Positions 1-64,000 of a stretch of 64,000 nucleotides of DNA are shown in pieces. Origin of the DNA: Enterococcus diestrammenae (GTDB taxonomy: Bacteria > Bacillota > Bacilli > Lactobacillales > Enterococcaceae); the NCBI RefSeq assembly GCF_009933255.1, contig NZ_MAEI01000054.1, forward strand, positions 1-64,000, given 5' to 3'. How positions within the stretch are numbered: the first letter of the stretch is position 1; each line of letters opens with the position of its first letter. A program made the position numbers and the translations under genes. Under the pieces are notes generated by a model, which was not told the origin of the DNA, did not search any database, and worked only from the letters and a program-made list of their open reading frames with translations.

Positions 1-19
1 TCGACTCCTCTTGGGCGCG
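1..19 (+). tRNA. 3' end of a probable tRNA-Arg (partial)
   Basis: The window opens inside a T-arm and acceptor stem (TTCGACTCC...GGGCGCG). This matches the 3' part of a Firmicute tRNA-Arg of the GCGCCCG...CGGGCGCG type. The anticodon lies outside the window, so the isotype is inferred. It belongs to the tRNA array that follows. Confidence 0.55.
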
Positions 20-24
20 TATAA

Positions 25-98
25 CGGGAAGTAGCTCAGCTTGGTAGAGCACTTGGTTTGGGACCAAGGGGTCGCAGGTTCGAATCCTGTCTTCCCGA
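25..98 (+). tRNA. tRNA-Pro(TGG)
   Basis: Full cloverleaf. The acceptor CGGGAAG pairs with CTTCCCG, the discriminator is A, the T-loop is GTTCGAATC, and the anticodon loop TTTGGGA carries TGG. CCA is not encoded. Confidence 0.95.
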
Positions 99-112
99 TT
101 CAGAATTTAAAA

Positions 113-185
113 GGGGCCTTAGCTCAGCTGGGAGAGCGCCTGCTTTGCACGCAGGAGGTCAGCGGTTCGATCCCGCTAGGCTCCA
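113..185 (+). tRNA. tRNA-Ala(TGC)
   Basis: Full cloverleaf. The acceptor GGGGCCT pairs with AGGCTCC through one G-T wobble. The anticodon is TGC within TTTGCAC. The G3-T70 wobble is the classical alanine identity element. Confidence 0.95.
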
Positions 186-209
186 TATCATTTAAATAAA
201 TGATTTTTT

Positions 210-283
210 CGCGGTGTAGCTCAGCTGGCTAGAGCGTCCGGTTCATACCCGGGAGGTCGGGGGTTCGATCCCCTTCGCCGCGA
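210..283 (+). tRNA. tRNA-Met(CAT), probable elongator
   Basis: Full cloverleaf with acceptor CGCGGTG/CGCCGCG and anticodon CAT in the loop TTCATAC. The body resembles the Bacillus and Mollicute elongator tRNA-Met. The elongator assignment is by resemblance, because CAT anticodons are also used by initiator and Ile2 tRNAs. Confidence 0.85.
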
Positions 284-296
284 TTTTTTCGAGCCT

Positions 297-370
297 GGAC
301 CTTTAGCTCAGTTGGTTAGAGCAGACGGCTCATAACCGTCCGGTCGTAGGTTCGAGTCCTACAAGGTCCA
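297..370 (+). tRNA. tRNA with CAT anticodon, probably tRNA-Ile2
   Basis: Full cloverleaf with acceptor GGACCTT/AAGGTCC and anticodon CAT in the loop CTCATAA. It resembles the Firmicute and Mollicute tRNA-Ile2, in which C34 becomes lysidine and reads AUA. Automatic callers often label it Met. The amino acid identity is inferred. Confidence 0.85.
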
Positions 371-392
371 TCAGGATCAGTTGTAGGCTTGT

Positions 393-482
393 GGAGGATT
401 ACCCAAGTCCGGCTGAAGGGAACGGTCTTGAAAACCGTCAGGCGGGTAAAACCGTGCAAGGGTTCGAATCCCTTATCCTCCT
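393..482 (+). tRNA. tRNA-Ser(TGA), copy 1
   Basis: Class II tRNA of 90 nt with a long variable arm and anticodon TGA within CTTGAAA. The acceptor is GGAGGAT/ATCCTCC. The encoded discriminator is T, whereas the tRNA-Ser(GCT) at 872-959 has G. An identical copy lies at 1053-1142. Confidence 0.95.
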
Positions 483-516
483 TAGTTGAATAATTATTGT
501 TCAACCCTTTTATTAT

Positions 517-590
<74 letters not shown>

Positions 591-607
591 TTAAAAACTA
601 AAATCCT

Positions 608-680
608 GGTCCCGTAGTGTAGTGGTTATCACGCCTGCCTGTCACGCAGGAGATCGCGGGTTCGAGTCCCGTCGGGACCG
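608..680 (+). tRNA. tRNA-Asp(GTC), copy 1
   Basis: Cloverleaf with acceptor GGTCCCG/CGGGACC, G73 discriminator and anticodon GTC in CTGTCAC. An identical copy lies at 1268-1340. Confidence 0.95.
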
Positions 681-684
681 CCAT

Positions 685-755
685 GCGGGTGTAGTTTAGT
701 GGTAAAACCACAGCCTTCCAAGCTGTTGTCGCGAGTTCGATTCTCGTCACCCGCT
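685..755 (+). tRNA. tRNA-Gly(TCC)
   Basis: Compact 71-nt cloverleaf with acceptor GCGGGTG/CACCCGC and anticodon TCC in CTTCCAA. Confidence 0.95.
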
Positions 756-769
756 TTTAGTTTTTATAT

Positions 770-843
<74 letters not shown>

Positions 844-871
844 TTAAAATCAAAATAGCATTTTTGGTTTT

Positions 872-959
872 GGGGAAGTACTCAAGTGGCTGAAGAGGCG
901 CCCCTGCTAAGGGTGTAGATCGGGAAACCGGTGCGAGGGTTCAAATCCCTCCTTCTCCG
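872..959 (+). tRNA. tRNA-Ser(GCT)
   Basis: Class II tRNA of 88 nt with a long variable arm and anticodon GCT in CTGCTAA. The acceptor GGGGAAG/CTTCTCC includes one G-T pair, and the discriminator is G. Confidence 0.95.
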
Positions 960-966
960 TTTCAAT

Positions 967-1038
967 GGTCCGTTGGTCAAGCGGTTAAGACACCGCCCTT
1001 TCACGGCGGTAACACGGGTTCGAATCCCGTACGGATCA
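967..1038 (+). tRNA. tRNA-Glu(TTC), copy 1
   Basis: Cloverleaf with acceptor GGTCCGT/ACGGATC and anticodon TTC in CTTTCAC. It is repeated at 1528-1599. tRNA-Glu is a substrate of the MnmL/MnmM enzymes encoded at 6324-7897. Confidence 0.95.
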
Positions 1039-1052
1039 TTTTTAGTTTTATT

Positions 1053-1142
1053 GGAGGATTACCCAAGTCCGGCTGAAGGGAACGGTCTTGAAAACCGTCA
1101 GGCGGGTAAAACCGTGCAAGGGTTCGAATCCCTTATCCTCCT
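1053..1142 (+). tRNA. tRNA-Ser(TGA), copy 2
   Basis: Sequence-identical to the copy at 393-482, including the T discriminator. The spacer that follows it is also almost identical to the one after copy 1. Confidence 0.95.
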
Positions 1143-1175
1143 TAGTTGAATAATTATTGTTCAACCTTTTATTAT

Positions 1176-1249
<74 letters not shown>

Positions 1250-1267
1250 TTGTTACGAAACTACATT

Positions 1268-1340
1268 GGTCCCGTAGTGTAGTGGTTATCACGCCTGCCT
1301 GTCACGCAGGAGATCGCGGGTTCGAGTCCCGTCGGGACCG
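1268..1340 (+). tRNA. tRNA-Asp(GTC), copy 2
   Basis: Sequence-identical to the copy at 608-680. Confidence 0.95.
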
Positions 1341-1352
1341 TTGCAGTATTTT

Positions 1353-1425
1353 GGCTCGGTAGCTCAGTTGGTAGAGCAATGGATTGAAGCTCCATGTGTC
1401 GGCAGTTCGATTCTGTCCCGCGCCA
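1353..1425 (+). tRNA. tRNA-Phe(GAA)
   Basis: Cloverleaf with anticodon GAA. The acceptor GGCTCGG/CCGCGCC contains a T-C mismatch at pair 4-69, where other Firmicutes have T-A. The rest of the molecule is regular, so it is probably functional. Confidence 0.93.
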
Positions 1426-1435
1426 TTTGTATCAC

Positions 1436-1509
<74 letters not shown>

Positions 1510-1527
1510 TACATACATTATTAGTAA

Positions 1528-1599
1528 GGTCCGTTGGTCAAGCGGTTAAGACACCGCCCTTTCACGGCGGTAACACGGGTTCGAATCCCGTACGGATCA
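1528..1599 (+). tRNA. tRNA-Glu(TTC), copy 2 (last tRNA of the array)
   Basis: Sequence-identical to 967-1038. Two hairpins with U-rich tails follow within 115 bp. Confidence 0.95.
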
Positions 1600-1601
1600 T
1601 G

Positions 1602-1629
1602 AGGTACTCGCTGAGTGCCTTTCTTTATT
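1602..1629 (+). terminator. hairpin after the tRNA array
   Basis: AGGTACTC and GAGTGCCT pair over 8 bp around a 3-nt loop. A TTCTTTATT tail follows. It may terminate or process the tRNA transcript. Confidence 0.6.
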
Positions 1630-1674
1630 GGTCTTAAAAGAAGGCGCTTTCTTAATTGAATAGGAGAAATGGGT

Positions 1675-1712
1675 GGACAAATCTTAGGATGATTGAAAAG
1701 ATTTGTCCTTTT
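1675..1712 (+). terminator. strong intrinsic terminator
   Basis: A perfect 11-bp stem (GGACAAATCTT/AAGATTTGTCC) is followed by TTTT. It is the likely end of the tRNA transcript. Confidence 0.8.
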
Positions 1713-1789
1713 GATATGAAAAGAGAAAAAATTTTTTCGTTTATTTACTGAAGTATGAAACTTCGGAAGTCTTTGGTAAAAATGCTGTC

Positions 1790-2188
1790 TTGCAGTTTAC
1801 GCCAGCCAATTTTGAGCCGCTGACTAAAACGGGAGACCACTACGAATTGGAAAACGTATTTGGGGATTTTGAAATTGGCAAAGCAATCGAGGCTGGTATC
1901 TATCGCGTGGAAGTGACGGGGGCTTCGGAGTATGGGGAAGGCTGGTCAGTGATGGTGGGAACCTCCAATACGTTTGTAGATGGTAGTGGCGCATCTGGCG
2001 GGTCAAGGTTCTCTAAGGAATCTTTTGGTGCTCAGATTGTGGAGATGAGAACCGGCTCCGTGATGAAAATTTCCCGAGAGTATACGTCTGAAGATGAATC
2101 GGTGGATGCAATCAACTATCCCGCCAACGTGCCCAACGTCCATGTCACCCTCACCAAAATTGCTGAAGAGGGCGAAAAAGTCGAATAA
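1790..2188 (+). CDS. hypothetical protein, probable 5'-truncated remnant
   Basis: The protein is not recognised. It is acidic and soluble, about 132 aa, with the segment FEIGKAIEAGIYRVEV, which resembles the IxxGxYxV repeats of some secreted Firmicute proteins. The only in-frame start is a TTG at 1790 without a ribosome binding site. The frame stays open back to 1715 with plausible coding sequence but no ATG. It begins just after the terminator at 1675-1712. In another frame, an ATG at 1716 reads MKREKIFSFIY and stops. I infer the 3' part of a larger, probably exported protein whose start was lost by deletion or frameshift. A genuine small gene starting at TTG is the alternative. Confidence 0.45.
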   Translation: MQFTPANFEPLTKTGDHYELENVFGDFEIGKAIEAGIYRVEVTGASEYGEGWSVMVGTSNTFVDGSGASGGSRFSKESFGAQIVEMRTGSVMKISREYTSEDESVDAINYPANVPNVHVTLTKIAEEGEKVE

Positions 2189-2205
2189 CTTACGCCTAAA
2201 GTAGC

Positions 2206-2252
2206 GGCAACGACTCACCTGATCAGTCAGCGGGGGTCGTTGTCTTCTTTTT
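2206..2252 (+). terminator. intrinsic terminator
   Basis: GGCAACGAC pairs with GTCGTTGTC. The tail CTTCTTTTTA is T-rich. It separates the truncated ORF from the metK leader. Confidence 0.75.
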
Positions 2253-2316
2253 ACTTAAATTTCTTGAAATTTTCATGATAGATTCAGCTAGAATACAAGC
2301 AAGTTGGGGGAATATC

Positions 2317-2325
2317 TGTTATACT
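2317..2325 (+). promoter_or_regulatory. extended -10 promoter for metK
   Basis: TGTTATACT fits the TGnTATAAT extended -10. It would place the transcript start at about 2332, at the first base of the riboswitch fold. No good -35 is visible. Confidence 0.5.
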
Positions 2326-2332
2326 GTCAATC

Positions 2333-2431
2333 GTTGCAAGTTCCCGATAGGATTCGTAATTCGAAGATGCCTTGTAACCGAAATATTAAAACTGGCCGAC
2401 TTTTGTTGAAGTAGGGCCATGTAGGGGGAAT
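2333..2431 (+). ncRNA. SMK box (SAM-III) riboswitch upstream of metK
   Basis: The conserved SMK-box blocks are in order: GTTCCCGATAGGAT-like at 2340-2353, AGATGCCTTGTAACCGAAA at 2365-2383, and GGGGGAAT at 2424-2431. The last contains the metK Shine-Dalgarno. In this class, SAM binding pairs the SD with the upstream strand and blocks translation. An extra helix (TGGCC...GGGCCA, 2393-2420) closes the linker before the SD. Position and sequence agree with the enterococcal metK riboswitch. Confidence 0.93.
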
Positions 2432-2435
2432 CATC

Positions 2436-3626
2436 ATGACAGAAAGACATTTATTTACTTCGGAATCTGTCTCCGAGGGCCATCCGGATAAGGTGGCAGA
2501 CCAAATCAGTGATGCGATTTTGGATGCATTGCTGGAAAAAGACCCATATGCTCGGGTGGCTTGTGAAACTTCAGTGACCACTGGCTTGGTGCTGGTGTTC
2601 GGTGAAATTTCTACCAATGCATATGTGGATATCCAAAAAATTGTGCGTAAAACCATTAAAGAGATCGGTTATACCCGGGCTAAATTTGGTTTTGATGGGG
2701 ATACCGTAGCCGTCTTGGTGGCTATCGATGAACAATCACCAGATATCGCACAAGGTGTGGACGTGGCGTTAGAAGCCCGTTCGGAAAAGAAAGATCCGTT
2801 AGACGAGATCGGGGCCGGTGACCAAGGCTTGATGTTTGGCTTTGCCTGCGATGAAACACCTGAGTTGATGCCATTGCCGATTTCGCTGAGCCACAAGCTG
2901 GTGCGCCGTTTGGCAGAGTTGCGAAAGAATCAAGAGCTGCCTTACTTGCGGCCAGATGCTAAATCACAAGTGACAGTGGAATACGATGATCAAGGCCAAC
3001 CACAACGGGTGGACACAGTGGTTATCAGTACGCAACATGACGATCAGGCTACTAATGAAACCATTCATGCAGATGTTATCGAAAAAGTTATCAAAGAAGT
3101 GATTCCAGCTGCGTTGTTGGATGAGCAGACGAAATATTACATTAATCCCACCGGCCGTTTCGTTATTGGTGGACCTCAAGGCGATGCCGGATTGACTGGA
3201 CGGAAGATCATCGTGGATACTTACGGTGGCTACGCTCGTCATGGTGGCGGGGCTTTCTCCGGTAAGGACGCGACAAAAGTGGATCGTTCGGCTAGTTATG
3301 CGGCGCGTTATATTGCCAAAAATATCGTAGCTGCTGGTTTAGCGAAAAAAGCGGAAGTGCAGTTGGCCTATGCGATTGGTGTGGCTCAACCGGTTTCCAT
3401 TTCGGTGGATACTTTTGGCACAGGCACGGTAGCCAATGAAAAACTAGTGGCAGCGATTCGAGAAAACTTCGATTTGCGGCCAGCGGGAATCATCGAAATG
3501 CTTGACCTACGTCGCCCAATTTACAAACAAACAGCGGCGTATGGCCATTTTGGTCGTACAGATATCGATTTGCCATGGGAGAAGACGGATAAAGTCGACG
3601 GCCTTTTGGCAAGTGTGAAGGAGTAA
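2436..3626 (+). CDS. metK: S-adenosylmethionine synthase
   Basis: This enzyme makes SAM from methionine and ATP in the cytoplasm as a homo-oligomer. The 396 aa are full length for the family. Visible signatures are [18 protein letters not shown] near the N-terminus (ATP and metal binding), the [12 protein letters not shown] loop near residue 127, and [16 protein letters not shown] near residue 270. The start at 2436 is fixed by the riboswitch, whose GGGGGAA ends six bases upstream. Expression should fall when SAM is high. It is monocistronic as far as can be seen, and a long inverted repeat lies downstream. Confidence 0.98.
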
Positions 3627-3692
3627 CCGAGGCGACCTCTGCTAAGTGGGTAGGCGCAAGTCTATTCGCTGGCGGGGGTCTCTTTTGTTGCT

Positions 3693-3813
3693 TGAAAATG
3701 ACGAAAGTTAACTCCGTAGCAAGGGCTAAGGGAAAGCTAGGATATCCCAGTTGACTAGCTGAAGGCCCAGTTGGTTTAGCAGGCTTCTACTAGGCTAACT
3801 TTCGCTATTTTCG
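3693..3813. repeat. inverted-repeat element (relative of the larger hairpin family)
   Basis: The arms at about 3693-3719 and 3786-3813 are roughly 27 bp each. The left arm reads GAAAATGACGAAAGTTA then ACTCCGTAG, and the right arm is close to its reverse complement. The motif CTCCGTAG next to a TTA/GAAA-rich arm also occurs in the three large elements at 41948, 48771 and 51249. It lies in the 281-bp gap between metK and the exporter, where I see no ORF. Confidence 0.6.
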
Positions 3814-3907
3814 AAAAGAGAGGCATTCCCAGATCCAACTGGTTAAAGGTGAAGAGAGCTCTTCTGGTCGGGATCTATTTGGCACAAATAAAGATGAGGA
3901 GAAAAAG

Positions 3908-5428
3908 ATGACACAACAGAGACAAACAAATGTAAAACTAGTGACGGTGGCGGTATTTGTGGCCACCTTTATGACGGCGGTGGAAGGCACCATCGTCACC
4001 ACAGCGATGCCGACGATTGTGGGATCGTTACATGGTATTGAAATCATGAACTGGGTCTTTTCGATTTATTTATTGACCAATGCCATGCTGACACCGATTT
4101 ATGGTAAATTGGCGGATCGAATTGGCCGGAAACCGATCTTTATTTTGGGGACGATGTTATTTATCGTTGGTTCTGCTCTGTGTGGCTTTTCCGATAGCAT
4201 GATGACGTTGATCATCGCACGAGCCATTCAAGGGATGGGGGCCGGCGCGATGATGCCGGTGGCTTTGACGATTATCGGTGACCTTTATACGATGGAAAAA
4301 CGCGCACGGGTGTTGGGGCTAAACAGTACCGCTTGGGGCATTGCTAGTGTCGTAGGTCCCCTTGCCGGTGGGGTCATTGTAGACACGGTGGGTTGGCATT
4401 GGATCTTCTTTATCAATGTGCCCATCGGTTTGGTATTGATTTGGTTGATTCAACGTTATTTGGTAGAACCGAAACGGCAGCAGACAACCAATGATTTAGG
4501 GGAGAAGGCAGCGAGTAAACCCATGGATATTGCCGGTAGCTTGTTGTTGATGCTGACGCTGTTGGCATTACTATTGGCTTTCCAACTTTTAGGGGACCAA
4601 GGTTTTGATTTGACCGTGGCTTTGTTATTGGTGGGCTTTATTGTGGGACTAATCGGTTTTGTCTTCGTCGAAAAACGCGCGGCGGATCCGGTGATTACCT
4701 TGACGTTATTTGAAAGTCGCCTATTTGTAGTGGTGAACTTGGTAGCGGCGTTAGCTAGTGGCTTCTTGATGGCGGTGGATGTCTATATTCCCATGTGGAT
4801 GCAAGGGGTATTGGGGTTGCCGGCGGGTATCGGGGGCTTAGTATTGGCACCCTTGTCAGTTTTGTGGATGGTTGGTTCCTTTTTGGCGGGGCGTTGGATG
4901 GTCAGCCACTCGATTAAGTTTGTGCTGTTTTTAGGCTTGCTGCTGACCTTTGTCGGTGGCGCCAGTTTGTTTTTGATTCCGATGTCTGCTAGCTGGCTGT
5001 GGTTTTTTGTGATTTCTACGATTTTGGGTATTGGCTTGGGGGCAGTAACAGTGACGTGTACGGTCAGCTCCCAAAGCAGTGTCGACCATGACCAACTGGG
5101 GGTGGCGACGTCATTTAATACCTTGGCTCGGACGATTGGGCAGACCATCATGGTGTCAGTCTTCGGGATTTTGATGAACGGCATCACCAAAGCCCGCTTG
5201 ACGCAGGCAAAGCTTACCTCAGACCCTGATATTATGAATAAATTGGTAAATCCCCAAACAGCAAAAAATTTACCAGAAGAGCAGCTAGCGCCTTTGCGGA
5301 AAATTCTTTTTGCGGGACTCCATGGCGTTTTTGGTGGTGCGCTAGTCTTGATTGTTATTGCCCTGATTTTGACGGTTATTATTCGTGAAAAATCTGGTAC
5401 AATAAAACAAAATACCACTAGCCACTAA
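3908..5428 (+). CDS. MFS multidrug exporter, DHA2 (14-TM) family
   Basis: Proton-driven efflux pump of the EmrB/QacA type in the cytoplasmic membrane. The 506 aa suit the 14-helix subfamily. Motifs seen are VEGTIVTTAMPTIVG in helix 1 (motif D), LADRIGRKPIF after helix 2 (motif A), and GVIVDTVGWHWIFFINVPIG at helix 5 (motif C region). An ATG start with GAGGAG eight bases upstream is clear. The substrate cannot be read from sequence. No regulator gene is adjacent. The esterase starts 51 bp downstream without an obvious terminator, so co-transcription is possible. Confidence 0.9.
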   Translation: MTQQRQTNVKLVTVAVFVATFMTAVEGTIVTTAMPTIVGSLHGIEIMNWVFSIYLLTNAMLTPIYGKLADRIGRKPIFILGTMLFIVGSALCGFSDSMMTLIIARAIQGMGAGAMMPVALTIIGDLYTMEKRARVLGLNSTAWGIASVVGPLAGGVIVDTVGWHWIFFINVPIGLVLIWLIQRYLVEPKRQQTTNDLGEKAASKPMDIAGSLLLMLTLLALLLAFQLLGDQGFDLTVALLLVGFIVGLIGFVFVEKRAADPVITLTLFESRLFVVVNLVAALASGFLMAVDVYIPMWMQGVLGLPAGIGGLVLAPLSVLWMVGSFLAGRWMVSHSIKFVLFLGLLLTFVGGASLFLIPMSASWLWFFVISTILGIGLGAVTVTCTVSSQSSVDHDQLGVATSFNTLARTIGQTIMVSVFGILMNGITKARLTQAKLTSDPDIMNKLVNPQTAKNLPEEQLAPLRKILFAGLHGVFGGALVLIVIALILTVIIREKSGTIKQNTTSH

Positions 5429-5478
5429 GAAGGAAAATCGTTTTAGAACAGCTAGCGGGATAGAAATGGGGCTGAAAC

Positions 5479-6261
5479 ATGGCACTGCTACAAGTAAATT
5501 GTTTTTCCAACGTTTTAGACATGCAAGTCATGATAAATGTGATCTTACCGCAACAAACCAAAAAACGAGTAGGAACTGATTCGGTGGGAGTCACCGAGGA
5601 TGTACCAGTCCTCTACTTGCTCCACGGGATGGGCGGCAACCACAGTGTGTGGGAACGGCGAACCTCATTGGAGCGCTATGTAGATGATTTGGGGCTAGCT
5701 GTCGTCATGCCGGCTACCGATCATGGTTGGTATACGGATACCACCTACGATATGAAATACTGGACCTATCTCTCAGAAGAACTGCCAGAACTGATCCACA
5801 CCTTTTTCCCCCAGCTGACCACTAAACGGGAAAGGACCTTTGCAGCTGGATTGTCCATGGGGGGCTATGGGGCGGTGAAATGGGGGCTGCGCTGTCCTGA
5901 ACAGTTTGCGGCTGTCGCTAGTCTGTCTGGTGCCTTGGCCTTCACGGATGATCCGACCCCTTTGCTGAGCTTGCGAAAGCGGGCCTATTGGGAAGGGATT
6001 TTCGGACCACTAGAAACCTTAGGGACCTCAATGGAAAATCCTTTGTACCTCTTATCGCAAATAAAGCCAACGACTGCGCCTAAGCTGTTTATCTGCTGCG
6101 GCACGGAAGACGACCTGTATCCCATCAGCGGTTACTTCGCCAAAAAAGCCTCTGAAAAAGGCTTTGAAGTGACTTATGAAGAGGGAACTGGTGTCCATGA
6201 TTGGGCCTTTTGGGATCGTTGGCTGCCACGGGTTTTAGACTGGTTGCCGTTGGAAAAATAG
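5479..6261 (+). CDS. alpha/beta-hydrolase esterase (EstA/esterase-D type)
   Basis: Serine esterase likely acting on short acyl or acetyl esters in the cytoplasm. There is no signal peptide in its 260 aa. The oxyanion region is LLHGMGGNHSVW near residue 49. The nucleophile Ser sits in GLSMGGYGA near residue 125, the acid is probably Asp in CCGTEDDLY, and the His is in VHDWAFW near the C-terminus. It resembles lactic acid bacterial tributyrin esterases and S-formylglutathione hydrolases. The true substrate is unknown. The ribosome binding site (GGGGCT) is weak. Confidence 0.85.
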   Translation: MALLQVNCFSNVLDMQVMINVILPQQTKKRVGTDSVGVTEDVPVLYLLHGMGGNHSVWERRTSLERYVDDLGLAVVMPATDHGWYTDTTYDMKYWTYLSEELPELIHTFFPQLTTKRERTFAAGLSMGGYGAVKWGLRCPEQFAAVASLSGALAFTDDPTPLLSLRKRAYWEGIFGPLETLGTSMENPLYLLSQIKPTTAPKLFICCGTEDDLYPISGYFAKKASEKGFEVTYEEGTGVHDWAFWDRWLPRVLDWLPLEK

Positions 6262-6270
6262 TATAAAAAC

Positions 6271-6303
6271 ACCCTCGATTCCATTGGAGTCGAGGGTTTC
6301 TGC
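6271..6303. terminator. bidirectional terminator between esterase and mnmM
   Basis: ACCCTCGA...TCGAGGGT stem of 8 bp between convergent genes. A T-rich tail follows on the plus strand and an A-rich stretch (TATAAAAAC) precedes it. Confidence 0.75.
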
Positions 6304-6323
6304 TTTTTGGCTTGAAATCTTGA

Positions 6324-6893
6324 TTAGCGCTTCTTCTCAATACAAAACAAAATCGGTGGCTGATTCTGCTGATTGATAAACTGGTAATTTAGTACGTTGT
6401 ATTCTTTTTGCGGTAAAGCACGACAATAATCCCGGACGCTAGCCAGTTCTTCAGCACCACCAACGTGTCCATAATAACAAACCAAAATCACTCGCCCTCG
6501 AGGAGCTAGTCGAAGCAACAAAGCGTCCAAGGCCTGGCGCGTCGTCTCCGGCAAGGTAATCACGGCTTTGTCGCTTTGGGGAAGGTAGCCGAGGTTGAAG
6601 ATGGCTGCTTTGATGGAACAATCTGCGGGGAGGTGTTGATCCAAGGTCTCGTGTCCAGCGGGAATTAAGCTGACTCGCTTGGCCAATTCTGGCGTTTCTG
6701 CCAAGCGTTTGGCGGTATTATTCAAAGCCAACTCTTGCACGTCAAAGGCATACACATGGCCAGTTCGACCCACTAGTTCGGCGAGAAAAGCGGTGTCGTG
6801 GCCATTGCCCATGGTAGCGTCCACGGCGATTTCCCCCGGCTGGAGGATTTCTTGCAACAAGGTATGGCTGTACTGCAAAGCGGTTGCTAACAT
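6324..6893 (-). CDS. mnmM: tRNA wobble-uridine methyltransferase MnmM (YtqB family)
   Basis: SAM-dependent class I methyltransferase of 189 aa. The YtqB family was shown in Bacillus and Staphylococcus to methylate the nm5(s2)U34 intermediate to mnm5(s2)U in tRNAs. Motif I is DATMGNGHDTAFLA near residue 25, followed by the acidic ribose-binding D in YAFDVQ. NLGYLPQSDK is the family's catalytic-site region. The start overlaps the stop of mnmL as TGATG, so translation is probably coupled. The pair makes functional sense because it replaces MnmC of Gram-negatives. Assignment is by family. Confidence 0.88.
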   Translation of the reverse strand: MLATALQYSHTLLQEILQPGEIAVDATMGNGHDTAFLAELVGRTGHVYAFDVQELALNNTAKRLAETPELAKRVSLIPAGHETLDQHLPADCSIKAAIFNLGYLPQSDKAVITLPETTRQALDALLLRLAPRGRVILVCYYGHVGGAEELASVRDYCRALPQKEYNVLNYQFINQQNQPPILFCIEKKR

Positions 6894-7897
6894 CAGGCCA
6901 GGCCTCCTTTTACATCTGCCGACAGAAGGGTTTTTCGTCCTTGGTCAAACTTGACTCCGGCTGTTTGCCGCACATCATATTTTCCTTGCCAAGTTTCTCG
7001 GCGGGCCAGTTCGTCATCGATGGCGTTTAAGACTTCCCATTTTTTCAAGCTCCATTTTGGACCAATCAGAGCATCCCATGGGGCATCCCCGGTCAGACGA
7101 TGGATGATGACCTCAGCGGGAATCAGTTCCAGTTGTCGGCAGATGACATCTACGTATTCGGAGCGACTCATCAGTTGGAGACGACCTTCTTGATAATCCC
7201 GTAGCATCCGCGTATTGCGCATCAGGTGCAGGAGGTGCAACTTGATGCCTTGAATATCTGAATCCAGCAGGGTGCGGCGGACATTTTCAATCATCATCTC
7301 TGACGTTTCCCCTGGCAAGCCATTGATTAAATGGGTGCAGACTTGGATATTGTGTTTTCGGAGACGAGCTACCGCATCCAGATAAGTCTGGTAGTCATGC
7401 GCGCGATTGATGGTGGCACTGGTGTCCTCGTAAGTCGTCTGTAGACCTAGCTCTACCCAGAGATACATGCGGCTATTGAGTTCAGCTAAATAGTCCACGA
7501 CTTCCGGTGGCAGACAATCCGGCCGAGTGCCCACTGACAGACCCACCACGCCAGGTAAATTTACCACTTGTTCGAAGCGTTCTCGGATGATTTCGACTGG
7601 GGCATGGGTATTGGTGAAATTTTGGAAATAGACGATGTATTGATCCACTGCTGGCCATTTCATATGCATCATGTCGATCTCTTTGGTAAATTGGGAGGGC
7701 AGTGGCTCAGTGGGGGCGACGATCATGTCCCCAGAGCCTGAGACGCTACAAAATGTACAGCCTCCGCGCGCTACCGTGCCATCACGATTGGGACAGTCAA
7801 ATCCGCCATCCACGGGAACTTTGAAAATTTTGCCACCGAATGTTTCTCGGTAGGCTTGATTTAATGAATAGTATCGTTTATTTTCTGCGTAAATCAT
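6893..7897 (-). CDS. mnmL: radical SAM protein MnmL (YtqA family)
   Basis: Cytoplasmic iron-sulfur radical SAM enzyme of 334 aa. The YtqA family has been implicated in Bacillus and Streptococcus in converting cmnm5(s2)U34 to nm5(s2)U34, the step before MnmM. The cluster ligands lie in CPNRDGTVARGGCTFC near residue 30, a CxnCxxC arrangement typical of this subgroup. Downstream are SVGTRPDCLP and VELGLQT. The ATG is preceded by AGAAGGCA. It is first in a two-gene operon with mnmM. Confidence 0.88.
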   Translation of the reverse strand: MIYAENKRYYSLNQAYRETFGGKIFKVPVDGGFDCPNRDGTVARGGCTFCSVSGSGDMIVAPTEPLPSQFTKEIDMMHMKWPAVDQYIVYFQNFTNTHAPVEIIRERFEQVVNLPGVVGLSVGTRPDCLPPEVVDYLAELNSRMYLWVELGLQTTYEDTSATINRAHDYQTYLDAVARLRKHNIQVCTHLINGLPGETSEMMIENVRRTLLDSDIQGIKLHLLHLMRNTRMLRDYQEGRLQLMSRSEYVDVICRQLELIPAEVIIHRLTGDAPWDALIGPKWSLKKWEVLNAIDDELARRETWQGKYDVRQTAGVKFDQGRKTLLSADVKGGLA

Positions 7898-7930
7898 AGT
7901 TGCCTTCTTTCTTTTTACATCCCCAAAACA

Positions 7931-8581
7931 CTAACGCTGTTTGCCAGTAAATCGCCAGACGAAGCGGCGTTCGTCAAAAATCGGATAGGTCAGACACAGC
8001 CAGCCCGCTCCGAGACAAAACCCACCGATGATATCTGTCGGAAAATGAACTCCCAAATAAATCCGACTAATGCCGATACCCAAAATCAGGCTACCACAGA
8101 GTACCTGCAACAAAAGCCGCACCGGTTTATTTTTAATCAATCCCGGTAAGATAAAACATAAGGTGCCAAAGAGGATCATACTACCGGTGGCATGCCCACT
8201 AGGAAAGCTAAAACTGGTTTCTTCTACCAGATGCTCCAAGGTGGGGCGTTGCCGCAAAAAGCCCAACTTCAACAGCGCATTACCAATCCCGGCCACGCCC
8301 ACTAAGCCAATTCCGTACCAGAGACTTTCGGCATAGCGTTTGCCTAAAGCCATCAACGCCACTAGCACCAAGCCAATCGCCACGACAAACAAGGGATTCC
8401 CCAGTTTGGTGATGGTTAAGTAAAATTCATTCCATGCTGGATAGGGACTGCGAAGGATATTGGTCAAAAAGGTATCAAAGCCGGTCAACCATTGGGGGAA
8501 GAATTTCACTACATAGCCCAAAAAGACAAAAACCAGTAAAAAGCAACTGCCAGCAAATTGCCAATAAAGTTTATTTTTCAT
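7931..8581 (-). CDS. PAP2-family membrane phosphatase
   Basis: Integral membrane lipid phosphatase, likely acting on undecaprenyl pyrophosphate or phosphatidylglycerophosphate outside the membrane. The three PAP2 motifs are present: KLGFLRQRP, FPSGHATGS and RIYLGVHFPTD. About six hydrophobic helices surround them. The 216-aa form starting MKNKLYW is chosen because AAAGGAAA lies just upstream. An in-frame ATG 36 bases earlier has no ribosome binding site. Only 33 bp separate it from mnmL, which is transcribed in the same direction and lies downstream, so co-transcription is plausible. The substrate is not determined. Confidence 0.88.
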   Translation of the reverse strand: MKNKLYWQFAGSCFLLVFVFLGYVVKFFPQWLTGFDTFLTNILRSPYPAWNEFYLTITKLGNPLFVVAIGLVLVALMALGKRYAESLWYGIGLVGVAGIGNALLKLGFLRQRPTLEHLVEETSFSFPSGHATGSMILFGTLCFILPGLIKNKPVRLLLQVLCGSLILGIGISRIYLGVHFPTDIIGGFCLGAGWLCLTYPIFDERRFVWRFTGKQR

Positions 8582-9156
8582 AGATGTTTCCTTTCGATTA
8601 TAACTTTGGAAATCCAATCTGTATTATAGCATGCTCTGAGGCTGTACCCCAGATTTCTACTAAAATCCAAGAAAATCTCAATGATAGCGTTTGTAATATT
8701 CTTGTAAAGAAAAAAATCCTGGGTTTCTTTCTTTAAAAAAGGAAGAATAAAGCTGATAAATAGCATGATAACAAGCTTTACTTAAACTCTCCCGCTTTTT
8801 TTATGAAAAGGATGGAAATGATCAACTAGTTGGAATGTTACGAACAGCTAACAAATGCTTAAAATAACTAGGTTTACGTTTCGTTTTCCCCGGTAGACAA
8901 GGTATACTTGAAACAAGAGATTTTGCTTTTTGGATGCAGACAAGCAATAGTGGGAGTAGCTAGCCTGCTATTTTTTGGCAGCAGCGGGGTGGTCCCGTCA
9001 GCTGTTGGTCAGTCAATGGTCAAGCGAACGGCTAAGCTTTGCTACTTAGAACAAAGCGGCCTTTCGATTGGTTGAACCCAGAACAAACACTAAAAAATTG
9101 AGTACATACTCAGCTCAAAATGAAGGCAATCCGACATTTTGAAAAGGAGGAAACAC
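8582..9156 (+). promoter_or_regulatory. 575-bp intergenic region with long leader of the glucosaminidase gene
   Basis: No credible ORF is present. TATACT at 8903-8908 is a candidate -10, giving a leader of about 240 nt. Within it, a weak 8-bp hairpin (8947-8971, two G-T pairs) runs into TTTTTT at 8970-8976 and looks like a premature terminator. A second stem (GCTTTG...CAAAGC) lies near 9035-9056. I could not match the leader to a known riboswitch class. Confidence 0.4.
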
Positions 9157-10764
9157 ATGGAAAACGTGGAAAAGTTGGTTACCCGTAAAGAACGACGATT
9201 ATTACAAGAAAAACAGCGCCGGTCACGCCAGTTTAAAAAAGGGACGGCTCTGGTTGGGACAACTATGGCAGCTTGTACCATCGCTACCCCTTTGATTCAA
9301 CCCCAAGCTGCAGAAGCCGCAACTGCTTCAGTGGTCAGCCGTAGCGTCAACACCAGTGCCTTTATCGCAGAATTGGCAGCCTACGCGCAACCAGTGGCTG
9401 CTAAAAATGACTTATACGCTTCGGTGATGATTGCCCAAGCGGTGGTGGAAAGCGGTTGGGGTCAAAGTTCCCTTGCTCGTGCCCCTTATTACAATCTTTT
9501 TGGAATCAAAGGTAGCTACCAAGGAAATAGTGTGTATATGGACACCCAGGAATACCTTAATGGGAAATGGCTTACCATGAAGGAACCATTCCGGGACTAT
9601 CCCTCTTATCAACAAGCCTTTGAAGACAATGCCAATGTCATCAAAACAGTTCGTATGGGGAGTGCCTACCATTATCGTGGCGCTTGGAAGAGTAATTGTT
9701 CTTCTTACCGAGATGCAACAGCCTGGTTAACTGGGCGTTATGCCACGGCGCCTCATTATGCGACGGCTTTAAATACGATCATCGAAACCTACAATCTGAC
9801 GCGCTATGACAATGGTGTTTCCGGTAGTGCCGGTGGTGGGGCTAGCAGTGTCACCAGTAGTACCAATAACACAAGCAGTTCCAATAGCACGAGTAATAAT
9901 TCTTCAAGCAACACAAGTACCAATACGAGTAAAACTTACTATACCGTGAAATCCGGTGATTCTGTCTGGTTGATTGCCGACAAATATGGCATCAGCATGA
10001 GTGATTTGGTGAAATGGAATAACATCAAAAATAACTTAATCTTCCCAGGCCAAAAAGTTATCGTCAAAAATGGTGGCGGGACCAGCAATAGTTCAACCAA
10101 TACCACTCCATCAAAACCGGCGAATAATACCAACAGTAACGCTACAAGTAATAACGCAGCTTCTAAACCAAGTCAGACTACGAATACTAGCAACGCTTAT
10201 TACACCGTGAAATCCGGCGACTCCGTTTGGTTGATTGCCGACAAGTATGGTATCAGTATGAGTCAGTTGGTCAACTGGAATGGCATCAAAAATAACTTGA
10301 TTCACCCCGGACAAAAACTCATTGTCAAAAAAGGTGCCGCTGCTAGTACGAGCACAACTACTTCTAGCAATACGTCCAATACGTCAACTACGACGAATAC
10401 CAAACCAGCTGGTAATACCAATACAGCTACTGGTAATGGCTACTACACTGTGAAATCTGGCGACTCCGTTTGGTTGATTGCCGACAAACATGGCATTAGT
10501 ATGACTGATTTTATCAATTGGAATGGGATTAAAAATAATTTTGTTTACCCCGGTCAAAAAGTCATCGTCAAAAAAGGCGCGAGGGGTACCACAAGCAGTA
10601 CCAACTCCTCCACAAGTAATACCAGTAAGACCTACCAAGTCAAAAGTGGCGACTCACTTTGGGAAATCGCACAAAAATACGATTTATCCATTAACCAGTT
10701 GAAACAATTAAACAAACTGAATTCCGACGTGATTTACGTTGGACAAAAATTACTTGTGAAATAA
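9157..10764 (+). CDS. secreted GH73 glucosaminidase autolysin with four LysM domains
   Basis: Peptidoglycan hydrolase for cell separation or turnover, secreted and held on the wall by LysM domains. The first 50 or so residues form a long basic signal peptide ending [10 protein letters not shown]73 domain spans about residues 65-200, with the catalytic Glu in [11 protein letters not shown]. Four LysM repeats follow near residues 261, 347, 428 and 491, joined by Ser/Thr/Asn-rich linkers. The first three are nearly identical. The layout resembles E. hirae muramidase-2 and E. faecalis AtlA, but is shorter. The ATG at 9157 is chosen because AAAAGGAGG lies nine bases upstream. The earlier ATG at 9139 has no such site. 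Confidence 0.93.
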
Positions 10765-10773
10765 ATAAGTTAA

Positions 10774-10809
10774 AAGCATCCGCCGGCGACAGCTAGCGGA
10801 TGCTTTTTT
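10774..10809 (+). terminator. intrinsic terminator
   Basis: AAGCATCCGC pairs with GCGGATGCTT and is followed by TTTT. Confidence 0.9.
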
Positions 10810-11064
10810 AGCTAGCAGTCTCCATTGATGCAAATGCCATTTTATCAGGAGCTGAGGAGCGCGTCAGACTATTCTTGATGATTGGAGCAAAGAAATAGTG
10901 ATTGCGTTGGAAATGATAGGGTGAAAGTTAGACGTCTTAAGAGCAAAGATATCTGTTTTTATTATTTGGGTGATGTATCTAGCTATTTTTAGAAAAATTA
11001 GTTAAGACAGATTTAATGATAAATATTATGTTCACTTTTCAAAAATATACTGCCAGTTTTTATA

Positions 11065-11078
11065 TGAATTCGCTTTCA
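11065..11078. promoter_or_regulatory. candidate cre (CcpA) site before the GH1 gene
   Basis: On the minus strand, TGAAAGCGAATTCA fits the cre consensus TGWAANCGNTNWCA at most positions. It sits just upstream of the extended -10 TGTTATACT (11093-11101), so it would overlap the -35 and repress when glucose is present. The rest of the 350-bp gap 10810-11160 shows no ORF. Confidence 0.5.
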
Positions 11079-11109
11079 AATAGATTGAGCTTTGTTATAC
11101 TATTATTAG

Positions 11110-12609
<1,500 letters not shown>

Positions 12610-12639
12610 CCAGACGATGTGAAAAAGGAATAAAAGATT

Positions 12640-12668
12640 AAGCCGGTGGGGGAGCGCCGGCTTTTCAG
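12640..12668 (+). terminator. intrinsic terminator after GH1
   Basis: AGCCGG and CCGGCT flank a loop of 10 or so bases, then TTTT. Confidence 0.75.
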
Positions 12669-12764
12669 GTATGAAGAGATTTTGGAAATGTTTATAAATG
12701 AGTGATTGAGGAAGAGGGCTAGCTGTTAGGTTGCGGGAATAGTCATCAACAATAATCAGAATAT

Positions 12765-12983
12765 GAGAAATTCTCGCTAGACTGGTTGGACTTGGTGGAG
12801 GTAGCTTATAGGTGACGCAATGCTCAGGATGTCTGATGACTCATAGTTACGCGCTGGTATTTAGCGAGTTTATCATGAGTTTGACTTTGGCAAAATAAAT
12901 GACAAATCGCTCGATATTTGGTATTTAACGACCCCATTGTTACTTCCGTCAGCTATCGGAAGCAAGATTAGCCAGCTTTCTCT
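12765..12983. repeat. diverged copy of the second module of the hairpin element
   Basis: Imperfect inverted repeat whose arms lie at about 12765-12820 and 12935-12983. It aligns with the module at 51528-51797: TTGGACTTGGTGGAGG versus GTGGACTTGCTGGAGG, then GGATGTCTGA, TTTAGCGA, GTTTGACTT and AATGACAAA in the same order. No ORF is supported here. It fills most of the gap between the GH1 terminator and the leuS promoter. Confidence 0.6.
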
Positions 12984-13001
12984 CTTTTCTAAAACTCCCC
13001 T

Positions 13002-13030
13002 TTGATTTTTCCTAGATTCTCTGTTAGACT
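13002..13030 (+). promoter_or_regulatory. sigma-A promoter of the leuS leader
   Basis: TTGATT at 13002-13007, a 17-bp spacer, then TAGACT at 13025-13030, with an extended TG at 13022-13023. The transcript would start near 13037, just before the T-box fold. Confidence 0.65.
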
Positions 13031-13036
13031 ATCAGT

Positions 13037-13330
13037 CAAACAGCATATTCCACGATTGACGAGGAGATAGTAGCTAGTCGACTGTTGCAGAGAGCGCATG
13101 GTAGGTGAGAATGCGTACAGGAGCTTGTGAACTGGCCTCAAGTGGTGGTCTTTTGAACCCGCACCGCCTAACATAGGTAAGCGGCAAGTAGAAAGCCACG
13201 GTGACGACCGTTAGCACGTCTGAGGTTTGCTTTGATCACGAAACGGAATCTGGCAAACAAATATAGGTGGTACCGCGTTGACAACGTCCTATGAAAGCTT
13301 TTTTGGCTTTCGTAGGGCGTTTTTTGCATT
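13037..13330 (+). ncRNA. T-box leader of leuS
   Basis: Tandem features of a T-box are visible: a stem I region with AGAGAG-type and GGTGAGAATGC motifs, then the canonical AGGTGGTACCGCG at 13265-13277. A terminator follows (ACGTCCTATGAAAGC paired with GCTTTCGTAGGGCGT, 13284-13326, then TTTT). Uncharged tRNA-Leu should bind and prevent termination. The specifier codon is probably CTC at 13137-13139, with CTG at 13132-13134 as the alternative. Both encode Leu, in line with the downstream gene. Confidence 0.95.
13284..13326 (+). terminator. T-box-controlled intrinsic terminator
   Basis: A long stem of about 15 bp with a T-run. Its left arm can alternatively pair within the T-box antiterminator region (GGTGGTACCGCG). 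Confidence 0.9.
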
Positions 13331-13426
13331 TTTTCGGCAAGGAGTAGGTTTGTCGAGAGATGTTGCACTAGGTTTAGCTACAATTCAGCTCCCCTCGTTA
13401 CCATGTATGAAAAGTACCACGCAACT

Positions 13427-13453
13427 AAGTATCTAAGTTTAAGTATCTAAGTT
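13427..13453 (+). repeat. 13-bp tandem direct repeat before leuS
   Basis: AAGTATCTAAGTT occurs twice, separated by one T, between the T-box terminator and the ribosome binding site. Confidence 0.8.
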
Positions 13454-13476
13454 ACACCAAATAAGGAGGAATTTTT

Positions 13477-15891
13477 GTGTTTTACGATCACAAGGAAGTT
13501 GAGAAAAAATGGCAAAAGTATTGGAAAGCCAACAATACTTTTGTCACCCATGAAGAAAATGATAAACCTAAATTTTACGCGCTGGATATGTTCCCTTATC
13601 CATCTGGGCAAGGCTTGCACGTGGGCCATCCGGAAGGCTATACTGCGACGGATATCTTGTCACGGATGAAACGGGCACAAGGCTACAATGTCTTGCATCC
13701 GATGGGCTGGGATGCCTTTGGGTTGCCAGCGGAACAATACGCGCTGGATACCGGTAATGATCCGGCCGAATTTACCGAAAAAAATATTCAAACTTTCAAA
13801 CGGCAAATTAATTCCCTGGGCTTTAGTTATGACTGGAATCGGGAAATCAATACCACCGATCCGGAATACTACAAATGGACCCAATGGATTTTCACTAAAT
13901 TGTATGAAAAAGGCCTTGCTTATGAAGCGGAAGTGCCGGTGAACTGGGTACCAGAACTAGGGACAGTCATCGCTAATGAAGAAGTCATCGATGGCAAATC
14001 TGAACGGGGGGGCTATGATGTCATCCGCAAACCGATGCGTCAATGGATGTTGAAGATCACGGCCTATGCGGATCGTTTGCTGGAAGATTTGGACTTGGTG
14101 GATTGGCCAGAAAGCATCAAAGAAATGCAACGCAACTGGATTGGCCGTTCTGTTGGGGCGAATGTGACCTTCAAAGTAGCCAATACGGCAGAAGAATTCA
14201 CTGTCTTCACTACTCGTCCTGACACACTATTCGGTGCGACTTATGCGGTGCTTGCGCCAGAGTTGGACTTGGTGCAAACCATCACCACCCCTGAGCAAAA
14301 AGCCGCTGTCGATGCTTACATCGATGAAGCAGAGAAAAAATCTGACCTGAACCGGACCGACTTGGCGAAAGAAAAAACCGGCGTCTTTACCGGAGCCTAT
14401 GCGATCAATCCAGTGAATGGCAAAGAAATTCCGATTTGGATTGCGGATTATGTCCTAGCTAGCTACGGTACTGGGGCTATCATGGCCGTACCCGCTCACG
14501 ATGAACGGGATTTTGAATTTGCTAAAACGTTTGGTTTGGATATTATCCCAGTGCTTGCAGGTGGGGATGTGACGGAAGCGGCTTATACAGAAGACGGTGT
14601 CCACATCAATTCCGGCTTTTTGGATGGCTTGAACAAAGAAGAAGCCATCGCCAAGATGAATGCTTGGTTGGAAGAAAATGGTGTAGGGAAAGAGGAAGTT
14701 AGCTATCGTTTGCGGGATTGGCTGTTTTCTCGTCAGCGTTACTGGGGGGAACCAATTCCTGTGATTCATTGGGAAGATGGCACGACTACGACAGTCCCTG
14801 AAGCAGAATTGCCATTGCGTCTACCAGTTACCAAAGATATCAAACCAAGTGGTACCGGGGAATCCCCATTGGCCAATATTGCCGATTGGGTCAATGTCGT
14901 CGATCCAGTCACTGGTAAGAAAGGTCGTCGGGAAACCAATACGATGCCACAATGGGCGGGAAGCTCTTGGTATTACCTGCGCTTTATCGACCCCCACAAC
15001 AAAAACGAACTGGCAAACTATGAAAAACTCGAACGTTGGCTGCCAGTGGATATCTACATCGGTGGGGCAGAACATGCAGTGTTGCATTTGCTGTATGTGC
15101 GTTTCTGGCACAAATTCTTGTATGATCTGGGTGTGGTACCAACCAAAGAACCTTTCCAAAAATTGTACAACCAAGGCATGATTCTAGGTGGCAACAATGA
15201 AAAAATGTCTAAGTCTCGGGGCAATGTTGTCAATCCTGATGACGTGGTGGAACAATACGGTGCAGATACCCTCCGCTTGTATGAAATGTTTATGGGACCA
15301 TTGGATGCTTCCATCGCTTGGAGCGAAAATGGCCTAGAAGGTTCTCGCAAATTCTTGGATCGGGTATGGCGTTTGATCGTGGACGAAGATGGCAAAATGC
15401 GGGATCGCATCACCAACTTCAACGACGGCAAACTGACCAAAGTTTACAATCAAACGGTCAAAAAAGTAACGGAAGACTACGAACACATGCACTTCAATAC
15501 AGCGATTAGCCAGCTGATGGTCTTCACCAACGAAGCTTATAAAGTCGATGCTTTGCCATATATCTTCGTGGAAGGCTTCGTCCAACTCTTGGCGCCGATC
15601 GTGCCTCACGTGGCAGAAGAGCTTTGGAGTATCCTCGGAAACGAAGGCGGCATCAGTTATGTGTCATGGCCAGTCTATGATGAAGCTGCCTTGGTAGAAG
15701 CTGAAGTGGAAGTCGTTTTCCAAGTCAATGGCAAGGTCAAAGCCAAAGCCAGCATCCCGGCAGATGCTACCAAAGAAGAAATGGAAACCTTGGCGAAAAA
15801 TCATGACCATGTAGCCGAACTGATCGCCGGCAAGACGATTCGCAAAGTGATCGTTGTTCCAGGAAAATTGGTGAATATCGTTGCCAATTGA
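13477..15891 (+). CDS. leuS: leucyl-tRNA synthetase
   Basis: Class I aminoacyl-tRNA synthetase charging tRNA-Leu. The 804 aa are typical for Gram-positive LeuRS. The HIGH motif is [12 protein letters not shown] near residue 42, and KMSKS lies near residue 576. The CP1 editing domain sits between them, with [12 protein letters not shown] and the [15 protein letters not shown] segment. Start is GTG with AAGGAGG eight bases upstream. Expression is governed by the T-box leader. Confidence 0.98.
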
Positions 15892-15912
15892 TTGACGCTT
15901 GGCTGAAATCTG

Positions 15913-15952
15913 AAAAAGCCGTAGTCCCCTTAACTGGGGGCTACGGCTTTTT
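15913..15952 (+). terminator. intrinsic terminator after leuS
   Basis: AAAAGCCGTAGTCCCC pairs with GGGGGCTACGGCTTTT. The stem is about 16 bp. Confidence 0.9.
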
Positions 15953-16073
15953 GCGGTTTTCAGAGTATCTACAAGAGCACTTGGTTTTATCGGAGACAAG
16001 TAAAAAATTCAAGCTTCAAAAAAGTTGATGGACGAAAAGTCAAAGTGGGGATAGCCATGGTAGGCAAGGGTCG

Positions 16074-16928
16074 CTAGCTTTTGTACCGCCATTTTTTGAC
16101 TAAAAAAATACTGACTACTAGAAGTACAAGGCCGGCAGTGAGAAACGTCAACAGTTGGGTCAGACGACGGTGGTTGTTAGCGGTGGTGAGGCTTTTCTGC
16201 ATGGTGGGCTCATAAGCAATCCGGTGCCCTCGCACTAAGAGGCGATGGCTGTTAATCATATAAGGCGTGCAAGTCATCAGAGTGATCAAGGTGGCATCTT
16301 CGTCAATTTGGAGACTATCCGTTTCAGTGGGGAGGATGACTTTGATTTGGTCCACTTGATACGCGTGGGTTTGCTGATGGGTTTCGAAGTAAAACAAATC
16401 TCCCAGCTCTAGTTGTGGCAAATCGGTAAATAACTTGGCTTCCGGCAGTCCTCGATGGGCGGAGATCACACTGTGGGTCGCTACTTCACCGGTAGGAAAG
16501 GATGTGCCAGCTAAAAGAGTAGCGCCTTTTTGTAAAAAGAGTTCCGTGGTCTGATCGAAAATAGGTAGTTTGACTTTGATTTTTGGGATTTGGATGACGC
16601 CAATCGTATGTTCTTGGTAATAGTCAGAGGAAGTGGCGGTTTTTTTAGAAGTTCTTGCCCCGCTGAAGGGATCGCTTCCAGGATTGAGACCTTCTCGGGC
16701 CAGCTGCTGGTTTGCGGTCTTTTGTTGATCGGCAATTTTTTGCCGTTCCTGTTGATCTAGTTGATTGGCTTGTCGCTGATAATAACTAATCAACTGCTGA
16801 TCCAGTAATTGATTGATTTTATCGCTGACGAAGGGATAAAAGGCGATGGCCACACCAGCGATTAGCAGCAAAGACATTAAGATATCCAACCATCGTCTTT
16901 TTTTCACTTGCTTCGGCTTAGTAGCCAT
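16074..16928 (-). CDS. srtC: class C (pilus-assembly) sortase
   Basis: Membrane transpeptidase that joins LPxTG pilins through a pilin-motif lysine to build the fibre. The 284 aa have an N-terminal helix (LDILMSLLLIAGVAIAFYP), a lid segment containing DPFSG near residue 87, the catalytic His in VISAHRG, Cys in LMTCTPYM and Arg in RLLVRGHR. A C-terminal membrane helix and basic tail are typical of class C. The start has GAGGGGAT upstream. Unusually, it is divergent from the pilin genes instead of following them. The pilins at 17589-25037 are its obvious substrates. Confidence 0.93.
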   Translation of the reverse strand: MATKPKQVKKRRWLDILMSLLLIAGVAIAFYPFVSDKINQLLDQQLISYYQRQANQLDQQERQKIADQQKTANQQLAREGLNPGSDPFSGARTSKKTATSSDYYQEHTIGVIQIPKIKVKLPIFDQTTELFLQKGATLLAGTSFPTGEVATHSVISAHRGLPEAKLFTDLPQLELGDLFYFETHQQTHAYQVDQIKVILPTETDSLQIDEDATLITLMTCTPYMINSHRLLVRGHRIAYEPTMQKSLTTANNHRRLTQLLTFLTAGLVLLVVSIFLVKKWRYKS

Positions 16929-17588
16929 GGCGATCCCCTCATTTCTCTTGCGCTATCGGTCAGAGATTTCACGGTCAGAATAGCATAGTTTTGTTGGCTT
17001 TCCTAACAAGGTGTTTGAGAGAGTCACTGGCTAAGTGAAAAGCTACACATAGAGCAGGTTTTTTATCTTAAATACGGATAGAGTATCGTTTTTTAATTTT
17101 ATTTGAATAACGTATTTTCGGGTGAAGGGAACAGGGGCTTACTTTGTCTGGCGGGTAACAATCAGAAAAAAGAAAAGCGGAAAAGCCACCTGATAGCGGA
17201 TTTGATCAGCCTAGTGAGCTGTATTATTTTGTTTTTTATCTGATGATTCTGATAATTTTAATCTTGATTTCTTTATCGGAAGAAAAAGGTAGGTTAGCCT
17301 AATTTTTAGGAGGATTAATGTGTCAAAAATCACAGAAAAATTTATAGATTTTGAACTATTTTATGTTATATAATTACGGCGAATAGAAGATTTTAGCTTA
17401 TTGTAATAATGTAAAAAAAACTGTTTTTTTGAGGGGAAAGGATCAAGAACGTCCGGAATAATAAAAAATAAAAAACGAATATTCTTTTCACTACTTGCTG
17501 CTAAGGTTTTTTATTTGGTTGGTTAGTTGGCTTTGAGCAACTGTTTGTAGGAATCGGTATCAGGTGTCTGGAGAAAGGAAGGGTGAAC
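16929..17588. promoter_or_regulatory. 660-bp AT-rich region between srtC and the pilin genes
   Basis: No supported ORF. The stretch near 17351-17374 (TTGAAC, then TATAAT with only 12 bp between) is promoter-like but badly spaced. Control sites for both divergent units should lie here. I see no strong palindrome. Confidence 0.35.
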
Positions 17589-20500
17589 ATGGGCAAACAA
17601 AAACGACTCTTTGCGGTGTTCTTAATGTTGGCGTTGGTGGTACCATACGTGCTCCAGTTGGCGGCGTTTTTCCCCTTGAAAGCGGAAGCCGTGACTGAAA
17701 CAGCCGTTCAATTAGTGAACAATCAACGGTTAGCGGTGGCGGTCACTCAGGAAAACACGACGGACAGGCAAAATCATTGGCGAGTAACCTATGACAAAAA
17801 GTAGATTGAGGCAGCTGATAGCTCCCGTTTAAAAGTGAAGTTGGGCGCAGGGGGTGTCGTCACTGCTGCAAATGGTTGGCAGCAAATCGATGATTGGTGG
17901 GTGGAACCTGATTTTAGCCCTCAAAGTCAGGGTCAGTTAGAGATGACGACAGACGGACAAACCCCTCTTGAAATTACGTTGCAACTGGCTACTAAGACGT
18001 GGTCGTTGGGGCGGTCTACCAAAACGAGTCAAGACCAAATTGATGGCGAGAAACGGTCAGAGAACTCAGAAATTCTGACTGACAACAGCTTGACCCCAGC
18101 AGAAAGTGGTCCTCATCGCATCGAACCCCGGCAACAAGCTACAACAACAGCAGCCACTAGTACTTCCAATAGTGAAGAAGGCTTGGAGACCTCAGCAACA
18201 GCAACCTCACCACATGCTAGTGAAGAAGTAACAGCTACAACTGTCTCTCCAGCAAAAACCACGACAACCTCTGAGGCCGCAACAGCAACGACTTTGCCTG
18301 TAGCTACTGATGAAGAGACGGCCACCTCGATAGAACCAGTTGCACCGACGACAGAAAGCGAAGTGAGCACTGTCCCTACGACTGAGTCAACCAATGAATC
18401 AACCACGGAATCCTCCAGCCCAGTGACCGCGCCTACGATTAGTGGGCCCCGGGCGGTGAATAATTTTCCTACAGCAGTGCCACAAAATTTAGCGGCCTTA
18501 GCTGGCGACTTCAGCTATGAAGACGATGGCACGGGAATTTACCCAACAAATTATACGGAGGAGTATCTGTCTGGAAACCAGTCGGGTGGTGTTCACCAAC
18601 ATATTCGCAATTACCATTATGGCAAATCTGACGCTTCTGGGGTCCAGCTTTTCAATGTTACCGAAACCGGTAGTTTGAACTTTGTCAATGGGTATCATGA
18701 ATATGGTACACCGGTAGCTGGACAGACGACTTTTGGTCGAATCAATCTTAAGAAGACGGTCGCCCCAATTCCTGGCAGTCCGGATCAATTCAAGGTGCAG
18801 TTGGATACGATTGGGGATGCGATTAAGCCAATCAAACAAGTTGATGTGGTGATTGTCATCGATAAATCTGGTTCCATGGCCGGTGCCAATTGGGATAGTT
18901 TGAAAAGTGCCGTCAGCCAGTTTGCCACGGATATGTTTACGCCGGGACGAGACGTGCGGATTGGCATAGCCGGTTTTTCCGGGTATCAGGATTCTGATGA
19001 TAACTGGCGTACCAAGGCCGAAATTGCTTCTTTTGCAGCCATTCCTAGCTTTAGTGGCAATAATCTGCCGGCTAGCTTGACGGGATTTGTAGGAACAAGT
19101 AATGGTGGGGTCAATGCTTTGATGAACCATGCAATCTTCAATGAAGCTCCCACAGGTGGAACCCCGACGTTTCTTGGCGTGGATGCTGGCTTGAAACTTT
19201 TGACGACGCCAAGCTATGGGGCGCGGGCCGGTGTGGCAAAAGTCTTGGTGACGATTACCGATGGCGTGCCGACTTATTATCCGACAGCGACGTATGCTGA
19301 CAGTAAGACCCTCGATCAATCCTTAGCCCTGACAACGAAAAGTCGGACGAACAGCGACCGGATTTTGCGACTGACCACCGCCAGCCAGCTTTACGAAGGG
19401 AACGGCAATAGTGATTACTCCAGTCAGACGCTCCCTTTTATCACACAACGTCAAAATGAGTTTAGTACGCCATTTTGGTACGGTGTAGGGTTTCATACAG
19501 GGACAGCTGCCAATGTGGTCGTGGATGCCTTGGGAAGAGCTGGTTCCTATCGTGCCAATGATATCAGTTCATTAGTCAACACTCTTAACACTTCTGTCGC
19601 TGAACTAGTTAATACGATTTCGGTCGGCACGATCACCGATCCTATGAGTGAGTATGTCACCTTTAATCCCGGAAGCTTGCAGACCTACAGCTTTTCAGTG
19701 AAAAACAACGCACTATCGCCACCGGTATTGGTTTCGACGACGACTGGGGCCCAATATGCTCGCAATGTAGCGATTACCACCAACGGGAGTGGTCTGACTG
19801 CAACGAATGTCAGCTTAGGCATCGATGGCAATGGTCGCCAAGGCTTGCGCATCACGTATCGGGTCACGCTAAAAGCTGCCTACCAAAATGGTAAATTTTA
19901 TCCGACCAATGGTGGAACGACCTTGGACAGTAGTAGTACCGGCAAACTAAACTACGCGGTGCCTTCTGTGCGCCATTTGAAACTGGTAGATTTGACGTTG
20001 ACCAAAGTAGATAGCGCTGGAGCAAAACTGGCAGGGGCCCAATTTCGCTTAGTGGGAGACCAGACGTATACGGGAACCGTTGCAAATGCTCAAGGGCAGA
20101 TGCAATTTACCGGGGTCATTCCCGGGGACTACCTGTTGGAAGAAATCAGTCCACTAGGTCCGTTTAAAGCTTTTGAACCACTGGCGGTGACGGTCAATCC
20201 AGACGGTAGCGTCCAAGGCTTGACCAATAATCAAGTAGTTAATCGCTTGAAAGCGGTCACGTTAACCTTGAAGAAGACCGATGAAGCTGGTGAAGCCCTC
20301 ACTGGTGCGGTCTTTCAGTTGAAAAAAGGGGACGAGACCTTCACCTTGACTGAGGGCGCAGATGGCATGCATCAGGTGACAGAGTTAGCTCCCGGTGTTT
20401 ATCAACTAGTAGAAAGCAAGGCGCCACCGGGATTTATCCCACGGGGTCAGCTAGGAACCGTGACGATTGGAGCCAATGGGAATATTCAGTGGTTACTTGA

Positions 20501-21755
20501 GGGCCGTCAGCGAGAGTTGAGCGTGGATACCACCGGTGAGCAGCTTACGGTTAATCTTGGAAATATCGTCAACCAACGAAAACCCATTGATTTGACCTTG
20601 GCAAAAGTTGATGGAAGCGGCAAAGCTTTGGTCGGCGCCACCTTCCAATTGCAACGAGAAGGGCTGCCGAGTATCACTTTAACCGAAGCCAACGATGCCT
20701 CCGGTCAACACCAAGCCACCAATCTCGCGCCGGGCACTTACCGTTTAGTAGAAACTGATGCGCCTACTGGTTTTGCACCACTTGGGGAGATTGGTACCCT
20801 GGTGATTGCTGCGGATGCTTCAGTTACCTTCCAAAAAGGCGAGGTAACTCAAACAATCACGGTGGATACCACCGGCGAGCGGGTAACTGTCCACCTTGGT
20901 AAGATCAAAAACCAGCTGTTGCCGGTAGCGTTGACGCTTCATAAAAAGACAGGAGCACTTCCTTTGGCTGGTGCGGTCTTCCAGCTACTTCAAGCAGGTG
21001 AAGTCCGCTATACCTTTACGGAAACCGCAGCAGTACCTGGGCGTCACCAACTCAGTGGTGTCCTTCCGGGGAGTTATGTGTTGAAGGAAAGCACATCACC
21101 GACTGGCTACCAAGCTTTAGGCGAACTGGGAACCGTCACGATAGGCGCAGATGGTCAAGTGAAGTTTGTCATGGCCGGTCAAGATCAGGAACTCTCGGTA
21201 ACAGCAACGGACCATCAATTGCAAGTGGATTTGGGGACGATTACGAACCAGTTGAAGCCTTTTGAGCTTAGTATCCGCAAGCAGGCTACCGCCGACAAGC
21301 AAGGCTTACCCGGGGCGACCTTTTCATTATTTTTACCAGGGGAGGATCAAGTACTCGCCACAGCGACTTCTGACGCTGCTGGTTTGGCGCCTTTTATGAG
21401 TGGCGCGGATCCAAACCAGCCTTATCCGTTGACGCCAGGAACCTACGTCATCAAAGAAACCGCCGCTCCTACTGGTTATCAGCGCTTACAAGGGGACTTT
21501 TTATTAACGATTGCCGAAAATGGCACAGCGACCGTTTCCTATGCCGGTAAAGCTGCCGAAGAAGTAACGGTGACCTTGACCACGGGAGAGGCCCCTAACC
21601 AACTGCAATTTACCGTCACCAATGATCCTGCCAATCCGTTACCGAAAACAGGGGGCTTTGGCAGTTTGAGCTACGTGATCCTCGCCATCCTTTTGATTGG
21701 CGCCTCTAGTTGGTATTTTGTCACCCAGCGTCAAGGCAAGGAGGGGGAACAATGA
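17589..21755 (+). pseudogene. VWA-domain tip pilin/adhesin, interrupted by an in-frame TAG
   Basis: Large LPxTG surface protein (about 1388 codons) resembling EbpA-type tip adhesins. Reading starts at ATG 17589 (AAAGGAAGG upstream) with a signal peptide ending KAEA. A single TAG at 17802 follows the residues TYDKK, yet the same frame continues with homologous-looking sequence to 21755. The internal GTG at 17835 lacks a ribosome binding site. Downstream order: Thr/Ser-rich stretch (18120-18430), VWA domain with MIDAS DKSGSM near 18870, five SpaA/Cna-B repeats from about 19985 (each with an E-box such as YRLVETDAPTGF), then LPKTG, membrane helix and basic tail. Either a nonsense mutation, a sequencing error or readthrough. 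Confidence 0.85.
17802..17804 (+). other. in-frame amber codon in the tip-pilin gene
   Basis: The frame from ATG 17589 meets TAG here and then stays open for 1316 codons. The codons on both sides (TYDKK before, IEAADSSRLKVK after) read as one continuous domain, so a single-base change would restore the full protein. Confidence 0.9.
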
Positions 21756-23140
21756 AAATCCTACGAAGCATCATCTTAGTTTTGTTGCTAGTGCCTGTGT
21801 TTCTCAGCTTGCTGACGGTGGTTCAGGGTGAGGAACAAAACGAAGTCGTGGAGGTTTATTTACACAAGCGTCTTTTTCGCGACTGGCAGTGGCGAGAGAC
21901 GCAGCCAGATGCAGTAAATCAATGGCACTACGACAATCAAGGAACCCAATTACCTGATATGCAGCAAACCTTGACGGACGAGTTGTTGTCTGATCCTTCC
22001 CTACCGTTGAATGGGGCGATCTTCAAAGTGTATGACTTTACGCCAGAATATCAGAAGGCGTTAGCAGCTGGGCAGACGCCGGTTACGTTTGCCCAAGACT
22101 TTGCTGATCGCACCTATGCGTTAGAACAAATCCAAGCTTTGCACAAGGTACCTTTGACCAATCCGGAGGCGACGGGGTCTACTGAGGCGGCTACCAGTTT
22201 TATCACGGCTCGGACTGGGGTGCCTGATGAGAGTGGGACCCCACAACCTCATGATGGCATCATCCACTTACAACTGGCGCCGACTCAAGCGGGGCTAGCT
22301 AGCGCTTATCTGATCCTCGAGACGGGACTAGCCACGACAGTCAGTGTGGATTTGACGCAAAAAGCCTTTCCCTTGATGCTGACCTTCCCTTTAGCTGTTG
22401 AAACGGAAGGCCAGGCGTTACATCTTTATCCGAAAAACGTCAGTTACCTTCGCAGTCCCTATTTTTATAAAGTAGATGCTCAGCTAAAAGCTCAAGCCCC
22501 CTTAACTGGTGCCAAGTTTGTCTTGTACCGACAAACTGCTGATAAAAAAGAATACCTGGCTGAAGAAACCACGACGACTGGAGAAAATACTTGGGTTACG
22601 AAGATGGCGGCTTCACCTTTGTCAGATGCACGTCTCGCGGTCTTTGCTTCCGACCAGACGGGATTGGTGGATACGGATTCGCACTTTTTGCCAGCAGGGA
22701 CTTATTATTTTGAGGAAGTTCAAGCTCCTACAGGTTATCAGCTGAGTGCTGCTTCCAAAGAAATTCCGGTAGTGATCCCTCCGACTTGGGATACCTTGGT
22801 GACGGTGAACGGTCAAGTCATGGCAGAACGAATCGCCGGAGAGATCCCCCTGCGAGCCCAAGAAAGCAAAACACCACAGGTCATTAATTCGAAAACCGCT
22901 CCTCCGATTAAGCCAGATACGACGCTGCTTCCCATCACGCCACTTCCTCCGACCCCTTCAACGCCGGTTACCTCTCCGACACCCGTCACTGCTACACCTG
23001 TTAGCCTGCCAGATACCAAAGGCCAGTCACCACTACTGCCGCGGACTGGTTCTACCAAGACAGGGTTTTGGCTAATTGGTTTGTCCTTGATCATCACTGC
23101 TATTGCGCTTTGGAAGCATCGTCTCCGCAAGGGACAATGA
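21752..23140 (+). CDS. LPxTG minor (base/ancillary) pilin
   Basis: Secreted, wall-anchored pilin of 462 aa, similar in plan to EbpB. It has a signal peptide (LRSIILVLLLVPVFLSLL), an N-terminal domain with the pilin-like HLYPKN motif near residue 230, and a SpaA/Cna-B domain ending FEEVQAPTGYQL near residue 325. A Pro/Thr-rich wall-spanning stretch and LPRTG with membrane helix and basic tail follow. The ATG overlaps the tip-pilin stop (ATGA) and has AAGGAGG upstream, so it is translationally coupled. Its own ribosome binding site should allow translation even if the tip gene is broken. Confidence 0.9.
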   Translation: MKILRSIILVLLLVPVFLSLLTVVQGEEQNEVVEVYLHKRLFRDWQWRETQPDAVNQWHYDNQGTQLPDMQQTLTDELLSDPSLPLNGAIFKVYDFTPEYQKALAAGQTPVTFAQDFADRTYALEQIQALHKVPLTNPEATGSTEAATSFITARTGVPDESGTPQPHDGIIHLQLAPTQAGLASAYLILETGLATTVSVDLTQKAFPLMLTFPLAVETEGQALHLYPKNVSYLRSPYFYKVDAQLKAQAPLTGAKFVLYRQTADKKEYLAEETTTTGENTWVTKMAASPLSDARLAVFASDQTGLVDTDSHFLPAGTYYFEEVQAPTGYQLSAASKEIPVVIPPTWDTLVTVNGQVMAERIAGEIPLRAQESKTPQVINSKTAPPIKPDTTLLPITPLPPTPSTPVTSPTPVTATPVSLPDTKGQSPLLPRTGSTKTGFWLIGLSLIITAIALWKHRLRKGQ

Positions 23141-23156
23141 GAGGAGGAAAAAGCGA

Positions 23157-25037
23157 ATGAAAAAAGCAAAAATTAAAGGTCTGCTGCTGTTACTACCGGT
23201 ATTAATTGGGCTCTTGGTCACTGGGGTGAGCCAAGCGTGGGCGACAGGACCGACGAAACAAACCATTCGGATTCACAAGATGCAATACACCACCTTACCG
23301 GAAAAAATACCTAATACAGGTGGGGAAATGACTGATTTTCCAGGAACTGGTTTGGCAGGGGTTGGTTTTTCAGTCTATGATGTGACTAGTGCTTATTGGA
23401 CAGCTTATGCAGCCGCTAGCGGGGATAACGAAGCCAAAACAGCGACCGCGACGGCTAGTTTATTGGCCACCCCCGCCAGCGGTACGCCAGTGGCAACGAC
23501 GCCTTTAACCGATGGGGATGGGGTAGCTGACCTTGCCTTGCCCCTCACCAGCAGTGGCAAAAATGCTGTCTATCGCTTTGTAGAAACCATTCGACCGGCA
23601 GGGGTAGTCGGTAGTCAAACGGAGGATTTCATCCTCGGCTTGCCGGTACATGAGGAAGCTACCCAACAACTGCGAAACCTCGTCCATGTTTATCCCAAAA
23701 ATGTCATCAAAGAACTGACGCTAGCTTTTACTAAATATGGGGTCAATCCTACCGGTGCTACCACGCCCCTAGCAGGTGCTACTTTTTATTTGACAGGACC
23801 CACAGGTAAGCTTTACAACACCGAGACAGCAGCCTTTGATTTGACCTTCTCCGATCCACTGCCAGCTGAGGCAATCTTAACTGCAAATGCTGCCGGCTTG
23901 GTGAGCTTGCCAGCGTTGCCACTGTTACCGGGAGATTACACTTTTACCGAAATGGATAGCAGCGTAGCCAAAGCCGGGCTGCAAGCAAATGACTCCTTGT
24001 TATTCCATTACAAAACCCCTGCTGCTGTGGTGGCTCATGTGACTTCGGAAATGACGGTCACATATAGCTACTATGATTTACAAGGAAATCTGCTAAAGGA
24101 TCGGCCATCAGCGGTTGCCTACAATTATCAAGTGCCGCCAGTGGAAAAAACGGTAGATGATGATGGGGTGGACCGGGGACAAGTGGTTACTTATACTATC
24201 TCCAGTGTGATCCCCCAAGATATCCGCCATTACAGCCTGTATCAGTTTGTGGATAGCTACTCTGATACTTTGGCATTAGTCGCAGATGAGACGGCCATCA
24301 AAGATTCTCTGCGTTATGGTGGTGTTAGCGCTAGCGGCATTTCCACTAGTTTTGCAGCCACAGCGGGGAGTTTTAGCCTAACTTTCAGCGAGCCAGAGCA
24401 ACTAGTCCCTTATGCGGGGAAGACCTTGACCTTTGATGTGAAGATGCAGGTCTTAGGGGATACTTTGGGAGAAATCGAAAACCAAGTAACCTTTAAAAAT
24501 GATTTTACCCACCGCACCGCCCGCAAGACCATCAAAACCTATGGAAAAATCTTCCGCAAAAAAGATGCCTATACCCAAGAAGCGTTGGCGGGGGCTAAGT
24601 TTGTCTTGAAAAATGCAGAAGGGCAGTACTTGCAACTCTTCAATGGACCCGACAAGCTAGCTGAAGTCACCGGTTTAGCAAAAGGGTATGATGTGAAATG
24701 GACGATCAACAAAGGGGAGGCTAGCCTCTTACTTTCAGATGCCGCTGGGGATTTTGGTGTTTATGGTTTGAGTGGTGCTGGCACTTATCAACTAGAGGAA
24801 ATCGCTGCACCAGGGGGTTACGTTTTGAGTCAAGGAACAGTACCGGTCACAGCTGACAGTGGCAAAACCCGTCAAACCATCTTCAACAAACCAAAGGGCA
24901 CTTTGCCAGCAACTGGCGGTGTCGGCATGTTAGGCTTTGGCTTACTAGGATTGATGATGATTAGCGGCACCCTCTGGTATTTTCGCAAAGAAGGCTCAAA
25001 AGTGACGGTGAAGGAAACCCGGAAACGACGGAAATAG
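23157..25037 (+). CDS. LPxTG major pilin (shaft subunit)
   Basis: Backbone pilin of 626 aa resembling EbpC. It has a signal peptide (MKKAKIKGLLLLLPVLIGLL), the pilin motif VHVYPKN near residue 178 whose Lys is the expected site of inter-subunit isopeptide bonds, and a fimbrial D2-type middle domain. A C-terminal Cna-B domain carries the E-box YQLEEIAAPGGY. The protein ends with the LPATG signal, helix and basic tail. ATG 23157 is chosen because GAGGAGG lies ten bases upstream. It is last in the three-gene pilin operon. The sortase that should polymerise it is encoded at 16074-16928. Confidence 0.93.
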   Translation: MKKAKIKGLLLLLPVLIGLLVTGVSQAWATGPTKQTIRIHKMQYTTLPEKIPNTGGEMTDFPGTGLAGVGFSVYDVTSAYWTAYAAASGDNEAKTATATASLLATPASGTPVATTPLTDGDGVADLALPLTSSGKNAVYRFVETIRPAGVVGSQTEDFILGLPVHEEATQQLRNLVHVYPKNVIKELTLAFTKYGVNPTGATTPLAGATFYLTGPTGKLYNTETAAFDLTFSDPLPAEAILTANAAGLVSLPALPLLPGDYTFTEMDSSVAKAGLQANDSLLFHYKTPAAVVAHVTSEMTVTYSYYDLQGNLLKDRPSAVAYNYQVPPVEKTVDDDGVDRGQVVTYTISSVIPQDIRHYSLYQFVDSYSDTLALVADETAIKDSLRYGGVSASGISTSFAATAGSFSLTFSEPEQLVPYAGKTLTFDVKMQVLGDTLGEIENQVTFKNDFTHRTARKTIKTYGKIFRKKDAYTQEALAGAKFVLKNAEGQYLQLFNGPDKLAEVTGLAKGYDVKWTINKGEASLLLSDAAGDFGVYGLSGAGTYQLEEIAAPGGYVLSQGTVPVTADSGKTRQTIFNKPKGTLPATGGVGMLGFGLLGLMMISGTLWYFRKEGSKVTVKETRKRRK

Positions 25038-25187
25038 CCCGCTAGCCATTGACCTAAACCATCTGTCAGTCACTTTTTTTCCTTGGGTTTGAATTTCCTC
25101 TTGGCCCCATCTTTTGATAAACTATTTATAAGGGGAAAATTCATTTTCTTACTTTGGGGAAAACGCAGACAGATGGGGGATTTGTAA

Positions 25188-25667
25188 ATGAATGATTTTC
25201 AGCAGGCACTAACTGAACTACAAGAAAAGTTTGGCAATAAGGATAATTTGATTGGAATTGCTACGATTGCTTTGGAAACCTCAGAGAGCGGGCAGCCGAT
25301 GCCAGACACGCGCTTTGTGGATGCCTATTATCAAGATGGGGCCTTTTACACCACGACTTATGCCACCACCAAAAAAATGCAACAACTCGCAGCCAATCCC
25401 AATGTGGCGTTGTGTTATGTTGTGGAAAGTTTTACTGCCACCGGTTACGGAGAAAACTTGGGCTGGACGAAAGATCCACAAAATGCCGAAATTGCGGATC
25501 GTTTACGGCAGGTTTTTGCCGAATGGTACCAAGATGCCAATAACGATGAGGATCCAAACACTTGCATTTTGAAGATTACTTTGCAACAAGGCTTGTGGAA
25601 CTTTCCTCACGAAGGCAAGCAGACGGTGATTGATTTTGTCACAAAAACAGTGACCCATCAAGGTTAA
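25188..25667 (+). CDS. pyridoxamine 5'-phosphate oxidase-like flavoprotein
   Basis: Small cytoplasmic protein of 159 aa with the split-barrel FMN-binding fold found in general stress protein 26 and PNPOx-like families. Supporting segments are PDTRFVDAYYQDGAFYTTTY and TTKKMQQLAANPNVALCYV, the usual beta-strand, substrate-strand and ANPNVAL motifs. Substrate and exact reaction are unknown. GGGGGA lies upstream of the ATG. It has its own unit ending in a strong hairpin. Confidence 0.8.
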   Translation: MNDFQQALTELQEKFGNKDNLIGIATIALETSESGQPMPDTRFVDAYYQDGAFYTTTYATTKKMQQLAANPNVALCYVVESFTATGYGENLGWTKDPQNAEIADRLRQVFAEWYQDANNDEDPNTCILKITLQQGLWNFPHEGKQTVIDFVTKTVTHQG

Positions 25668-25674
25668 AAAACAA

Positions 25675-25725
25675 AAACACGGCTCGCCATCTGGATTCTG
25701 CCAGAGGGGGAGCCGTGTTTATTTA
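25675..25725. terminator. bidirectional terminator
   Basis: AAACACGGCTC pairs with GAGCCGTGTTT between two convergent genes, with A- and T-rich flanks. Confidence 0.85.
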
Positions 25726-25727
25726 TT

Positions 25728-25979
25728 TTATTTTTTGGTGATTTTTAAGAGGTAGAGGATTAACGCCACTAGCGACAAAAAAAGTCCGCCAATCCGCAGA
25801 GCTAACAGCCAACCTGCCTCAAAGTGACGATGGCTGAGAACTTGCCAGATAAAAAACAATAGTAAAACCGTCAGAAAGGCGAGGATGCTCCGTTCTCTAT
25901 CCCAGTGGACGAAGCGGATTAGGATCAGGATAAAAAGCGTGACGGGTATCCAAAAAATCAAACCGCTGATAAGTTCCAT
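25728..25979 (-). CDS. small membrane protein, unknown function
   Basis: Unrecognised 83-aa protein with three hydrophobic helices and a basic C-terminus (LLKITKK). The start at 25979 (MELISGLIFW) has AAGGAG upstream. A longer in-frame ATG at 26033 has none. It is a single-gene unit convergent with the PNPOx-like gene. Confidence 0.65.
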   Translation of the reverse strand: MELISGLIFWIPVTLFILILIRFVHWDRERSILAFLTVLLLFFIWQVLSHRHFEAGWLLALRIGGLFLSLVALILYLLKITKK

Positions 25980-26111
25980 AGAAAAACTCCTTGTAATTGA
26001 AGAATTAATTCTTGTTTTGACTATCATTTGCAAGTTAGGCGAGACTCCTGCTGCTAGTATTATAGAGAAACTTCACAAAAAATGGTGGTTATGAGTAAAA
26101 ATTTATCTTTT

Positions 26112-26140
26112 TTGCAGATTTTTCAGATTTTGCGTATAGT
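26112..26140 (+). promoter_or_regulatory. sigma-A promoter for the MazG-like gene
   Basis: TTGCAG, a 17-bp spacer, then TATAGT. Confidence 0.6.
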
Positions 26141-26205
26141 GAAAAGGTCAAGATTCATTGGAGCAGCTTCACAGCTCATTATCTGAGGAGAAAGAAGGAG
26201 AGCAC

Positions 26206-26526
26206 ATGACCAAAGTAAAGGAGAGCATGGCCTTAATCAATCAGTTTCGTGATGAACGAAATTGGCGCCAATTTCATAATGAGAAAGATTTGGCGATTTC
26301 CATTTCGCTAGAGGCCAACGAATTATTGGAGATTTTTCAGTGGCGCACGGCAGCAGAAGCCAAGGTGGACCAAGAGCATTTGAAAGAGGAAATCGCCGAT
26401 GTCTTGATTTATGCCTACATGATGGCAGATAATCTCGGCTTTGACATCGACGAAATCATTGCTGAAAAACTGGTAAAAAATGCTATCAAATATCCCGTAG
26501 CAACTAGCAAAGGAAAAAAGGGTTAG
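26206..26526 (+). CDS. MazG-like nucleotide pyrophosphohydrolase
   Basis: Cytoplasmic all-alpha NTP pyrophosphatase of 106 aa, resembling the RS21-C6/dCTPase group that hydrolyses (d)NTPs to monophosphates for house-cleaning. The metal-binding signatures EANELLE (near residue 38) and EEIADVLIY (near residue 65) are intact. The start at 26206 has AAGGAG eight bases upstream. The ATG at 26158 has no such site. No terminator is seen before the next gene, but a separate operator-like sequence lies there. Confidence 0.85.
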   Translation: MTKVKESMALINQFRDERNWRQFHNEKDLAISISLEANELLEIFQWRTAAEAKVDQEHLKEEIADVLIYAYMMADNLGFDIDEIIAEKLVKNAIKYPVATSKGKKG

Positions 26527-26613
26527 GGTCAGCGTTATTTCCCTTTAGTGTCCCGCAGCGTTGCTAAGCATATAGTTTTCCTTTTCCACTAGAGGGTAGT
26601 ATCATTTAATTGA

Positions 26614-26628
26614 TAGTGATTCTCACTA
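26614..26628. promoter_or_regulatory. palindrome TAGTGATTCTCACTA, Fur-like operator
   Basis: Perfect 6-bp arms around TTC, within ATTGATAGTGATTCTCACTAAA. This resembles Fur-family boxes. It lies 24 bp before the lipoprotein start. Identification of the regulator is inference. Confidence 0.4.
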
Positions 26629-26651
26629 AAAAAGAAAAGGGGTTCTATTTT

Positions 26652-27236
26652 ATGATTACGAAAAAAATCGCAAGTGTCTCTGCTTTGGCCTTGTTAGCTA
26701 TCACTTTAGGCGCATGTAGCAGTGACAACAATACCGCAGATAGCTCAGCAGCAAGCAGTTCAGCAGCTACTGAACAAACGACAGCCTCAAGTGCACCTGA
26801 AGTTCTTTCCACAGCATCTGTAAGCGCAGATCCTAGTGTGATTGAAAAAGCTTTGAGTGCAGACGGTAACTGGATTGTCGGTGTGACGCAAGATATGACT
26901 TTTGATAAAGATGTGACTGTCGCTGGCGAATTCCATGACAAAGGGGACGCTTCTGCCGACATCTATCGTAAATTGGCGTTGTACTCTCAAGATAAAGATC
27001 GTAATGTAACTGCTGAATACAACATCACCGTACCACAATTGATCGTCGAATCCGAAAACTTAAACATCGTTCACGGGACGGTAACTGGGGATGTTTTGGT
27101 AAAAGCAAACGGCTTCGTCCTTGACGGCGCGACGGTGACTGGCAACGTTACTTTCGAAAAACAAGAATACCAAGACTCAGCTAAACTTGAAGAAAATGGT
27201 GCCAAAGTGGAAGGCGAAGTGACTGTTAGCGAATAA
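26652..27236 (+). CDS. lipoprotein with polymer-forming-like C-terminal repeats
   Basis: Exported lipoprotein of 194 aa. The signal peptide ends in the lipobox LGAC, followed by a Ser/Ala/Asp-rich linker. The C-terminal half contains short beta-type repeats (DVTVAGEF, LNIVHGTVTGDVLVKA, GATVTGNVTF, GAKVEGEVTV), recalling bactofilin or DUF4097-like right-handed beta solenoids. Function is unknown. The start at 26652 is supported by AAAAGGGG upstream and by the signal peptide. The adjacent Fur-like palindrome hints at metal-dependent expression. It ends at a strong terminator. Confidence 0.75.
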   Translation: MITKKIASVSALALLAITLGACSSDNNTADSSAASSSAATEQTTASSAPEVLSTASVSADPSVIEKALSADGNWIVGVTQDMTFDKDVTVAGEFHDKGDASADIYRKLALYSQDKDRNVTAEYNITVPQLIVESENLNIVHGTVTGDVLVKANGFVLDGATVTGNVTFEKQEYQDSAKLEENGAKVEGEVTVSE

Positions 27237-27273
27237 GCTAACGCCATGGCGGCTTTTCTAAAAGAATAATAGG

Positions 27274-27321
27274 AACGCTTCTTACCTGATCCAAATTTGG
27301 AGAGGTAAGAAGCGTTTTTTT
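27274..27321. terminator. bidirectional terminator
   Basis: AACGCTTCTTACCT pairs with AGGTAAGAAGCGTT, then TTTTT. It lies between convergent genes. Confidence 0.9.
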
Positions 27322-27336
27322 GTATGCAGAGCGTTC

Positions 27337-28356
27337 TTATCGCCTTTTTGCTTGGCGCCATTTTAAAGGTGTGGTGCCAACAATTTTTTTAAAAGAACGA
27401 ATAAAATAGCTCGGTTCCACAAAACCCAAGGCATCACTAATTTCGGCAATCGGTAAGTCGCTGTTTTGCAGCAATTCTTGGGCCCAGTAGACTTTCAACT
27501 TAGCATAGATTTGGCTGAAAGGTTCCCCAAACTCTTCTCGTAACAAGCGACTTAGATAGGTGGGACTGAGATTCACTAGAGCGGCCAACTGCCCTAAGTC
27601 CAAGTGGGCGTTTTTATTAGCAAAAACGGCATCAATCGCTGGTTGGAGTTGCTGATTTTTGGCTTGATAGATGCTATTTTCTGACAAGCGCTGAATCAAT
27701 AAGCTTTGGCGAAGTTCTTCTTGGAGATAGGCCAAATTGGTAGAGTCTTTCGGTGCTGACCAGCTTTCGGAAGTGAGTGGCTGTGCTTGAATACGCAAGG
27801 ACTGCTTGTAGGCTTGTACCAAATATTCCTTTTTTATAGCTTCACTAACGATATATTCGCATAACTGCTCTAACATGGCGGCTGCATGGTGCATCGCGGT
27901 TGCCGGCAGTCGGGGATAAGCGTCGATCAGGTCTTGGTGTTGGGCCTTAAAGGCAGCGACTTCAGGATGGTCCTCCAGCTTTAGTACTTGTTCAAAAGTG
28001 GACTGTTCCTCGGTGGCTAAGATTTCCCCTGCCATGATGGCTCCCACATAGCGATCATCTACCAAAATCGGAATTGCCATATCTAAAATGTCAAAATGAC
28101 ACCGATAAATAAAAGGCTCCCCAGTGCGAACTGCTTCGAGAGCACCGCGGGCATCACATTTTTCACAGTAAACAGCTAAGGTAGGGTGAGCCCGAGCCAA
28201 ACGACAAAAAGGTTTAACTTGGCTGTGACGAGTGACTGGTTTGCCACGGTAATCCACCAAAATAATCGCTAAGTTGGTGGCAAGGGCTATTTTTTCTTGT
28301 AGTTGTTCCCATTTATCCAGATCCAAAACTTGTTGCAATTCAAAAGATGCTGCCAT
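27337..28356 (-). CDS. AraC-family regulator with PocR sensor domain
   Basis: Transcription factor of 339 aa. The N-terminal PocR-type domain (about residues 8-170) contains a cysteine group: CRLARAHPTLAVYCEKCDARG near 47 and YRCHFDILDMAIPI. These domains sense small diols or related compounds in propanediol and glycerol systems. The C-terminal two-helix AraC DNA-binding domain is at about residues 238-337 (LAALVNLSPTYLSRLLREE and IAEISDALGFVEPSYFIRSF). GAGGAGG precedes the ATG. It diverges from the alcohol dehydrogenase at 28673, its likely target, across a 316-bp gap. Confidence 0.88.
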   Translation of the reverse strand: MAASFELQQVLDLDKWEQLQEKIALATNLAIILVDYRGKPVTRHSQVKPFCRLARAHPTLAVYCEKCDARGALEAVRTGEPFIYRCHFDILDMAIPILVDDRYVGAIMAGEILATEEQSTFEQVLKLEDHPEVAAFKAQHQDLIDAYPRLPATAMHHAAAMLEQLCEYIVSEAIKKEYLVQAYKQSLRIQAQPLTSESWSAPKDSTNLAYLQEELRQSLLIQRLSENSIYQAKNQQLQPAIDAVFANKNAHLDLGQLAALVNLSPTYLSRLLREEFGEPFSQIYAKLKVYWAQELLQNSDLPIAEISDALGFVEPSYFIRSFKKIVGTTPLKWRQAKRR

Positions 28357-28672
28357 GGTGACCTCCTCTTTGATGAGTGAGAGCCAGTTCGCAATTAAAT
28401 GAGCAAGCTCTGATAACTTCTAGTATATAACTTCCACGGAAAATGACAATCAAAGACTATTTTGCAAGATAATCCCATCGATTTTCGTCAAAATTTGCTA
28501 TCCAAGTGTCATGCTTTTTGCTGTCCGAGGGTTTAGGATACTAGTAGAAATCGTGACGAGATTCACAAGGTTAGGCTTCTTGAGCAATCCTCTGGAAAAG
28601 TGCGTATCTTGTCACCGTTGCTAGTTGTTGGTCGTAATAGAGTCTTTGAGGAACAAAAAGGAGCGATTTATA
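28357..28672. promoter_or_regulatory. divergent promoter region between the PocR/AraC gene and the dehydrogenase
   Basis: No ORF is supported. Both promoters must lie here, but I find no -35/-10 pair with good spacing. GATACT at 28537 is the best -10 candidate on the plus strand. No clear palindrome was identified. Confidence 0.3.
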
Positions 28673-29839
28673 GTGAAAACTAATTTTGATTTTATGATGC
28701 CTAGTGTGAATTTCTTTGGGCCAGGAGTGATCGAGAAAATCGGTGACCGAGCAAACATGCTTCATATGAAGAAAGCCTTGATTGTTACCGATCGTTTTTT
28801 GCGAAATATGGAAAATGGTCCCGTGAAGCAAACTGAAACCAGTCTACAAGCGGCTGGCGTAGACTACGTTATTTTCGATGGTGTCGAACCCAATCCCAAA
28901 ATCCGCAACGTCCATGCCGGTGCCGCGATGTACCGAGAAGCTGGCTGTGATTCCATTATCACCGTGGGGGGTGGCTCTGCCCATGATTGCGGGAAAGGAA
29001 TCGGTATTTTCTTATCCAATGGCGAAGATTTGACCAAATTGGCAGGTATCGAAACCTTGACCGAACCACTTCCTCCCTTGATGGCAGTCAATACCACAGC
29101 CGGAACTGCCTCAGAAATTACCCGCCATGCCGTATTGACCAATGAAGAAACGCATCTGAAGTTCGTCGTGGTTTCTTGGCGCAATGTACCACTAGTCTCT
29201 TTCAATGATCCTTTGTTAATGTTAGATGTCCCACAAAAATTGACAGCTGCTACCGGGATGGATGCCTTATGCCACTGCGTCGAGTCTTACGTGTCGGAAA
29301 ACCGCAATCCCATCACTGACGCTCAAGCTGAACAAGGTATCAAACTAATCGGTCAGTATTTACGCCGGGCAGTGGCTAACGGTCATGATTTAGAAGCCCG
29401 CACCAACATGTCCTATGCCTCACTTTTAGCCGGCATGGCCTTTAACAATGCGGACCTCGGTTACGTACATGCGATGGCTCACCAACTTGGAGGCCAATAT
29501 GATGCGCCCCATGGTGTTTGTTGCGCAGTCTTGATGCCCACAGTGGAACGTTGGAATATGATTGCCTGTCCAGAACGTTTTGCTAAGATTGCTGTCATGT
29601 TAGGAGAAAACATCGATGGTCTCTCCCAAATGGCCGCAGCCGAAAAAGGGATTGCAGCCTTGGAACGCATCTCTGAAGATGTCGGTATCCCCGCAAACAT
29701 CAAATCCATCGGTGCGGATCCAAAAGACTTCGAATTGATGGCCGCAAATGCCTTGCAAGATGGCAATGCCTTTTCTAATCCTCGAAAAGGCAATCAGGCC
29801 GACATCGTCGCTTTGTTTGAAGCAGCCTATGAAGGGTAA
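28673..29839 (+). CDS. iron-dependent (group III) alcohol dehydrogenase
   Basis: NAD(P)-dependent reductase/dehydrogenase of 388 aa, close to 1,3-propanediol dehydrogenase and methanol dehydrogenase types. The nucleotide-binding GGGSAHDCGK lies near residue 97. The metal-binding region is VHAMAHQLGGQYDAPHG near 263, with additional ligand candidates D and H at MDALCHCVE near 197. Start is GTG 28673 with AAGGAGCG seven bases upstream. The codons further upstream do not read as protein. The divergent PocR/AraC regulator suggests induction by a diol or glycerol-type substrate, which is inference. Confidence 0.9.
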   Translation: MKTNFDFMMPSVNFFGPGVIEKIGDRANMLHMKKALIVTDRFLRNMENGPVKQTETSLQAAGVDYVIFDGVEPNPKIRNVHAGAAMYREAGCDSIITVGGGSAHDCGKGIGIFLSNGEDLTKLAGIETLTEPLPPLMAVNTTAGTASEITRHAVLTNEETHLKFVVVSWRNVPLVSFNDPLLMLDVPQKLTAATGMDALCHCVESYVSENRNPITDAQAEQGIKLIGQYLRRAVANGHDLEARTNMSYASLLAGMAFNNADLGYVHAMAHQLGGQYDAPHGVCCAVLMPTVERWNMIACPERFAKIAVMLGENIDGLSQMAAAEKGIAALERISEDVGIPANIKSIGADPKDFELMAANALQDGNAFSNPRKGNQADIVALFEAAYEG

Positions 29840-29960
29840 GCTTTAAGCAACAACTACTTTTCCGAGCCTTCACCGCAGTTTTCCTACTATTGAATCATCT
29901 GCTAAATAGCGAGCGTCGCAAAGGTCCAGTATTAGAGTAAGAAATGCAAGCGGGTAAACA

Positions 29961-30001
29961 AAAAAATCAAACTCCTGTTATTTGGGAGTTTGATTTTTTT
30001 A
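29961..30001. terminator. bidirectional terminator
   Basis: AATCAAACTCC pairs with GGGAGTTTGATT with A-tract and T-tract flanks, between convergent genes. Confidence 0.9.
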
Positions 30002-30052
30002 TTCTAAGTTTTGTTAGGTGGAGCTTCATCCACTAGCTTAGCTTCTGCGTAC

Positions 30053-30943
30053 TTAACTATAATAAGACTTCAACTTGATATCTTGCTCATAATTGCCGAA
30101 ACCTTGTCCAAATAGCGTGCAGCCACCGACATTCGCAGCATCTTCTTTGACTTCGATGCGCAAGCGCCACATATCGGCATCAGCGGCGAAATCATTGATG
30201 GTAACCACTGAGAGGGGATCGCCTTCCATGTAGGTGCCATGATTCAAAATCCGAATGGTCTTCAATAAACCATACTGATTGAGATTATCTGGATACCAAT
30301 CAGGATTTAAGCGTCCGCGAATATCGGCAAAATCACCAGGGCTAGTCCAAGTGCCTAACTCGATTCCATTTAAAGTAAAGGTAATGTCAGAAGGCCAGTT
30401 ATCATTGGCAAAAGGAAATTCTGAAGAAATCTCTAAAGAAATCTCCATCATCTCTAGCTTGCTATCCTTAGATAAATAGTTTGGCGTCTGATATTCCACA
30501 AAGCCTTTGGTAAACCAGAGAATCTGAGCGTCCATCCGTTGGGGATCCATGAAATATTTAGGTTCATCCACTGGTCCCACAAAATCTGCCACCGTCGCCA
30601 AACCGCAAGTAGGTTCCACATGATAGTCGGTGTACAAACCGATGGGGATATCATTTTCCTGGACATCGAAGGCATTGAAGATTTTCTCAGGAAAGTTGAT
30701 ATCGATGTGATCCACTTTTAAGCTAGAAATTTTACTTTGGCCAACTTTTTCCGTTTTGATGATGTTAGCTTCTTCTAGTTTGCGAATATGCATCGTGACA
30801 ATCGCGCTAGATAACCCCAGTGCTTGCGCGAGTTCTTTAATGCTCATTTTGTTTTTTGATAGGAGTTGGATGATGCGAATGCGGACATTGCTTGCCAGTG
30901 CTTCATAGACTTTCAAAGAGTCGTCCGTAATATCTAACTGCAT
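30053..30943 (-). CDS. ArsR-type winged-helix regulator with a large C-terminal domain
   Basis: Likely regulator of the arabinan island, 296 aa. Residues 1-75 are an ArsR-like winged helix (VRIRIIQLLSKNKMSIKELA, then LGLSSAIVTMHIRKLEEANI). The remaining 220 or so residues form a soluble domain rich in Trp, Tyr and Asp (for example LNPDWYPDNLNQYGL) with a predicted beta-sandwich look, probably a ligand sensor. No metal-binding Cys motif is visible, so it is not a typical metal sensor. It is divergent from the sugar-binding protein gene, with repeated motifs between. GAGGTGA precedes the ATG. Sugar sensing is inference. Confidence 0.8.
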   Translation of the reverse strand: MQLDITDDSLKVYEALASNVRIRIIQLLSKNKMSIKELAQALGLSSAIVTMHIRKLEEANIIKTEKVGQSKISSLKVDHIDINFPEKIFNAFDVQENDIPIGLYTDYHVEPTCGLATVADFVGPVDEPKYFMDPQRMDAQILWFTKGFVEYQTPNYLSKDSKLEMMEISLEISSEFPFANDNWPSDITFTLNGIELGTWTSPGDFADIRGRLNPDWYPDNLNQYGLLKTIRILNHGTYMEGDPLSVVTINDFAADADMWRLRIEVKEDAANVGGCTLFGQGFGNYEQDIKLKSYYS

Positions 30944-30996
30944 ATCGTCACCTCAATCTTAATTGATGATTGAATGTTAACATATATATTAATAAC

Positions 30997-31010
30997 TGTA
31001 AACGTTTTTG
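30997..31010. promoter_or_regulatory. candidate cre (CcpA) site
   Basis: TGTAAACGTTTTTG matches the cre consensus in its left half and core. It lies between the ArsR-type gene and the ABC operon promoter. Confidence 0.5.
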
Positions 31011-31026
31011 TTTAATTTAATTATAG

Positions 31027-31079
31027 TTAATGAAATTATTAATATCGAAGGGGTATTATTTTAAATAATTAATGAAATT
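31027..31079 (+). promoter_or_regulatory. two TTAATGAAATT repeats, possible operators
   Basis: Identical 11-bp direct repeats at 31027-31037 and 31069-31079, 42 bp apart (four helical turns). The second lies five bases upstream of the -35 at 31084. Binding by the divergent ArsR-type regulator is inferred. Confidence 0.4.
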
Positions 31080-31083
31080 GCTG

Positions 31084-31112
31084 TTGACAGCGATTTCAGA
31101 TTGGGGTATTAT
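31084..31112 (+). promoter_or_regulatory. sigma-A promoter of the arabinan ABC operon
   Basis: Consensus TTGACA at 31084-31089, a 17-bp spacer and TATTAT at 31107-31112. It gives a leader of about 145 nt. Confidence 0.75.
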
Positions 31113-31264
31113 TCACTTGTAAATATATTGATTCACGGAATTTTATAGGGGTTTGATTTACATTTCTGTTATACGTTGTTTTATTGAAAATCACGATAAA
31201 TGAGTGGAATCAATATTTACGGAAGTGAAAATACTATTATATGGGAAGAGAAAGGATGGACAAA

Positions 31265-32518
31265 ATGAAAGCAAAGAAAATGATTGGGGCTAGCTTGTTA
31301 GCGTTGGGCGCAGTATTTATGTTAGCGGGTTGTGGTAGTAAAAAAGATGCCAAAACCATCACCTTTTGGAATCCACTGACTGGTGACGATGGCGCTTACA
31401 TGGATAACATGGTTAAAGAGTACAACAAGACAGATCCAGAATACCCAGTAAAAGCAGTGGTTACATCAGATATGTACACTAAGATTTACACTGTAATGAA
31501 CTCTAAGAAAGATGTTCCAGATCTGACTTTGATTCACGCTGACCGGGTACCAGGTTTCGTACAATCAGATATGTTGGAACCGATGGATGATGTCATCAAA
31601 GACAAAACAGAAATCAATGCGGATAATTACTTGCCACAAGCATGGTCAGCCGGGACCGTCGATGGGAAGCAATACACTGTACCATTGGACATTCACTCCA
31701 GTGCAATGTATTACAACATTGACTTGATGAAAGAATACGGTGTGGAAAGCTTCTTGGATGACAATGTGGTGACCTTTGATGAAATGATGTCCCTTCAAGG
31801 AAAAATGAAAGATGGCGATTACGTTGTGAACAATGCCTTACTTTCATGGTGTATCTTAGCTCAAATCGTCAACTTGGGTGGGGATATCTCTGATGCAGAT
31901 GGCAACCCAACTGTCAATACTCCTGAAATGAAGGAAGCTTTGGAAGCCTTAAAAGAAGTAGCGAACGCTGGTTTGATGACACCAAATGGTGAAGACGGTT
32001 ACTTGATGTTCCAATCTGGTAATGTTTTGTTCTCAACTGATGGTACTTGGACATCTACTGCCCATGATGCCGTTGAAGGGTTGAACTACGGCGTGACAAA
32101 TATCTATGCCTTCTCACCAGACAAATTCACTAACCGCGGTTCTTCTCACATGTTCTCCATGTTGAAAAACGAAGAACGGACTGACGAAAAAGAAGCTGGG
32201 ATTGCTGATTTCATCGAATATATTCGTGAAAACTCAATGGAATGGGCTAAAGCTGGTCAAATCGTAGCCTCTAAAGAAGTTATCGAAAGTGATGAATTCA
32301 AGAACTATAAGCAATCTTTCTTCACATCTAGTCCAAAAGAAGAAGAATCCTTGCATATCTTCACTTACATTCACTATCCATACGTTGAAGAAGCTATCAA
32401 CACTTACTGCTTAGATATCGTCTATGGTGACATGGACTTAGATGAAGGCTTGCAAACCATGCAAAAATTCGTTGAAGATAAAATTGCAGAAGGTAATACA
32501 GGTTCTTCAGCAGAATAA
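31265..32518 (+). CDS. ABC transporter sugar-binding lipoprotein
   Basis: Extracellular solute-binding protein of family 1, 417 aa, anchored by a lipobox (MLAGCGS) after a standard signal peptide. TITFWNPLTGDDGAYMDNMV is the typical N-terminal strand of oligosaccharide-binding proteins. Neighbouring arabinanases and arabinofuranosidases indicate that it captures arabino-oligosaccharides, by inference. Two ATGs are possible. 31265 is preferred because AAAGG is at suitable distance and the signal peptide starts MKAKK. A long hairpin after the stop likely keeps its mRNA more abundant than the permease part. Confidence 0.92.
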   Translation: MKAKKMIGASLLALGAVFMLAGCGSKKDAKTITFWNPLTGDDGAYMDNMVKEYNKTDPEYPVKAVVTSDMYTKIYTVMNSKKDVPDLTLIHADRVPGFVQSDMLEPMDDVIKDKTEINADNYLPQAWSAGTVDGKQYTVPLDIHSSAMYYNIDLMKEYGVESFLDDNVVTFDEMMSLQGKMKDGDYVVNNALLSWCILAQIVNLGGDISDADGNPTVNTPEMKEALEALKEVANAGLMTPNGEDGYLMFQSGNVLFSTDGTWTSTAHDAVEGLNYGVTNIYAFSPDKFTNRGSSHMFSMLKNEERTDEKEAGIADFIEYIRENSMEWAKAGQIVASKEVIESDEFKNYKQSFFTSSPKEEESLHIFTYIHYPYVEEAINTYCLDIVYGDMDLDEGLQTMQKFVEDKIAEGNTGSSAE

Positions 32519-32530
32519 CCAATCCGCTAA

Positions 32531-32570
32531 GTCATCTCCTCCCCAACCGTTTTACGGGGAGGAAGGTGAC
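32531..32570 (+). other. mRNA hairpin between binding-protein and permease genes
   Basis: GTCATCTCCTCCCC and GGGGAGGAAGGTGAC form a stem of about 14 bp. No T-run follows, so it looks like a 3'-end stabiliser or partial terminator. Confidence 0.6.
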
Positions 32571-32629
32571 TTAAACGATTCACGCCGCTACGCTACGTCG
32601 GTGATACACCTACATGGGAGGTTTAAGAA

Positions 32630-33508
32630 GTGAACAAAAAACTCAATCTCAAGCCGATTGCTTTTATCGGACCGCATATTTTATTGTTCGCCACATTTAT
32701 TTTGATTCCAACCATTTATGGGATTTATGCATCCTTTACCAAATGGAATCTCGTTTCAGATCCTGAATGGGTGGGTCTGGATAACTACAAAACGATCTTA
32801 TTTGACTCTTCTTCGACATTTAATTTTCAATTTACCAATGGTTTGAAAAACACACTAATTTACGTTGTTATCATGGTACCGTTACTTATTTTGATTCCAT
32901 TGCTGATTGCTGTTGCACTGGAAAATCGCCACGTCAAATTTAAATCACTTTTCCAAGGGATTTTATACGTGCCAGGATTGGTATCAATCTCTGCTGCAGC
33001 TTTGATTTGGTCATTGATTTTCCATTCAAAATTGGGGATGATGAACAACTTGTTCGGGATGAACTTTTCCTGGGCAGCCAAACAACCCTATGCCTGGCTA
33101 CTAGTAATTATCGTCAGTGTCTGGGGTGGTATCGGTGGGAATATGGTTATCTATCGAGCCGCAATCGCTGGGGTTTCTCAAGATTTGTATGAATCTGCTG
33201 AAATCGATGGGGCGACCGCTTTTGAGAAGTTTATTCATATTACGTTGCCATCAATCAAATTCCCGTTAGTTTATACTTTGGTGATGACGACTGCTGGTTG
33301 TTTCAACGTCTTTGCTCAACCGTTGATGATGACCAAAGGGGGACCAAAACAGGGCACCCATGTACTAATGATGTACATTCGGTCATTGGCGTTTGGTCAC
33401 GGTGAATCGATTGCCGGAATCGCTTCGGCAATGGCAGTCTTGCTTGGTCTGATTATCTTAGTAATTTCAGCCATTCAATACTACTTAATGAACAAAAATA
33501 CGGATTAG
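32630..33508 (+). CDS. sugar ABC transporter permease (MalF/UgpA type)
   Basis: Integral membrane permease of 292 aa with six predicted helices. The EAA loop that contacts the ATPase reads YESAEIDGATAFEKFIHITL near residue 187. Start is GTG with GGGAGG upstream. It partners with the next permease and the binding protein at 31265. The operon has no ATPase gene, so a shared MsmK-type ATPase encoded elsewhere must power it (inference from similar Firmicute systems). Confidence 0.92.
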   Translation: MNKKLNLKPIAFIGPHILLFATFILIPTIYGIYASFTKWNLVSDPEWVGLDNYKTILFDSSSTFNFQFTNGLKNTLIYVVIMVPLLILIPLLIAVALENRHVKFKSLFQGILYVPGLVSISAAALIWSLIFHSKLGMMNNLFGMNFSWAAKQPYAWLLVIIVSVWGGIGGNMVIYRAAIAGVSQDLYESAEIDGATAFEKFIHITLPSIKFPLVYTLVMTTAGCFNVFAQPLMMTKGGPKQGTHVLMMYIRSLAFGHGESIAGIASAMAVLLGLIILVISAIQYYLMNKNTD

Positions 33509-33520
33509 GAGGAGGCAATC

Positions 33521-34366
33521 ATGAAAAATACCGGAAAAGCAACCAAATGGATTTCATATATCTTTTTAATCGTTTTGTGTCTGATCTGGATCATGCCCCT
33601 CTTCTTCGGGTTTATGACCTCATTTCGTTCACAGACAGAAGTGGTTTCAACAGGTTTCCGCCTGTTACCAGTCGACTGGATTTTAGACAACTACGTAGCC
33701 ATTCTTGAAAATAGTTCAACAGCACCCATCTTGCAATGGTTATGGAACTCACTTTTCATTGCTGTTAGTCATACGTTATTAGTTGTTTTAGTTGTTTCAT
33801 TAACTGCTTATGGCTATTCCCGGATGCGCTTTAAGCATCGGGACCAATTGTTCTTCCTATTACTAGGGATTTCCATGTTCCCTGGTGTGGTGAACTTGAT
33901 TCCTTCATACAAAATTATTGAAACCTTTGGCTGGGTAAACTCACCTTTGGCTATGATTATTCCAGGTTTAGCTGGGATGGGAAATATCTTCTTGGTACGT
34001 CAGTTTATGAAGAATATTCCTAAAGAATTTGACGAATCTGCTCGAGTTGATGGAGCTGGGGAATTTACGATTTACTCACGGATTATTGTACCGATGATTA
34101 AGCCAGTCTTAATCGTAACGGGTCTTTTCTCCTTCACTGGTTCATGGAATGATTTCTTGTGGCCAGTAATTGTTTACAATGATGTGGAAAAAATGCCAAT
34201 TACGGCTGGGTTGTTATTGTTGCAAGATATTTATGGTAACTATCGAATGATTGGTCAATTGATGGGTTCAGCCTTCTTGGCAATCATTCCAACTGTCTTG
34301 TTGTTCTTATTTGCACAAAAATACTTCGTACAGTCCATGAACCTGAACTCAGGTGTGAAAGGATAG
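33521..34366 (+). CDS. sugar ABC transporter permease (MalG/UgpE type)
   Basis: Second membrane subunit, 281 aa, six helices. The EAA loop is FDESARVDGAGEFTIYSRII near residue 169. AGGAGG lies six bases before the ATG, only 12 bp after the first permease. It forms the channel with that protein for import of arabinose-containing oligosaccharides. Confidence 0.92.
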   Translation: MKNTGKATKWISYIFLIVLCLIWIMPLFFGFMTSFRSQTEVVSTGFRLLPVDWILDNYVAILENSSTAPILQWLWNSLFIAVSHTLLVVLVVSLTAYGYSRMRFKHRDQLFFLLLGISMFPGVVNLIPSYKIIETFGWVNSPLAMIIPGLAGMGNIFLVRQFMKNIPKEFDESARVDGAGEFTIYSRIIVPMIKPVLIVTGLFSFTGSWNDFLWPVIVYNDVEKMPITAGLLLLQDIYGNYRMIGQLMGSAFLAIIPTVLLFLFAQKYFVQSMNLNSGVKG

Positions 34367-34373
34367 AAGATTG

Positions 34374-34769
34374 ATGAAAAGAAAAGCTGAAAAACTATTG
34401 ATGATGGCAGGCGGGATTTGGAATATTGTGGCAGCTGCCTTGACGATTTTCGGATATTCAGGCTGGTTTCGTGAGGAAGGGACAAAAGTTTTGAGCCACG
34501 TGGACAAAGCGGATTATGCCAACACGAGCCTATTGGATAATTTGGTGCAAGTAGCTATGATTTATGGATTATTTGTCTTAATCATGGGCATCGTCACCTT
34601 ATTTGTTGCTCGCTTGATGGAGGGTCAGATTGTGGATCGCAAAATCATGATTTGGTTAGGGGTCTGTACTGTGATCTCCTTTGTCTCCTTCGATGTTATC
34701 GGCATTTTCTTTTATCTAGCAGCCTTGGTAATCTACCTGGCTCGTAACAAAGCACTCAAATCAGTTTGA
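34374..34769 (+). CDS. four-helix membrane protein of the arabinan operon
   Basis: Unrecognised 131-aa membrane protein with about four hydrophobic helices, reminiscent of DUF4064-type proteins. It starts seven bases after the upstream permease and ends 18 bp before the GH43 gene region, so it is firmly inside the operon. A TTG directly upstream is an alternative start. A role in the transporter or in membrane stress is possible, but nothing in the sequence shows it. Confidence 0.7.
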   Translation: MKRKAEKLLMMAGGIWNIVAAALTIFGYSGWFREEGTKVLSHVDKADYANTSLLDNLVQVAMIYGLFVLIMGIVTLFVARLMEGQIVDRKIMIWLGVCTVISFVSFDVIGIFFYLAALVIYLARNKALKSV

Positions 34770-34787
34770 AAAATGGAGAAAGGTGAT

Positions 34788-35753
34788 ATGCCAATGGAAA
34801 GCATAATTAATCCGATTGTCTATGAGCGGGCTGACCCATGGGTTTACCGCCATAGCGACGGTTACTACTACTTTACTGGATCCGTTCCGGGCTATCAGTC
34901 AATTGAACTAAGACGAGGAAAAAGCCTCAATGACTTGCGAGATGGAGACACGAAAACTATCTGGCAAGCTCACGAATCTGGCAATCAAAGTCAGTTGATT
35001 TGGGCACCGGAAATTCATTTTATCGACGGCAAATGGTATATCTATTTTGCTGCTAGCAATGACGAAGAAGTTCGTGATCGCACCCGGCATCATCGCATGT
35101 TTGTATTGGAAAATACTAGCGAGGATCCCTTCACAGGTACTTGGGAAGAAAAAGGACAAGTGGTGACAGCTTTTGAAAGCTTTAGCCTAGATGCCACAAC
35201 CTTCCAACATCAAGGAAAACTTTACTATGTATGGGCCCAATTGGATCCCATCGTACCAGGAAATTCAAATCTGTATCTTTCAGAAATGAGCAATCCCTGG
35301 ACCTTGACGGGTAAACAAATGTTATTGTCAATTCCAGAATATGACTGGGAAAAAATCGGCTTTATGGTGAATGAGGGGCCGGCTGTTATCAAGCGTAATG
35401 GTAAAATTTTCATTACCTACTCTGGTAGCGCCACTGATGAAAACTATGCTATGGGTCTGTTGTGGGCCGATGAAAACGAAAATTTGCTAGATCCTTATGC
35501 ATGGCATAAATCTGCTGAACCAGTTTTTGCATCATCTGAAAAGAATCATCAATATGGACCAGGACACAACTCTTTCACGGTTTTACCCACTGGTGAAGAT
35601 GTGTTGGTCTATCACGCACGACCTAAGAAAAATGATTTTGCTGATCCATTGAACAATCCGGATCGTCATGCTCGGGCTCAAGTCTTTACTTGGAACGAAG
35701 CAGGGTTCCCTGTGTTTGGTGAACCTATTGCAGACGAACTTGGAAAAGAGTAG
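34788..35753 (+). CDS. cytoplasmic GH43 alpha-L-arabinofuranosidase
   Basis: Five-bladed beta-propeller glycosidase of 321 aa without a signal peptide. It most resembles exo-acting GH43 arabinofuranosidases that trim imported arabino-oligosaccharides. The three catalytic acids are visible: Asp in ERADPWVYR, Asp in SLDATTFQ and Glu in VNEGPAVI. GPGHNSF is a further GH43 motif. Possible starts are 34773, 34788 and 34794. 34788 follows AAAGGTGAT most closely. It is co-transcribed with the transporter. Confidence 0.87.
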   Translation: MPMESIINPIVYERADPWVYRHSDGYYYFTGSVPGYQSIELRRGKSLNDLRDGDTKTIWQAHESGNQSQLIWAPEIHFIDGKWYIYFAASNDEEVRDRTRHHRMFVLENTSEDPFTGTWEEKGQVVTAFESFSLDATTFQHQGKLYYVWAQLDPIVPGNSNLYLSEMSNPWTLTGKQMLLSIPEYDWEKIGFMVNEGPAVIKRNGKIFITYSGSATDENYAMGLLWADENENLLDPYAWHKSAEPVFASSEKNHQYGPGHNSFTVLPTGEDVLVYHARPKKNDFADPLNNPDRHARAQVFTWNEAGFPVFGEPIADELGKE

Positions 35754-35780
35754 GCGTAATCAGCGCAAATAATGAGATGG

Positions 35781-35810
35781 GGGCAGTGAAAGATTACTGC
35801 CCACTTCTTT
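35781..35810 (+). terminator. weak intrinsic terminator or attenuator
   Basis: GGGCAGT pairs with ACTGCCC (7 bp), followed by ACTTCTTTTAAATTTTT. It may only partly separate the next gene. Confidence 0.5.
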
Positions 35811-35831
35811 TAAATTTTTGTAGGAGGCGTT

Positions 35832-37448
35832 ATGAATAAGACACTTACCACCGGCGCGATATTGCTGATTAGTTGCGGAGTTTTGACAGCTTGTTCACAG
35901 CAACAATTGCCGGAACAAAAGGCTTGGGAAACGATGGAAATGAAACGGGTCTCCGTCCACGATCCTTCGATTACTTCAGTGAAAGACAAAGATGGAAAAG
36001 AGACCTTCTATATTTTCGGAAGTCATTTGGCAGAGGCTAAAAGCGACGATCTGATTACATGGGAGGTCCCTTTTAATGTGGAATACGAAAATCCTGAGGA
36101 CAACATTATACTAGGAAATCTCCAGGAAAACTTGAAGGAATCTTTTGAATGGGCTGGCTATGATGATGGGGATGCGGCTAATGGTTATGCAGTCTGGGCG
36201 CCAGACGTCATTTGGAACGAAAACTACAAATGGAATGATGGTTCCAAGGGCGCATATATGTACTTTTACAGTGCGACTTCTACTTGGCGCCGTTCATGTA
36301 TCGGCTTTGCGGTAGCTAAAACCATTGAAGGCCCTTATGCGTATGGCGATACTGTGGTGTATTCCGGCTTTACTGAGGAAGATTCCACAGACGGCAGTGA
36401 TCGCAATACCAATTATGAAGCGACAAATCTGAAACAATTGATTAAAGATGGCAAAGTCGCTGGTTTTAGTGAAAATTGGGGCAAAAATGAGTACGAATAT
36501 AATACAGATTATGCGCCAAACGCCATTGATCCAACGCTTTTCTATGATGCAGATGGCAAGCTGTGGATGACTTATGGTTCATGGTCTGGTGGGATTTACT
36601 TGTTAGAGCTGGATCAAGCGACTGGTGAGCCGAAATATCCAGGGGAAGATGGCACGACTGAAGATGGCCGTGTAATCGATCGTTACTTTGGGACCAAACT
36701 TTCAGGCGGTTTCCATCAATCCGGGGAAGGTCCGTATATTCAATATGATGAAGAAAGTGGCTACTATTATTACTTCATCACATATGGTGGTCTCCAATCT
36801 AATGGAGGCTACAACATGCGCCTATTTAGATCTGAACATCCAGATGGCCCATATGTGGATATGAATGGCAAGACTGGAATTATTGAAAAAGGTGACAGTA
36901 ACTCCGCTTATGGTCTGAAACTGATGGGGAATTATCGCTTGGACGGGCAAACAAAGGCGTATAAGTCCGGGGGGCACAATTCCTTTATCATCACGGAATC
37001 AGGACAACGGTTGTTAGTTTACCATACCCGCTTTGCTGGTGGTGAAGCCCATGAAGTTCGAGTAGACCCGATGGAAGTCAACCAAGATGGTTGGTTAGTG
37101 ACGATGCCATTTGAATACACGAGTGGCTATGAATTGAAAAAAGTGATCGAAACAGATTTAGCAGAGGCGAGCTATGAGTTTGTGATGCATGGTACTGATA
37201 ACGAAGGGCAAGTCAAAGAAACGCAAACTATCACCTTTACTGCTGATCACAAAATTACTGGAGATGTCACTGGGACGTGGCAATTAGCAGATGAACAGTA
37301 TATTGAAATCACGATTGACGATGTAATCTACAAAGGTGTCGTCAACCAACAGAAAAAAACAGAAGATGCCACTGAAGATACGGTTGTCTTTTCAGCAGTT
37401 GGTGAAAATCAAACCATCTGGGGCGTCAAGAAAGCAGGGACAAAATGA
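35832..37448 (+). CDS. surface GH43 endo-1,5-alpha-L-arabinanase lipoprotein
   Basis: Membrane-anchored enzyme of 538 aa predicted to cut the arabinan backbone outside the cell, similar in plan to Bacillus Abn2. The lipobox is LTAC near residue 21. Catalytic residues are Asp in SVHDPSI, Asp in [20 protein letters not shown] and Glu in [16 protein letters not shown] marks the metal-binding propeller site. A C-terminal beta-barrel domain follows from about residue 425, as in Abn2. AGGAGGCG precedes the ATG. The stop overlaps the abfA start (ATGA). Confidence 0.9.
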
Positions 37449-38884
37449 TTAAATTAGTACAAAACCAAGCAAACCCAACAATCAGCAAATACATCTACGG
37501 CCACTTCGCCGAACATCTCGGCCGTTGTATCTATGAAGGGCTCTATGTCGGTAAAGATTCTGAGATTCCAAACGTCAACGGGATGCGCACTGACGTCGTA
37601 GAAGCATTGAAAAACATCAAAATCCCCGTTTTGCGTTGGCCAGGGGGTTGCTTTGCTGACGAATACCATTGGAAAGATGGTATTGGAGCCAAAGAAAATC
37701 GCAAAATGATGGTCAATACCCACTGGGGTGGCGTGACCGAAGACAACAGCTTCGGGACTCATGAATTTTTCGAATTGGTGCGGCAATTAGGCTGTGAAGC
37801 TTATGTCAACGGTAATGTCGGCTCCGGCACGGTTCAAGAAATGCAAGAATGGGTGGAATACATCACCATGGGCGGCATTTCACCAATGGCGGAAGAACGT
37901 CGCAAAAACGGTCAAGCAGAACCATGGAAGATGAAATTCTTCGGTGTTGGTAATGAAAACTGGGGCTGCGGTGGCAATATGCGGGCGGAATATTACGCGG
38001 ATGAATACCGTCGTTACCAGACGTATGTCCGTCAATATGGCGATGAAAAAATCTACAAAATCGCTGGTGGTGCCAATGTGGATGATTATCATTGGACCGA
38101 AACCTTGATGAAAAATGCCCACTGGATGATGGATGGCTTGAGTTTGCATTACTACGTGCATCCTCGGGGCTGGGAAGAAAAAGGCAGTGCGTTAGAGTTT
38201 GATGAAGCAGAATGGTATGTGACATGTGAAAAAGCAGAATACATGGATGAACTTGTTACTCGTCATGGCACCATCATGGATAAATACGATCCAGAAAAAC
38301 GGATCGGCATGATCGTGGACGAATGGGGGACTTGGTTTACTGCAGAACCTGGCACCAACCCTGGTTTCTTGTATCAACAAAATACGATTCGAGATGCAAT
38401 GGTGGCAGCTATTACCTTGAATATTTTCCACAAACACGCAGATCGGGTGCACATGGCCAATATCGCTCAAACGGTCAATGTATTACAAGCGATGATTTTG
38501 ACAGATGGTGCCAAAATGGTGAAAACACCAAGTTACCATGTCTTTGATTTGTACAAAGATCACCAAGATGCTCAACTGATCACTGGTTTTGGTGAGGTGC
38601 CAGAACACGTAAGTATGACTGCTTCTGAAAAAGATGGTGTAATCACTTTGAGCGTGACGAACTATGATGTCCACGAAACAGCAGCACTGGATTTTGCTTT
38701 TGAAACCCCAGTGTCAGTCAAAGCAGCACGGGGCTTAGTGGGTACGGAAATGAATGCCCACAATGATTTTGATCATCCAGAAACGGTGACGATTCAAGAC
38801 TTTACTGCGTATCGAGAAGAGGGCAGTAACTTGCAAATCAGCTTACCTGCTATGAGTGTGATTACTTTTACGCTGGCTAAATAA
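37445..38884 (+). CDS. abfA: GH51 alpha-L-arabinofuranosidase
   Basis: Intracellular enzyme of 479 aa that releases L-arabinose from arabino-oligosaccharides. The GH51 TIM-barrel signatures are [13 protein letters not shown] near residue 62, the acid/base Glu in [12 protein letters not shown] near 173, and the nucleophile Glu in VDEWGTW near 292. A C-terminal beta-sandwich completes the family length. No signal peptide is present. The ATG overlaps the stop of the surface arabinanase, so the outside and inside steps are translationally coupled. Confidence 0.95.
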
Positions 38885-38894
38885 TTGAATAGAC

Positions 38895-38948
38895 AAGGAC
38901 TCGCTGAATTGGTTGTTTAAGAGGCACTTTTGCGGGTCCTTTGTTTTC
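38895..38948 (+). terminator. intrinsic terminator after abfA
   Basis: AAGGACTCGC pairs with GCGGGTCCTT (one G-T pair), with a TTGTTTTC tail. Confidence 0.65.
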
Positions 38949-39004
38949 TGATTTCAAAACTAACATAGATGGATGACAAAAATATCAAGAAAACTTGGTG
39001 ATGC

Positions 39005-40426
39005 ATGAAAAGACTAGTAAAAGGTTTACTGACTTGTAGTGTAATTTTATTTTTAGCTGGCTGTCAGACCACACCAGTAACACCAATGACTGAACCAGTA
39101 TTTGAAGAAGCTTCGGTCCATGATCCTTCCATTATTCAAGATAGTGACAATTATTATGTGATCGGTTCTCATATGATGTTTGCTCAGAGTCCGGATTTAA
39201 TGAAATGGGAACAGCTTCAAGGATCAGTAGCTGAAGATCAGCTCTTTGAAGATATTCGCAGCGAGTTGGCGGAGGAATTCGACTATGCTAAGACGGATAC
39301 TTTGTGGGCTGGAGATATCGTTAAACTCAAAGACGGCCGGTATTATATGTATTATTGTTTTTGTCAGGGTACGTCACCTCTTTCCGTTTTAGGCGTAGCA
39401 GTGGCTGACGAGGTGACAGGGCCGTACAAAAAAGTTGAATCCTTTTTGTACTCCGGTACATCGCCTCAATTTGATAAAAACTACAATGCAACTAAAGATC
39501 CCAACGTTATCGACCCGGATGTCTTCTATGATGAAGAGGGTAAGTTGTGGATGGTTTACGGTTCTTATTCTGGTGGGATATACATTATGGAAATGGCCGA
39601 AAACGGGTTGCCAAAAGATCGTAATTCTTACGGAACAAAATTAATAGGTGGCAATCATAGCCGGATCGAAGCACCTTATATTCAATACAATAAAGATACT
39701 GGGTATTATTACCTCTTCTTATCTTTTGGCGGATTGGATGCTGTAGGAGGCTACAATATGCGAGTAGCTCGCTCCAAATCTCCGGATGGACCATATGAAG
39801 ATAGCGAAGGCAATTTGATGTCAGAGGTAAAAGGGAAACTAAATACCGCCTTTGACGATGCTAGCATTGCGCCTTATGGAGTGAAGCTGATGGGGAATTT
39901 TTCCTATGTGGCTGATGAAAGTTTTAGTAACGATGGCTACGTTTCTCCAGGACATAACTCCGTTTATTATGATGAAGCAAAAGATCGTTACTATCTAATT
40001 TTTCACACTCGGTTTACTAATTCTGGCGAGCAACATTTGATACGGGTTCATCAAATGTGGTTTACCGAAGACGGCTGGCCGGTAGTTAGTCCGTTACGCT
40101 ATGGTGGTGAGTCAATAGACGATTACACCAAGGCTCAAGAAGCTGGCACTTATGATGCAATCACTACGACAAAAGAAATCAGCGAAACAATCAGTGAACC
40201 GGTGACAGTTAAATTGAAAAAAAGTGGTCGGATTTCTGGTGATGAAGCCGGTAGCTGGGAATCTGCTGAAAGTAATTCTGACAAAGATAGTAGCGTGACT
40301 GTAGCCGAAGTGACCTATAAGGGACGCTTTATCTCTGCTTGGGATCCACGTCAAGATGCACAAGTGATGTGCTTTACGGGGACATCAGCGGAGGGGTTAC
40401 CTCTTTTCCTAGTGGGAAGAAACTAA
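39005..40426 (+). CDS. second surface GH43 arabinanase lipoprotein
   Basis: Lipoprotein of 473 aa (lipobox FLAGC near residue 20) with the same arrangement as the enzyme at 35832. Asp is in SVHDPSII, Asp in NVIDPDVFYDEEGKLWMVYG, Glu in IEAPYIQY, plus SPGHNSV and a short C-terminal beta domain. It probably acts on arabinan with a different cleavage or side-chain preference. The ribosome binding site is poor (TTGGTGATG) and an out-of-frame ATG lies four bases earlier, so translation may be low. It is flanked by terminators on both sides. Confidence 0.88.
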   Translation: MKRLVKGLLTCSVILFLAGCQTTPVTPMTEPVFEEASVHDPSIIQDSDNYYVIGSHMMFAQSPDLMKWEQLQGSVAEDQLFEDIRSELAEEFDYAKTDTLWAGDIVKLKDGRYYMYYCFCQGTSPLSVLGVAVADEVTGPYKKVESFLYSGTSPQFDKNYNATKDPNVIDPDVFYDEEGKLWMVYGSYSGGIYIMEMAENGLPKDRNSYGTKLIGGNHSRIEAPYIQYNKDTGYYYLFLSFGGLDAVGGYNMRVARSKSPDGPYEDSEGNLMSEVKGKLNTAFDDASIAPYGVKLMGNFSYVADESFSNDGYVSPGHNSVYYDEAKDRYYLIFHTRFTNSGEQHLIRVHQMWFTEDGWPVVSPLRYGGESIDDYTKAQEAGTYDAITTTKEISETISEPVTVKLKKSGRISGDEAGSWESAESNSDKDSSVTVAEVTYKGRFISAWDPRQDAQVMCFTGTSAEGLPLFLVGRN

Positions 40427-40467
40427 GCTAGAAATCACCTATCTATTCAGGTAGTGACAAGGATGAC

Positions 40468-40497
40468 GGGCAGTTCTACGCCAGGACTGCCTTTTTT
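40468..40497 (+). terminator. intrinsic terminator
   Basis: GGGCAGTTCT pairs with AGGACTGCC around a short loop, then TTTTTT. Confidence 0.85.
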
Positions 40498-40553
40498 AAG
40501 GCAATTTACTTAGGTGGTTGCTAGAAGAATATATTTTGAAAGAAGGTCTCCTC

Positions 40554-41762
40554 ATGAACAATGCCATCAACGGCGTCCACGATCCCACGATTATTGAAGC
40601 AAATGGAACTTACTATATGGTTTCCACCGATACTCAGCAACCAAAAACCAGCGGCGTGCCGATTCGAAGCTCGAAGGATTTGATTCATTGGCGCTTTGAA
40701 AAGACTGCTCTGGAAGACGGTGTGCCGGCAGAAGCCGATGCTTGGACCGGAGCTACCAATGGTCTGGAAGGGTTGTGGGCACCAGAAATTATTAAATACA
40801 ACAATGAGTACCGCATGTATTATTCCGCATCGACTTTTGGTAGCACGACTTCTTATATCGGGTTGGCGTCAGCACCTCATCCCCTAGGACCTTGGGAAGA
40901 TCGCGGAGAAGTGGTGAAAACGGCCCCGCATTTGGCTAGCCACAATGCCATCGATGCCAATATTTGTACTGACCGGGACGGCGAGCAGTGGTTTACGTAT
41001 GGTTCCTTTTTTGGCGGGATTCATATTTGTGCTGTCGACAAAGCAACTGGTAAACTGAAGGATCCTAGCGATTATGGCAAATTAATTGCCATTCGTCCTC
41101 AGTCGGTAGAGGGGGCGATTGAAGGGCCTTTTATTTATTACAATGAAAAAACGGATGACTTCTATCTGTTTGTTTCTTTTGATTCCTTGAATGATACCTA
41201 CAATATTCGGGTGGGGCGTTCCAAGGAGATTACCGGACCGTATCTGGATCGCAACGGACGGGAATTGACGGAGCTTACGGGAGATCCCAATGAAGTGGGG
41301 ACCAAATTGCTAGGGAGCTATCAGTATCTGGATGAAGCGCCATTATACGGTCCAGGGCACAACTCGATTTTCCGGCGTTCCGATGGGGCGGAGTTCTGCG
41401 TCCATCATATCCGTCGTGTACCTCACACCGCCGACTTTTTCGTGGGAATTCGCCAACTTTATTGGACGAGCGATGGTTGGCCACTGGTGAGTGCTGATTT
41501 TTATAATGGCGATCAACCGAAAAAGGCAGTCACCACATCTGATTTAACCGGTGACTGGGAAATTGTCATGTTTAACAAAGCCAGTGATTTGATACCAGCA
41601 GTGAAACAAGAGCTGACAGATGTCACGATTTCTCCGGAAGGTATTTATCGCTGCGCTTTGGGGGAATTCATTCCCTATTGGCAACCAACAACAGACGGCT
41701 TGCGCTTAGAGTTGTCGGGGCTGTCAGAAGCTGGTTTCGGTTTTATTGGACGGAAACTTTGA
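40554..41762 (+). CDS. cytoplasmic GH43 arabinan endo-1,5-alpha-L-arabinosidase-like enzyme
   Basis: GH43 propeller enzyme of 402 aa with no signal peptide, so likely intracellular. Catalytic acids are Asp in GVHDPTII, Asp in NAIDANICTDRDGEQWFTYG and Glu in AIEGPFIYY. YGPGHNSIF and a C-terminal domain similar to that of the lipoprotein arabinanases are present. ATG 40554 has GAAGG upstream. The longer reading from 40518 has no such site. It may debranch or shorten imported arabino-oligosaccharides together with AbfA. Confidence 0.88.
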   Translation: MNNAINGVHDPTIIEANGTYYMVSTDTQQPKTSGVPIRSSKDLIHWRFEKTALEDGVPAEADAWTGATNGLEGLWAPEIIKYNNEYRMYYSASTFGSTTSYIGLASAPHPLGPWEDRGEVVKTAPHLASHNAIDANICTDRDGEQWFTYGSFFGGIHICAVDKATGKLKDPSDYGKLIAIRPQSVEGAIEGPFIYYNEKTDDFYLFVSFDSLNDTYNIRVGRSKEITGPYLDRNGRELTELTGDPNEVGTKLLGSYQYLDEAPLYGPGHNSIFRRSDGAEFCVHHIRRVPHTADFFVGIRQLYWTSDGWPLVSADFYNGDQPKKAVTTSDLTGDWEIVMFNKASDLIPAVKQELTDVTISPEGIYRCALGEFIPYWQPTTDGLRLELSGLSEAGFGFIGRKL

Positions 41763-41802
41763 AAATCACCCATCCCTGAGCTAACGACTGAATACCGATA
41801 AC

Positions 41803-41856
41803 ACCCTCGATAGCGGTGACTGATGCCAATCATCAGCATCGCTATCGAGGGTTTTT
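41803..41856 (+). terminator. long intrinsic terminator ending the arabinan island
   Basis: CCCTCGATAGCG...CGCTATCGAGGG, extended inward to about 20 bp, then TTTTT. A long inverted-repeat element begins within 10 bp of the T-tract. Confidence 0.9.
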
Positions 41857-41862
41857 AGGATA

Positions 41863-42425
41863 CACTAAGATCTTATAAGTTTTAATCTATGTGAAACCCA
41901 TTTTACCAAGGTTTATAGAGAATTTAATACTGCTTTTTTGATGATTCAAAAATGGTGAAATTTAGCTCCGTAGCAATTGAAATAGCTATAGCTGGACCGA
42001 GAAATGCCAAACGTAAAACGTGTTTGTCATTTCCCTTGGAGCTTCAAACTTAGAGTAAGTGTCGCAAGGCGCCACTAACTCTAAGTACATTCATCTCACA
42101 TCCTTTGAGCTACTGCTATTTCAATTCTACTCCGCTAAATTTCACCATTTTTACGATCAATAGTAGATTTAGAAATAATAGAACAACTTAAAACGAATGA
42201 AGGATAAAAAAGTCTATCATAAAAACTGGTTGATCTTATTATAGGTGAATTCTTCGGGTAGTAGTATTAAAGACATCCGAGGGCTAAAGAAGCATATCGC
42301 ATACATTTTACCTAAGCAGAGCTCGCTAAGATGAGCTAGAAAAATGACAACTACTTTTTGGTTGGCATTTACCAGTTCTACGACCACCTGAGGGATTCTC
42401 CAGAAGCAAGTCCGGCCGGTTTTTA
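41863..42425. repeat. composite hairpin element, copy A
   Basis: Two inverted-repeat modules. Module 1 (41948-42152) has arms of about 43 bp starting AAAAATGGTGAAATTTAG, enclosing two inner hairpins (GAGAAATGCCAAACG with its partner, and ACTTAGAGT...ACTCTAAGT). Module 2 (42220-42425) has arms of about 45 bp starting TAAAAACTGG, again with two inner hairpins. No ORF is supported within. Copies lie at 48685 and 51164. A leading segment (CACTAAGATCTTATAAGTTTT) is shared too. Confidence 0.85.
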
Positions 42426-42592
42426 GGATACATCCCATACTCTTTCAGAGACCAATTCGTTTATCTCAACTTTTTTCTTTGATAAAATATCTTATAAGAT
42501 AGAATGCTGTATTTAAAAAATGTATTTTGACAAAAAGTGAGAAGCTAGTAACTGGTTGCAGGACTATTTACAAATGATGAAGGAGAGAAAAA

Positions 42593-43114
42593 ATGGAGAC
42601 AGCACGTTTACGTTTACGTCGATTTACCCCAGAGGATGGGCCAGCAATCCATGGGTATTTGTCAGATGAGCGAGTAGTGGCCTATGAACCCTATCCGCCG
42701 CAAACATTAGCCGAATGTCAAAAGATTGCCCAGCAGCGTTCCCAGTCCCAAACGATGTGGGCGGTATGTCTCAAGGATAGTGGACAGTTGATTGGAAATG
42801 TTTATTTGGCAGAGCAAGATTATCAAAATTGGGAAGTGGGCTACGTCTTCCACTTTGACTTTCAAAAGCAGGGATATGCCACGGAGGCTGTCCGAGAATT
42901 GATTGCGTGGGCTTTTGCTGAAGGGCATGCGCAACGAATTTTTGCTCAGTGCAATCCAAAAAATACGAATTCATGGCGTTTACTGGAGCGTTTGGGTTTT
43001 CAAAGAGAAGGACACTTGCGGAAAAATATCTATTTTGAGCGCAGTGAAGCCGGCACGCCTTTATGGCTGGATACCTTGGTCTATGGATTGTTGGAGGGGG
43101 AATTACAGGGTTGA
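42593..43114 (+). CDS. GNAT acetyltransferase (RimJ/RimL-like)
   Basis: Cytoplasmic acetyl-CoA-dependent N-acetyltransferase of 173 aa. The acetyl-CoA site is the segment HFDFQKQGYATEAVRELI near residue 87, and the C-terminal NTNSWRLLERLGFQREGHLR is typical of RimJ/RimL-type members. The substrate (protein amino terminus, polyamine or drug) is unknown. AAGGAGAG lies before the ATG. It stands alone between a long repeat element and a hairpin. Confidence 0.88.
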   Translation: METARLRLRRFTPEDGPAIHGYLSDERVVAYEPYPPQTLAECQKIAQQRSQSQTMWAVCLKDSGQLIGNVYLAEQDYQNWEVGYVFHFDFQKQGYATEAVRELIAWAFAEGHAQRIFAQCNPKNTNSWRLLERLGFQREGHLRKNIYFERSEAGTPLWLDTLVYGLLEGELQG

Positions 43115-43199
43115 AACCTTGGTTATCAGAAAAAATGTTGTACAGGGACTAAAATGAAAGCGCAAAAAGAACGGTATCCAACTCTGTAAGACGTAAAAA

Positions 43200-43252
43200 C
43201 AAAGGAGATAGTAAACCCACAGGAACGATACCGTGAGTTTATATCTCCTTCG
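43200..43252. terminator. long hairpin between the GNAT and XRE genes
   Basis: AAAGGAGATAGTAAAC pairs with GTTTATATCTCCTT with one or two mismatches, stem about 20 bp. It is probably a bidirectional terminator between convergent genes. Confidence 0.6.
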
Positions 43253-43320
43253 TGTTTCAGATGTCTGAGGGAGGATTAAGTTTTTTTAATTGACTCTTGC
43301 TGTACTTTTTCAAGCTTTTC

Positions 43321-43905
43321 TTATTTGTGAATTCGTTTTTTATCAAGTAGCGTTTGGATAGTAGATTTTTCCGTTTTATTAGGCTTTATTTTATTTACAG
43401 GACTTTCTAATTTATACTTTTCAATATTCTTGATAGTAGCATCAATTTCTTCGCCGTTTTCAAGGATTAGTTTATCATACATACCTTGTGAATCTACAGT
43501 AGTATCTTCAACGCTATAGACCCGCAGAACCAATCCATGCTCTTTGATTTCTGCCTCTTCTCTATGTTGTTGATAGTAACCCAATCCTGATATAAGAACT
43601 AATATTGCGACGGCTAGCGCGGTAATTATTCCCGTGTATTTTGGAAACAAGCTCATCAAATCCTTTCTTTTATTTTTTCTCCGAATACTCTTGGTTTCGT
43701 AGACGATTTGCTTTCTTCCGACTAACTCATCTAAAGAAATATGATAGAGATCACAGAGCCAGATGAGATTTTCAATATCGGGGAAGCTACGATCATTTTC
43801 CCATTTTGAGATTGTTTGTCTGGAGACATTTAAAATCTGCGCTAATTGTTCCTGAGTCATACCATTGTTCATTCGATAGTGTTGTAGAGATTTTCCTATT
43901 TCCAT
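43321..43905 (-). CDS. XRE-family regulator with a transmembrane segment
   Basis: DNA-binding protein of 194 aa. The helix-turn-helix at residues 5-60 reads MTQEQLAQILNVSRQTISKW. A basic stretch is followed by one membrane helix (TGIITALAVAILVLISGLGY, about residues 92-111) and an 80-residue Lys/Glu-rich outer domain. This suggests membrane-linked signal sensing. It diverges from the orphan ORF at 44123 across a region with two overlapping inverted repeats, a possible target. The function is not known. Confidence 0.78.
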   Translation of the reverse strand: MEIGKSLQHYRMNNGMTQEQLAQILNVSRQTISKWENDRSFPDIENLIWLCDLYHISLDELVGRKQIVYETKSIRRKNKRKDLMSLFPKYTGIITALAVAILVLISGLGYYQQHREEAEIKEHGLVLRVYSVEDTTVDSQGMYDKLILENGEEIDATIKNIEKYKLESPVNKIKPNKTEKSTIQTLLDKKRIHK

Positions 43906-43999
43906 TTGCTGTCACCTCTCATAATGTAAGTATAAAAAAATTTATTCCAATAACCAAGAAACAAACGGTTGCGGTGAGGTCATATTGAGTAAAAATGAT

Positions 44000-44097
44000 A
44001 TGTAAAGGAAACGCGACATCGTAAAATACGACTATATTTGTGCTACTTTCCCTTTACATTGCTATTATTCTGTGTAGGGAACGCTTACAAATATAGT
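44000..44097. repeat. two overlapping, mutually exclusive inverted repeats
   Basis: IR1: ATGTAAAGGAAA (44000-44011) with TTTCCCTTTACAT (44047-44059). IR2: ACTATATTTGTGCTACTTTCCCT (44031-44053, given here by its ends and centre) with AGGGAACGCTTACAAATATAGT (44076-44097). The TTTCCCT segment is shared, so only one hairpin can form at a time. Confidence 0.7.
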
Positions 44098-44122
44098 TTT
44101 TAATGAAAATAATCTTAAATCT

Positions 44123-44506
44123 ATGCAAATTGAGGCTAATAGCTTAGTACTTACGTTTTCTGATGAAACAAAAATATCAATTGATGACTATAATCCTAAT
44201 TATTTTGATAGTAGTCATTTTGAATTTAACGTACAGGAATCATATAGTTTGATTACACCTAGGGCAGGAGGCAATATTAATTTCCCGAATAAGGTTACTG
44301 TCAGTAAAACAACTTATGGAACTTCTAGCTACCCACCAGGACAAATAAACGCGACAGCAACTCGAAGAAAAGCTTACCAAGAAAGAATATACGAAGCTAC
44401 CTATAGTGGGAAAATTTTACTTTCGTCTATTCAAGGAGGTACTGGCGGAGGTAAAACATACGTATATTCGGGTTCAATTCCATATATCTCACATCGTCAG
44501 GTATAG
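44123..44506 (+). CDS. hypothetical protein, possible exported-protein remnant
   Basis: Unrecognised 127-aa protein rich in Ser, Thr, Tyr and Gly, with a C-terminal beta-like stretch (YEATYSGKILLSSIQGGTGG, then YVYSGSIPYISHRQ). No signal peptide and no ribosome binding site precede the ATG at 44123. The frame is open back to 44078 and reads GTLTNIVFNENNLKS, so the N-terminal part, possibly a signal sequence, may have been lost or may lie in another frame. The composition resembles secreted Firmicute proteins. It is a lone gene ending at a strong terminator. Confidence 0.5.
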   Translation: MQIEANSLVLTFSDETKISIDDYNPNYFDSSHFEFNVQESYSLITPRAGGNINFPNKVTVSKTTYGTSSYPPGQINATATRRKAYQERIYEATYSGKILLSSIQGGTGGGKTYVYSGSIPYISHRQV

Positions 44507-44523
44507 GGATATTGTGACCAATA

Positions 44524-44552
44524 AAAAGGCCGCTTTTGATTGCGGCCTTTTT
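44524..44552. terminator. bidirectional terminator
   Basis: AAAAAGGCCGC pairs with GCGGCCTTTTT between the orphan ORF and murE. Confidence 0.92.
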
Positions 44553-44568
44553 CCATTATTCATCTGAG

Positions 44569-46083
44569 TCAAACCGCTGCTTCAATCAAGCGCTTTGCAA
44601 TCACGTAGTCCCCGTCGTAAGGGGTGTCTTCGCCGTTGATTTTTTGCATCGGGTCTTCCCCTTTGCCGGCGATTAAGACGACATCGTTTGGTTGGGCTAG
44701 TTGGAAAGCAAGGGCGATTGCTTTAGCTCGATCCATTTCGTAGAGGATTTCTACTTGTGGATTGTTGATGGCTCTCGCGATTTCTTGGGCGATGGTCAAG
44801 GCATCTTCAAAGGCCGGGTCGTCCATGGTTAAGACGGCCACATCTGCTAGTTCCGAAAGTACTTGGCCGAAATCTTGGCGCCGACTGATGGCTTTGTTGC
44901 CTGGCGAGCCCAGCACGACGATTTGTCGACCTTCTGGATGTACTTTGCGGGTGTATTCTAAGAACAGTTTCAAGCTGATGTAGTTGTGGGCATAATCCAC
45001 ATAGACTGTGGCGCCGTTATGAAGGGTGAGTTGCAACATCCGACCAGGCACGGTGATGTTGGCCAGTCCCAGATAGGCGTCTTCAGTGGTAGCCCCTAGT
45101 AAAGCACTACTTAAAATAGCTGCACAGGCATTGTCTTGATTGAAATCGCCAGGGAGCTTGACGCGGTAGTTGCCGGTCATTTTTAGTGGATCGAGTCGAC
45201 CTTCTAAATAAAACTCGTTGGGATTGGTTGCTGATGAGCTGACTAAGTAGTCGCCACTGTTGCGCCCATAAGTATATAGTGGAATTCCTGCTAAGTGACA
45301 ACTTTCGTCAACTAACTGATAGTAATCCATATCCGCATCAACAATCGCCACTCGGGAATTGTAAATCAGTTCTCGTTTACAATAGAAGTAATCGTCAAAT
45401 GTTGGGTGTTCGATGGGACTGATATGGTCAGGAGAAATGTTTAAAAAGACGCCAACATCATATTTTAAGCCATATACGCGGTCTAGTTTATAAGCTTGCG
45501 AGGAGACTTCCATCACTAAGTGGGTCATGCCATGGCTTACTGCTTCTGCCATCATCTTGTAAAGGTCTAACGATTCCGGTGTCGTCAGATGAGACTTGAA
45601 AAAATGTTCGCCATCTAACGTGGTTTGCATGGTGGACAGCATCGCGCACTTATTGCCAGTGGCCTGTTGTAAAATCCCGTGAGCGAAATAAGCGGCTGTC
45701 GTTTTACCCTTGGTACCGGTGAAAGCCAAGACTTTCAACTGATTTTGCGGATAATCATAGAAGGCCATACTCAAGAGGGCCATCGCTTTGCGGATATCAG
45801 TGACGATGATGCCGCAAGCCAAGGCGACTTCATAAGGCTGTTCTGCCACATAGGCCAATAATCCTTGTTCTTGGGCCTTGACTAAATAATCTTCCTTAAA
45901 TGTCGCCCCTTTGGCAAAAAAGAGGGTATTGCTGTCGGCTTGGCGGGAATCGTAGGAAATCTTGCCAAAGGTCATGGTAGGCAATTGCTTTTTAGCCAAA
46001 TGCCAACCATCCGGCAAGATGAATTCTTTTAGTAGATGGTGTTCTTGCAAAATATCATAAACGGTAGCCAGTGTCAGAGTCAC
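44569..46083 (-). CDS. murE: UDP-N-acetylmuramoyl-tripeptide synthetase, L-lysine-adding
   Basis: Mur ligase that adds the third stem-peptide residue to UDP-MurNAc-L-Ala-D-Glu. The ATP site is AFTGTKGKTTAAYF near residue 115. The specificity loop reads DDPA, where DAP-adding enzymes have DNPR, so L-Lys is expected. VMEVSSQAYKL and NISPDHI are further family motifs. GTG at 46083 is preferred because ATGAGG, nine bases upstream, is a good ribosome binding site and homologues begin at this point. The ATG at 46098 has none. At 504 aa it is of normal length. Confidence 0.95.
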   Translation of the reverse strand: MTLTLATVYDILQEHHLLKEFILPDGWHLAKKQLPTMTFGKISYDSRQADSNTLFFAKGATFKEDYLVKAQEQGLLAYVAEQPYEVALACGIIVTDIRKAMALLSMAFYDYPQNQLKVLAFTGTKGKTTAAYFAHGILQQATGNKCAMLSTMQTTLDGEHFFKSHLTTPESLDLYKMMAEAVSHGMTHLVMEVSSQAYKLDRVYGLKYDVGVFLNISPDHISPIEHPTFDDYFYCKRELIYNSRVAIVDADMDYYQLVDESCHLAGIPLYTYGRNSGDYLVSSSATNPNEFYLEGRLDPLKMTGNYRVKLPGDFNQDNACAAILSSALLGATTEDAYLGLANITVPGRMLQLTLHNGATVYVDYAHNYISLKLFLEYTRKVHPEGRQIVVLGSPGNKAISRRQDFGQVLSELADVAVLTMDDPAFEDALTIAQEIARAINNPQVEILYEMDRAKAIALAFQLAQPNDVVLIAGKGEDPMQKINGEDTPYDGDYVIAKRLIEAAV

Positions 46084-46241
46084 GGATAAACGCCTCATTT
46101 CGTCAAAATTCTCTGTTCATTATAGCACACGGGAGAAAGGGGTGAAATATTCAAGAATTGCTAGGCTTGCGAGAGCGGGTTAAGAAGTAGGAAGATAGGA
46201 AATAGTATTTCTCAGGAGTGGCCTTGTTGGCAGCCGGTTTA

Positions 46242-46676
46242 TCAGTGAGTATTTAGATAACTTTGGTGAATATCTGTCGGCAAGTTGTCTGGAATTTGAG
46301 CATTGACGGCAGCTTCGTTTCCCTGTTTGATGGCTTCATCGTAGTACCAAGATTTGAATTTCAACATGTCCAAGACTCGTTCTAGTTTTTCGATTTCTGC
46401 TTCGACGATTTCTCGTTGGTGATCAAAGAGTTCTTTACGAGCAGGATAAGTTTCTTTGCCTAGCTTCGTCCAAGTCATGAAGAGTTTGATGTCTTTGATT
46501 TCCAGACCAGATTTTTTCAAGCAGTCGATAATCCGAAGTGCTTCAATCTCATTGTCGGAAAACTTGCGAATACCGGAGACCCGCTGTATATCAGGAAAGA
46601 GCCCTTCTTTATCGTAATAACGCAAGGTGGAAACCGGCAAATTGAACCGTTTCGCCACTTCACCGATTGAATACAT
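46242..46676 (-). CDS. MerR-family regulator
   Basis: Transcription factor of 144 aa. The winged helix (YSIGEVAKRFNLPVSTLRYYD) is at the N-terminus. A long coiled-coil dimerisation helix is around residues 80-115 and a short C-terminal effector region follows. There is no cysteine metal-binding loop, so the signal is probably organic. The start at 46676 has TTGGAGGAA upstream. The divergent DXS-like gene is the probable target through the dyad at 46713-46730. Confidence 0.88.
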   Translation of the reverse strand: MYSIGEVAKRFNLPVSTLRYYDKEGLFPDIQRVSGIRKFSDNEIEALRIIDCLKKSGLEIKDIKLFMTWTKLGKETYPARKELFDHQREIVEAEIEKLERVLDMLKFKSWYYDEAIKQGNEAAVNAQIPDNLPTDIHQSYLNTH

Positions 46677-46708
46677 AAAAATTCCTCCAACTTTTTTCAT
46701 TTTTTTGC

Positions 46709-46766
46709 TTGACCTAAAGTCAGGTTTAGGTATTACGATTGTAAAGTGCTTTTGCTAAAAGGTCAA
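46709..46766. promoter_or_regulatory. divergent merR/DXS-like promoters with MerR dyad
   Basis: The plus-strand promoter is TTGACC (46709-46714), 16 bp, TATTAC (46731-46736), with the dyad CCTAAA-6-TTTAGG (46713-46730) filling the spacer, as MerR proteins require. The minus-strand promoter for merR is TTGACC (46761-46766), 17 bp, TACAAT (46738-46743). The dyad then lies just downstream of its start, allowing autoregulation. Confidence 0.7.
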
Positions 46767-46851
46767 TGGTAGCTGCTCGATTTGCTTTGATGAGCTTAAA
46801 ACGGGTCCCGTACTTTAAAAAAAATTTTAAAAGAAGATAGGAGTCTTACAT

Positions 46852-48615
46852 TTGCTAGAAATGATTCAATCACCAACAGATTTAAAACAATTAACCCCTG
46901 AAGAATTACAAACTGTCGTGGAGGAAGCGCGTCAAGCCTTGTTGACGAAAATTAGCCAACACGGCGGACACAACGGCCCAAATTTGGGTGTAGTGGAATT
47001 GACGGTGGCGCTGCATACCGTCTTTGATTCCCCCACAGATAAACTTATTTTCGACGTCTCACACCAATCTTATGTCCACAAAATGTTGACGGGCCGGAGT
47101 CAAGCATTTACCGATGCCACCCACTTTGACGATGTATCTGGTTACACCAATCCCCAAGAAAGCGACCATGATCTGTTTACTGTTGGGCATACTTCCACCT
47201 CCCTTTCCTTGGCCAATGGTGTGGCGAAAGCGCGGGATTTGAAACAAGAAAATTACAATGTTGTGGCAGTCATCGGGGACGGTTCTCTTTCTGGCGGGTT
47301 GGCCTATGAAGGCTTGAACAATATCGTCGAACTGGGGACCAACACGATCGTCATCGTCAATGACAATGACCAGTCCATCGCGGAAAATCATGGTGGCTTG
47401 TATCGCAACTTGAAGACTTTGCGAGAAACTCATGGAGCAGCCAGCGATAATTTCTTTAAAGCACTGGGTTTTGAGTATCATTATTTAGCAGAGGGCAACG
47501 ATTTGCAGGCGGTGATGGAATTACTGAAAGAGGTAAAAGATAGCAATCAGCCAGTCTTGTTGCACATCCACACTATCAAGGGCAAAGGGTTCAAGTTTGC
47601 CGAAGCGAATCGCGAAAAATTCCATGCCGGTGGCCCCTTTAGCTTGGAAACTGGGGAATACTTGGGGCAAAGTACAGCTCAAGCGACCTACAATAGTGTG
47701 ACGACTGACTTTCTAATGAAGAAAATGCAAGAAGATCCTACTGTCGTCGCCCTCAATGCTGGGACGCCGATGATGTTGTTCTCACCAGAGCAGCGGGCTC
47801 AAGTTGGGGCTCAGTTTGTCGATGTGGGCATCGCAGAAGAACATGCAGCGACCATGTCGGCAGGTTTGGCTAAAAATGGCGCCAAGCCAGTCTGGGCGGT
47901 AAATTCCACCTTCATGCAACGAAGCTACGACCAAATTAGTCATGATATTGCTTTGAACAATCTGCCAGCAACGATTTTGGTTTATCAAGCGTCGGTTAAC
48001 GGTATGAACGACGAAAGCCATCTAGGGATCTTTGATATCCCATTTTTAAGTCATATTCCTAATCTGGTATACTTAGCGCCAACTTCCAAAGAGGAATATC
48101 TTGCTATGTTGGACTGGTCCATCGAACAAGATCAACAGCCAGTGGCTATTCGCGTGCCTGTTGGTCCGTTACAGGAAACAGGCGTGGCTGATGCGACCGA
48201 CTATTCACTCTTGAATAAAAATGCCGTGACCCAAACTGGTAGGGACGTGGCGATACTGGGAGTCGGGAATTTTTATCCGCTGGCCCAAGCAATCGCCACG
48301 GAATTGGCGGTAAAACATGGCATTCAAGCCACTGTCATCAATCCGAGATTTATCTCTGGGGTGGATAGAAAACTGTTGGATTCACTAACCGTTGATCACC
48401 AAGTTCTTGTCACGCTAGAAGATGGCATTTTAGACGGTGGTTATGGTCAAACGGTGGCCAGCTATTTAGGGCAAACGACTTTGAAAGTGTTAAATTATGG
48501 ATTGGACAAGGCCTTCCACGACCGCTACGTTGCCGCTGACTTGCTGGCAGCCACTGGTATTACCGTAGAAAAGATTGTCCGCGAAATTTTGACAACAGTA
48601 GCAACAAAAGACTAG
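46852..48615 (+). CDS. DXS-like thiamine-diphosphate enzyme
   Basis: ThDP-dependent transketolase-like enzyme of 587 aa, closest in plan to 1-deoxy-D-xylulose-5-phosphate synthase. Visible: GGHNGPNLGVVELTVALH near residue 38, the ThDP motif GDGSLSGGLAYEGLNN near 142, the catalytic Glu in DVGIAEEHAATMSAG near 324, and FMQRSYDQISHDIA. Two DXS hallmarks differ: the DRAG motif reads ASVNG, and YPRG reads VPVG, removing both arginines known to hold the acceptor phosphate. It may therefore use another acceptor. TTG is the start, eight bases after AGGAG. It is controlled by the divergent MerR protein. Confidence 0.82.
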   Translation: MLEMIQSPTDLKQLTPEELQTVVEEARQALLTKISQHGGHNGPNLGVVELTVALHTVFDSPTDKLIFDVSHQSYVHKMLTGRSQAFTDATHFDDVSGYTNPQESDHDLFTVGHTSTSLSLANGVAKARDLKQENYNVVAVIGDGSLSGGLAYEGLNNIVELGTNTIVIVNDNDQSIAENHGGLYRNLKTLRETHGAASDNFFKALGFEYHYLAEGNDLQAVMELLKEVKDSNQPVLLHIHTIKGKGFKFAEANREKFHAGGPFSLETGEYLGQSTAQATYNSVTTDFLMKKMQEDPTVVALNAGTPMMLFSPEQRAQVGAQFVDVGIAEEHAATMSAGLAKNGAKPVWAVNSTFMQRSYDQISHDIALNNLPATILVYQASVNGMNDESHLGIFDIPFLSHIPNLVYLAPTSKEEYLAMLDWSIEQDQQPVAIRVPVGPLQETGVADATDYSLLNKNAVTQTGRDVAILGVGNFYPLAQAIATELAVKHGIQATVINPRFISGVDRKLLDSLTVDHQVLVTLEDGILDGGYGQTVASYLGQTTLKVLNYGLDKAFHDRYVAADLLAATGITVEKIVREILTTVATKD

Positions 48616-48639
48616 TATCATCAATAAGCAAACAGGAGA

Positions 48640-48681
48640 AGCCACCACGCCAGCTAAGGAGTTGGCGTGGTGGCTATTTTT
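48640..48681 (+). terminator. intrinsic terminator after the DXS-like gene
   Basis: AGCCACCACGCCA pairs with TGGCGTGGTGGCT, then ATTTTT. Confidence 0.92.
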
Positions 48682-48684
48682 AAT

Positions 48685-49250
48685 AGACTAAGTTCTTATA
48701 AGTTTTAATCGATGTGAAACACCGTTTTACCAAGGTTTATAGAGAATGTCAGACTGTTTTTCGATGGTACAAAAATGGTGGAATTTAGCTCCATAGGAAT
48801 TGAAATAGCTGTATCTGGACCGGGAAATACCAAGCGTAAACCGTGTTTGTCAATTCCCTTGGAGCTTCAAACTTAGAGTAAGTGTCACAAGTGCTACCAA
48901 CTCTAAGTAATTCATCTCACATCCTGTGGGCTACTGCTATTCCAATTCTACTCCGCTAAATTTCACCATTTTTACGATATGCTGCCACCTTTTTAAGGAA
49001 GAAAATAGCAAGCTTTGGGGAGCAAAGTCATTAATCGATTAGAGATAAAACAGGCGGATTTGATGGAGGAGAATGCCTCGGGTTGTAGTGTTAAGGATGT
49101 CCGAGGGCTAAAAGACCATTGCGCATACAGTTGCATCTAAGCAGAGAGCGCTAAGATGAACTAGAAAAATGACAACTGTTTTTTTGTTGGCATTTACCGG
49201 TCCCACTACCACCCGAGGCATTCCCCGGAAGCAAGACGGCCCTGTTTTCT
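48685..49250. repeat. composite hairpin element, copy B
   Basis: Same plan as copy A. Module 1 is 48771-48973 and module 2 is 49047-49250. It starts four bases after the preceding terminator T-tract. The inner hairpin of module 1 reads GTGTCACAAGTGCTAC where copies A and C read GTGTCGCAAGGCGCCA, a paired G-C to A-T change plus one deleted base. No ORF is supported between 48682 and 49472. Confidence 0.85.
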
Positions 49251-49472
49251 CAGAAGGGCTGTCTTTTGGGACGCTAAAGGATTAGCGTAGAAAAAATTGC
49301 GCTTGCCATGCTAGCCAACGAAGGAAAGGAAAGCTATTGCTAAGTACCAATCCCCATTTATGTTCAATCATTTTTGCTAAATAAATTAAATCTTCTCAAA
49401 TTCTGTTGTTTGCTTGGCGGTTTATAGTAAAATGAGTTCATATGTTTAAATTTGTGAATCAGGAGAGACGAT

Positions 49473-51116
49473 ATGGCAGAAAATAAGTCACCGCAACAAT
49501 CCCTATCCGCCCAAGAACGGATGGCCCGTGGTTCTAGCTGGCTCACGCTAGGCAATGTCGGTTCTCGGCTATTAGGTGCGATCTATGTGGTACCGTGGTT
49601 TTATTGGTTGGGCAGCGACCAATACCAAGCCAATGCCTTGTTCAATATGGGCTACAATTTTTATGCACTATTTTTGATGATTTCCACCGCAGGGATTCCG
49701 GCGGCATTCAGTAAGCAAACGGCGCATTACAATTCCCTCAATGAATACGCCACGAGTCGCCGCTTATTCAAAAATGCTTTAGCTGTGATGGCGGTTTTCG
49801 GAGCCATTTGTAGTGGCGTGATGTATCTCAGTGCCCCGTGGCTAGCTTCGATTTCAGGTGGGGGTTCGGATCTGATTCCGGTCATTCGCTCCTTAAGTGT
49901 GGCGGTCTTGATTATCCCTTGTATGAGTATTATTCGCGGCTATTTCCAAGGACAGCACGATATGATGCCATATGCGATTTCCCAGTTAGCTGAACAAGTA
50001 GCGCGGATTTTTTACATGTTATTGGCGACGTTCTTCATTATGAAAGTCGGTTCAGGAAAATATGTCGAAGCCGTGGTGCAATCGACATTCGCTGCGTTTC
50101 TTGGAGCGATTGCTAGTATTTTAGTGCTGCTGTACTTTTTCCAAAAAAATCGGGTCCGGATGGATTATCTGGTGGAACACAGTGCCAATAAAGTCAAACT
50201 CGATACCAAAGAATTGATTTTGGAAACCATCCGAGAAGCGATTCCGTTTATTATTATCGGGACGGGGATTACCATTTTCAAATTGGTGGACCAAGTGACC
50301 TTTGTCCGGACGATGCAAGGCTTTACGACCTATTCGGAAAGTCAGCTGCAAAAATTGTTCTCGATTTTTAGTGCCAATCCGGATAAACTCACCATGGTGG
50401 TGATCGGGCTAGCGACTTCCATGGCCTCTACCGGGTTGCCTTTGATTACCGAAGCAACGACTTTGAACCGCCGAGACGATTTGGCGAAATTGATTTCTAA
50501 CAACTTGCAGCTGTTTGCTTTTGTGATGCTACCGGCAACTTTTGGGATGATGGTGTTGGCTTATCCGTTAAACACCTTCTTCTATGCCCCAAGCCATCTG
50601 GGGACACAAGTGTTGTTAGTGGCTTGTATTGCCGGGCTGTTTTTGGGCTTGTATTCCATGACTTCCAGCATGTTACAGGGGATGTATGAAAATGGGTCAG
50701 CCATCGCCTATTTTGTGATTGGCCTCTTAGTAAAACTTCTGGTGCAATACCCACTGATTCGCGTGTATGAAGTCTATGGACCATTGTTCTCTACGATGAT
50801 TGGCTTTGCGGTAATCTGTGGCTTGAATCTCTGGAAATTACAAAAAGTTTCCCGCTTCAATGCTGTCTTGACTTTCCGGCGCGTCGTTCTAATCTTCTTG
50901 ATGAGTCTTGGTATGACAGTACTAGCACTGGTGACGCGCCAGATTTTAGGAATCTTCTTGAATACCAATAGTAAAATGCAATCTTTAGTCATGATTTTGC
51001 TAGTGGCTGCCGTTGGTGGTGGGGTCTACGTCTTTATGGCGCTGAAGACACGCTTAGCAGACAAGCTATTAGGCAATATGGCAGATACGATTCGACGAAA
51101 ATTACACTTGAAATAA
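49473..51116 (+). CDS. MurJ/YtgP-type lipid II flippase (polysaccharide exporter family)
   Basis: Integral membrane protein of 547 aa with about 14 helices, MOP/MVF superfamily. Homologues in streptococci and staphylococci (YtgP/MurJ) flip lipid II across the membrane for peptidoglycan synthesis. The conserved N-terminal GSSWLTLGNVGSRLLGAIYV and the RGYFQGQHDMMPYAISQLAE region support this. AGGAGAGACG precedes the ATG. Other members export capsule or teichoic repeats, but no sugar-polymer genes adjoin. It stands between two copies of the hairpin element. Confidence 0.85.
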   Translation: MAENKSPQQSLSAQERMARGSSWLTLGNVGSRLLGAIYVVPWFYWLGSDQYQANALFNMGYNFYALFLMISTAGIPAAFSKQTAHYNSLNEYATSRRLFKNALAVMAVFGAICSGVMYLSAPWLASISGGGSDLIPVIRSLSVAVLIIPCMSIIRGYFQGQHDMMPYAISQLAEQVARIFYMLLATFFIMKVGSGKYVEAVVQSTFAAFLGAIASILVLLYFFQKNRVRMDYLVEHSANKVKLDTKELILETIREAIPFIIIGTGITIFKLVDQVTFVRTMQGFTTYSESQLQKLFSIFSANPDKLTMVVIGLATSMASTGLPLITEATTLNRRDDLAKLISNNLQLFAFVMLPATFGMMVLAYPLNTFFYAPSHLGTQVLLVACIAGLFLGLYSMTSSMLQGMYENGSAIAYFVIGLLVKLLVQYPLIRVYEVYGPLFSTMIGFAVICGLNLWKLQKVSRFNAVLTFRRVVLIFLMSLGMTVLALVTRQILGIFLNTNSKMQSLVMILLVAAVGGGVYVFMALKTRLADKLLGNMADTIRRKLHLK

Positions 51117-51125
51117 TGAATCCAC

Positions 51126-51162
51126 AAAAAAGGTTATGGCGAAAAATCCATAACCTTTTTTG
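51126..51162 (+). terminator. intrinsic terminator
   Basis: AAAAAGGTTATGG pairs with CCATAACCTTTTT. Confidence 0.92.
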
Positions 51163-51163
51163 T

Positions 51164-51797
51164 AGACTAAGGCCTTATAAGTTTTCATCGATTTGAAATT
51201 CAATTTTACCAAGGGTTATTGAAAGTTTCATACTGTTTTCGATGGTACAAAAAGGGTGAAATTTAGCTCCGTAGGAATTGAAATAGCTGTCGCTGGACCG
51301 GGAAATGCCAAACGTAAACCGTGTTTGTCATTTCCCTTGGAGTTTCAAACTTAGAGTAAGTGTCGCAAGGCGCCACCAACTCTAAGTACTTTCATCTCAC
51401 ATCCTGTGAGCTACTGCTATTCCAATTCTACTACGCTAAATTTCACCTTTTTCACGGTACACATGCTAACCTACAAGAAAATAATTTGTTGGATCTACGA
51501 AGCAAAGGGAATAAATCAATTATCAACAAAACAGGGTGGACTTGCTGGAGGAGAATCTCTCGGGTTGTAGTGTTACGGATGTCTGAGGGCTAAAGGAATG
51601 TATCGCATACAGTTCACCTAAGCAGAAATCGCTAAGGTGAGCTAGCCAATTATTGGTTGTTATCTGCCTGGTTTTTAGCGAATTTACAACCAGTTTGACT
51701 TCAGTAAGGGCAATGACAAACAGGAACTTTGTTTGGCATTGGCCGGTCCCACTACAACTCGAGGAATTCTCCAGAAGCAAGTTTGCCCTGTTTTTTT
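51164..51797. repeat. composite hairpin element, copy C
   Basis: Module 1 is 51249-51452 and module 2 is 51528-51797. Module 2 is longer here, with an extra inner segment including CAGGAACTTTG, and its right arm ends CCCTG plus eight T, like a terminator. In module 1 a T-A pair of copies A and B is changed on both arms to G-T, keeping the stem as RNA. It fills the 720-bp gap before the DUF1801 gene. Confidence 0.85.
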
Positions 51798-51837
51798 ATG
51801 TTTTCTTAACAAGAAACTGAATCGTGAACTAGCGAAT

Positions 51838-52176
51838 TTATTTTGCCATCTCCGTCAGGCGAAAAGCAATCATTTGACGAATCAAGTCTTCGGGTAGCGG
51901 TTTGGTGTAAGGAAATTGGACAGCACCTTTTGAAGTTTTATAACCTGTAAGTTCGCTGGCAAATTGTTCGATTGGTCCGGGAGTGGGGTAAAAACCTAGA
52001 TGATTTTTTGCAGTGGCAAAATGGAGAATGTTTTTGCCGTGATAAAAGGTCGGCATGCCGTAACTGATGCGTTCTTCGGCGGTAGGAAGGAGTTCTTTGG
52101 CTAAGGTATAGATTGCTTTGAGATGCGGCTGAGCGCTTTCTGGTGCAGTAGCAATATAATCGGTAATGACGGTCAT
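51838..52176 (-). CDS. DUF1801 family protein
   Basis: Small cytoplasmic protein of 112 aa. The segment ERISYGMPTFYHGKNILHFA and the GAVQFPYTKPLP motif mark the DUF1801/YdhG-like fold. The molecular function of this family is not established. The start at 52176 has AAGGAGGAA upstream. A longer in-frame ATG at 52221 does not. Confidence 0.85.
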   Translation of the reverse strand: MTVITDYIATAPESAQPHLKAIYTLAKELLPTAEERISYGMPTFYHGKNILHFATAKNHLGFYPTPGPIEQFASELTGYKTSKGAVQFPYTKPLPEDLIRQMIAFRLTEMAK

Positions 52177-52386
52177 GAAAATTCCTCCTTGGGAATACTT
52201 GTAGTGATTGTATTGTACCATGGGTAGCTGTGGTGGTTAGGATTTCAGATTTGTGAAAGCAAAATCAGCAAAAGAGTCAGTTTTAAAAAGGAATTTCAGA
52301 ATAATACAAAATACACCATGTAAAATATATATTGCATTGAGTAAGTTATATGATACAATGGCTTTGAAAGTAGGTGAGAGGTTGCG

Positions 52387-52584
52387 GTGAAAAAAAACTT
52401 AAAACTAAAGGCAGCACGGGTGGAGCGGGATTTGACCCAAGCCGAGTTGGCAGAACTTATTGGAGTTACCCGTCAGACGATTGGTGCCATCGAAAAAGGG
52501 GATTACAATCCCACCATCAACCTCTGCCTTAAAATTTGCAAAGTGTTAGGGAAAACCTTAGATGAACTGTTTTGGGAGGATTGA
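52387..52584 (+). CDS. small XRE-family repressor
   Basis: DNA-binding protein of 65 aa consisting of one helix-turn-helix (TQAELAELIGVTRQTIGAIE). This short type commonly controls an adjacent membrane-protein gene. Start is GTG. The upstream GAGAGG is a weak ribosome binding site. The following gene begins two bases after its stop, so the two form an operon and the repressor probably controls both. Confidence 0.88.
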   Translation: MKKNLKLKAARVERDLTQAELAELIGVTRQTIGAIEKGDYNPTINLCLKICKVLGKTLDELFWED

Positions 52585-52586
52585 AA

Positions 52587-53285
52587 ATGAATACTGAAAG
52601 ATTTGATGAAAGGCAGCTGGCTGCAAGACGTAAGGGGATTGCGCTTGCTTTTTATGTGATGATCACCGGCTTGTTTCTTATCGCCACTATCGGAGCTTTT
52701 CGGGGAAAAGAAGTATTTGTTAGTCAAATGGCGCTAAGCTATTTTATGATTTTACTGGGAATAACAGTGATGACTGGCTATTGGATTTTTAAAGATGCCT
52801 TTTTGGCAGTGAAAGAAACCAAACACATTGGTTTGTATAGCTTGTTTTATCTCATTTTAGGCCTTTTTATGTTGTTCACTACTACATCGGGGACTGGTAA
52901 GCTTATCCAACAGGGGCAAATTACCGAAAGTGTCGTAAATTTTGTCGCCTTATACTGGGTCTCGACGGGGATCTGCTTGGTGATTCGCAATTTTAGAACC
53001 CTCCTGTCAGCTGTGGCTAAGATTCCACGACGTTTTTATTGGCTGGTACTTGTGGAGGGGGCGATTGTTCTGATCAGCCTCTATCTAAACTGGGAAAAAG
53101 AGCCAGATATAAAAAATCTACTTCTGAACTTTCTTCTGCCGGCAATCCTGTTAACCTCAGGGGTAGCTTTGCCACCAAAAGACCATAAAATCGCCAAGTG
53201 GATTTTTATCCTCTTAGGTAGTTTTTGGTTTGGCTATATCAGTTTGTATTACTTGATTGGCTTTCATAATCATTTATGGCAATAA
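52587..53285 (+). CDS. multi-pass membrane protein partnered with the XRE repressor
   Basis: Unrecognised 232-aa protein with about seven hydrophobic helices after a charged N-terminus (NTERFDERQLAARRKG). This head resembles DUF2178-type or DUF3796-type proteins that follow small XRE genes in Firmicutes. Function is unknown. GGGAGG at the end of the XRE gene is its ribosome binding site. A strong terminator follows. Confidence 0.8.
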   Translation: MNTERFDERQLAARRKGIALAFYVMITGLFLIATIGAFRGKEVFVSQMALSYFMILLGITVMTGYWIFKDAFLAVKETKHIGLYSLFYLILGLFMLFTTTSGTGKLIQQGQITESVVNFVALYWVSTGICLVIRNFRTLLSAVAKIPRRFYWLVLVEGAIVLISLYLNWEKEPDIKNLLLNFLLPAILLTSGVALPPKDHKIAKWIFILLGSFWFGYISLYYLIGFHNHLWQ

Positions 53286-53287
53286 TC

Positions 53288-53330
53288 AAAAACAGCAAAA
53301 CTCGCTGACTGACGAGTTTTGCTGTTTTTT
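53288..53330 (+). terminator. intrinsic terminator
   Basis: AAAACAGCAAAACTCG pairs with CGAGTTTTGCTGTTTT. The stem is 16 bp with T-tail, and probably works for the convergent NUDIX gene too. Confidence 0.92.
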
Positions 53331-53377
53331 ATGCTAGTTGATTTTGCAAATGACTTCAGCTATTGCGGATAGTCGGG

Positions 53378-53809
53378 CTAAGCATTGTCTTTAAAGTAAT
53401 TGGTTTGGCTGGTTTCGCCATAAAAAATCGGTAACAACTCTCCTAGAGTCCCCGCTAGACGCTCAGGGGTCAGGTCTTTTTTGGGAAACCAAAAGACCTC
53501 CGCTTCACCGACACCAGCTACGGGTTCTTCTGTGGTGGTGGCATAAAATAAGCCAGCTAGTTCGCGACCGCCTTGTTGATCGTTGAGCCATTCAGCCACC
53601 CCCATCAAGCGAGGGGTGAGGGTTAGGCCACATTCTTCTGCGATTTCACGAATCATGGCGCGGGTGAGGGATTCGTTAGCTTCTACATGACCACCGGGAA
53701 ACGTCCAGCCGGGCCAGTCAGGTTTTTGGCGGTCTTGGAGGAGGATTTCCCCTCGTTGGTTTTCAATCATACAGATGGTGGTGAGTTCGACAGTAAAGCT
53801 TCGGGACAT
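53378..53809 (-). CDS. NUDIX hydrolase (MutT/8-oxo-dGTPase-like)
   Basis: Cytoplasmic nucleotide pyrophosphohydrolase of 143 aa. The NUDIX box is complete: GGHVEANES, then REIAEECG at the expected spacing. FPGG precedes it and AGLFYATT follows. It resembles the 8-oxo-dGTP diphosphatase branch found in streptococci and enterococci, but the substrate is inferred. It has AGAGGAAAATA as a ribosome binding site on the minus strand and diverges from the Mga-like regulator. Confidence 0.9.
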   Translation of the reverse strand: MSRSFTVELTTICMIENQRGEILLQDRQKPDWPGWTFPGGHVEANESLTRAMIREIAEECGLTLTPRLMGVAEWLNDQQGGRELAGLFYATTTEEPVAGVGEAEVFWFPKKDLTPERLAGTLGELLPIFYGETSQTNYFKDNA

Positions 53810-54000
53810 TTATTTTCCTCTTTTCTAATGGTTGTATCGCAGGCGGGGATTGAAAATCATAACAATCTTTTTTAATCAAGCCAGCACTAGGAACATGGTA
53901 CAATAATTAAGACTATTATACCTTACCAAACACTTTGCGAGTAACTGCTGAAAATAGCGATGATAGATACCGGAAAACCCTTGTCTAGGAAGGTGAGAGA

Positions 54001-55440
54001 ATGTTTACCTTAGCCAAACAATTGATTACGGAAAAGGATCTTTTCCGTAAGATTACGATTTTAGAGAACTTGCTTCATCATCCCCAAATGACGACCAAAG
54101 ATCTTGCCTTACAATTGCAAGTCTCCCAGCGAACGATTTTTAATGATTTGCAGGGGGTACGGTTGGATTTGCCCCCTGACTGGCAACTGGTGGCTGATGG
54201 CAATCAGGGCCTGACCTTAAATAGCCAGCAAGGCCAAGGGATTCAAGAAATTTGGGAGCTTTATCTACAACAGACGCTAGCTATGACTCTATTGAAAGGT
54301 CTCTTGATGCAGAAACGATTGGGACTGACGAGTTTTTTGATGGAAAACGGGGTGTCGGTGGCGTATCTGAAACGCCAAGTAAAGAAGATGAATCATGTTT
54401 TAGCTGCTTTTCAATTGCAAATTCGGCTAAATTCGGACAGTATTTGGTGGCAAGGGGAAGAATCCAATATTCGGATTTTTTATCATCGGTTGCTGGTCCC
54501 TTTTACCCACCACCATTTTTTCTTTGCCGATTATGTGGTGCATGAAAGCAATTATCAAAATTTCTTAAAAAAATTGCAGCGACAGCAGCTTGGCGTAGCG
54601 ACCGAAGAAATTTTCGGTACGTGTTGGTTTTTTCTAAATACGATTCGGATCAAAGCAGGCTGCCCCATCGAAGGATTTGCCTTTGATGAAGACCCCTTGT
54701 ATCAGACCTATTTGGAATACTTGCAGGAAGTTTATGGAAAAGAAGGTATTTCCTTACAACAAGAAGAAGCCTTTTTTGCCTATTTCTGCTTTATGGAAAG
54801 TTGGAGTTATTTGCTATCGCCAGTGGTTTCCCAGCGTCTCCGGGACAATTATCCCCATCTTTTTACAGCAGCCACCGCTTTTTTACAACAATTAGGCGTG
54901 GAGGAGCAGTTGGTGACAGACCCGGCTTTGTTGGAGGATCTGGTGTTGTTTCAAGTGAAGTACTATGAATCAAAGCAATTGTCCGACAAGTTTTTGAGGG
55001 AATACGCCGAAGTCTTGGCTTTGTGTCAAGAACGCTTTTCGTCCCTCTTTGATCAAATCGCCCAAACCTTGGAAGCTGGGGGCCTCGCTGGGGTAGCCAA
55101 TGTGTCACAACACGCGGTAAGCAATCTGGTTTTGTTGGTGCAAACGGCGCAAGCAACCCACAATACTACGCCTTTACCCTGTTATTTTGTCTATCAGGGC
55201 GAACCAGCATGGAAACAATTTTTACTGACGGAACTCCAGGACTTAGCGGGACGCCGGGTAGCGATTTCGGTAGTGGATAGCCAACAGTTAGCAAAGCAAC
55301 CCTTTACGCCAGAAACAATCGTGCTAACCAATTACCCCTTGGATTTTCAATGTCCTGCCCGAGTAGTTTATCTCTCCACAATTCCCACCACAAACGAACT
55401 AGCAGAGTTTAAAAAGCTGCTGCAACACCGCTATCTTTAA
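54001..55440 (+). CDS. Mga-family transcriptional regulator
   Basis: Large regulator of 479 aa with the Mga/AtxA layout. An N-terminal HTH (MTTKDLALQLQVSQRTIFND, residues 30-50) is followed by a second HTH region, PRD-like helical domains in the middle and an EIIB-like C-terminal domain (LPCYFVYQGEPAW onward). In streptococci and enterococci such proteins control surface or carbohydrate genes. No obvious target adjoins. The pilus locus at 16-25 kb is a speculative candidate. AAGGTGAGAG precedes the ATG. Confidence 0.87.
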   Translation: MFTLAKQLITEKDLFRKITILENLLHHPQMTTKDLALQLQVSQRTIFNDLQGVRLDLPPDWQLVADGNQGLTLNSQQGQGIQEIWELYLQQTLAMTLLKGLLMQKRLGLTSFLMENGVSVAYLKRQVKKMNHVLAAFQLQIRLNSDSIWWQGEESNIRIFYHRLLVPFTHHHFFFADYVVHESNYQNFLKKLQRQQLGVATEEIFGTCWFFLNTIRIKAGCPIEGFAFDEDPLYQTYLEYLQEVYGKEGISLQQEEAFFAYFCFMESWSYLLSPVVSQRLRDNYPHLFTAATAFLQQLGVEEQLVTDPALLEDLVLFQVKYYESKQLSDKFLREYAEVLALCQERFSSLFDQIAQTLEAGGLAGVANVSQHAVSNLVLLVQTAQATHNTTPLPCYFVYQGEPAWKQFLLTELQDLAGRRVAISVVDSQQLAKQPFTPETIVLTNYPLDFQCPARVVYLSTIPTTNELAEFKKLLQHRYL

Positions 55441-55449
55441 GCTTGCCAT

Positions 55450-55500
55450 AAGGACCCTAGAAACCAGCAGTTGATCGCTGTTTCCCAGGGTCCTTTGATT
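55450..55500. terminator. bidirectional terminator
   Basis: AAGGACCCT...AGGGTCCTT, extended inward to about 20 bp with mismatches, between convergent genes. Confidence 0.85.
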
Positions 55501-55528
55501 TGTCTATTTGCTTATGAAAAGAGGGTAC

Positions 55529-58093
55529 TTATGCTGTTTGTTGATTGCGACGAGCAAGGATTCCTTTGACAATTTTTTTCTCCAATTCGACTAAAAGGAA
55601 GATTACTCCCGAAGCTAAGAAGAGGGTCAGTTGCTGTCCCAAAGTAAGTGAGGTGGTCCCAATGAGGTTTTGCATGAAAGGGACCACTAGCAATGAAGCT
55701 TGTAAGATAGCCAAAGCTCCAAAGGAAATCCAAATGGCCTTATTTTCAAGTAAGCTTTTATTCAGGGGCAGATCTGTTAGTTCGCGGCAATTAATCATAT
55801 AGAAAGCCTGACTTAAGACGATACTTTGTAAGAGCATGGTCTGTGCCACTACCGGGTTTGCGGCTTGTGCACTTAGTAGGTAGGCGGGAACGGTGATTAA
55901 TAAAGCGACATAAAGAATTCGGAAGAGGCTGTGTAGCGAGAGAATTTTTTCTTCGGGATTTCTAGGTGGTCGAGCCATGGTTTCAGGATGCGCCTTTTCA
56001 AAACTCAATGCGTAAGACAAGGTGATGGTGGTCACCATATTGACCCAGAGGATTTGCACGGGACTAAGGGGCAATGGCCGATCGGTTAAGAGGGCAAAGA
56101 TGACGAGAATTCCTTGCGCTAGAGAAGTCGGTAAGAAGAAATTGATGGTCTTTTTTAGGTTGTCGAAAATACGTCGTCCTTCTTTGACGGCATTGGCAAT
56201 CGTGGCAAAGTTGTCATCTGCTAACACCATATCAGCGGCTTCTTTAGTGACTTCGCTACCTTTGATACCCATGGCAATCCCAATATCGGCTTTCTTTAAG
56301 GCTGGGGCATCATTGACCCCGTCCCCGGTCATCCCAACGATTTCACCTTGCTGTTGCAGTGCCGTGACGATACGCAACTTGTGTTCAGGCGTCGTTCGAG
56401 CAAAAATATCAGTTTGGCTGACCACTTGCCGCAATTCTTCATCTGATAAGCCTTCAATCTCAGGGCCTTCCATGACACTATCCGTATGTTTCAAACCGAT
56501 TTGTTTTCCGATGGCCCGAGCGGTTTCGCGATGATCACCGGTAATCATTTTGACAGCAATCCCGGCCTGATGACAATTTTTGATGGCGGCAATGGCTGAC
56601 TCTTTAGGCGGATCAATGATGCCCACTAAGCCGACCATTTCTAGTTCGGTGACGTCTTCGTGACGGATGGTTGTTTGGCTCACTCTGGTGGTAGCAAATG
56701 CCAAGACCCGTTGCCCTTTTTGTGCTTGCTGGCTAATGGCTTGTCGCCACAAAGCTTGCGTTGCTGGACTCAAGTTTGCTTTGGCAAGGAGAACTTCTGG
56801 AGCTCCTTTGACAAACAAGGTAAGTTGTCCTGCGACTTCATGCAGGGTTGCCATGTATTTATGCTTGGAATCAAAAGGAATTTGGGCTAATTTTGGCAAA
56901 AGGGGTTCCGCAGCAGCCTCGACATAACGCAAGATAGCCATTTCAGTGGGATTCCCTTTTAAATTGGCCGCTTTTTGGTCCGTTGTGGTGCGTAAATCTT
57001 GGCAGTTAGTCATGAGGGTTTGCAGCTGCGCTTGTTTTTCCGGTAGCGCTGTTGTCTCAGTATCTGGAAAAACCACATCGGTGACAGACATCTCATTTTT
57101 GGTCAGCGTTCCTGTTTTATCGGAGCAAATGACGGTCATGGCACCCAATGTTTCCACTGCGGGCATACTTTTGACAATCGCTTTTTGCTGGGAAAGTTCT
57201 TTGACCCCCATGGATAAAATCATGGTGAGCACAGCTGGCAGACCTTCTGGTACCACAGCGACAATCAGGGCAATCACCGCTGAGAGTAAAAGGTTGGCCT
57301 CTAAGCCGTAGCGTAGAGAAGTAAAGATGATGAGAAAGACGATAAAGAGCATCAGGCCTTTAAAAATTTGCTGATTGAGTTGGTTCATTTTGCGGATCAG
57401 TGGCGTTGTTTGGGGCTTGACTGATTGCAAGGCTTGATTGATTTTACCAATTTCTGTTTGATCGCCGGTGGCAATCACGATCCCAATACCGCGCCCTTCT
57501 TGGACTTGGGTTCCAGAATAACCGATGTTGCGTCGGTCACCTAATCCGGCTTTTTCATTCACGATGGCCGTTGTCTTTTTGATGGGTAAGGATTCGCCGG
57601 TTAAGACGGCTTCTTCAATGACCAAATCAGCTGCTTCGATAAAGCGGACATCGGCGGGTAAGACATCGCCACTTTTTAGTAGTAGTATATCGCCAGTCAC
57701 GATTTCTTCTGAGGCGACCTCTTTGCGATGACCATCAATAAAGACGGTGGCGGTAGGGGATAGTAGCTGCTTGAGGCTATTAAGAGAGGCTTCTGCTTTG
57801 CGTTCTTGCAGATATCCGATGATGCCATTGATGATTACGACAGCGAGGATAATGCCCATCTCCACGTAATCTCCGGTGATTCCTTTTAAAATGGCTGCCA
57901 CTAGCAAGACTACCATGAGGAGGTCTAGAAAGTGTTTCCCGATTTTTTGCCAAAGAGGAACCGGTTTTTTCTCAGCTAATTGATTGTAGCCTTGTTTTTC
58001 CAAGCGGGCTTTTCGTTGGGAAGAAGTAAGACCATTGGCTGTCGTTTGCAACGTTGTATAGGTTTCATTGATGGATTTATGATGGTAAGTCAT
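55529..58093 (-). CDS. P-type cation-transporting ATPase (type II)
   Basis: Membrane ion pump of 854 aa, about ten helices. Visible: actuator TGES in VLTGESLPIKK, M4 motif VVPEGLPAVLT, phosphorylation site CSDKTGTLTKN, and the hinge MTGDGVNDAPALKKADIGIA. M6 reads NMVTTITLSYAL, lacking the Asp of SERCA-type NLVTDG motifs, and is followed by RPPRNP. This pattern matches an under-characterised group that includes mycobacterial CtpF-like pumps. The exported ion (Ca2+, Na+ or other) is therefore uncertain. AAGGAGG precedes the ATG. It forms a single-gene unit. Confidence 0.92.
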   Translation of the reverse strand: MTYHHKSINETYTTLQTTANGLTSSQRKARLEKQGYNQLAEKKPVPLWQKIGKHFLDLLMVVLLVAAILKGITGDYVEMGIILAVVIINGIIGYLQERKAEASLNSLKQLLSPTATVFIDGHRKEVASEEIVTGDILLLKSGDVLPADVRFIEAADLVIEEAVLTGESLPIKKTTAIVNEKAGLGDRRNIGYSGTQVQEGRGIGIVIATGDQTEIGKINQALQSVKPQTTPLIRKMNQLNQQIFKGLMLFIVFLIIFTSLRYGLEANLLLSAVIALIVAVVPEGLPAVLTMILSMGVKELSQQKAIVKSMPAVETLGAMTVICSDKTGTLTKNEMSVTDVVFPDTETTALPEKQAQLQTLMTNCQDLRTTTDQKAANLKGNPTEMAILRYVEAAAEPLLPKLAQIPFDSKHKYMATLHEVAGQLTLFVKGAPEVLLAKANLSPATQALWRQAISQQAQKGQRVLAFATTRVSQTTIRHEDVTELEMVGLVGIIDPPKESAIAAIKNCHQAGIAVKMITGDHRETARAIGKQIGLKHTDSVMEGPEIEGLSDEELRQVVSQTDIFARTTPEHKLRIVTALQQQGEIVGMTGDGVNDAPALKKADIGIAMGIKGSEVTKEAADMVLADDNFATIANAVKEGRRIFDNLKKTINFFLPTSLAQGILVIFALLTDRPLPLSPVQILWVNMVTTITLSYALSFEKAHPETMARPPRNPEEKILSLHSLFRILYVALLITVPAYLLSAQAANPVVAQTMLLQSIVLSQAFYMINCRELTDLPLNKSLLENKAIWISFGALAILQASLLVVPFMQNLIGTTSLTLGQQLTLFLASGVIFLLVELEKKIVKGILARRNQQTA

Positions 58094-58315
58094 AGTAAGT
58101 TCCTCCTTATTGTTTTTGTAAGTTTCCCCTTGTGAGAATACTTAACCAAGGGAAATAACTTATCTGAAAACAGTATAGCCAGTCTGTCGCCTAGATAGGA
58201 GGTTACTTTTTCATAGGCCTATGCAAAAATAGCAAGATGCTTAAAACAGGGGACAAGAAGAACATGGTATAATGCAAACGAAATAAGAACTGGGTGAAAG
58301 CAAGGAGGACGTAGC

Positions 58316-59053
58316 ATGCGCTTAGATAAATTTTTAGCCGATATGGGCATTGGTAGTCGTAAAGAGGTCAAGGGTTACATCAAAAAAGGACTAGTCACCG
58401 TCAATGGGCAGGTTGTAAAATCTGACAAGCTGCAAGTGGCAGAAGACCAAGATCAGGTGGTCTTTGACGGGGAACCGGTAATCTATCAGAAATATTTCTA
58501 CTATATGATGAACAAACCTGGTGGGGTTATTTCAGCGACGGTGGACAACTACGAGGAGACAGTAGTGGATTTGCTAGCGGATACTGATTTTCGCGAGGAT
58601 TTATTTCCTGTCGGTCGTTTGGATAAAGATACCGAGGGCTTTATGCTCTTGAGCAATGACGGAGCGTTGGCGCATCGTTTATTGTCGCCTAAAAAACATG
58701 TGGAAAAAGAATATTTTGCTAAAGTGGCTGGGGTGATGACTGAGGAAGATGTAGCAGCTTTTGCTAAGGGACTGACCATCGATGGCGGCGAAGAGACGTT
58801 GCCGGCAGAGCTGACGATTGTGGCGACGGATGAAAAAGCGCAGACGAGTGAAATTCGTCTAATCCTTCATGAAGGCAAGTTTCATCAAGTGAAACGGATG
58901 GTGCAAGCAGTGGGGAAAGAAGTGACTTATCTGAAGCGATTGCGCATCGGAGGGTTGGTTTTGGATTCAGGATTAGAATTAGGAGACTACCGTCCGTTGA
59001 CAGAGGCGGAAGTTGGGCTGTTGGAGGAAGGAAAAAAAGCCACATCCAACTAA
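58316..59053 (+). CDS. rsuA: 16S rRNA pseudouridine(516) synthase family protein
   Basis: RNA-modifying enzyme of 245 aa that converts a 16S rRNA uridine to pseudouridine. The N-terminal S4 domain (MRLDKFLADMGIGSRKEV) binds RNA. The catalytic Asp lies in VGRLDKDTEGFML near residue 103. KFHQVKRM near 190 is the RsuA/RluB signature. RluB/RluE-like 23S specificity cannot be excluded, but length and motifs fit RsuA. AAGGAGG lies before the ATG. Confidence 0.92.
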   Translation: MRLDKFLADMGIGSRKEVKGYIKKGLVTVNGQVVKSDKLQVAEDQDQVVFDGEPVIYQKYFYYMMNKPGGVISATVDNYEETVVDLLADTDFREDLFPVGRLDKDTEGFMLLSNDGALAHRLLSPKKHVEKEYFAKVAGVMTEEDVAAFAKGLTIDGGEETLPAELTIVATDEKAQTSEIRLILHEGKFHQVKRMVQAVGKEVTYLKRLRIGGLVLDSGLELGDYRPLTEAEVGLLEEGKKATSN

Positions 59054-59064
59054 CAGCTTCGAAT

Positions 59065-59121
59065 AAAAGACAAAATCGACTCATGAGAAAAGGGAGCGTG
59101 TGTCGGTTTTGTCTTTTTTTT
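59065..59121 (+). terminator. intrinsic terminator after rsuA
   Basis: AAAAGACAAAATCGAC pairs with GTCGGTTTTGTCTTTT, then more T. Confidence 0.9.
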
Positions 59122-59232
59122 GAGAGGTGAATGCTGGGGTAGTCTTTTTCGGTAATCAGCCTGCCTTTTTTGAAAAATAACTGTAAAACTTGTTGCTTTT
59201 TTTTCGATTAACTGGGAAAACTGACTTTCAAC

Positions 59233-59249
59233 TGTAAGCCTAGTGTTAC
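59233..59249 (+). promoter_or_regulatory. candidate WalR box
   Basis: TGTAAGCCTAGTGTTAC fits the WalR pattern TGTWAH-N5-TGTWAH except one position. It lies 62 bp before the CHAP hydrolase start. A second half-like site, TGTAAAACTTGTTG, is at 59182. PcsB-like hydrolases are classical WalRK targets. Confidence 0.45.
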
Positions 59250-59310
59250 CCATTTCATCGTTTGTCGTGCTAAATTATGCCTACAAAAGAAAACGAAATG
59301 AGGCTTACGA

Positions 59311-60342
59311 TTGAAATTAAAGAAAACTATTATTACGACTTTGCTACTATGGAATAGCTTGTTTGCGTCTCCAGCATTTGCTTCCGAAACAACTGATACT
59401 ATCAAGAATACTCAAGACAAAATTGCCGATATCCAAAAGCAGATTCAAGAAAATAAAAAACATAATACTCAACTAGCTGCTTACATAAAAGAACAGCATT
59501 CAAAGGTTGAACAAGAGCAAGAAGAGGTCCAAAGCGCAGCTATCGATTTAGCAAAAACGGCAGCGGAAACGAAGACGATGACCGTTAAACGAAACGCTGC
59601 AGATCACATGTTACAAATGACTAATATCAATTCCTCTTCTTATGTCTTTACTAAAGAAAAGGTTGAGCGGCTAGCAGAGGAGCTTGAAAAGCAAGAAACC
59701 AAACAAGCCAAAGAACAGTCAGTTGTTGACAAAGCAGAAGCGAAAGCAAAGCAAGCGCAGACTGCGTACCGAGATTTGGTAGCACAGCAGAAAACAGTGA
59801 TCGCTGAGCAAAAAACTGCAGAACAGAAACTGACCTCTGAAAAAGCCCAATTGAAAAAGCTTGAAACAAAGAAACAAGAGGAAAAAGTCGTGCAAGCTAA
59901 AGCTGCTAAGGCGCAAGCCGCCAAAGAAAAAGCCGCTAAGGAAAAAGCTGCCAAAGATGCAGCCGCGGCAGTCGCTAAGCAAAGTCATGGTGTAGATCAT
60001 TCCAACTCCGGCAATGCCTACGAATGGGGTCAGTGCACTTGGTATGTGAAGACAGTTGCTCCTTGGGTGGGGACTTATTGGGGGAATGGTTGCCAATGGG
60101 GCGCTTCTGCTGCAGCGGATGGCTACCGAGTAGATAGCACACCCGAAGTAGGCGCAGTGGCAGTCTTTGCGGCAGGACAAAATGGCGCCAACGCTCAATA
60201 CGGGCATGTTGGTTATGTGGAAGCTGTCAATGGGGATGGCACCTTTACTTTTTCTCAAGGAGGGCTCGGGTTTGCCAATCCAGCGGGACCAAACTACCAA
60301 ACCTTGAGTGCTGCCGGGATGCAGTTTATTCATAGGAACTAG
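59311..60342 (+). CDS. secreted PcsB-like peptidoglycan hydrolase with coiled coil and CHAP domain
   Basis: Cell-separation type hydrolase of 343 aa. It has a signal peptide ending FASPAFA, then a long Lys/Glu/Ala/Gln-rich coiled coil at about residues 30-225, as in PcsB, SagA and SalB. A C-terminal CHAP amidase/endopeptidase domain carries catalytic Cys in GQCTWYV near 246 and His in YGHVGYVEAV near 298. TTG is the start, with GAGG nine bases upstream, and the signal peptide begins there. The coiled coil probably keeps the enzyme inactive until bound by FtsEX (known for PcsB). Confidence 0.92.
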   Translation: MKLKKTIITTLLLWNSLFASPAFASETTDTIKNTQDKIADIQKQIQENKKHNTQLAAYIKEQHSKVEQEQEEVQSAAIDLAKTAAETKTMTVKRNAADHMLQMTNINSSSYVFTKEKVERLAEELEKQETKQAKEQSVVDKAEAKAKQAQTAYRDLVAQQKTVIAEQKTAEQKLTSEKAQLKKLETKKQEEKVVQAKAAKAQAAKEKAAKEKAAKDAAAAVAKQSHGVDHSNSGNAYEWGQCTWYVKTVAPWVGTYWGNGCQWGASAAADGYRVDSTPEVGAVAVFAAGQNGANAQYGHVGYVEAVNGDGTFTFSQGGLGFANPAGPNYQTLSAAGMQFIHRN

Positions 60343-60355
60343 AATTGACTAACTA

Positions 60356-60406
60356 AAAAGGGCTCCTCAACAACTGTTACAGACAATCGTTGAGGAGCCC
60401 TTATTT
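60356..60406. terminator. bidirectional terminator
   Basis: AAAAGGGCTCCTCAAC pairs with GTTGAGGAGCCCTT between convergent genes. Confidence 0.92.
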
Positions 60407-60410
60407 ATGA

Positions 60411-62555
60411 TTATTTCGTCAAGGAAAATGGATAATCCTCATCGCGGTATTCCCGTGGTGCTGGGACTAACCCTAGATGGAAGGCAATTTCCCCACCAGC
60501 CAGCAGATCTTCATGAGTGAAGAACATGGCGGTGTGCTTATGGTCATTGCGTGACACTTCATGGATGAAGAGTTGTTGCGGCTGGTTATGACCACAATCA
60601 ATAGCTAACGTATTGCCGTTAGACAGGTGAAGTGTGGCGCTTTCCACCAGGGGCATCCCGATGACGTATTCGCCGGAACCAGATGTGACAGGATAAAAAC
60701 CAAGGCTGTTAAAGATATACCAAGCAGCAGTGGTGCCGTTGTCTTCGTCGCCAGGGTAGCCGTTGAAGCTAGTGGAGAAGCATTCTTGCAAGGTTTGCTT
60801 GATTAAAGGTTGGGTCATTTCTGGCTTGCCGATATAGCTAGACAAGTAAGGATAGTGGAAACTAGGCTGGTTGGAAATCGCGAATTGACCAAACTCGATG
60901 GCGGCCATTTCACTGATTTCATGGATTTCCATCCCGTAGCCGGCAGTGTCAAAAATAGGCTCCATATTGAAAAGTTCGGCTAGTTTGGCTTCAAATTGCG
61001 CCTTACCACCGTGAGCGTTGACTAAGCCCCGGAAATCTTGGAAGACGGAGAAGCTGGATTGCCAAGCGCTGCCTTCTGCGTAGTCTAAGCCCCAACGGAT
61101 TGGAGAGAAATCTGGGCGGAAAGCACCGTTTTTGTCTTTCGCGCGCATAAAGCCAGTTTCCGGATCGAAAATATTGCGATAGTTCAAGGATTGCTTCCGG
61201 TAATAAGCGGCGGTTTCTTCGTCGCCGACTACTTCAGCTACTTTGCTGATGCAATAGTCGCTATAAGCATAGTCCAATGTATGGTTGACGGATTCGTGGT
61301 GATCCAGTGGTACATAGCCGTACTTCAGATAATCAGTCGTACCGCGGCGACCGTAGTTGGGATTGTCACTTTGAATGGTGGCTGATTTTTTCATAGCTTC
61401 TAAAAAGCGAGGCATCAAGTCCAAACGAATTCCTTTGGCAGCAGCATCAGCAATCACACCATCAATCAAGGTTCCTGGCATCAAGCCGCGTTCGTCTGGC
61501 GATAACCATTTTGGCAAGAAGCCGGCATCTTCATAGCTATTTAAGAAACCTTCCAGCATTTCGCCAAATTTGTCTTGGGCAATCAGGCTGTACAAAGGAT
61601 AAACCGTACGGAAAGTATCCCAAAAACCATTGTTAGTGTACAAAACGCCGGGTTTGCTGCTGCGGCTGACCGTATCATAGTGCACAATTTCGCCAGCAGC
61701 ATTTGTTTCATAGAAGGTTTGTGGGAATAAGAAACAACGGTAGAGATTATGATAAAAGGTTTCTCGGTGGGCAGGGTTGTGAGTAGTGACATTAATGCGC
61801 CCGAGATAGTTTTGCCATTGTTGGCGACTGGCAGTTAAGAGCTCTGCTGGCGTGCCAACAACGTCGTTAGCTAAGTTGGCTTGGGCGGTGGCCTGGTCGA
61901 TAAAAGAAGTGCCCAGCTTAGTGATGACTTTCTTGACAGTGCCAAAATCAAAGCGAATCAAGCCGTCTTCTCCGGTCAAAGTAGCTGGTACATTCGTGAT
62001 TGGTGCATCAAAACTTAGCGCGAAGTACATTTTAAAATCGGGATCTTCACAGCCAGAGAAGTTGATGACCCAGCCTTCTGCATGGGTTTCGTCGGTGATC
62101 GTCAGTTCATAACGTCCAGGCAATTGTAGCAGCAGACCGTTGTCTTGCTGACGGTAGTTGACTTCTAACGCTGCCCCATACATGGTGGGAATCAACCGCG
62201 AAGTTGCTTGGTAGCGTAGTTGAGTGATGACCAACTGTGTAGGTTCGAAAGTGGCCTCCTCAGGGCGATAGGAACTTTGAGCAGCGCCGAGAGTCATCTC
62301 AGAAAGGGTCCCACTGACTGGCGTCAGTAAAAGACGACTGTAATCTCCCATCCAAGGACTGGGCTGATGAGTCAAACGGTAGCCTTGGAAAGTGCGGTCT
62401 TCTGGATGAAACCACCAGCTGCCTTTTTGATCAGTTGTTTGGGGTGCAAAGTAGTTCATGCCGAAAGGAACCCCAGTGTAAGGCAAGCAGTTGCCATGGG
62501 AAAAGCTGTATTGATTTGCAGTTCCAAAACGGGTGTCGATCATTTGTGTGTGCAT
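60411..62555 (-). CDS. GH92 alpha-mannosidase
   Basis: Calcium-dependent exo-alpha-mannosidase of 714 aa, without a signal peptide and so probably cytoplasmic. The N-terminal FGTANQYSFSHGNCLPYTGVP and the later NGFWDTFRTVYPLY, GYPGDEDNGTTAAWYIFNSL and GFYPVTSGSGEYVIG are GH92 signatures. GDEDNG holds the acid residues and metal ligands. It likely trims alpha-1,2-mannose from imported N-glycan fragments, ahead of the GH125 enzyme. AGAGGAGAT precedes the ATG. It is in one operon with the regulator gene 73 bp upstream. Confidence 0.94.
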   Translation of the reverse strand: MHTQMIDTRFGTANQYSFSHGNCLPYTGVPFGMNYFAPQTTDQKGSWWFHPEDRTFQGYRLTHQPSPWMGDYSRLLLTPVSGTLSEMTLGAAQSSYRPEEATFEPTQLVITQLRYQATSRLIPTMYGAALEVNYRQQDNGLLLQLPGRYELTITDETHAEGWVINFSGCEDPDFKMYFALSFDAPITNVPATLTGEDGLIRFDFGTVKKVITKLGTSFIDQATAQANLANDVVGTPAELLTASRQQWQNYLGRINVTTHNPAHRETFYHNLYRCFLFPQTFYETNAAGEIVHYDTVSRSSKPGVLYTNNGFWDTFRTVYPLYSLIAQDKFGEMLEGFLNSYEDAGFLPKWLSPDERGLMPGTLIDGVIADAAAKGIRLDLMPRFLEAMKKSATIQSDNPNYGRRGTTDYLKYGYVPLDHHESVNHTLDYAYSDYCISKVAEVVGDEETAAYYRKQSLNYRNIFDPETGFMRAKDKNGAFRPDFSPIRWGLDYAEGSAWQSSFSVFQDFRGLVNAHGGKAQFEAKLAELFNMEPIFDTAGYGMEIHEISEMAAIEFGQFAISNQPSFHYPYLSSYIGKPEMTQPLIKQTLQECFSTSFNGYPGDEDNGTTAAWYIFNSLGFYPVTSGSGEYVIGMPLVESATLHLSNGNTLAIDCGHNQPQQLFIHEVSRNDHKHTAMFFTHEDLLAGGEIAFHLGLVPAPREYRDEDYPFSLTK

Positions 62556-62628
62556 GTTTGAATCTCCTCTTGTCTAGGTTTAGCCTTGACTTTTTTGGGA
62601 GTCAAAGCGGTTTTATTAGCTGCCGGTT

Positions 62629-63687
62629 TTACCGGTCAGGACGGGATAGGAAGCTAGTGGACTGCCGTTTGACTAATCGGACGGGGATGGCAGCATCCAC
62701 TGGTAGTGTGTTGGACTGGAGCTGTCGTAGCAAGGCCCGGCCGGCTGTGGCTCCTAGTTCTTTGAAATTTTGGGCGATGGTGGTCAGCGGGGGATCCACT
62801 AAGGCCGCGGCTTGGATATCATCAAAGCCGATAACGGAATAGTCTTCTGGGACGTTTTTACCCAACTGCCGCAGTTGACGCATGGCAGCGATGGCCACCA
62901 GGTCGTTTTCACAAATCAAAGCCGTGACTGCCGGGTTGGCAGCCAAGTAGTCAGATAAGCTATGAATCGTGGCGGTTTGATCATTCATTGCTGTGTGGAA
63001 GGTTAAGTTCGCGGCCTTTAAGGTTTGCAGGTAGCCAAAATACCGCTGCCGCACTGATTGGGGATGGACCCGTTCGCCAAAGATATAAGCAATCTGTTGA
63101 TGCCCGTCATCGATTAAGGCTTGGGTAGCTTGACGGCCGCCATCGACGTTATCCGAAAGAACGGTGGGATACGGCAAATCATATAGTTTTTTATCTAATA
63201 AAATCACTGGGTACTGGCTTAAAGAAAGTTCCAGTAACAAGTCGAGGTATTGGTCCATATCATCCACGTAATAAATTAAACCATCAAATTCTGCCATAAT
63301 TTCATCAGCGGTTTTATTGGCCAAAAAATCCATATCAACGGTCATGACTTCGTATTGGCTTTCCGCCACTACTGGGTTTAAGCCTTCGTGAAAATTGCCC
63401 ACAGAAAAGTCTGTGACAAAAGGTAAGATGAAGAGCAGTCGGCGGGTGGCCGTCGGGGAAGCTTTTTTGGAAACGAGACTTTTGACAAAACTTCCTTTGC
63501 CGCGAATACGATAAATCAGACCTTCTTGCTCCAATTCCGTCAGGGCCCGCTTGGAGGTGATGCGAGAAACTTGGTATTTTTCCGATAGTTCCTTTTCAGT
63601 AGGCAACTTCGCCCCAGTGTCTAAAAGGCCGCCTAGAATCTGTTCTCGTAGCTCCGTCATGATTTTCATATATAAAGGTTGGGTCAT
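62629..63687 (-). CDS. GntR-type regulator with LacI-like sugar-binding domain
   Basis: Transcription factor of 352 aa. The N-terminal GntR winged helix has EQILGGLLDTGAKLPTEKEL and YQVSRITSKRALTELEQEG. From about residue 80 a periplasmic-binding-protein-like domain follows (for example VIGFDDIQAAALVDPPLTTI), the AraR/TreR arrangement. It probably represses the GH92 and GH125 genes until a mannosyl ligand binds. The palindromes at 63708 and 63814 are its likely operators. AAAGGAGCC precedes the ATG. Confidence 0.92.
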   Translation of the reverse strand: MTQPLYMKIMTELREQILGGLLDTGAKLPTEKELSEKYQVSRITSKRALTELEQEGLIYRIRGKGSFVKSLVSKKASPTATRRLLFILPFVTDFSVGNFHEGLNPVVAESQYEVMTVDMDFLANKTADEIMAEFDGLIYYVDDMDQYLDLLLELSLSQYPVILLDKKLYDLPYPTVLSDNVDGGRQATQALIDDGHQQIAYIFGERVHPQSVRQRYFGYLQTLKAANLTFHTAMNDQTATIHSLSDYLAANPAVTALICENDLVAIAAMRQLRQLGKNVPEDYSVIGFDDIQAAALVDPPLTTIAQNFKELGATAGRALLRQLQSNTLPVDAAIPVRLVKRQSTSFLSRPDR

Positions 63688-63707
63688 GAAAAGGCTCCTT
63701 TCATTAA

Positions 63708-63719
63708 ATGATATATCAT
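63708..63719. promoter_or_regulatory. palindromic operator ATGATATATCAT
   Basis: Perfect 12-bp palindrome 21 bp upstream of the regulator start. It shares the core TGATATATCA with the site at 63814. Autoregulation by the GntR-type protein is inferred. Confidence 0.65.
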
Positions 63720-63768
63720 GAAAGTATCATAGCATAGTTTATGTCGAAAAAAACATTAGAATTTCATT

Positions 63769-63804
63769 TGAAAGCGTGGACAAATTGGCGGAACCTGTTA
63801 TAAT
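63769..63804 (+). promoter_or_regulatory. GH125 promoter overlapped by a cre site
   Basis: TGGACA (63777-63782), 16 bp, TATAAT (63799-63804) with an extended TG. TGAAAGCGTGGACA (63769-63782) matches the cre consensus at all but one position and covers the -35. CcpA repression by preferred sugars is expected. Confidence 0.7.
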
Positions 63805-63813
63805 CACCTTGTA

Positions 63814-63825
63814 TTGATATATCAA
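63814..63825. promoter_or_regulatory. palindromic operator TTGATATATCAA
   Basis: Perfect 12-bp palindrome just downstream of the GH125 promoter start, positioned to block transcription. It pairs with the site at 63708. Confidence 0.7.
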
Positions 63826-63845
63826 ATTAGTGAAGGAGTACCGAG

Positions 63846-64000
63846 ATGGCTTATAAAGACATACCAACATCAGTGCAACACTTTATGGATGAAATAACTA
63901 AAAAATGTGGCGAGGCACATGCCGATTGGGCAGTAAACTTTAATGCGGCTTTTGCCAATACGCTTTTAACTACGGTGAAACGTCACGAGGATGGCACGAC
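63846..64000 (+). CDS. GH125 exo-alpha-1,6-mannosidase (5' part, runs off the window)
   Basis: The first 51 codons are present, and the frame is open to the window end. The N-terminal PTSVQHFMDEITKKCGEAH and FNAAFANTLLTTVKRHEDG match the start of GH125 (formerly DUF1237) enzymes, which are metal-independent alpha-1,6-mannosidases. AAGGAGTACCGAG precedes the ATG. The gene is divergent from the GntR-type regulator and works with GH92 on mannose-rich glycans. Confidence 0.85.
   Translation, partial: MAYKDIPTSVQHFMDEITKKCGEAHADWAVNFNAAFANTLLTTVKRHEDGT

What the first reader, a model, noticed from the sequence alone, without database searches (positions are those of the whole stretch)
41863..51797. 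Three composite long-hairpin elements in intergenic DNA
Copies at 41863-42425, 48685-49250 and 51164-51797 share over 550 bp of layout: a leader, a 205-bp module with 43-bp arms, and a 205-270-bp module with 45-bp arms. Each module encloses two smaller hairpins, so each would fold into a cloverleaf-like shape. They contain no ORF and no transposase. Three copies in 10 kb suggest either active spread or a conserved RNA role. I do not recognise the family.
Basis: seen in the sequence. Interest (0 to 1): 0.7.

Follow-up and report, generated by a model that had tools for sequence, protein, structure and literature searches.

The report
Mini-transposons parked behind gene terminators
The three long hairpin sequences look like copies of a small passenger transposon that moves with the help of a rolling-circle (IS91-type) transposase and lands just after the stop signals of genes, perhaps because those stop signals resemble the transposon's own end.

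Summary
In detail: three composite hairpin elements, 41861-42425, 48684-49252 and 51163-51798. They belong to a dispersed family with at least 40 places in this genome (scoring stopped at 40). The second module is the first in reverse complement. Pairing covaries, but wobble pairs show no strand bias, so an RNA role is not supported.

The elements sit directly behind intrinsic terminators: 27 of 31 left ends by at least one of two scripts. IS91-type (HUH/Y2) insertion sequences of lactic acid bacteria do the same: 25 of 28 tested. Left ends of two sister subtypes resemble IS left ends (6 and 1 of 2000 shuffles as good); of the window copies only copy 3 does (5 of 2000). The right end is a stem plus T-tract, often TTTCTTA as in the ISs.

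Best reading: non-autonomous rolling-circle elements whose subterminal hairpins became cloverleaf modules, and which target terminators because hairpin plus T-run mimics their own right end. No transposase was found in this genome. Novelty: new variant of a known kind.

The parts
41800..41855 (+). host intrinsic terminator hairpin, followed by a T-run, that copy 1 abuts
   Evidence: inverted repeat I2; sequence; missed by the generic terminator scan and by both scripts (loop of 18)
41861..42425 (+). element copy 1 (left end to right end)
   Evidence: left-end motif at 41861, 1 mismatch; right end CCGGTTTTTA read; BLAST to copy 3
41861..41948 (+). copy 1 left end / leader (subtype TACACTAAG...TTATAAG)
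41949..42152 (+). copy 1 module A (forward unit)
42219..42419 (-). copy 1 module B (the same unit in reverse complement)
48640..48675 (+). host terminator hairpin, followed by a T-run, that copy 2 abuts
   Evidence: and terminator scan
48684..49252 (+). element copy 2
   Evidence: left-end motif at 48684; right end CTGTTTTCTCA read
48772..48973 (+). copy 2 module A
49044..49251 (-). copy 2 module B (reverse unit)
51121..51166 (+). host terminator hairpin and T-run that copy 3 abuts
   Evidence: inverted repeat I3; one search lists this hairpin on the - strand only
51163..51798 (+). element copy 3
   Evidence: left-end motif at 51163; right end CCCTGTTTTTTTA read
51250..51453 (+). copy 3 module A: outer stem, two branch hairpins
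51525..51797 (-). copy 3 module B (reverse unit); its stem runs into the terminal T-tract
51604..51649 (+). small hairpin S (CTAAGCAGAAATCGCTAAG core), present none, one or two times per unit in different copies

Best explanation
The elements are non-autonomous rolling-circle transposons derived from, or parasitic on, IS91-type insertion sequences (transposase with HUH/Y2 and IS91 zinc domains) of lactic acid bacteria. The left end (TAGAYWAAG..CTTATAA in its subtypes) lies at the target; the right end is a stem followed by a T-tract, often TTTCTTA. In the autonomous ISs a hairpin of about 25-34 nt lies inside each end. Here these appear to have been replaced by two copies, in opposite orientation, of a unit of about 200 nt (long stem with branch hairpins). 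Inferred mechanism: a transposase supplied in trans nicks at the right end (hairpin plus TTTTCTTA|), moves a single strand, and inserts it at a host site of the same shape, an intrinsic terminator (hairpin plus T-run). Insertions would then fall behind genes, on the strand of the terminator, and do little harm; and since the inserted right end is itself terminator-like, further copies can insert behind it. Shown: copy family, inverted duplication of the unit, terminator sites of the elements and of transposase-bearing relatives, exact left junctions of relatives against empty sites, similar ends. Inferred: trans-mobilisation, terminator recognition as mimicry of the right end, and the modules acting as single-stranded DNA folds.
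For: Family and places. Terminator upstream: 22 of 31 left ends in each of two scripts, 27 of 31 in at least one; controls 127 of 4000 and 185 of 3000 random windows and 145 of 600 T-rich windows. ISs: 19 of 21 and 6 of 7 more. Left ends: subtype TAGATAAAG 19 of 26 to the pELF_USZ IS (6 of 2000 shuffles as good), subtype III 17 of 26 to the L. paracasei and Pediococcus ISs (1 and 3 of 2000), copy 3 16 of 26 (5 of 2000). Right ends: TTTCTTA in 10 of 40 copies and TTTCTCA in 4, against TTTCTTA in 37 of 4000 random windows; ISs end hairpin + TTTTCTTA. Transposase domains Y2_Tnp E 1.7e-40, Zn_Tnp_IS91 E 7.7e-23. Empty sites...ATTTTTTTA|TTTTAC against ...ATTTTTTTA|ACAGTAAAG...CTTTTTTTA|TTGG against ...CTTTTTTTA|ACATTAAAGG. 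G012 holds 12 places with the transposase's zinc domain and structured elements with similar ends (5 of 7 loci read). At the tuf terminator G012 has the IS, G013 a mini-element, 12 other sister loci read have neither. A second left end behind a right end, by eye, in L170, L014, L018.
Against: Left ends of copies 1 and 2 do not match any of six IS left ends beyond chance (best 13 and 14 of 26; 349 and 154 of 2000 shuffles as good); the link of this subtype rests on the shared modules, sites and right ends. The 20 of 23 bases was one hand-picked register. No transposase of this type was found in the genome (one search had no positive control). Right flanks of the two E. faecium plasmid ISs do not continue the empty site and the tuf gap is diverged, so absence of a target duplication is not shown. 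18 of 40 copies show none of the three right-end forms, some being truncated. One site reads TTTTTTCG, not TTTTTTTA. L128's left end has no terminator by eye although the script accepts it. Modules A and B are not seen in the ISs, so their origin and role are unexplained.
Confidence: 0.77

Rival explanations
1. The modules are a structured non-coding RNA, transcribed from the element or by read-through, and kept for an RNA function; mobility is secondary.
For: Covarying folds: 96.6% of cells paired, 86 cells with both sides changed against 29.6 in shuffles and 1 to 10 in slid controls (further pair types do not exceed the shuffles, 34 against 35.4). Conserved loop and junction sequences. Hairpin S keeps its loop while its helix differs on both sides in another species, G001.
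Against: The copies lie behind terminators, so host transcription should mostly stop before them. G-U (24) and A-C (26) cells are balanced in module A. In module B they are 75 against 29, but 31 against 28 without the five pairs whose commonest type is G-U. Promoter-like sites in 41500-52000 are at shuffle level, 18 against 19.9. No Rfam match. Copies are truncated and rearranged, L021 with module A inverted.
Confidence: 0.11
2. Cut-and-paste MITEs or BOX-like repeats of another transposase, found behind terminators because insertions elsewhere are selected against.
For: Modular make-up with variable inner hairpins, nested copies and a place downstream of genes all resemble pneumococcal BOX (PMC3049150: passages and section 5 read). 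The left ends of copies 1 and 2 do not match the IS left ends beyond chance.
Against: The left edge falls within a few bases of a terminator T-run on the terminator's strand, and ISs in G012 and on plasmids do the same, which selection alone would hardly give. Candidate target duplications in L008, L015 and L017 are better read as a second left end or a shared T-run. BOX is reported to have terminal repeats and target duplications.
Confidence: 0.09
3. Remnants of a group IIC-type retroelement, which also inserts behind terminators.
For: Same target choice: class C introns insert downstream of Rho-independent terminators (PMC3522654, passages).
Against: No group II intron match in Rfam over the window or at E up to 5 over copy 3.
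Confidence: 0.02

Closest known systems
IS91 family insertion sequences (IS91, ISCR; HUH Y2 transposases)
   Same: Right-end form, insertion behind terminators and, for sister subtypes, left-end sequence are those of IS91-type elements carrying Y2_Tnp and Zn_Tnp_IS91 domains. No target duplication recognised.
   Different: No transposase gene inside. Target is a terminator hairpin plus T-run; classical IS91 is recalled to use GAAC/CAAG. Two large branched modules not seen in the autonomous ISs read.
Helitrons (eukaryotic rolling-circle transposons)
   Same: [quoted passage not shown] Abundant non-autonomous copies are recalled.
   Different: Bacterial; terminator target. The short A-T target of Helitrons is recalled.
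BOX elements of Streptococcus pneumoniae
   Same: Outer stem with inner hairpin modules in variable number; intergenic, nested.
   Different: BOX is reported to have terminal inverted repeats and target duplications. No sequence comparison with BOX was run here.
SPRITE repeats of S. pneumoniae
   Same: 18-bp duplex plus T-rich tract, enriched downstream of genes, no target duplication established: like a bare right end.
   Different: Smaller and single. A link is speculation.
REP/BIME elements with RAYT transposases
   Same: Hairpin units in alternating orientation in extragenic DNA (PMC2817692: title and abstract start in listing), linked to HUH transposases (PMC5714925 passages).
   Different: REPs are about 20-40 bp (recalled); no RAYT was searched for here.
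Group IIC introns
   Same: Insert downstream of intrinsic terminators.
   Different: Ribozyme and reverse transcriptase; no match here.

Membership tests
IS91 family (non-autonomous derivative) | Transposase with HUH/Y2 and IS91 zinc domains in the element or in a relative with similar ends | tested here: met
   Met by relatives: L178 carries PF04986 and PF14319 (PF14319 in 16 of 103 family genomes). The element has none and none was found in its genome
IS91 family (non-autonomous derivative) | Left-end sequence homologous to the IS left end | tested here: inconclusive
   Subtype TAGATAAAG (6 of 2000 shuffles as good), subtype III (1 and 3 of 2000) and copy 3 (5 of 2000) resemble IS ends; copies 1 and 2 do not
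IS91 family (non-autonomous derivative) | Right end: hairpin followed by TTTTCTTA, as in the ISs read | tested here: met
   TTTCTTA in 10 of 40 copies, TTTCTCA in 4, TTTTTA in 8, other 18; random windows 37 of 4000 for TTTCTTA. Window copies: TTTTTA, TTTCTCA, TTTTTTTA
IS91 family (non-autonomous derivative) | No target duplication | tested here: inconclusive
   Left junctions exact against empty sites; right flanks not contiguous in the plasmids and diverged at the tuf site
IS91 family (non-autonomous derivative) | Classical tetranucleotide target GAAC/CAAG (recalled) | tested here: not met
   Sites are hairpin + T-run. The transposase-bearing relatives of this clade also lack the classical target, so this sets the clade apart and does not exclude the element
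BOX element | Terminal inverted repeats and target duplication | tested here: inconclusive
   No obvious terminal repeat or duplication on reading the ends of 40 copies; not tested statistically
BOX element | boxA/boxB/boxC sequence | not tested
   No BOX sequence was fetched
Group IIC intron | Intron core (Rfam group II model) | tested here: not met
   No match
Known structured RNA family | Rfam match | tested here: not met
   Window at gathering cut-offs, copy 3 with its flanks at E up to 5: only four sub-threshold hits, over the host terminator and its edge

The most novel reading that the evidence does not exclude
A clade of IS91-type transposons in lactic acid bacteria finds its targets by structure: the host's intrinsic terminators are mistaken for, or used as, the transposon's own hairpin + T-tract origin end. 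It has given rise to swarms of non-autonomous elements whose terminal hairpins grew into exchangeable branched modules that act as single-stranded DNA folds for the HUH enzyme.
Probability: 0.46. Interest if true: 0.78.

Novelty: new variant of a known kind. Interest (0 to 1): 0.61.

Why it matters
It would give HUH rolling-circle transposons a target rule based on shape (hairpin plus T-run) and would explain a class of long hairpin repeats behind genes. A terminator target is a safe harbour: an insertion there should neither break a gene nor change its transcript. It also makes a clear, testable link between the origin end of a transposon and its target choice, and warns that structure-based RNA searches may mistake such DNA elements for non-coding RNAs.

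Tried and rejected
Rfam searches: no family. DNA search of plasmids and phages with copy 3: no match. Target duplications: matching repeats at both ends of L008, L015, L017 and L011 looked like duplications at first. They were dropped because the repeated letters are the start of the left-end consensus or the shared T-run, and because L170, L014 and L018 show, by eye, a second left end behind a right end. RNA reading: tested with wobble asymmetry and promoter scan and not supported. The generic terminator scan shows no excess over shuffles (9 against 9.9) and lists only the copy 2 terminator on the + strand. Orthologous regions of nine congeners, read by eye on both sides of the transporter gene, show no element, but are too diverged for a base-exact empty site. 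Literature searches on IS91, terminators, Enterococcus repeats and MITEs listed no paper describing terminator targeting by IS91-type elements, nor this repeat family; the library holds open-licence papers only. No covariance model was built.
Full report
Observation. The three copies are real and fold far better than shuffled sequence. Their edges are 41861-42425, 48684-49252 and 51163-51798. Copy 3 used as a BLAST query finds 111 pieces at 40 places in the same genome (3,158,141 bases in 54 contigs); of 113 first-look candidates only 40 were scored, so this is a lower bound. Listed pieces are 70 to 93% identical to copy 3, and many copies are truncated or rearranged. In nine congeners the same query gave only a short inner hairpin, in G001. 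With a second copy as query, 5 of 105 family genomes including G000 matched, with five candidates scored per genome; G004 then matched at the left end.

Anatomy. A full element has a left end of about 90 bp, module A, a spacer of roughly 70 bp, and module B. Module B is homologous to the reverse complement of module A. Within copy 3, 44 bases match in inverted orientation at 79.5%, and a joint alignment of A units with reversed B units shows the same order: stem, GACCGG, first hairpin, CAAACTT, second hairpin, returning stem. The element is thus two copies of one unit in opposite orientation. Inner hairpins vary: hairpin S (core CTAAGCAGAAATCGCTAAG) is absent, single or double in different units, at two positions but in one orientation in the unit's own frame. 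In L021 module A is inverted as a whole.

Structure. On 21 A units the consensus fold has 65 pairs; 96.6% of cells are standard pairs; 86 cells show changes on both sides, against 29.6 in shuffles and 1 to 10 when partners are slid; the number of further pair types (34) does not exceed the shuffles (35.4). Pairing is therefore maintained, though subfamilies share their changes. Departures that are G-U on the modelled strand (24 cells) are no commoner than A-C (26 cells), which would be G-U on the other strand. For 13 B units the raw counts are 75 and 29; without the five pairs whose commonest type is G-U, which a fold of that strand picks by construction, they are 31 and 28 (by hand). Selection on an RNA of one strand should favour G-U; a DNA fold, or exchange between the arms, would not.

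Ends and sites. The left ends fall into subtypes: TAGATAAAGAACTTATAAAA; TAGACTAAGGTCTTATAAG, that of the window copies; and TAGACTAAGGTATTATAAA. A shared pattern is found 33 times with at most one mismatch (at up to three mismatches it gives 108 against 50 for the reversed control). Several left ends belong to elements without full modules, for example L144, about 150 bp. Of the 33, 31 were in hand with 55 bases upstream. A strict hairpin + T-run script called 22 of 31, against 127 of 4000 random windows. A folding script called 22 of 31, against 185 of 3000 random and 145 of 600 T-rich windows. At least one script called 27 of 31. Of the other four, L008 (copy 1) and L022 show a hairpin by eye (copy 1's is also), L040 follows another element's right end, and L169 shows none. 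In the window the three host terminators are 41800-41855, 48640-48675 and 51121-51166.

The link to IS91. The family search brought in L128, where a left end of the first subtype is followed by an open frame of 111 aa with an IS91 zinc domain, and L127, a left end behind a terminator in G004. A Pfam search for that domain hit 16 of 103 family genomes but not G000; a protein search of G000 with a full transposase gave nothing, without a positive control. G012 has 12 matches; the listed open frames (246 to 919 aa) partly run through masked stretches. The unmasked 432-aa frame of L178 (G026) has Y2_Tnp and Zn_Tnp_IS91 domains. The G012 ISs begin AACATTAAAGGAAGTATAACATTTTAAG and, where the end is readable, finish CCTCAGGAGCGGTTTTCTCCTGAGGTTTTCTTA; nearly all sit behind terminators, L189 shows none, and L192 sits behind another element's right end. 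Named relatives on plasmids of E. faecium, E. avium, Pediococcus pentosaceus and Lacticaseibacillus paracasei do the same. Of 35 transposase loci at hand (30, 5 plasmids) I first tested 21, where I had recognised a left end: 19 of 21. Of the 14 left out, 7 have a left end close to the gene and 6 of these 7 pass (L174 fails); L182, which is L128, passes by score but shows no terminator by eye; the other 7 have none recognised near the gene. Together 25 of 28. These are not all independent: L181 and L183 have the same flank, and L178 and L198 similar ones.

How alike are the ends? In one register the first subtype and the pELF_USZ IS agree at 20 of 23 bases. With a free register over 26 bases and six IS left ends the best values are: first subtype 19 (6 of 2000 shuffles as good), third subtype 17 (1 of 2000), copy 3 16 (5 of 2000), copy 2 14 (154 of 2000), copy 1 13 (349 of 2000). 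So the window subtype is tied to the ISs through its modules, sites and right ends more than through its left end. At right ends TTTCTTA occurs in 10 of 40 copies, TTTCTCA in 4, TTTTTA in 8 and none of these in 18 (some truncated), against 37 of 4000 random windows for TTTCTTA.

Empty sites. Two E. faecium plasmids without the IS read ...CTCCATTTTTTTA|TTTTAC and ...GATCACTTTTTTTA|TTGG, where the IS-bearing ones read ...CTCCATTTTTTTA|ACAGTAAAG and ...GATCACTTTTTTTA|ACATTAAAGG; in L. paracasei the shared part ends CTTTTTTCG, with AC common to both continuations. The target is thus hairpin + T-run, and the IS itself ends in hairpin + TTTTCTTA. The right flanks are not those of the empty E. faecium plasmids, so a rearrangement or one-ended event may have happened there. 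At the tuf terminator G012 carries the IS; of 13 of 19 sister loci that I read, L298 (G013) has a mini-element of about 90 bp and 12 have none.

Non-autonomous elements beside the IS. G012 also holds structured non-autonomous elements (27 BLAST pieces for one of them). Of seven loci read, five end in GCTGAGCGAGTTCGCGAAGCCTTTCTT or a close variant, start with left ends such as TACTTAAAGGGAGTATAAAATTTT behind terminators, and carry branched hairpins; in L275 and L279 I could not recognise both ends. The third subtype in G000 (for example L219, L221) has a matching outer stem, GGCTTCACGAACTAGCTC...GAGCTGAACGAGTTCGTTCAGCC, directly before the T-tract. I therefore read module B as the right-end hairpin of the IS grown large, and module A as the counterpart of the hairpin behind the left end. 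This last step is inference.

Mechanism. IS91 moves one strand by rolling-circle transposition from an origin end to a terminus end and makes no direct repeats (PMC5714925, passages). The model: a transposase in trans acts on hairpin + TTTTCTTA, and accepts host terminators as targets because they have the same form. It explains the place, the strand, the lack of recognised duplications and the apparent tandem copies (L170, L014, L018). It predicts that the hairpin and the T-run of the target are both needed. It does not explain why the modules are so large or why they covary; a need for strong folding as single-stranded DNA is my preferred guess, and exchange between arms is an alternative.

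Known or new. IS91-type elements, MITE-like derivatives and terminator targeting (class C introns, PMC3522654 passages) are each known. My searches listed no paper on terminator targeting by IS91-type elements or on this repeat family. I file it as a new variant of a known kind.

Noticed in passing
L126, L130, L132 (G001): Hairpin S recurs in a congener inside a different long inverted-repeat intergenic element; its helix is changed on both sides (GTTGAACT/AGTTCAAC for GTTCACCT/AGGTGAGC) while the loop is kept. The core pattern (up to 1 mismatch) is found in 3 of 103 family genomes: 35 places in G000, 4 in G001, 1 in G061; the reversed control in 1 place.
   Followed up: partly
L298 (G013), tuf-rpsJ gap: A mini-element of about 90 bp (left end, short hairpin GGCTTCGCGAAAGCC, TTTCTCA) sits at the same tuf terminator that holds the full IS in G012: recurrent use of one site.
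   Followed up: partly
L233, L234 (E. faecium plasmids NZ_CP038997.1, NZ_OU016038.1): IS91-type copies whose right flanks do not continue the empty site; both lie near a GntR/SIS-domain region, which may point to one-ended transposition carrying neighbouring DNA.
   Followed up: partly
L125 (G047), about 1420-1625: A lone module resembling reversed unit B in another genus of the family, without a recognised left end.
   Followed up: no
L219, 735-830: A left end immediately followed by its own inverted copy (TAGACTAAGGTATTATAGA...TCTATAATACCTTAGTCTA), forming a perfect terminal hairpin in the third subtype.
   Followed up: no
window 25-1599, 2329-2438, 13047-13294: A dense tRNA array, a SAM-III riboswitch and a T-box leader (Rfam).
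   Followed up: no
literature, PMC3049150: Pneumococcal SPRITE repeats (18-bp duplex plus T-rich tract, AAAA/TTTT ends, no target duplication established) look like bare right ends of such elements; worth testing.
   Followed up: no
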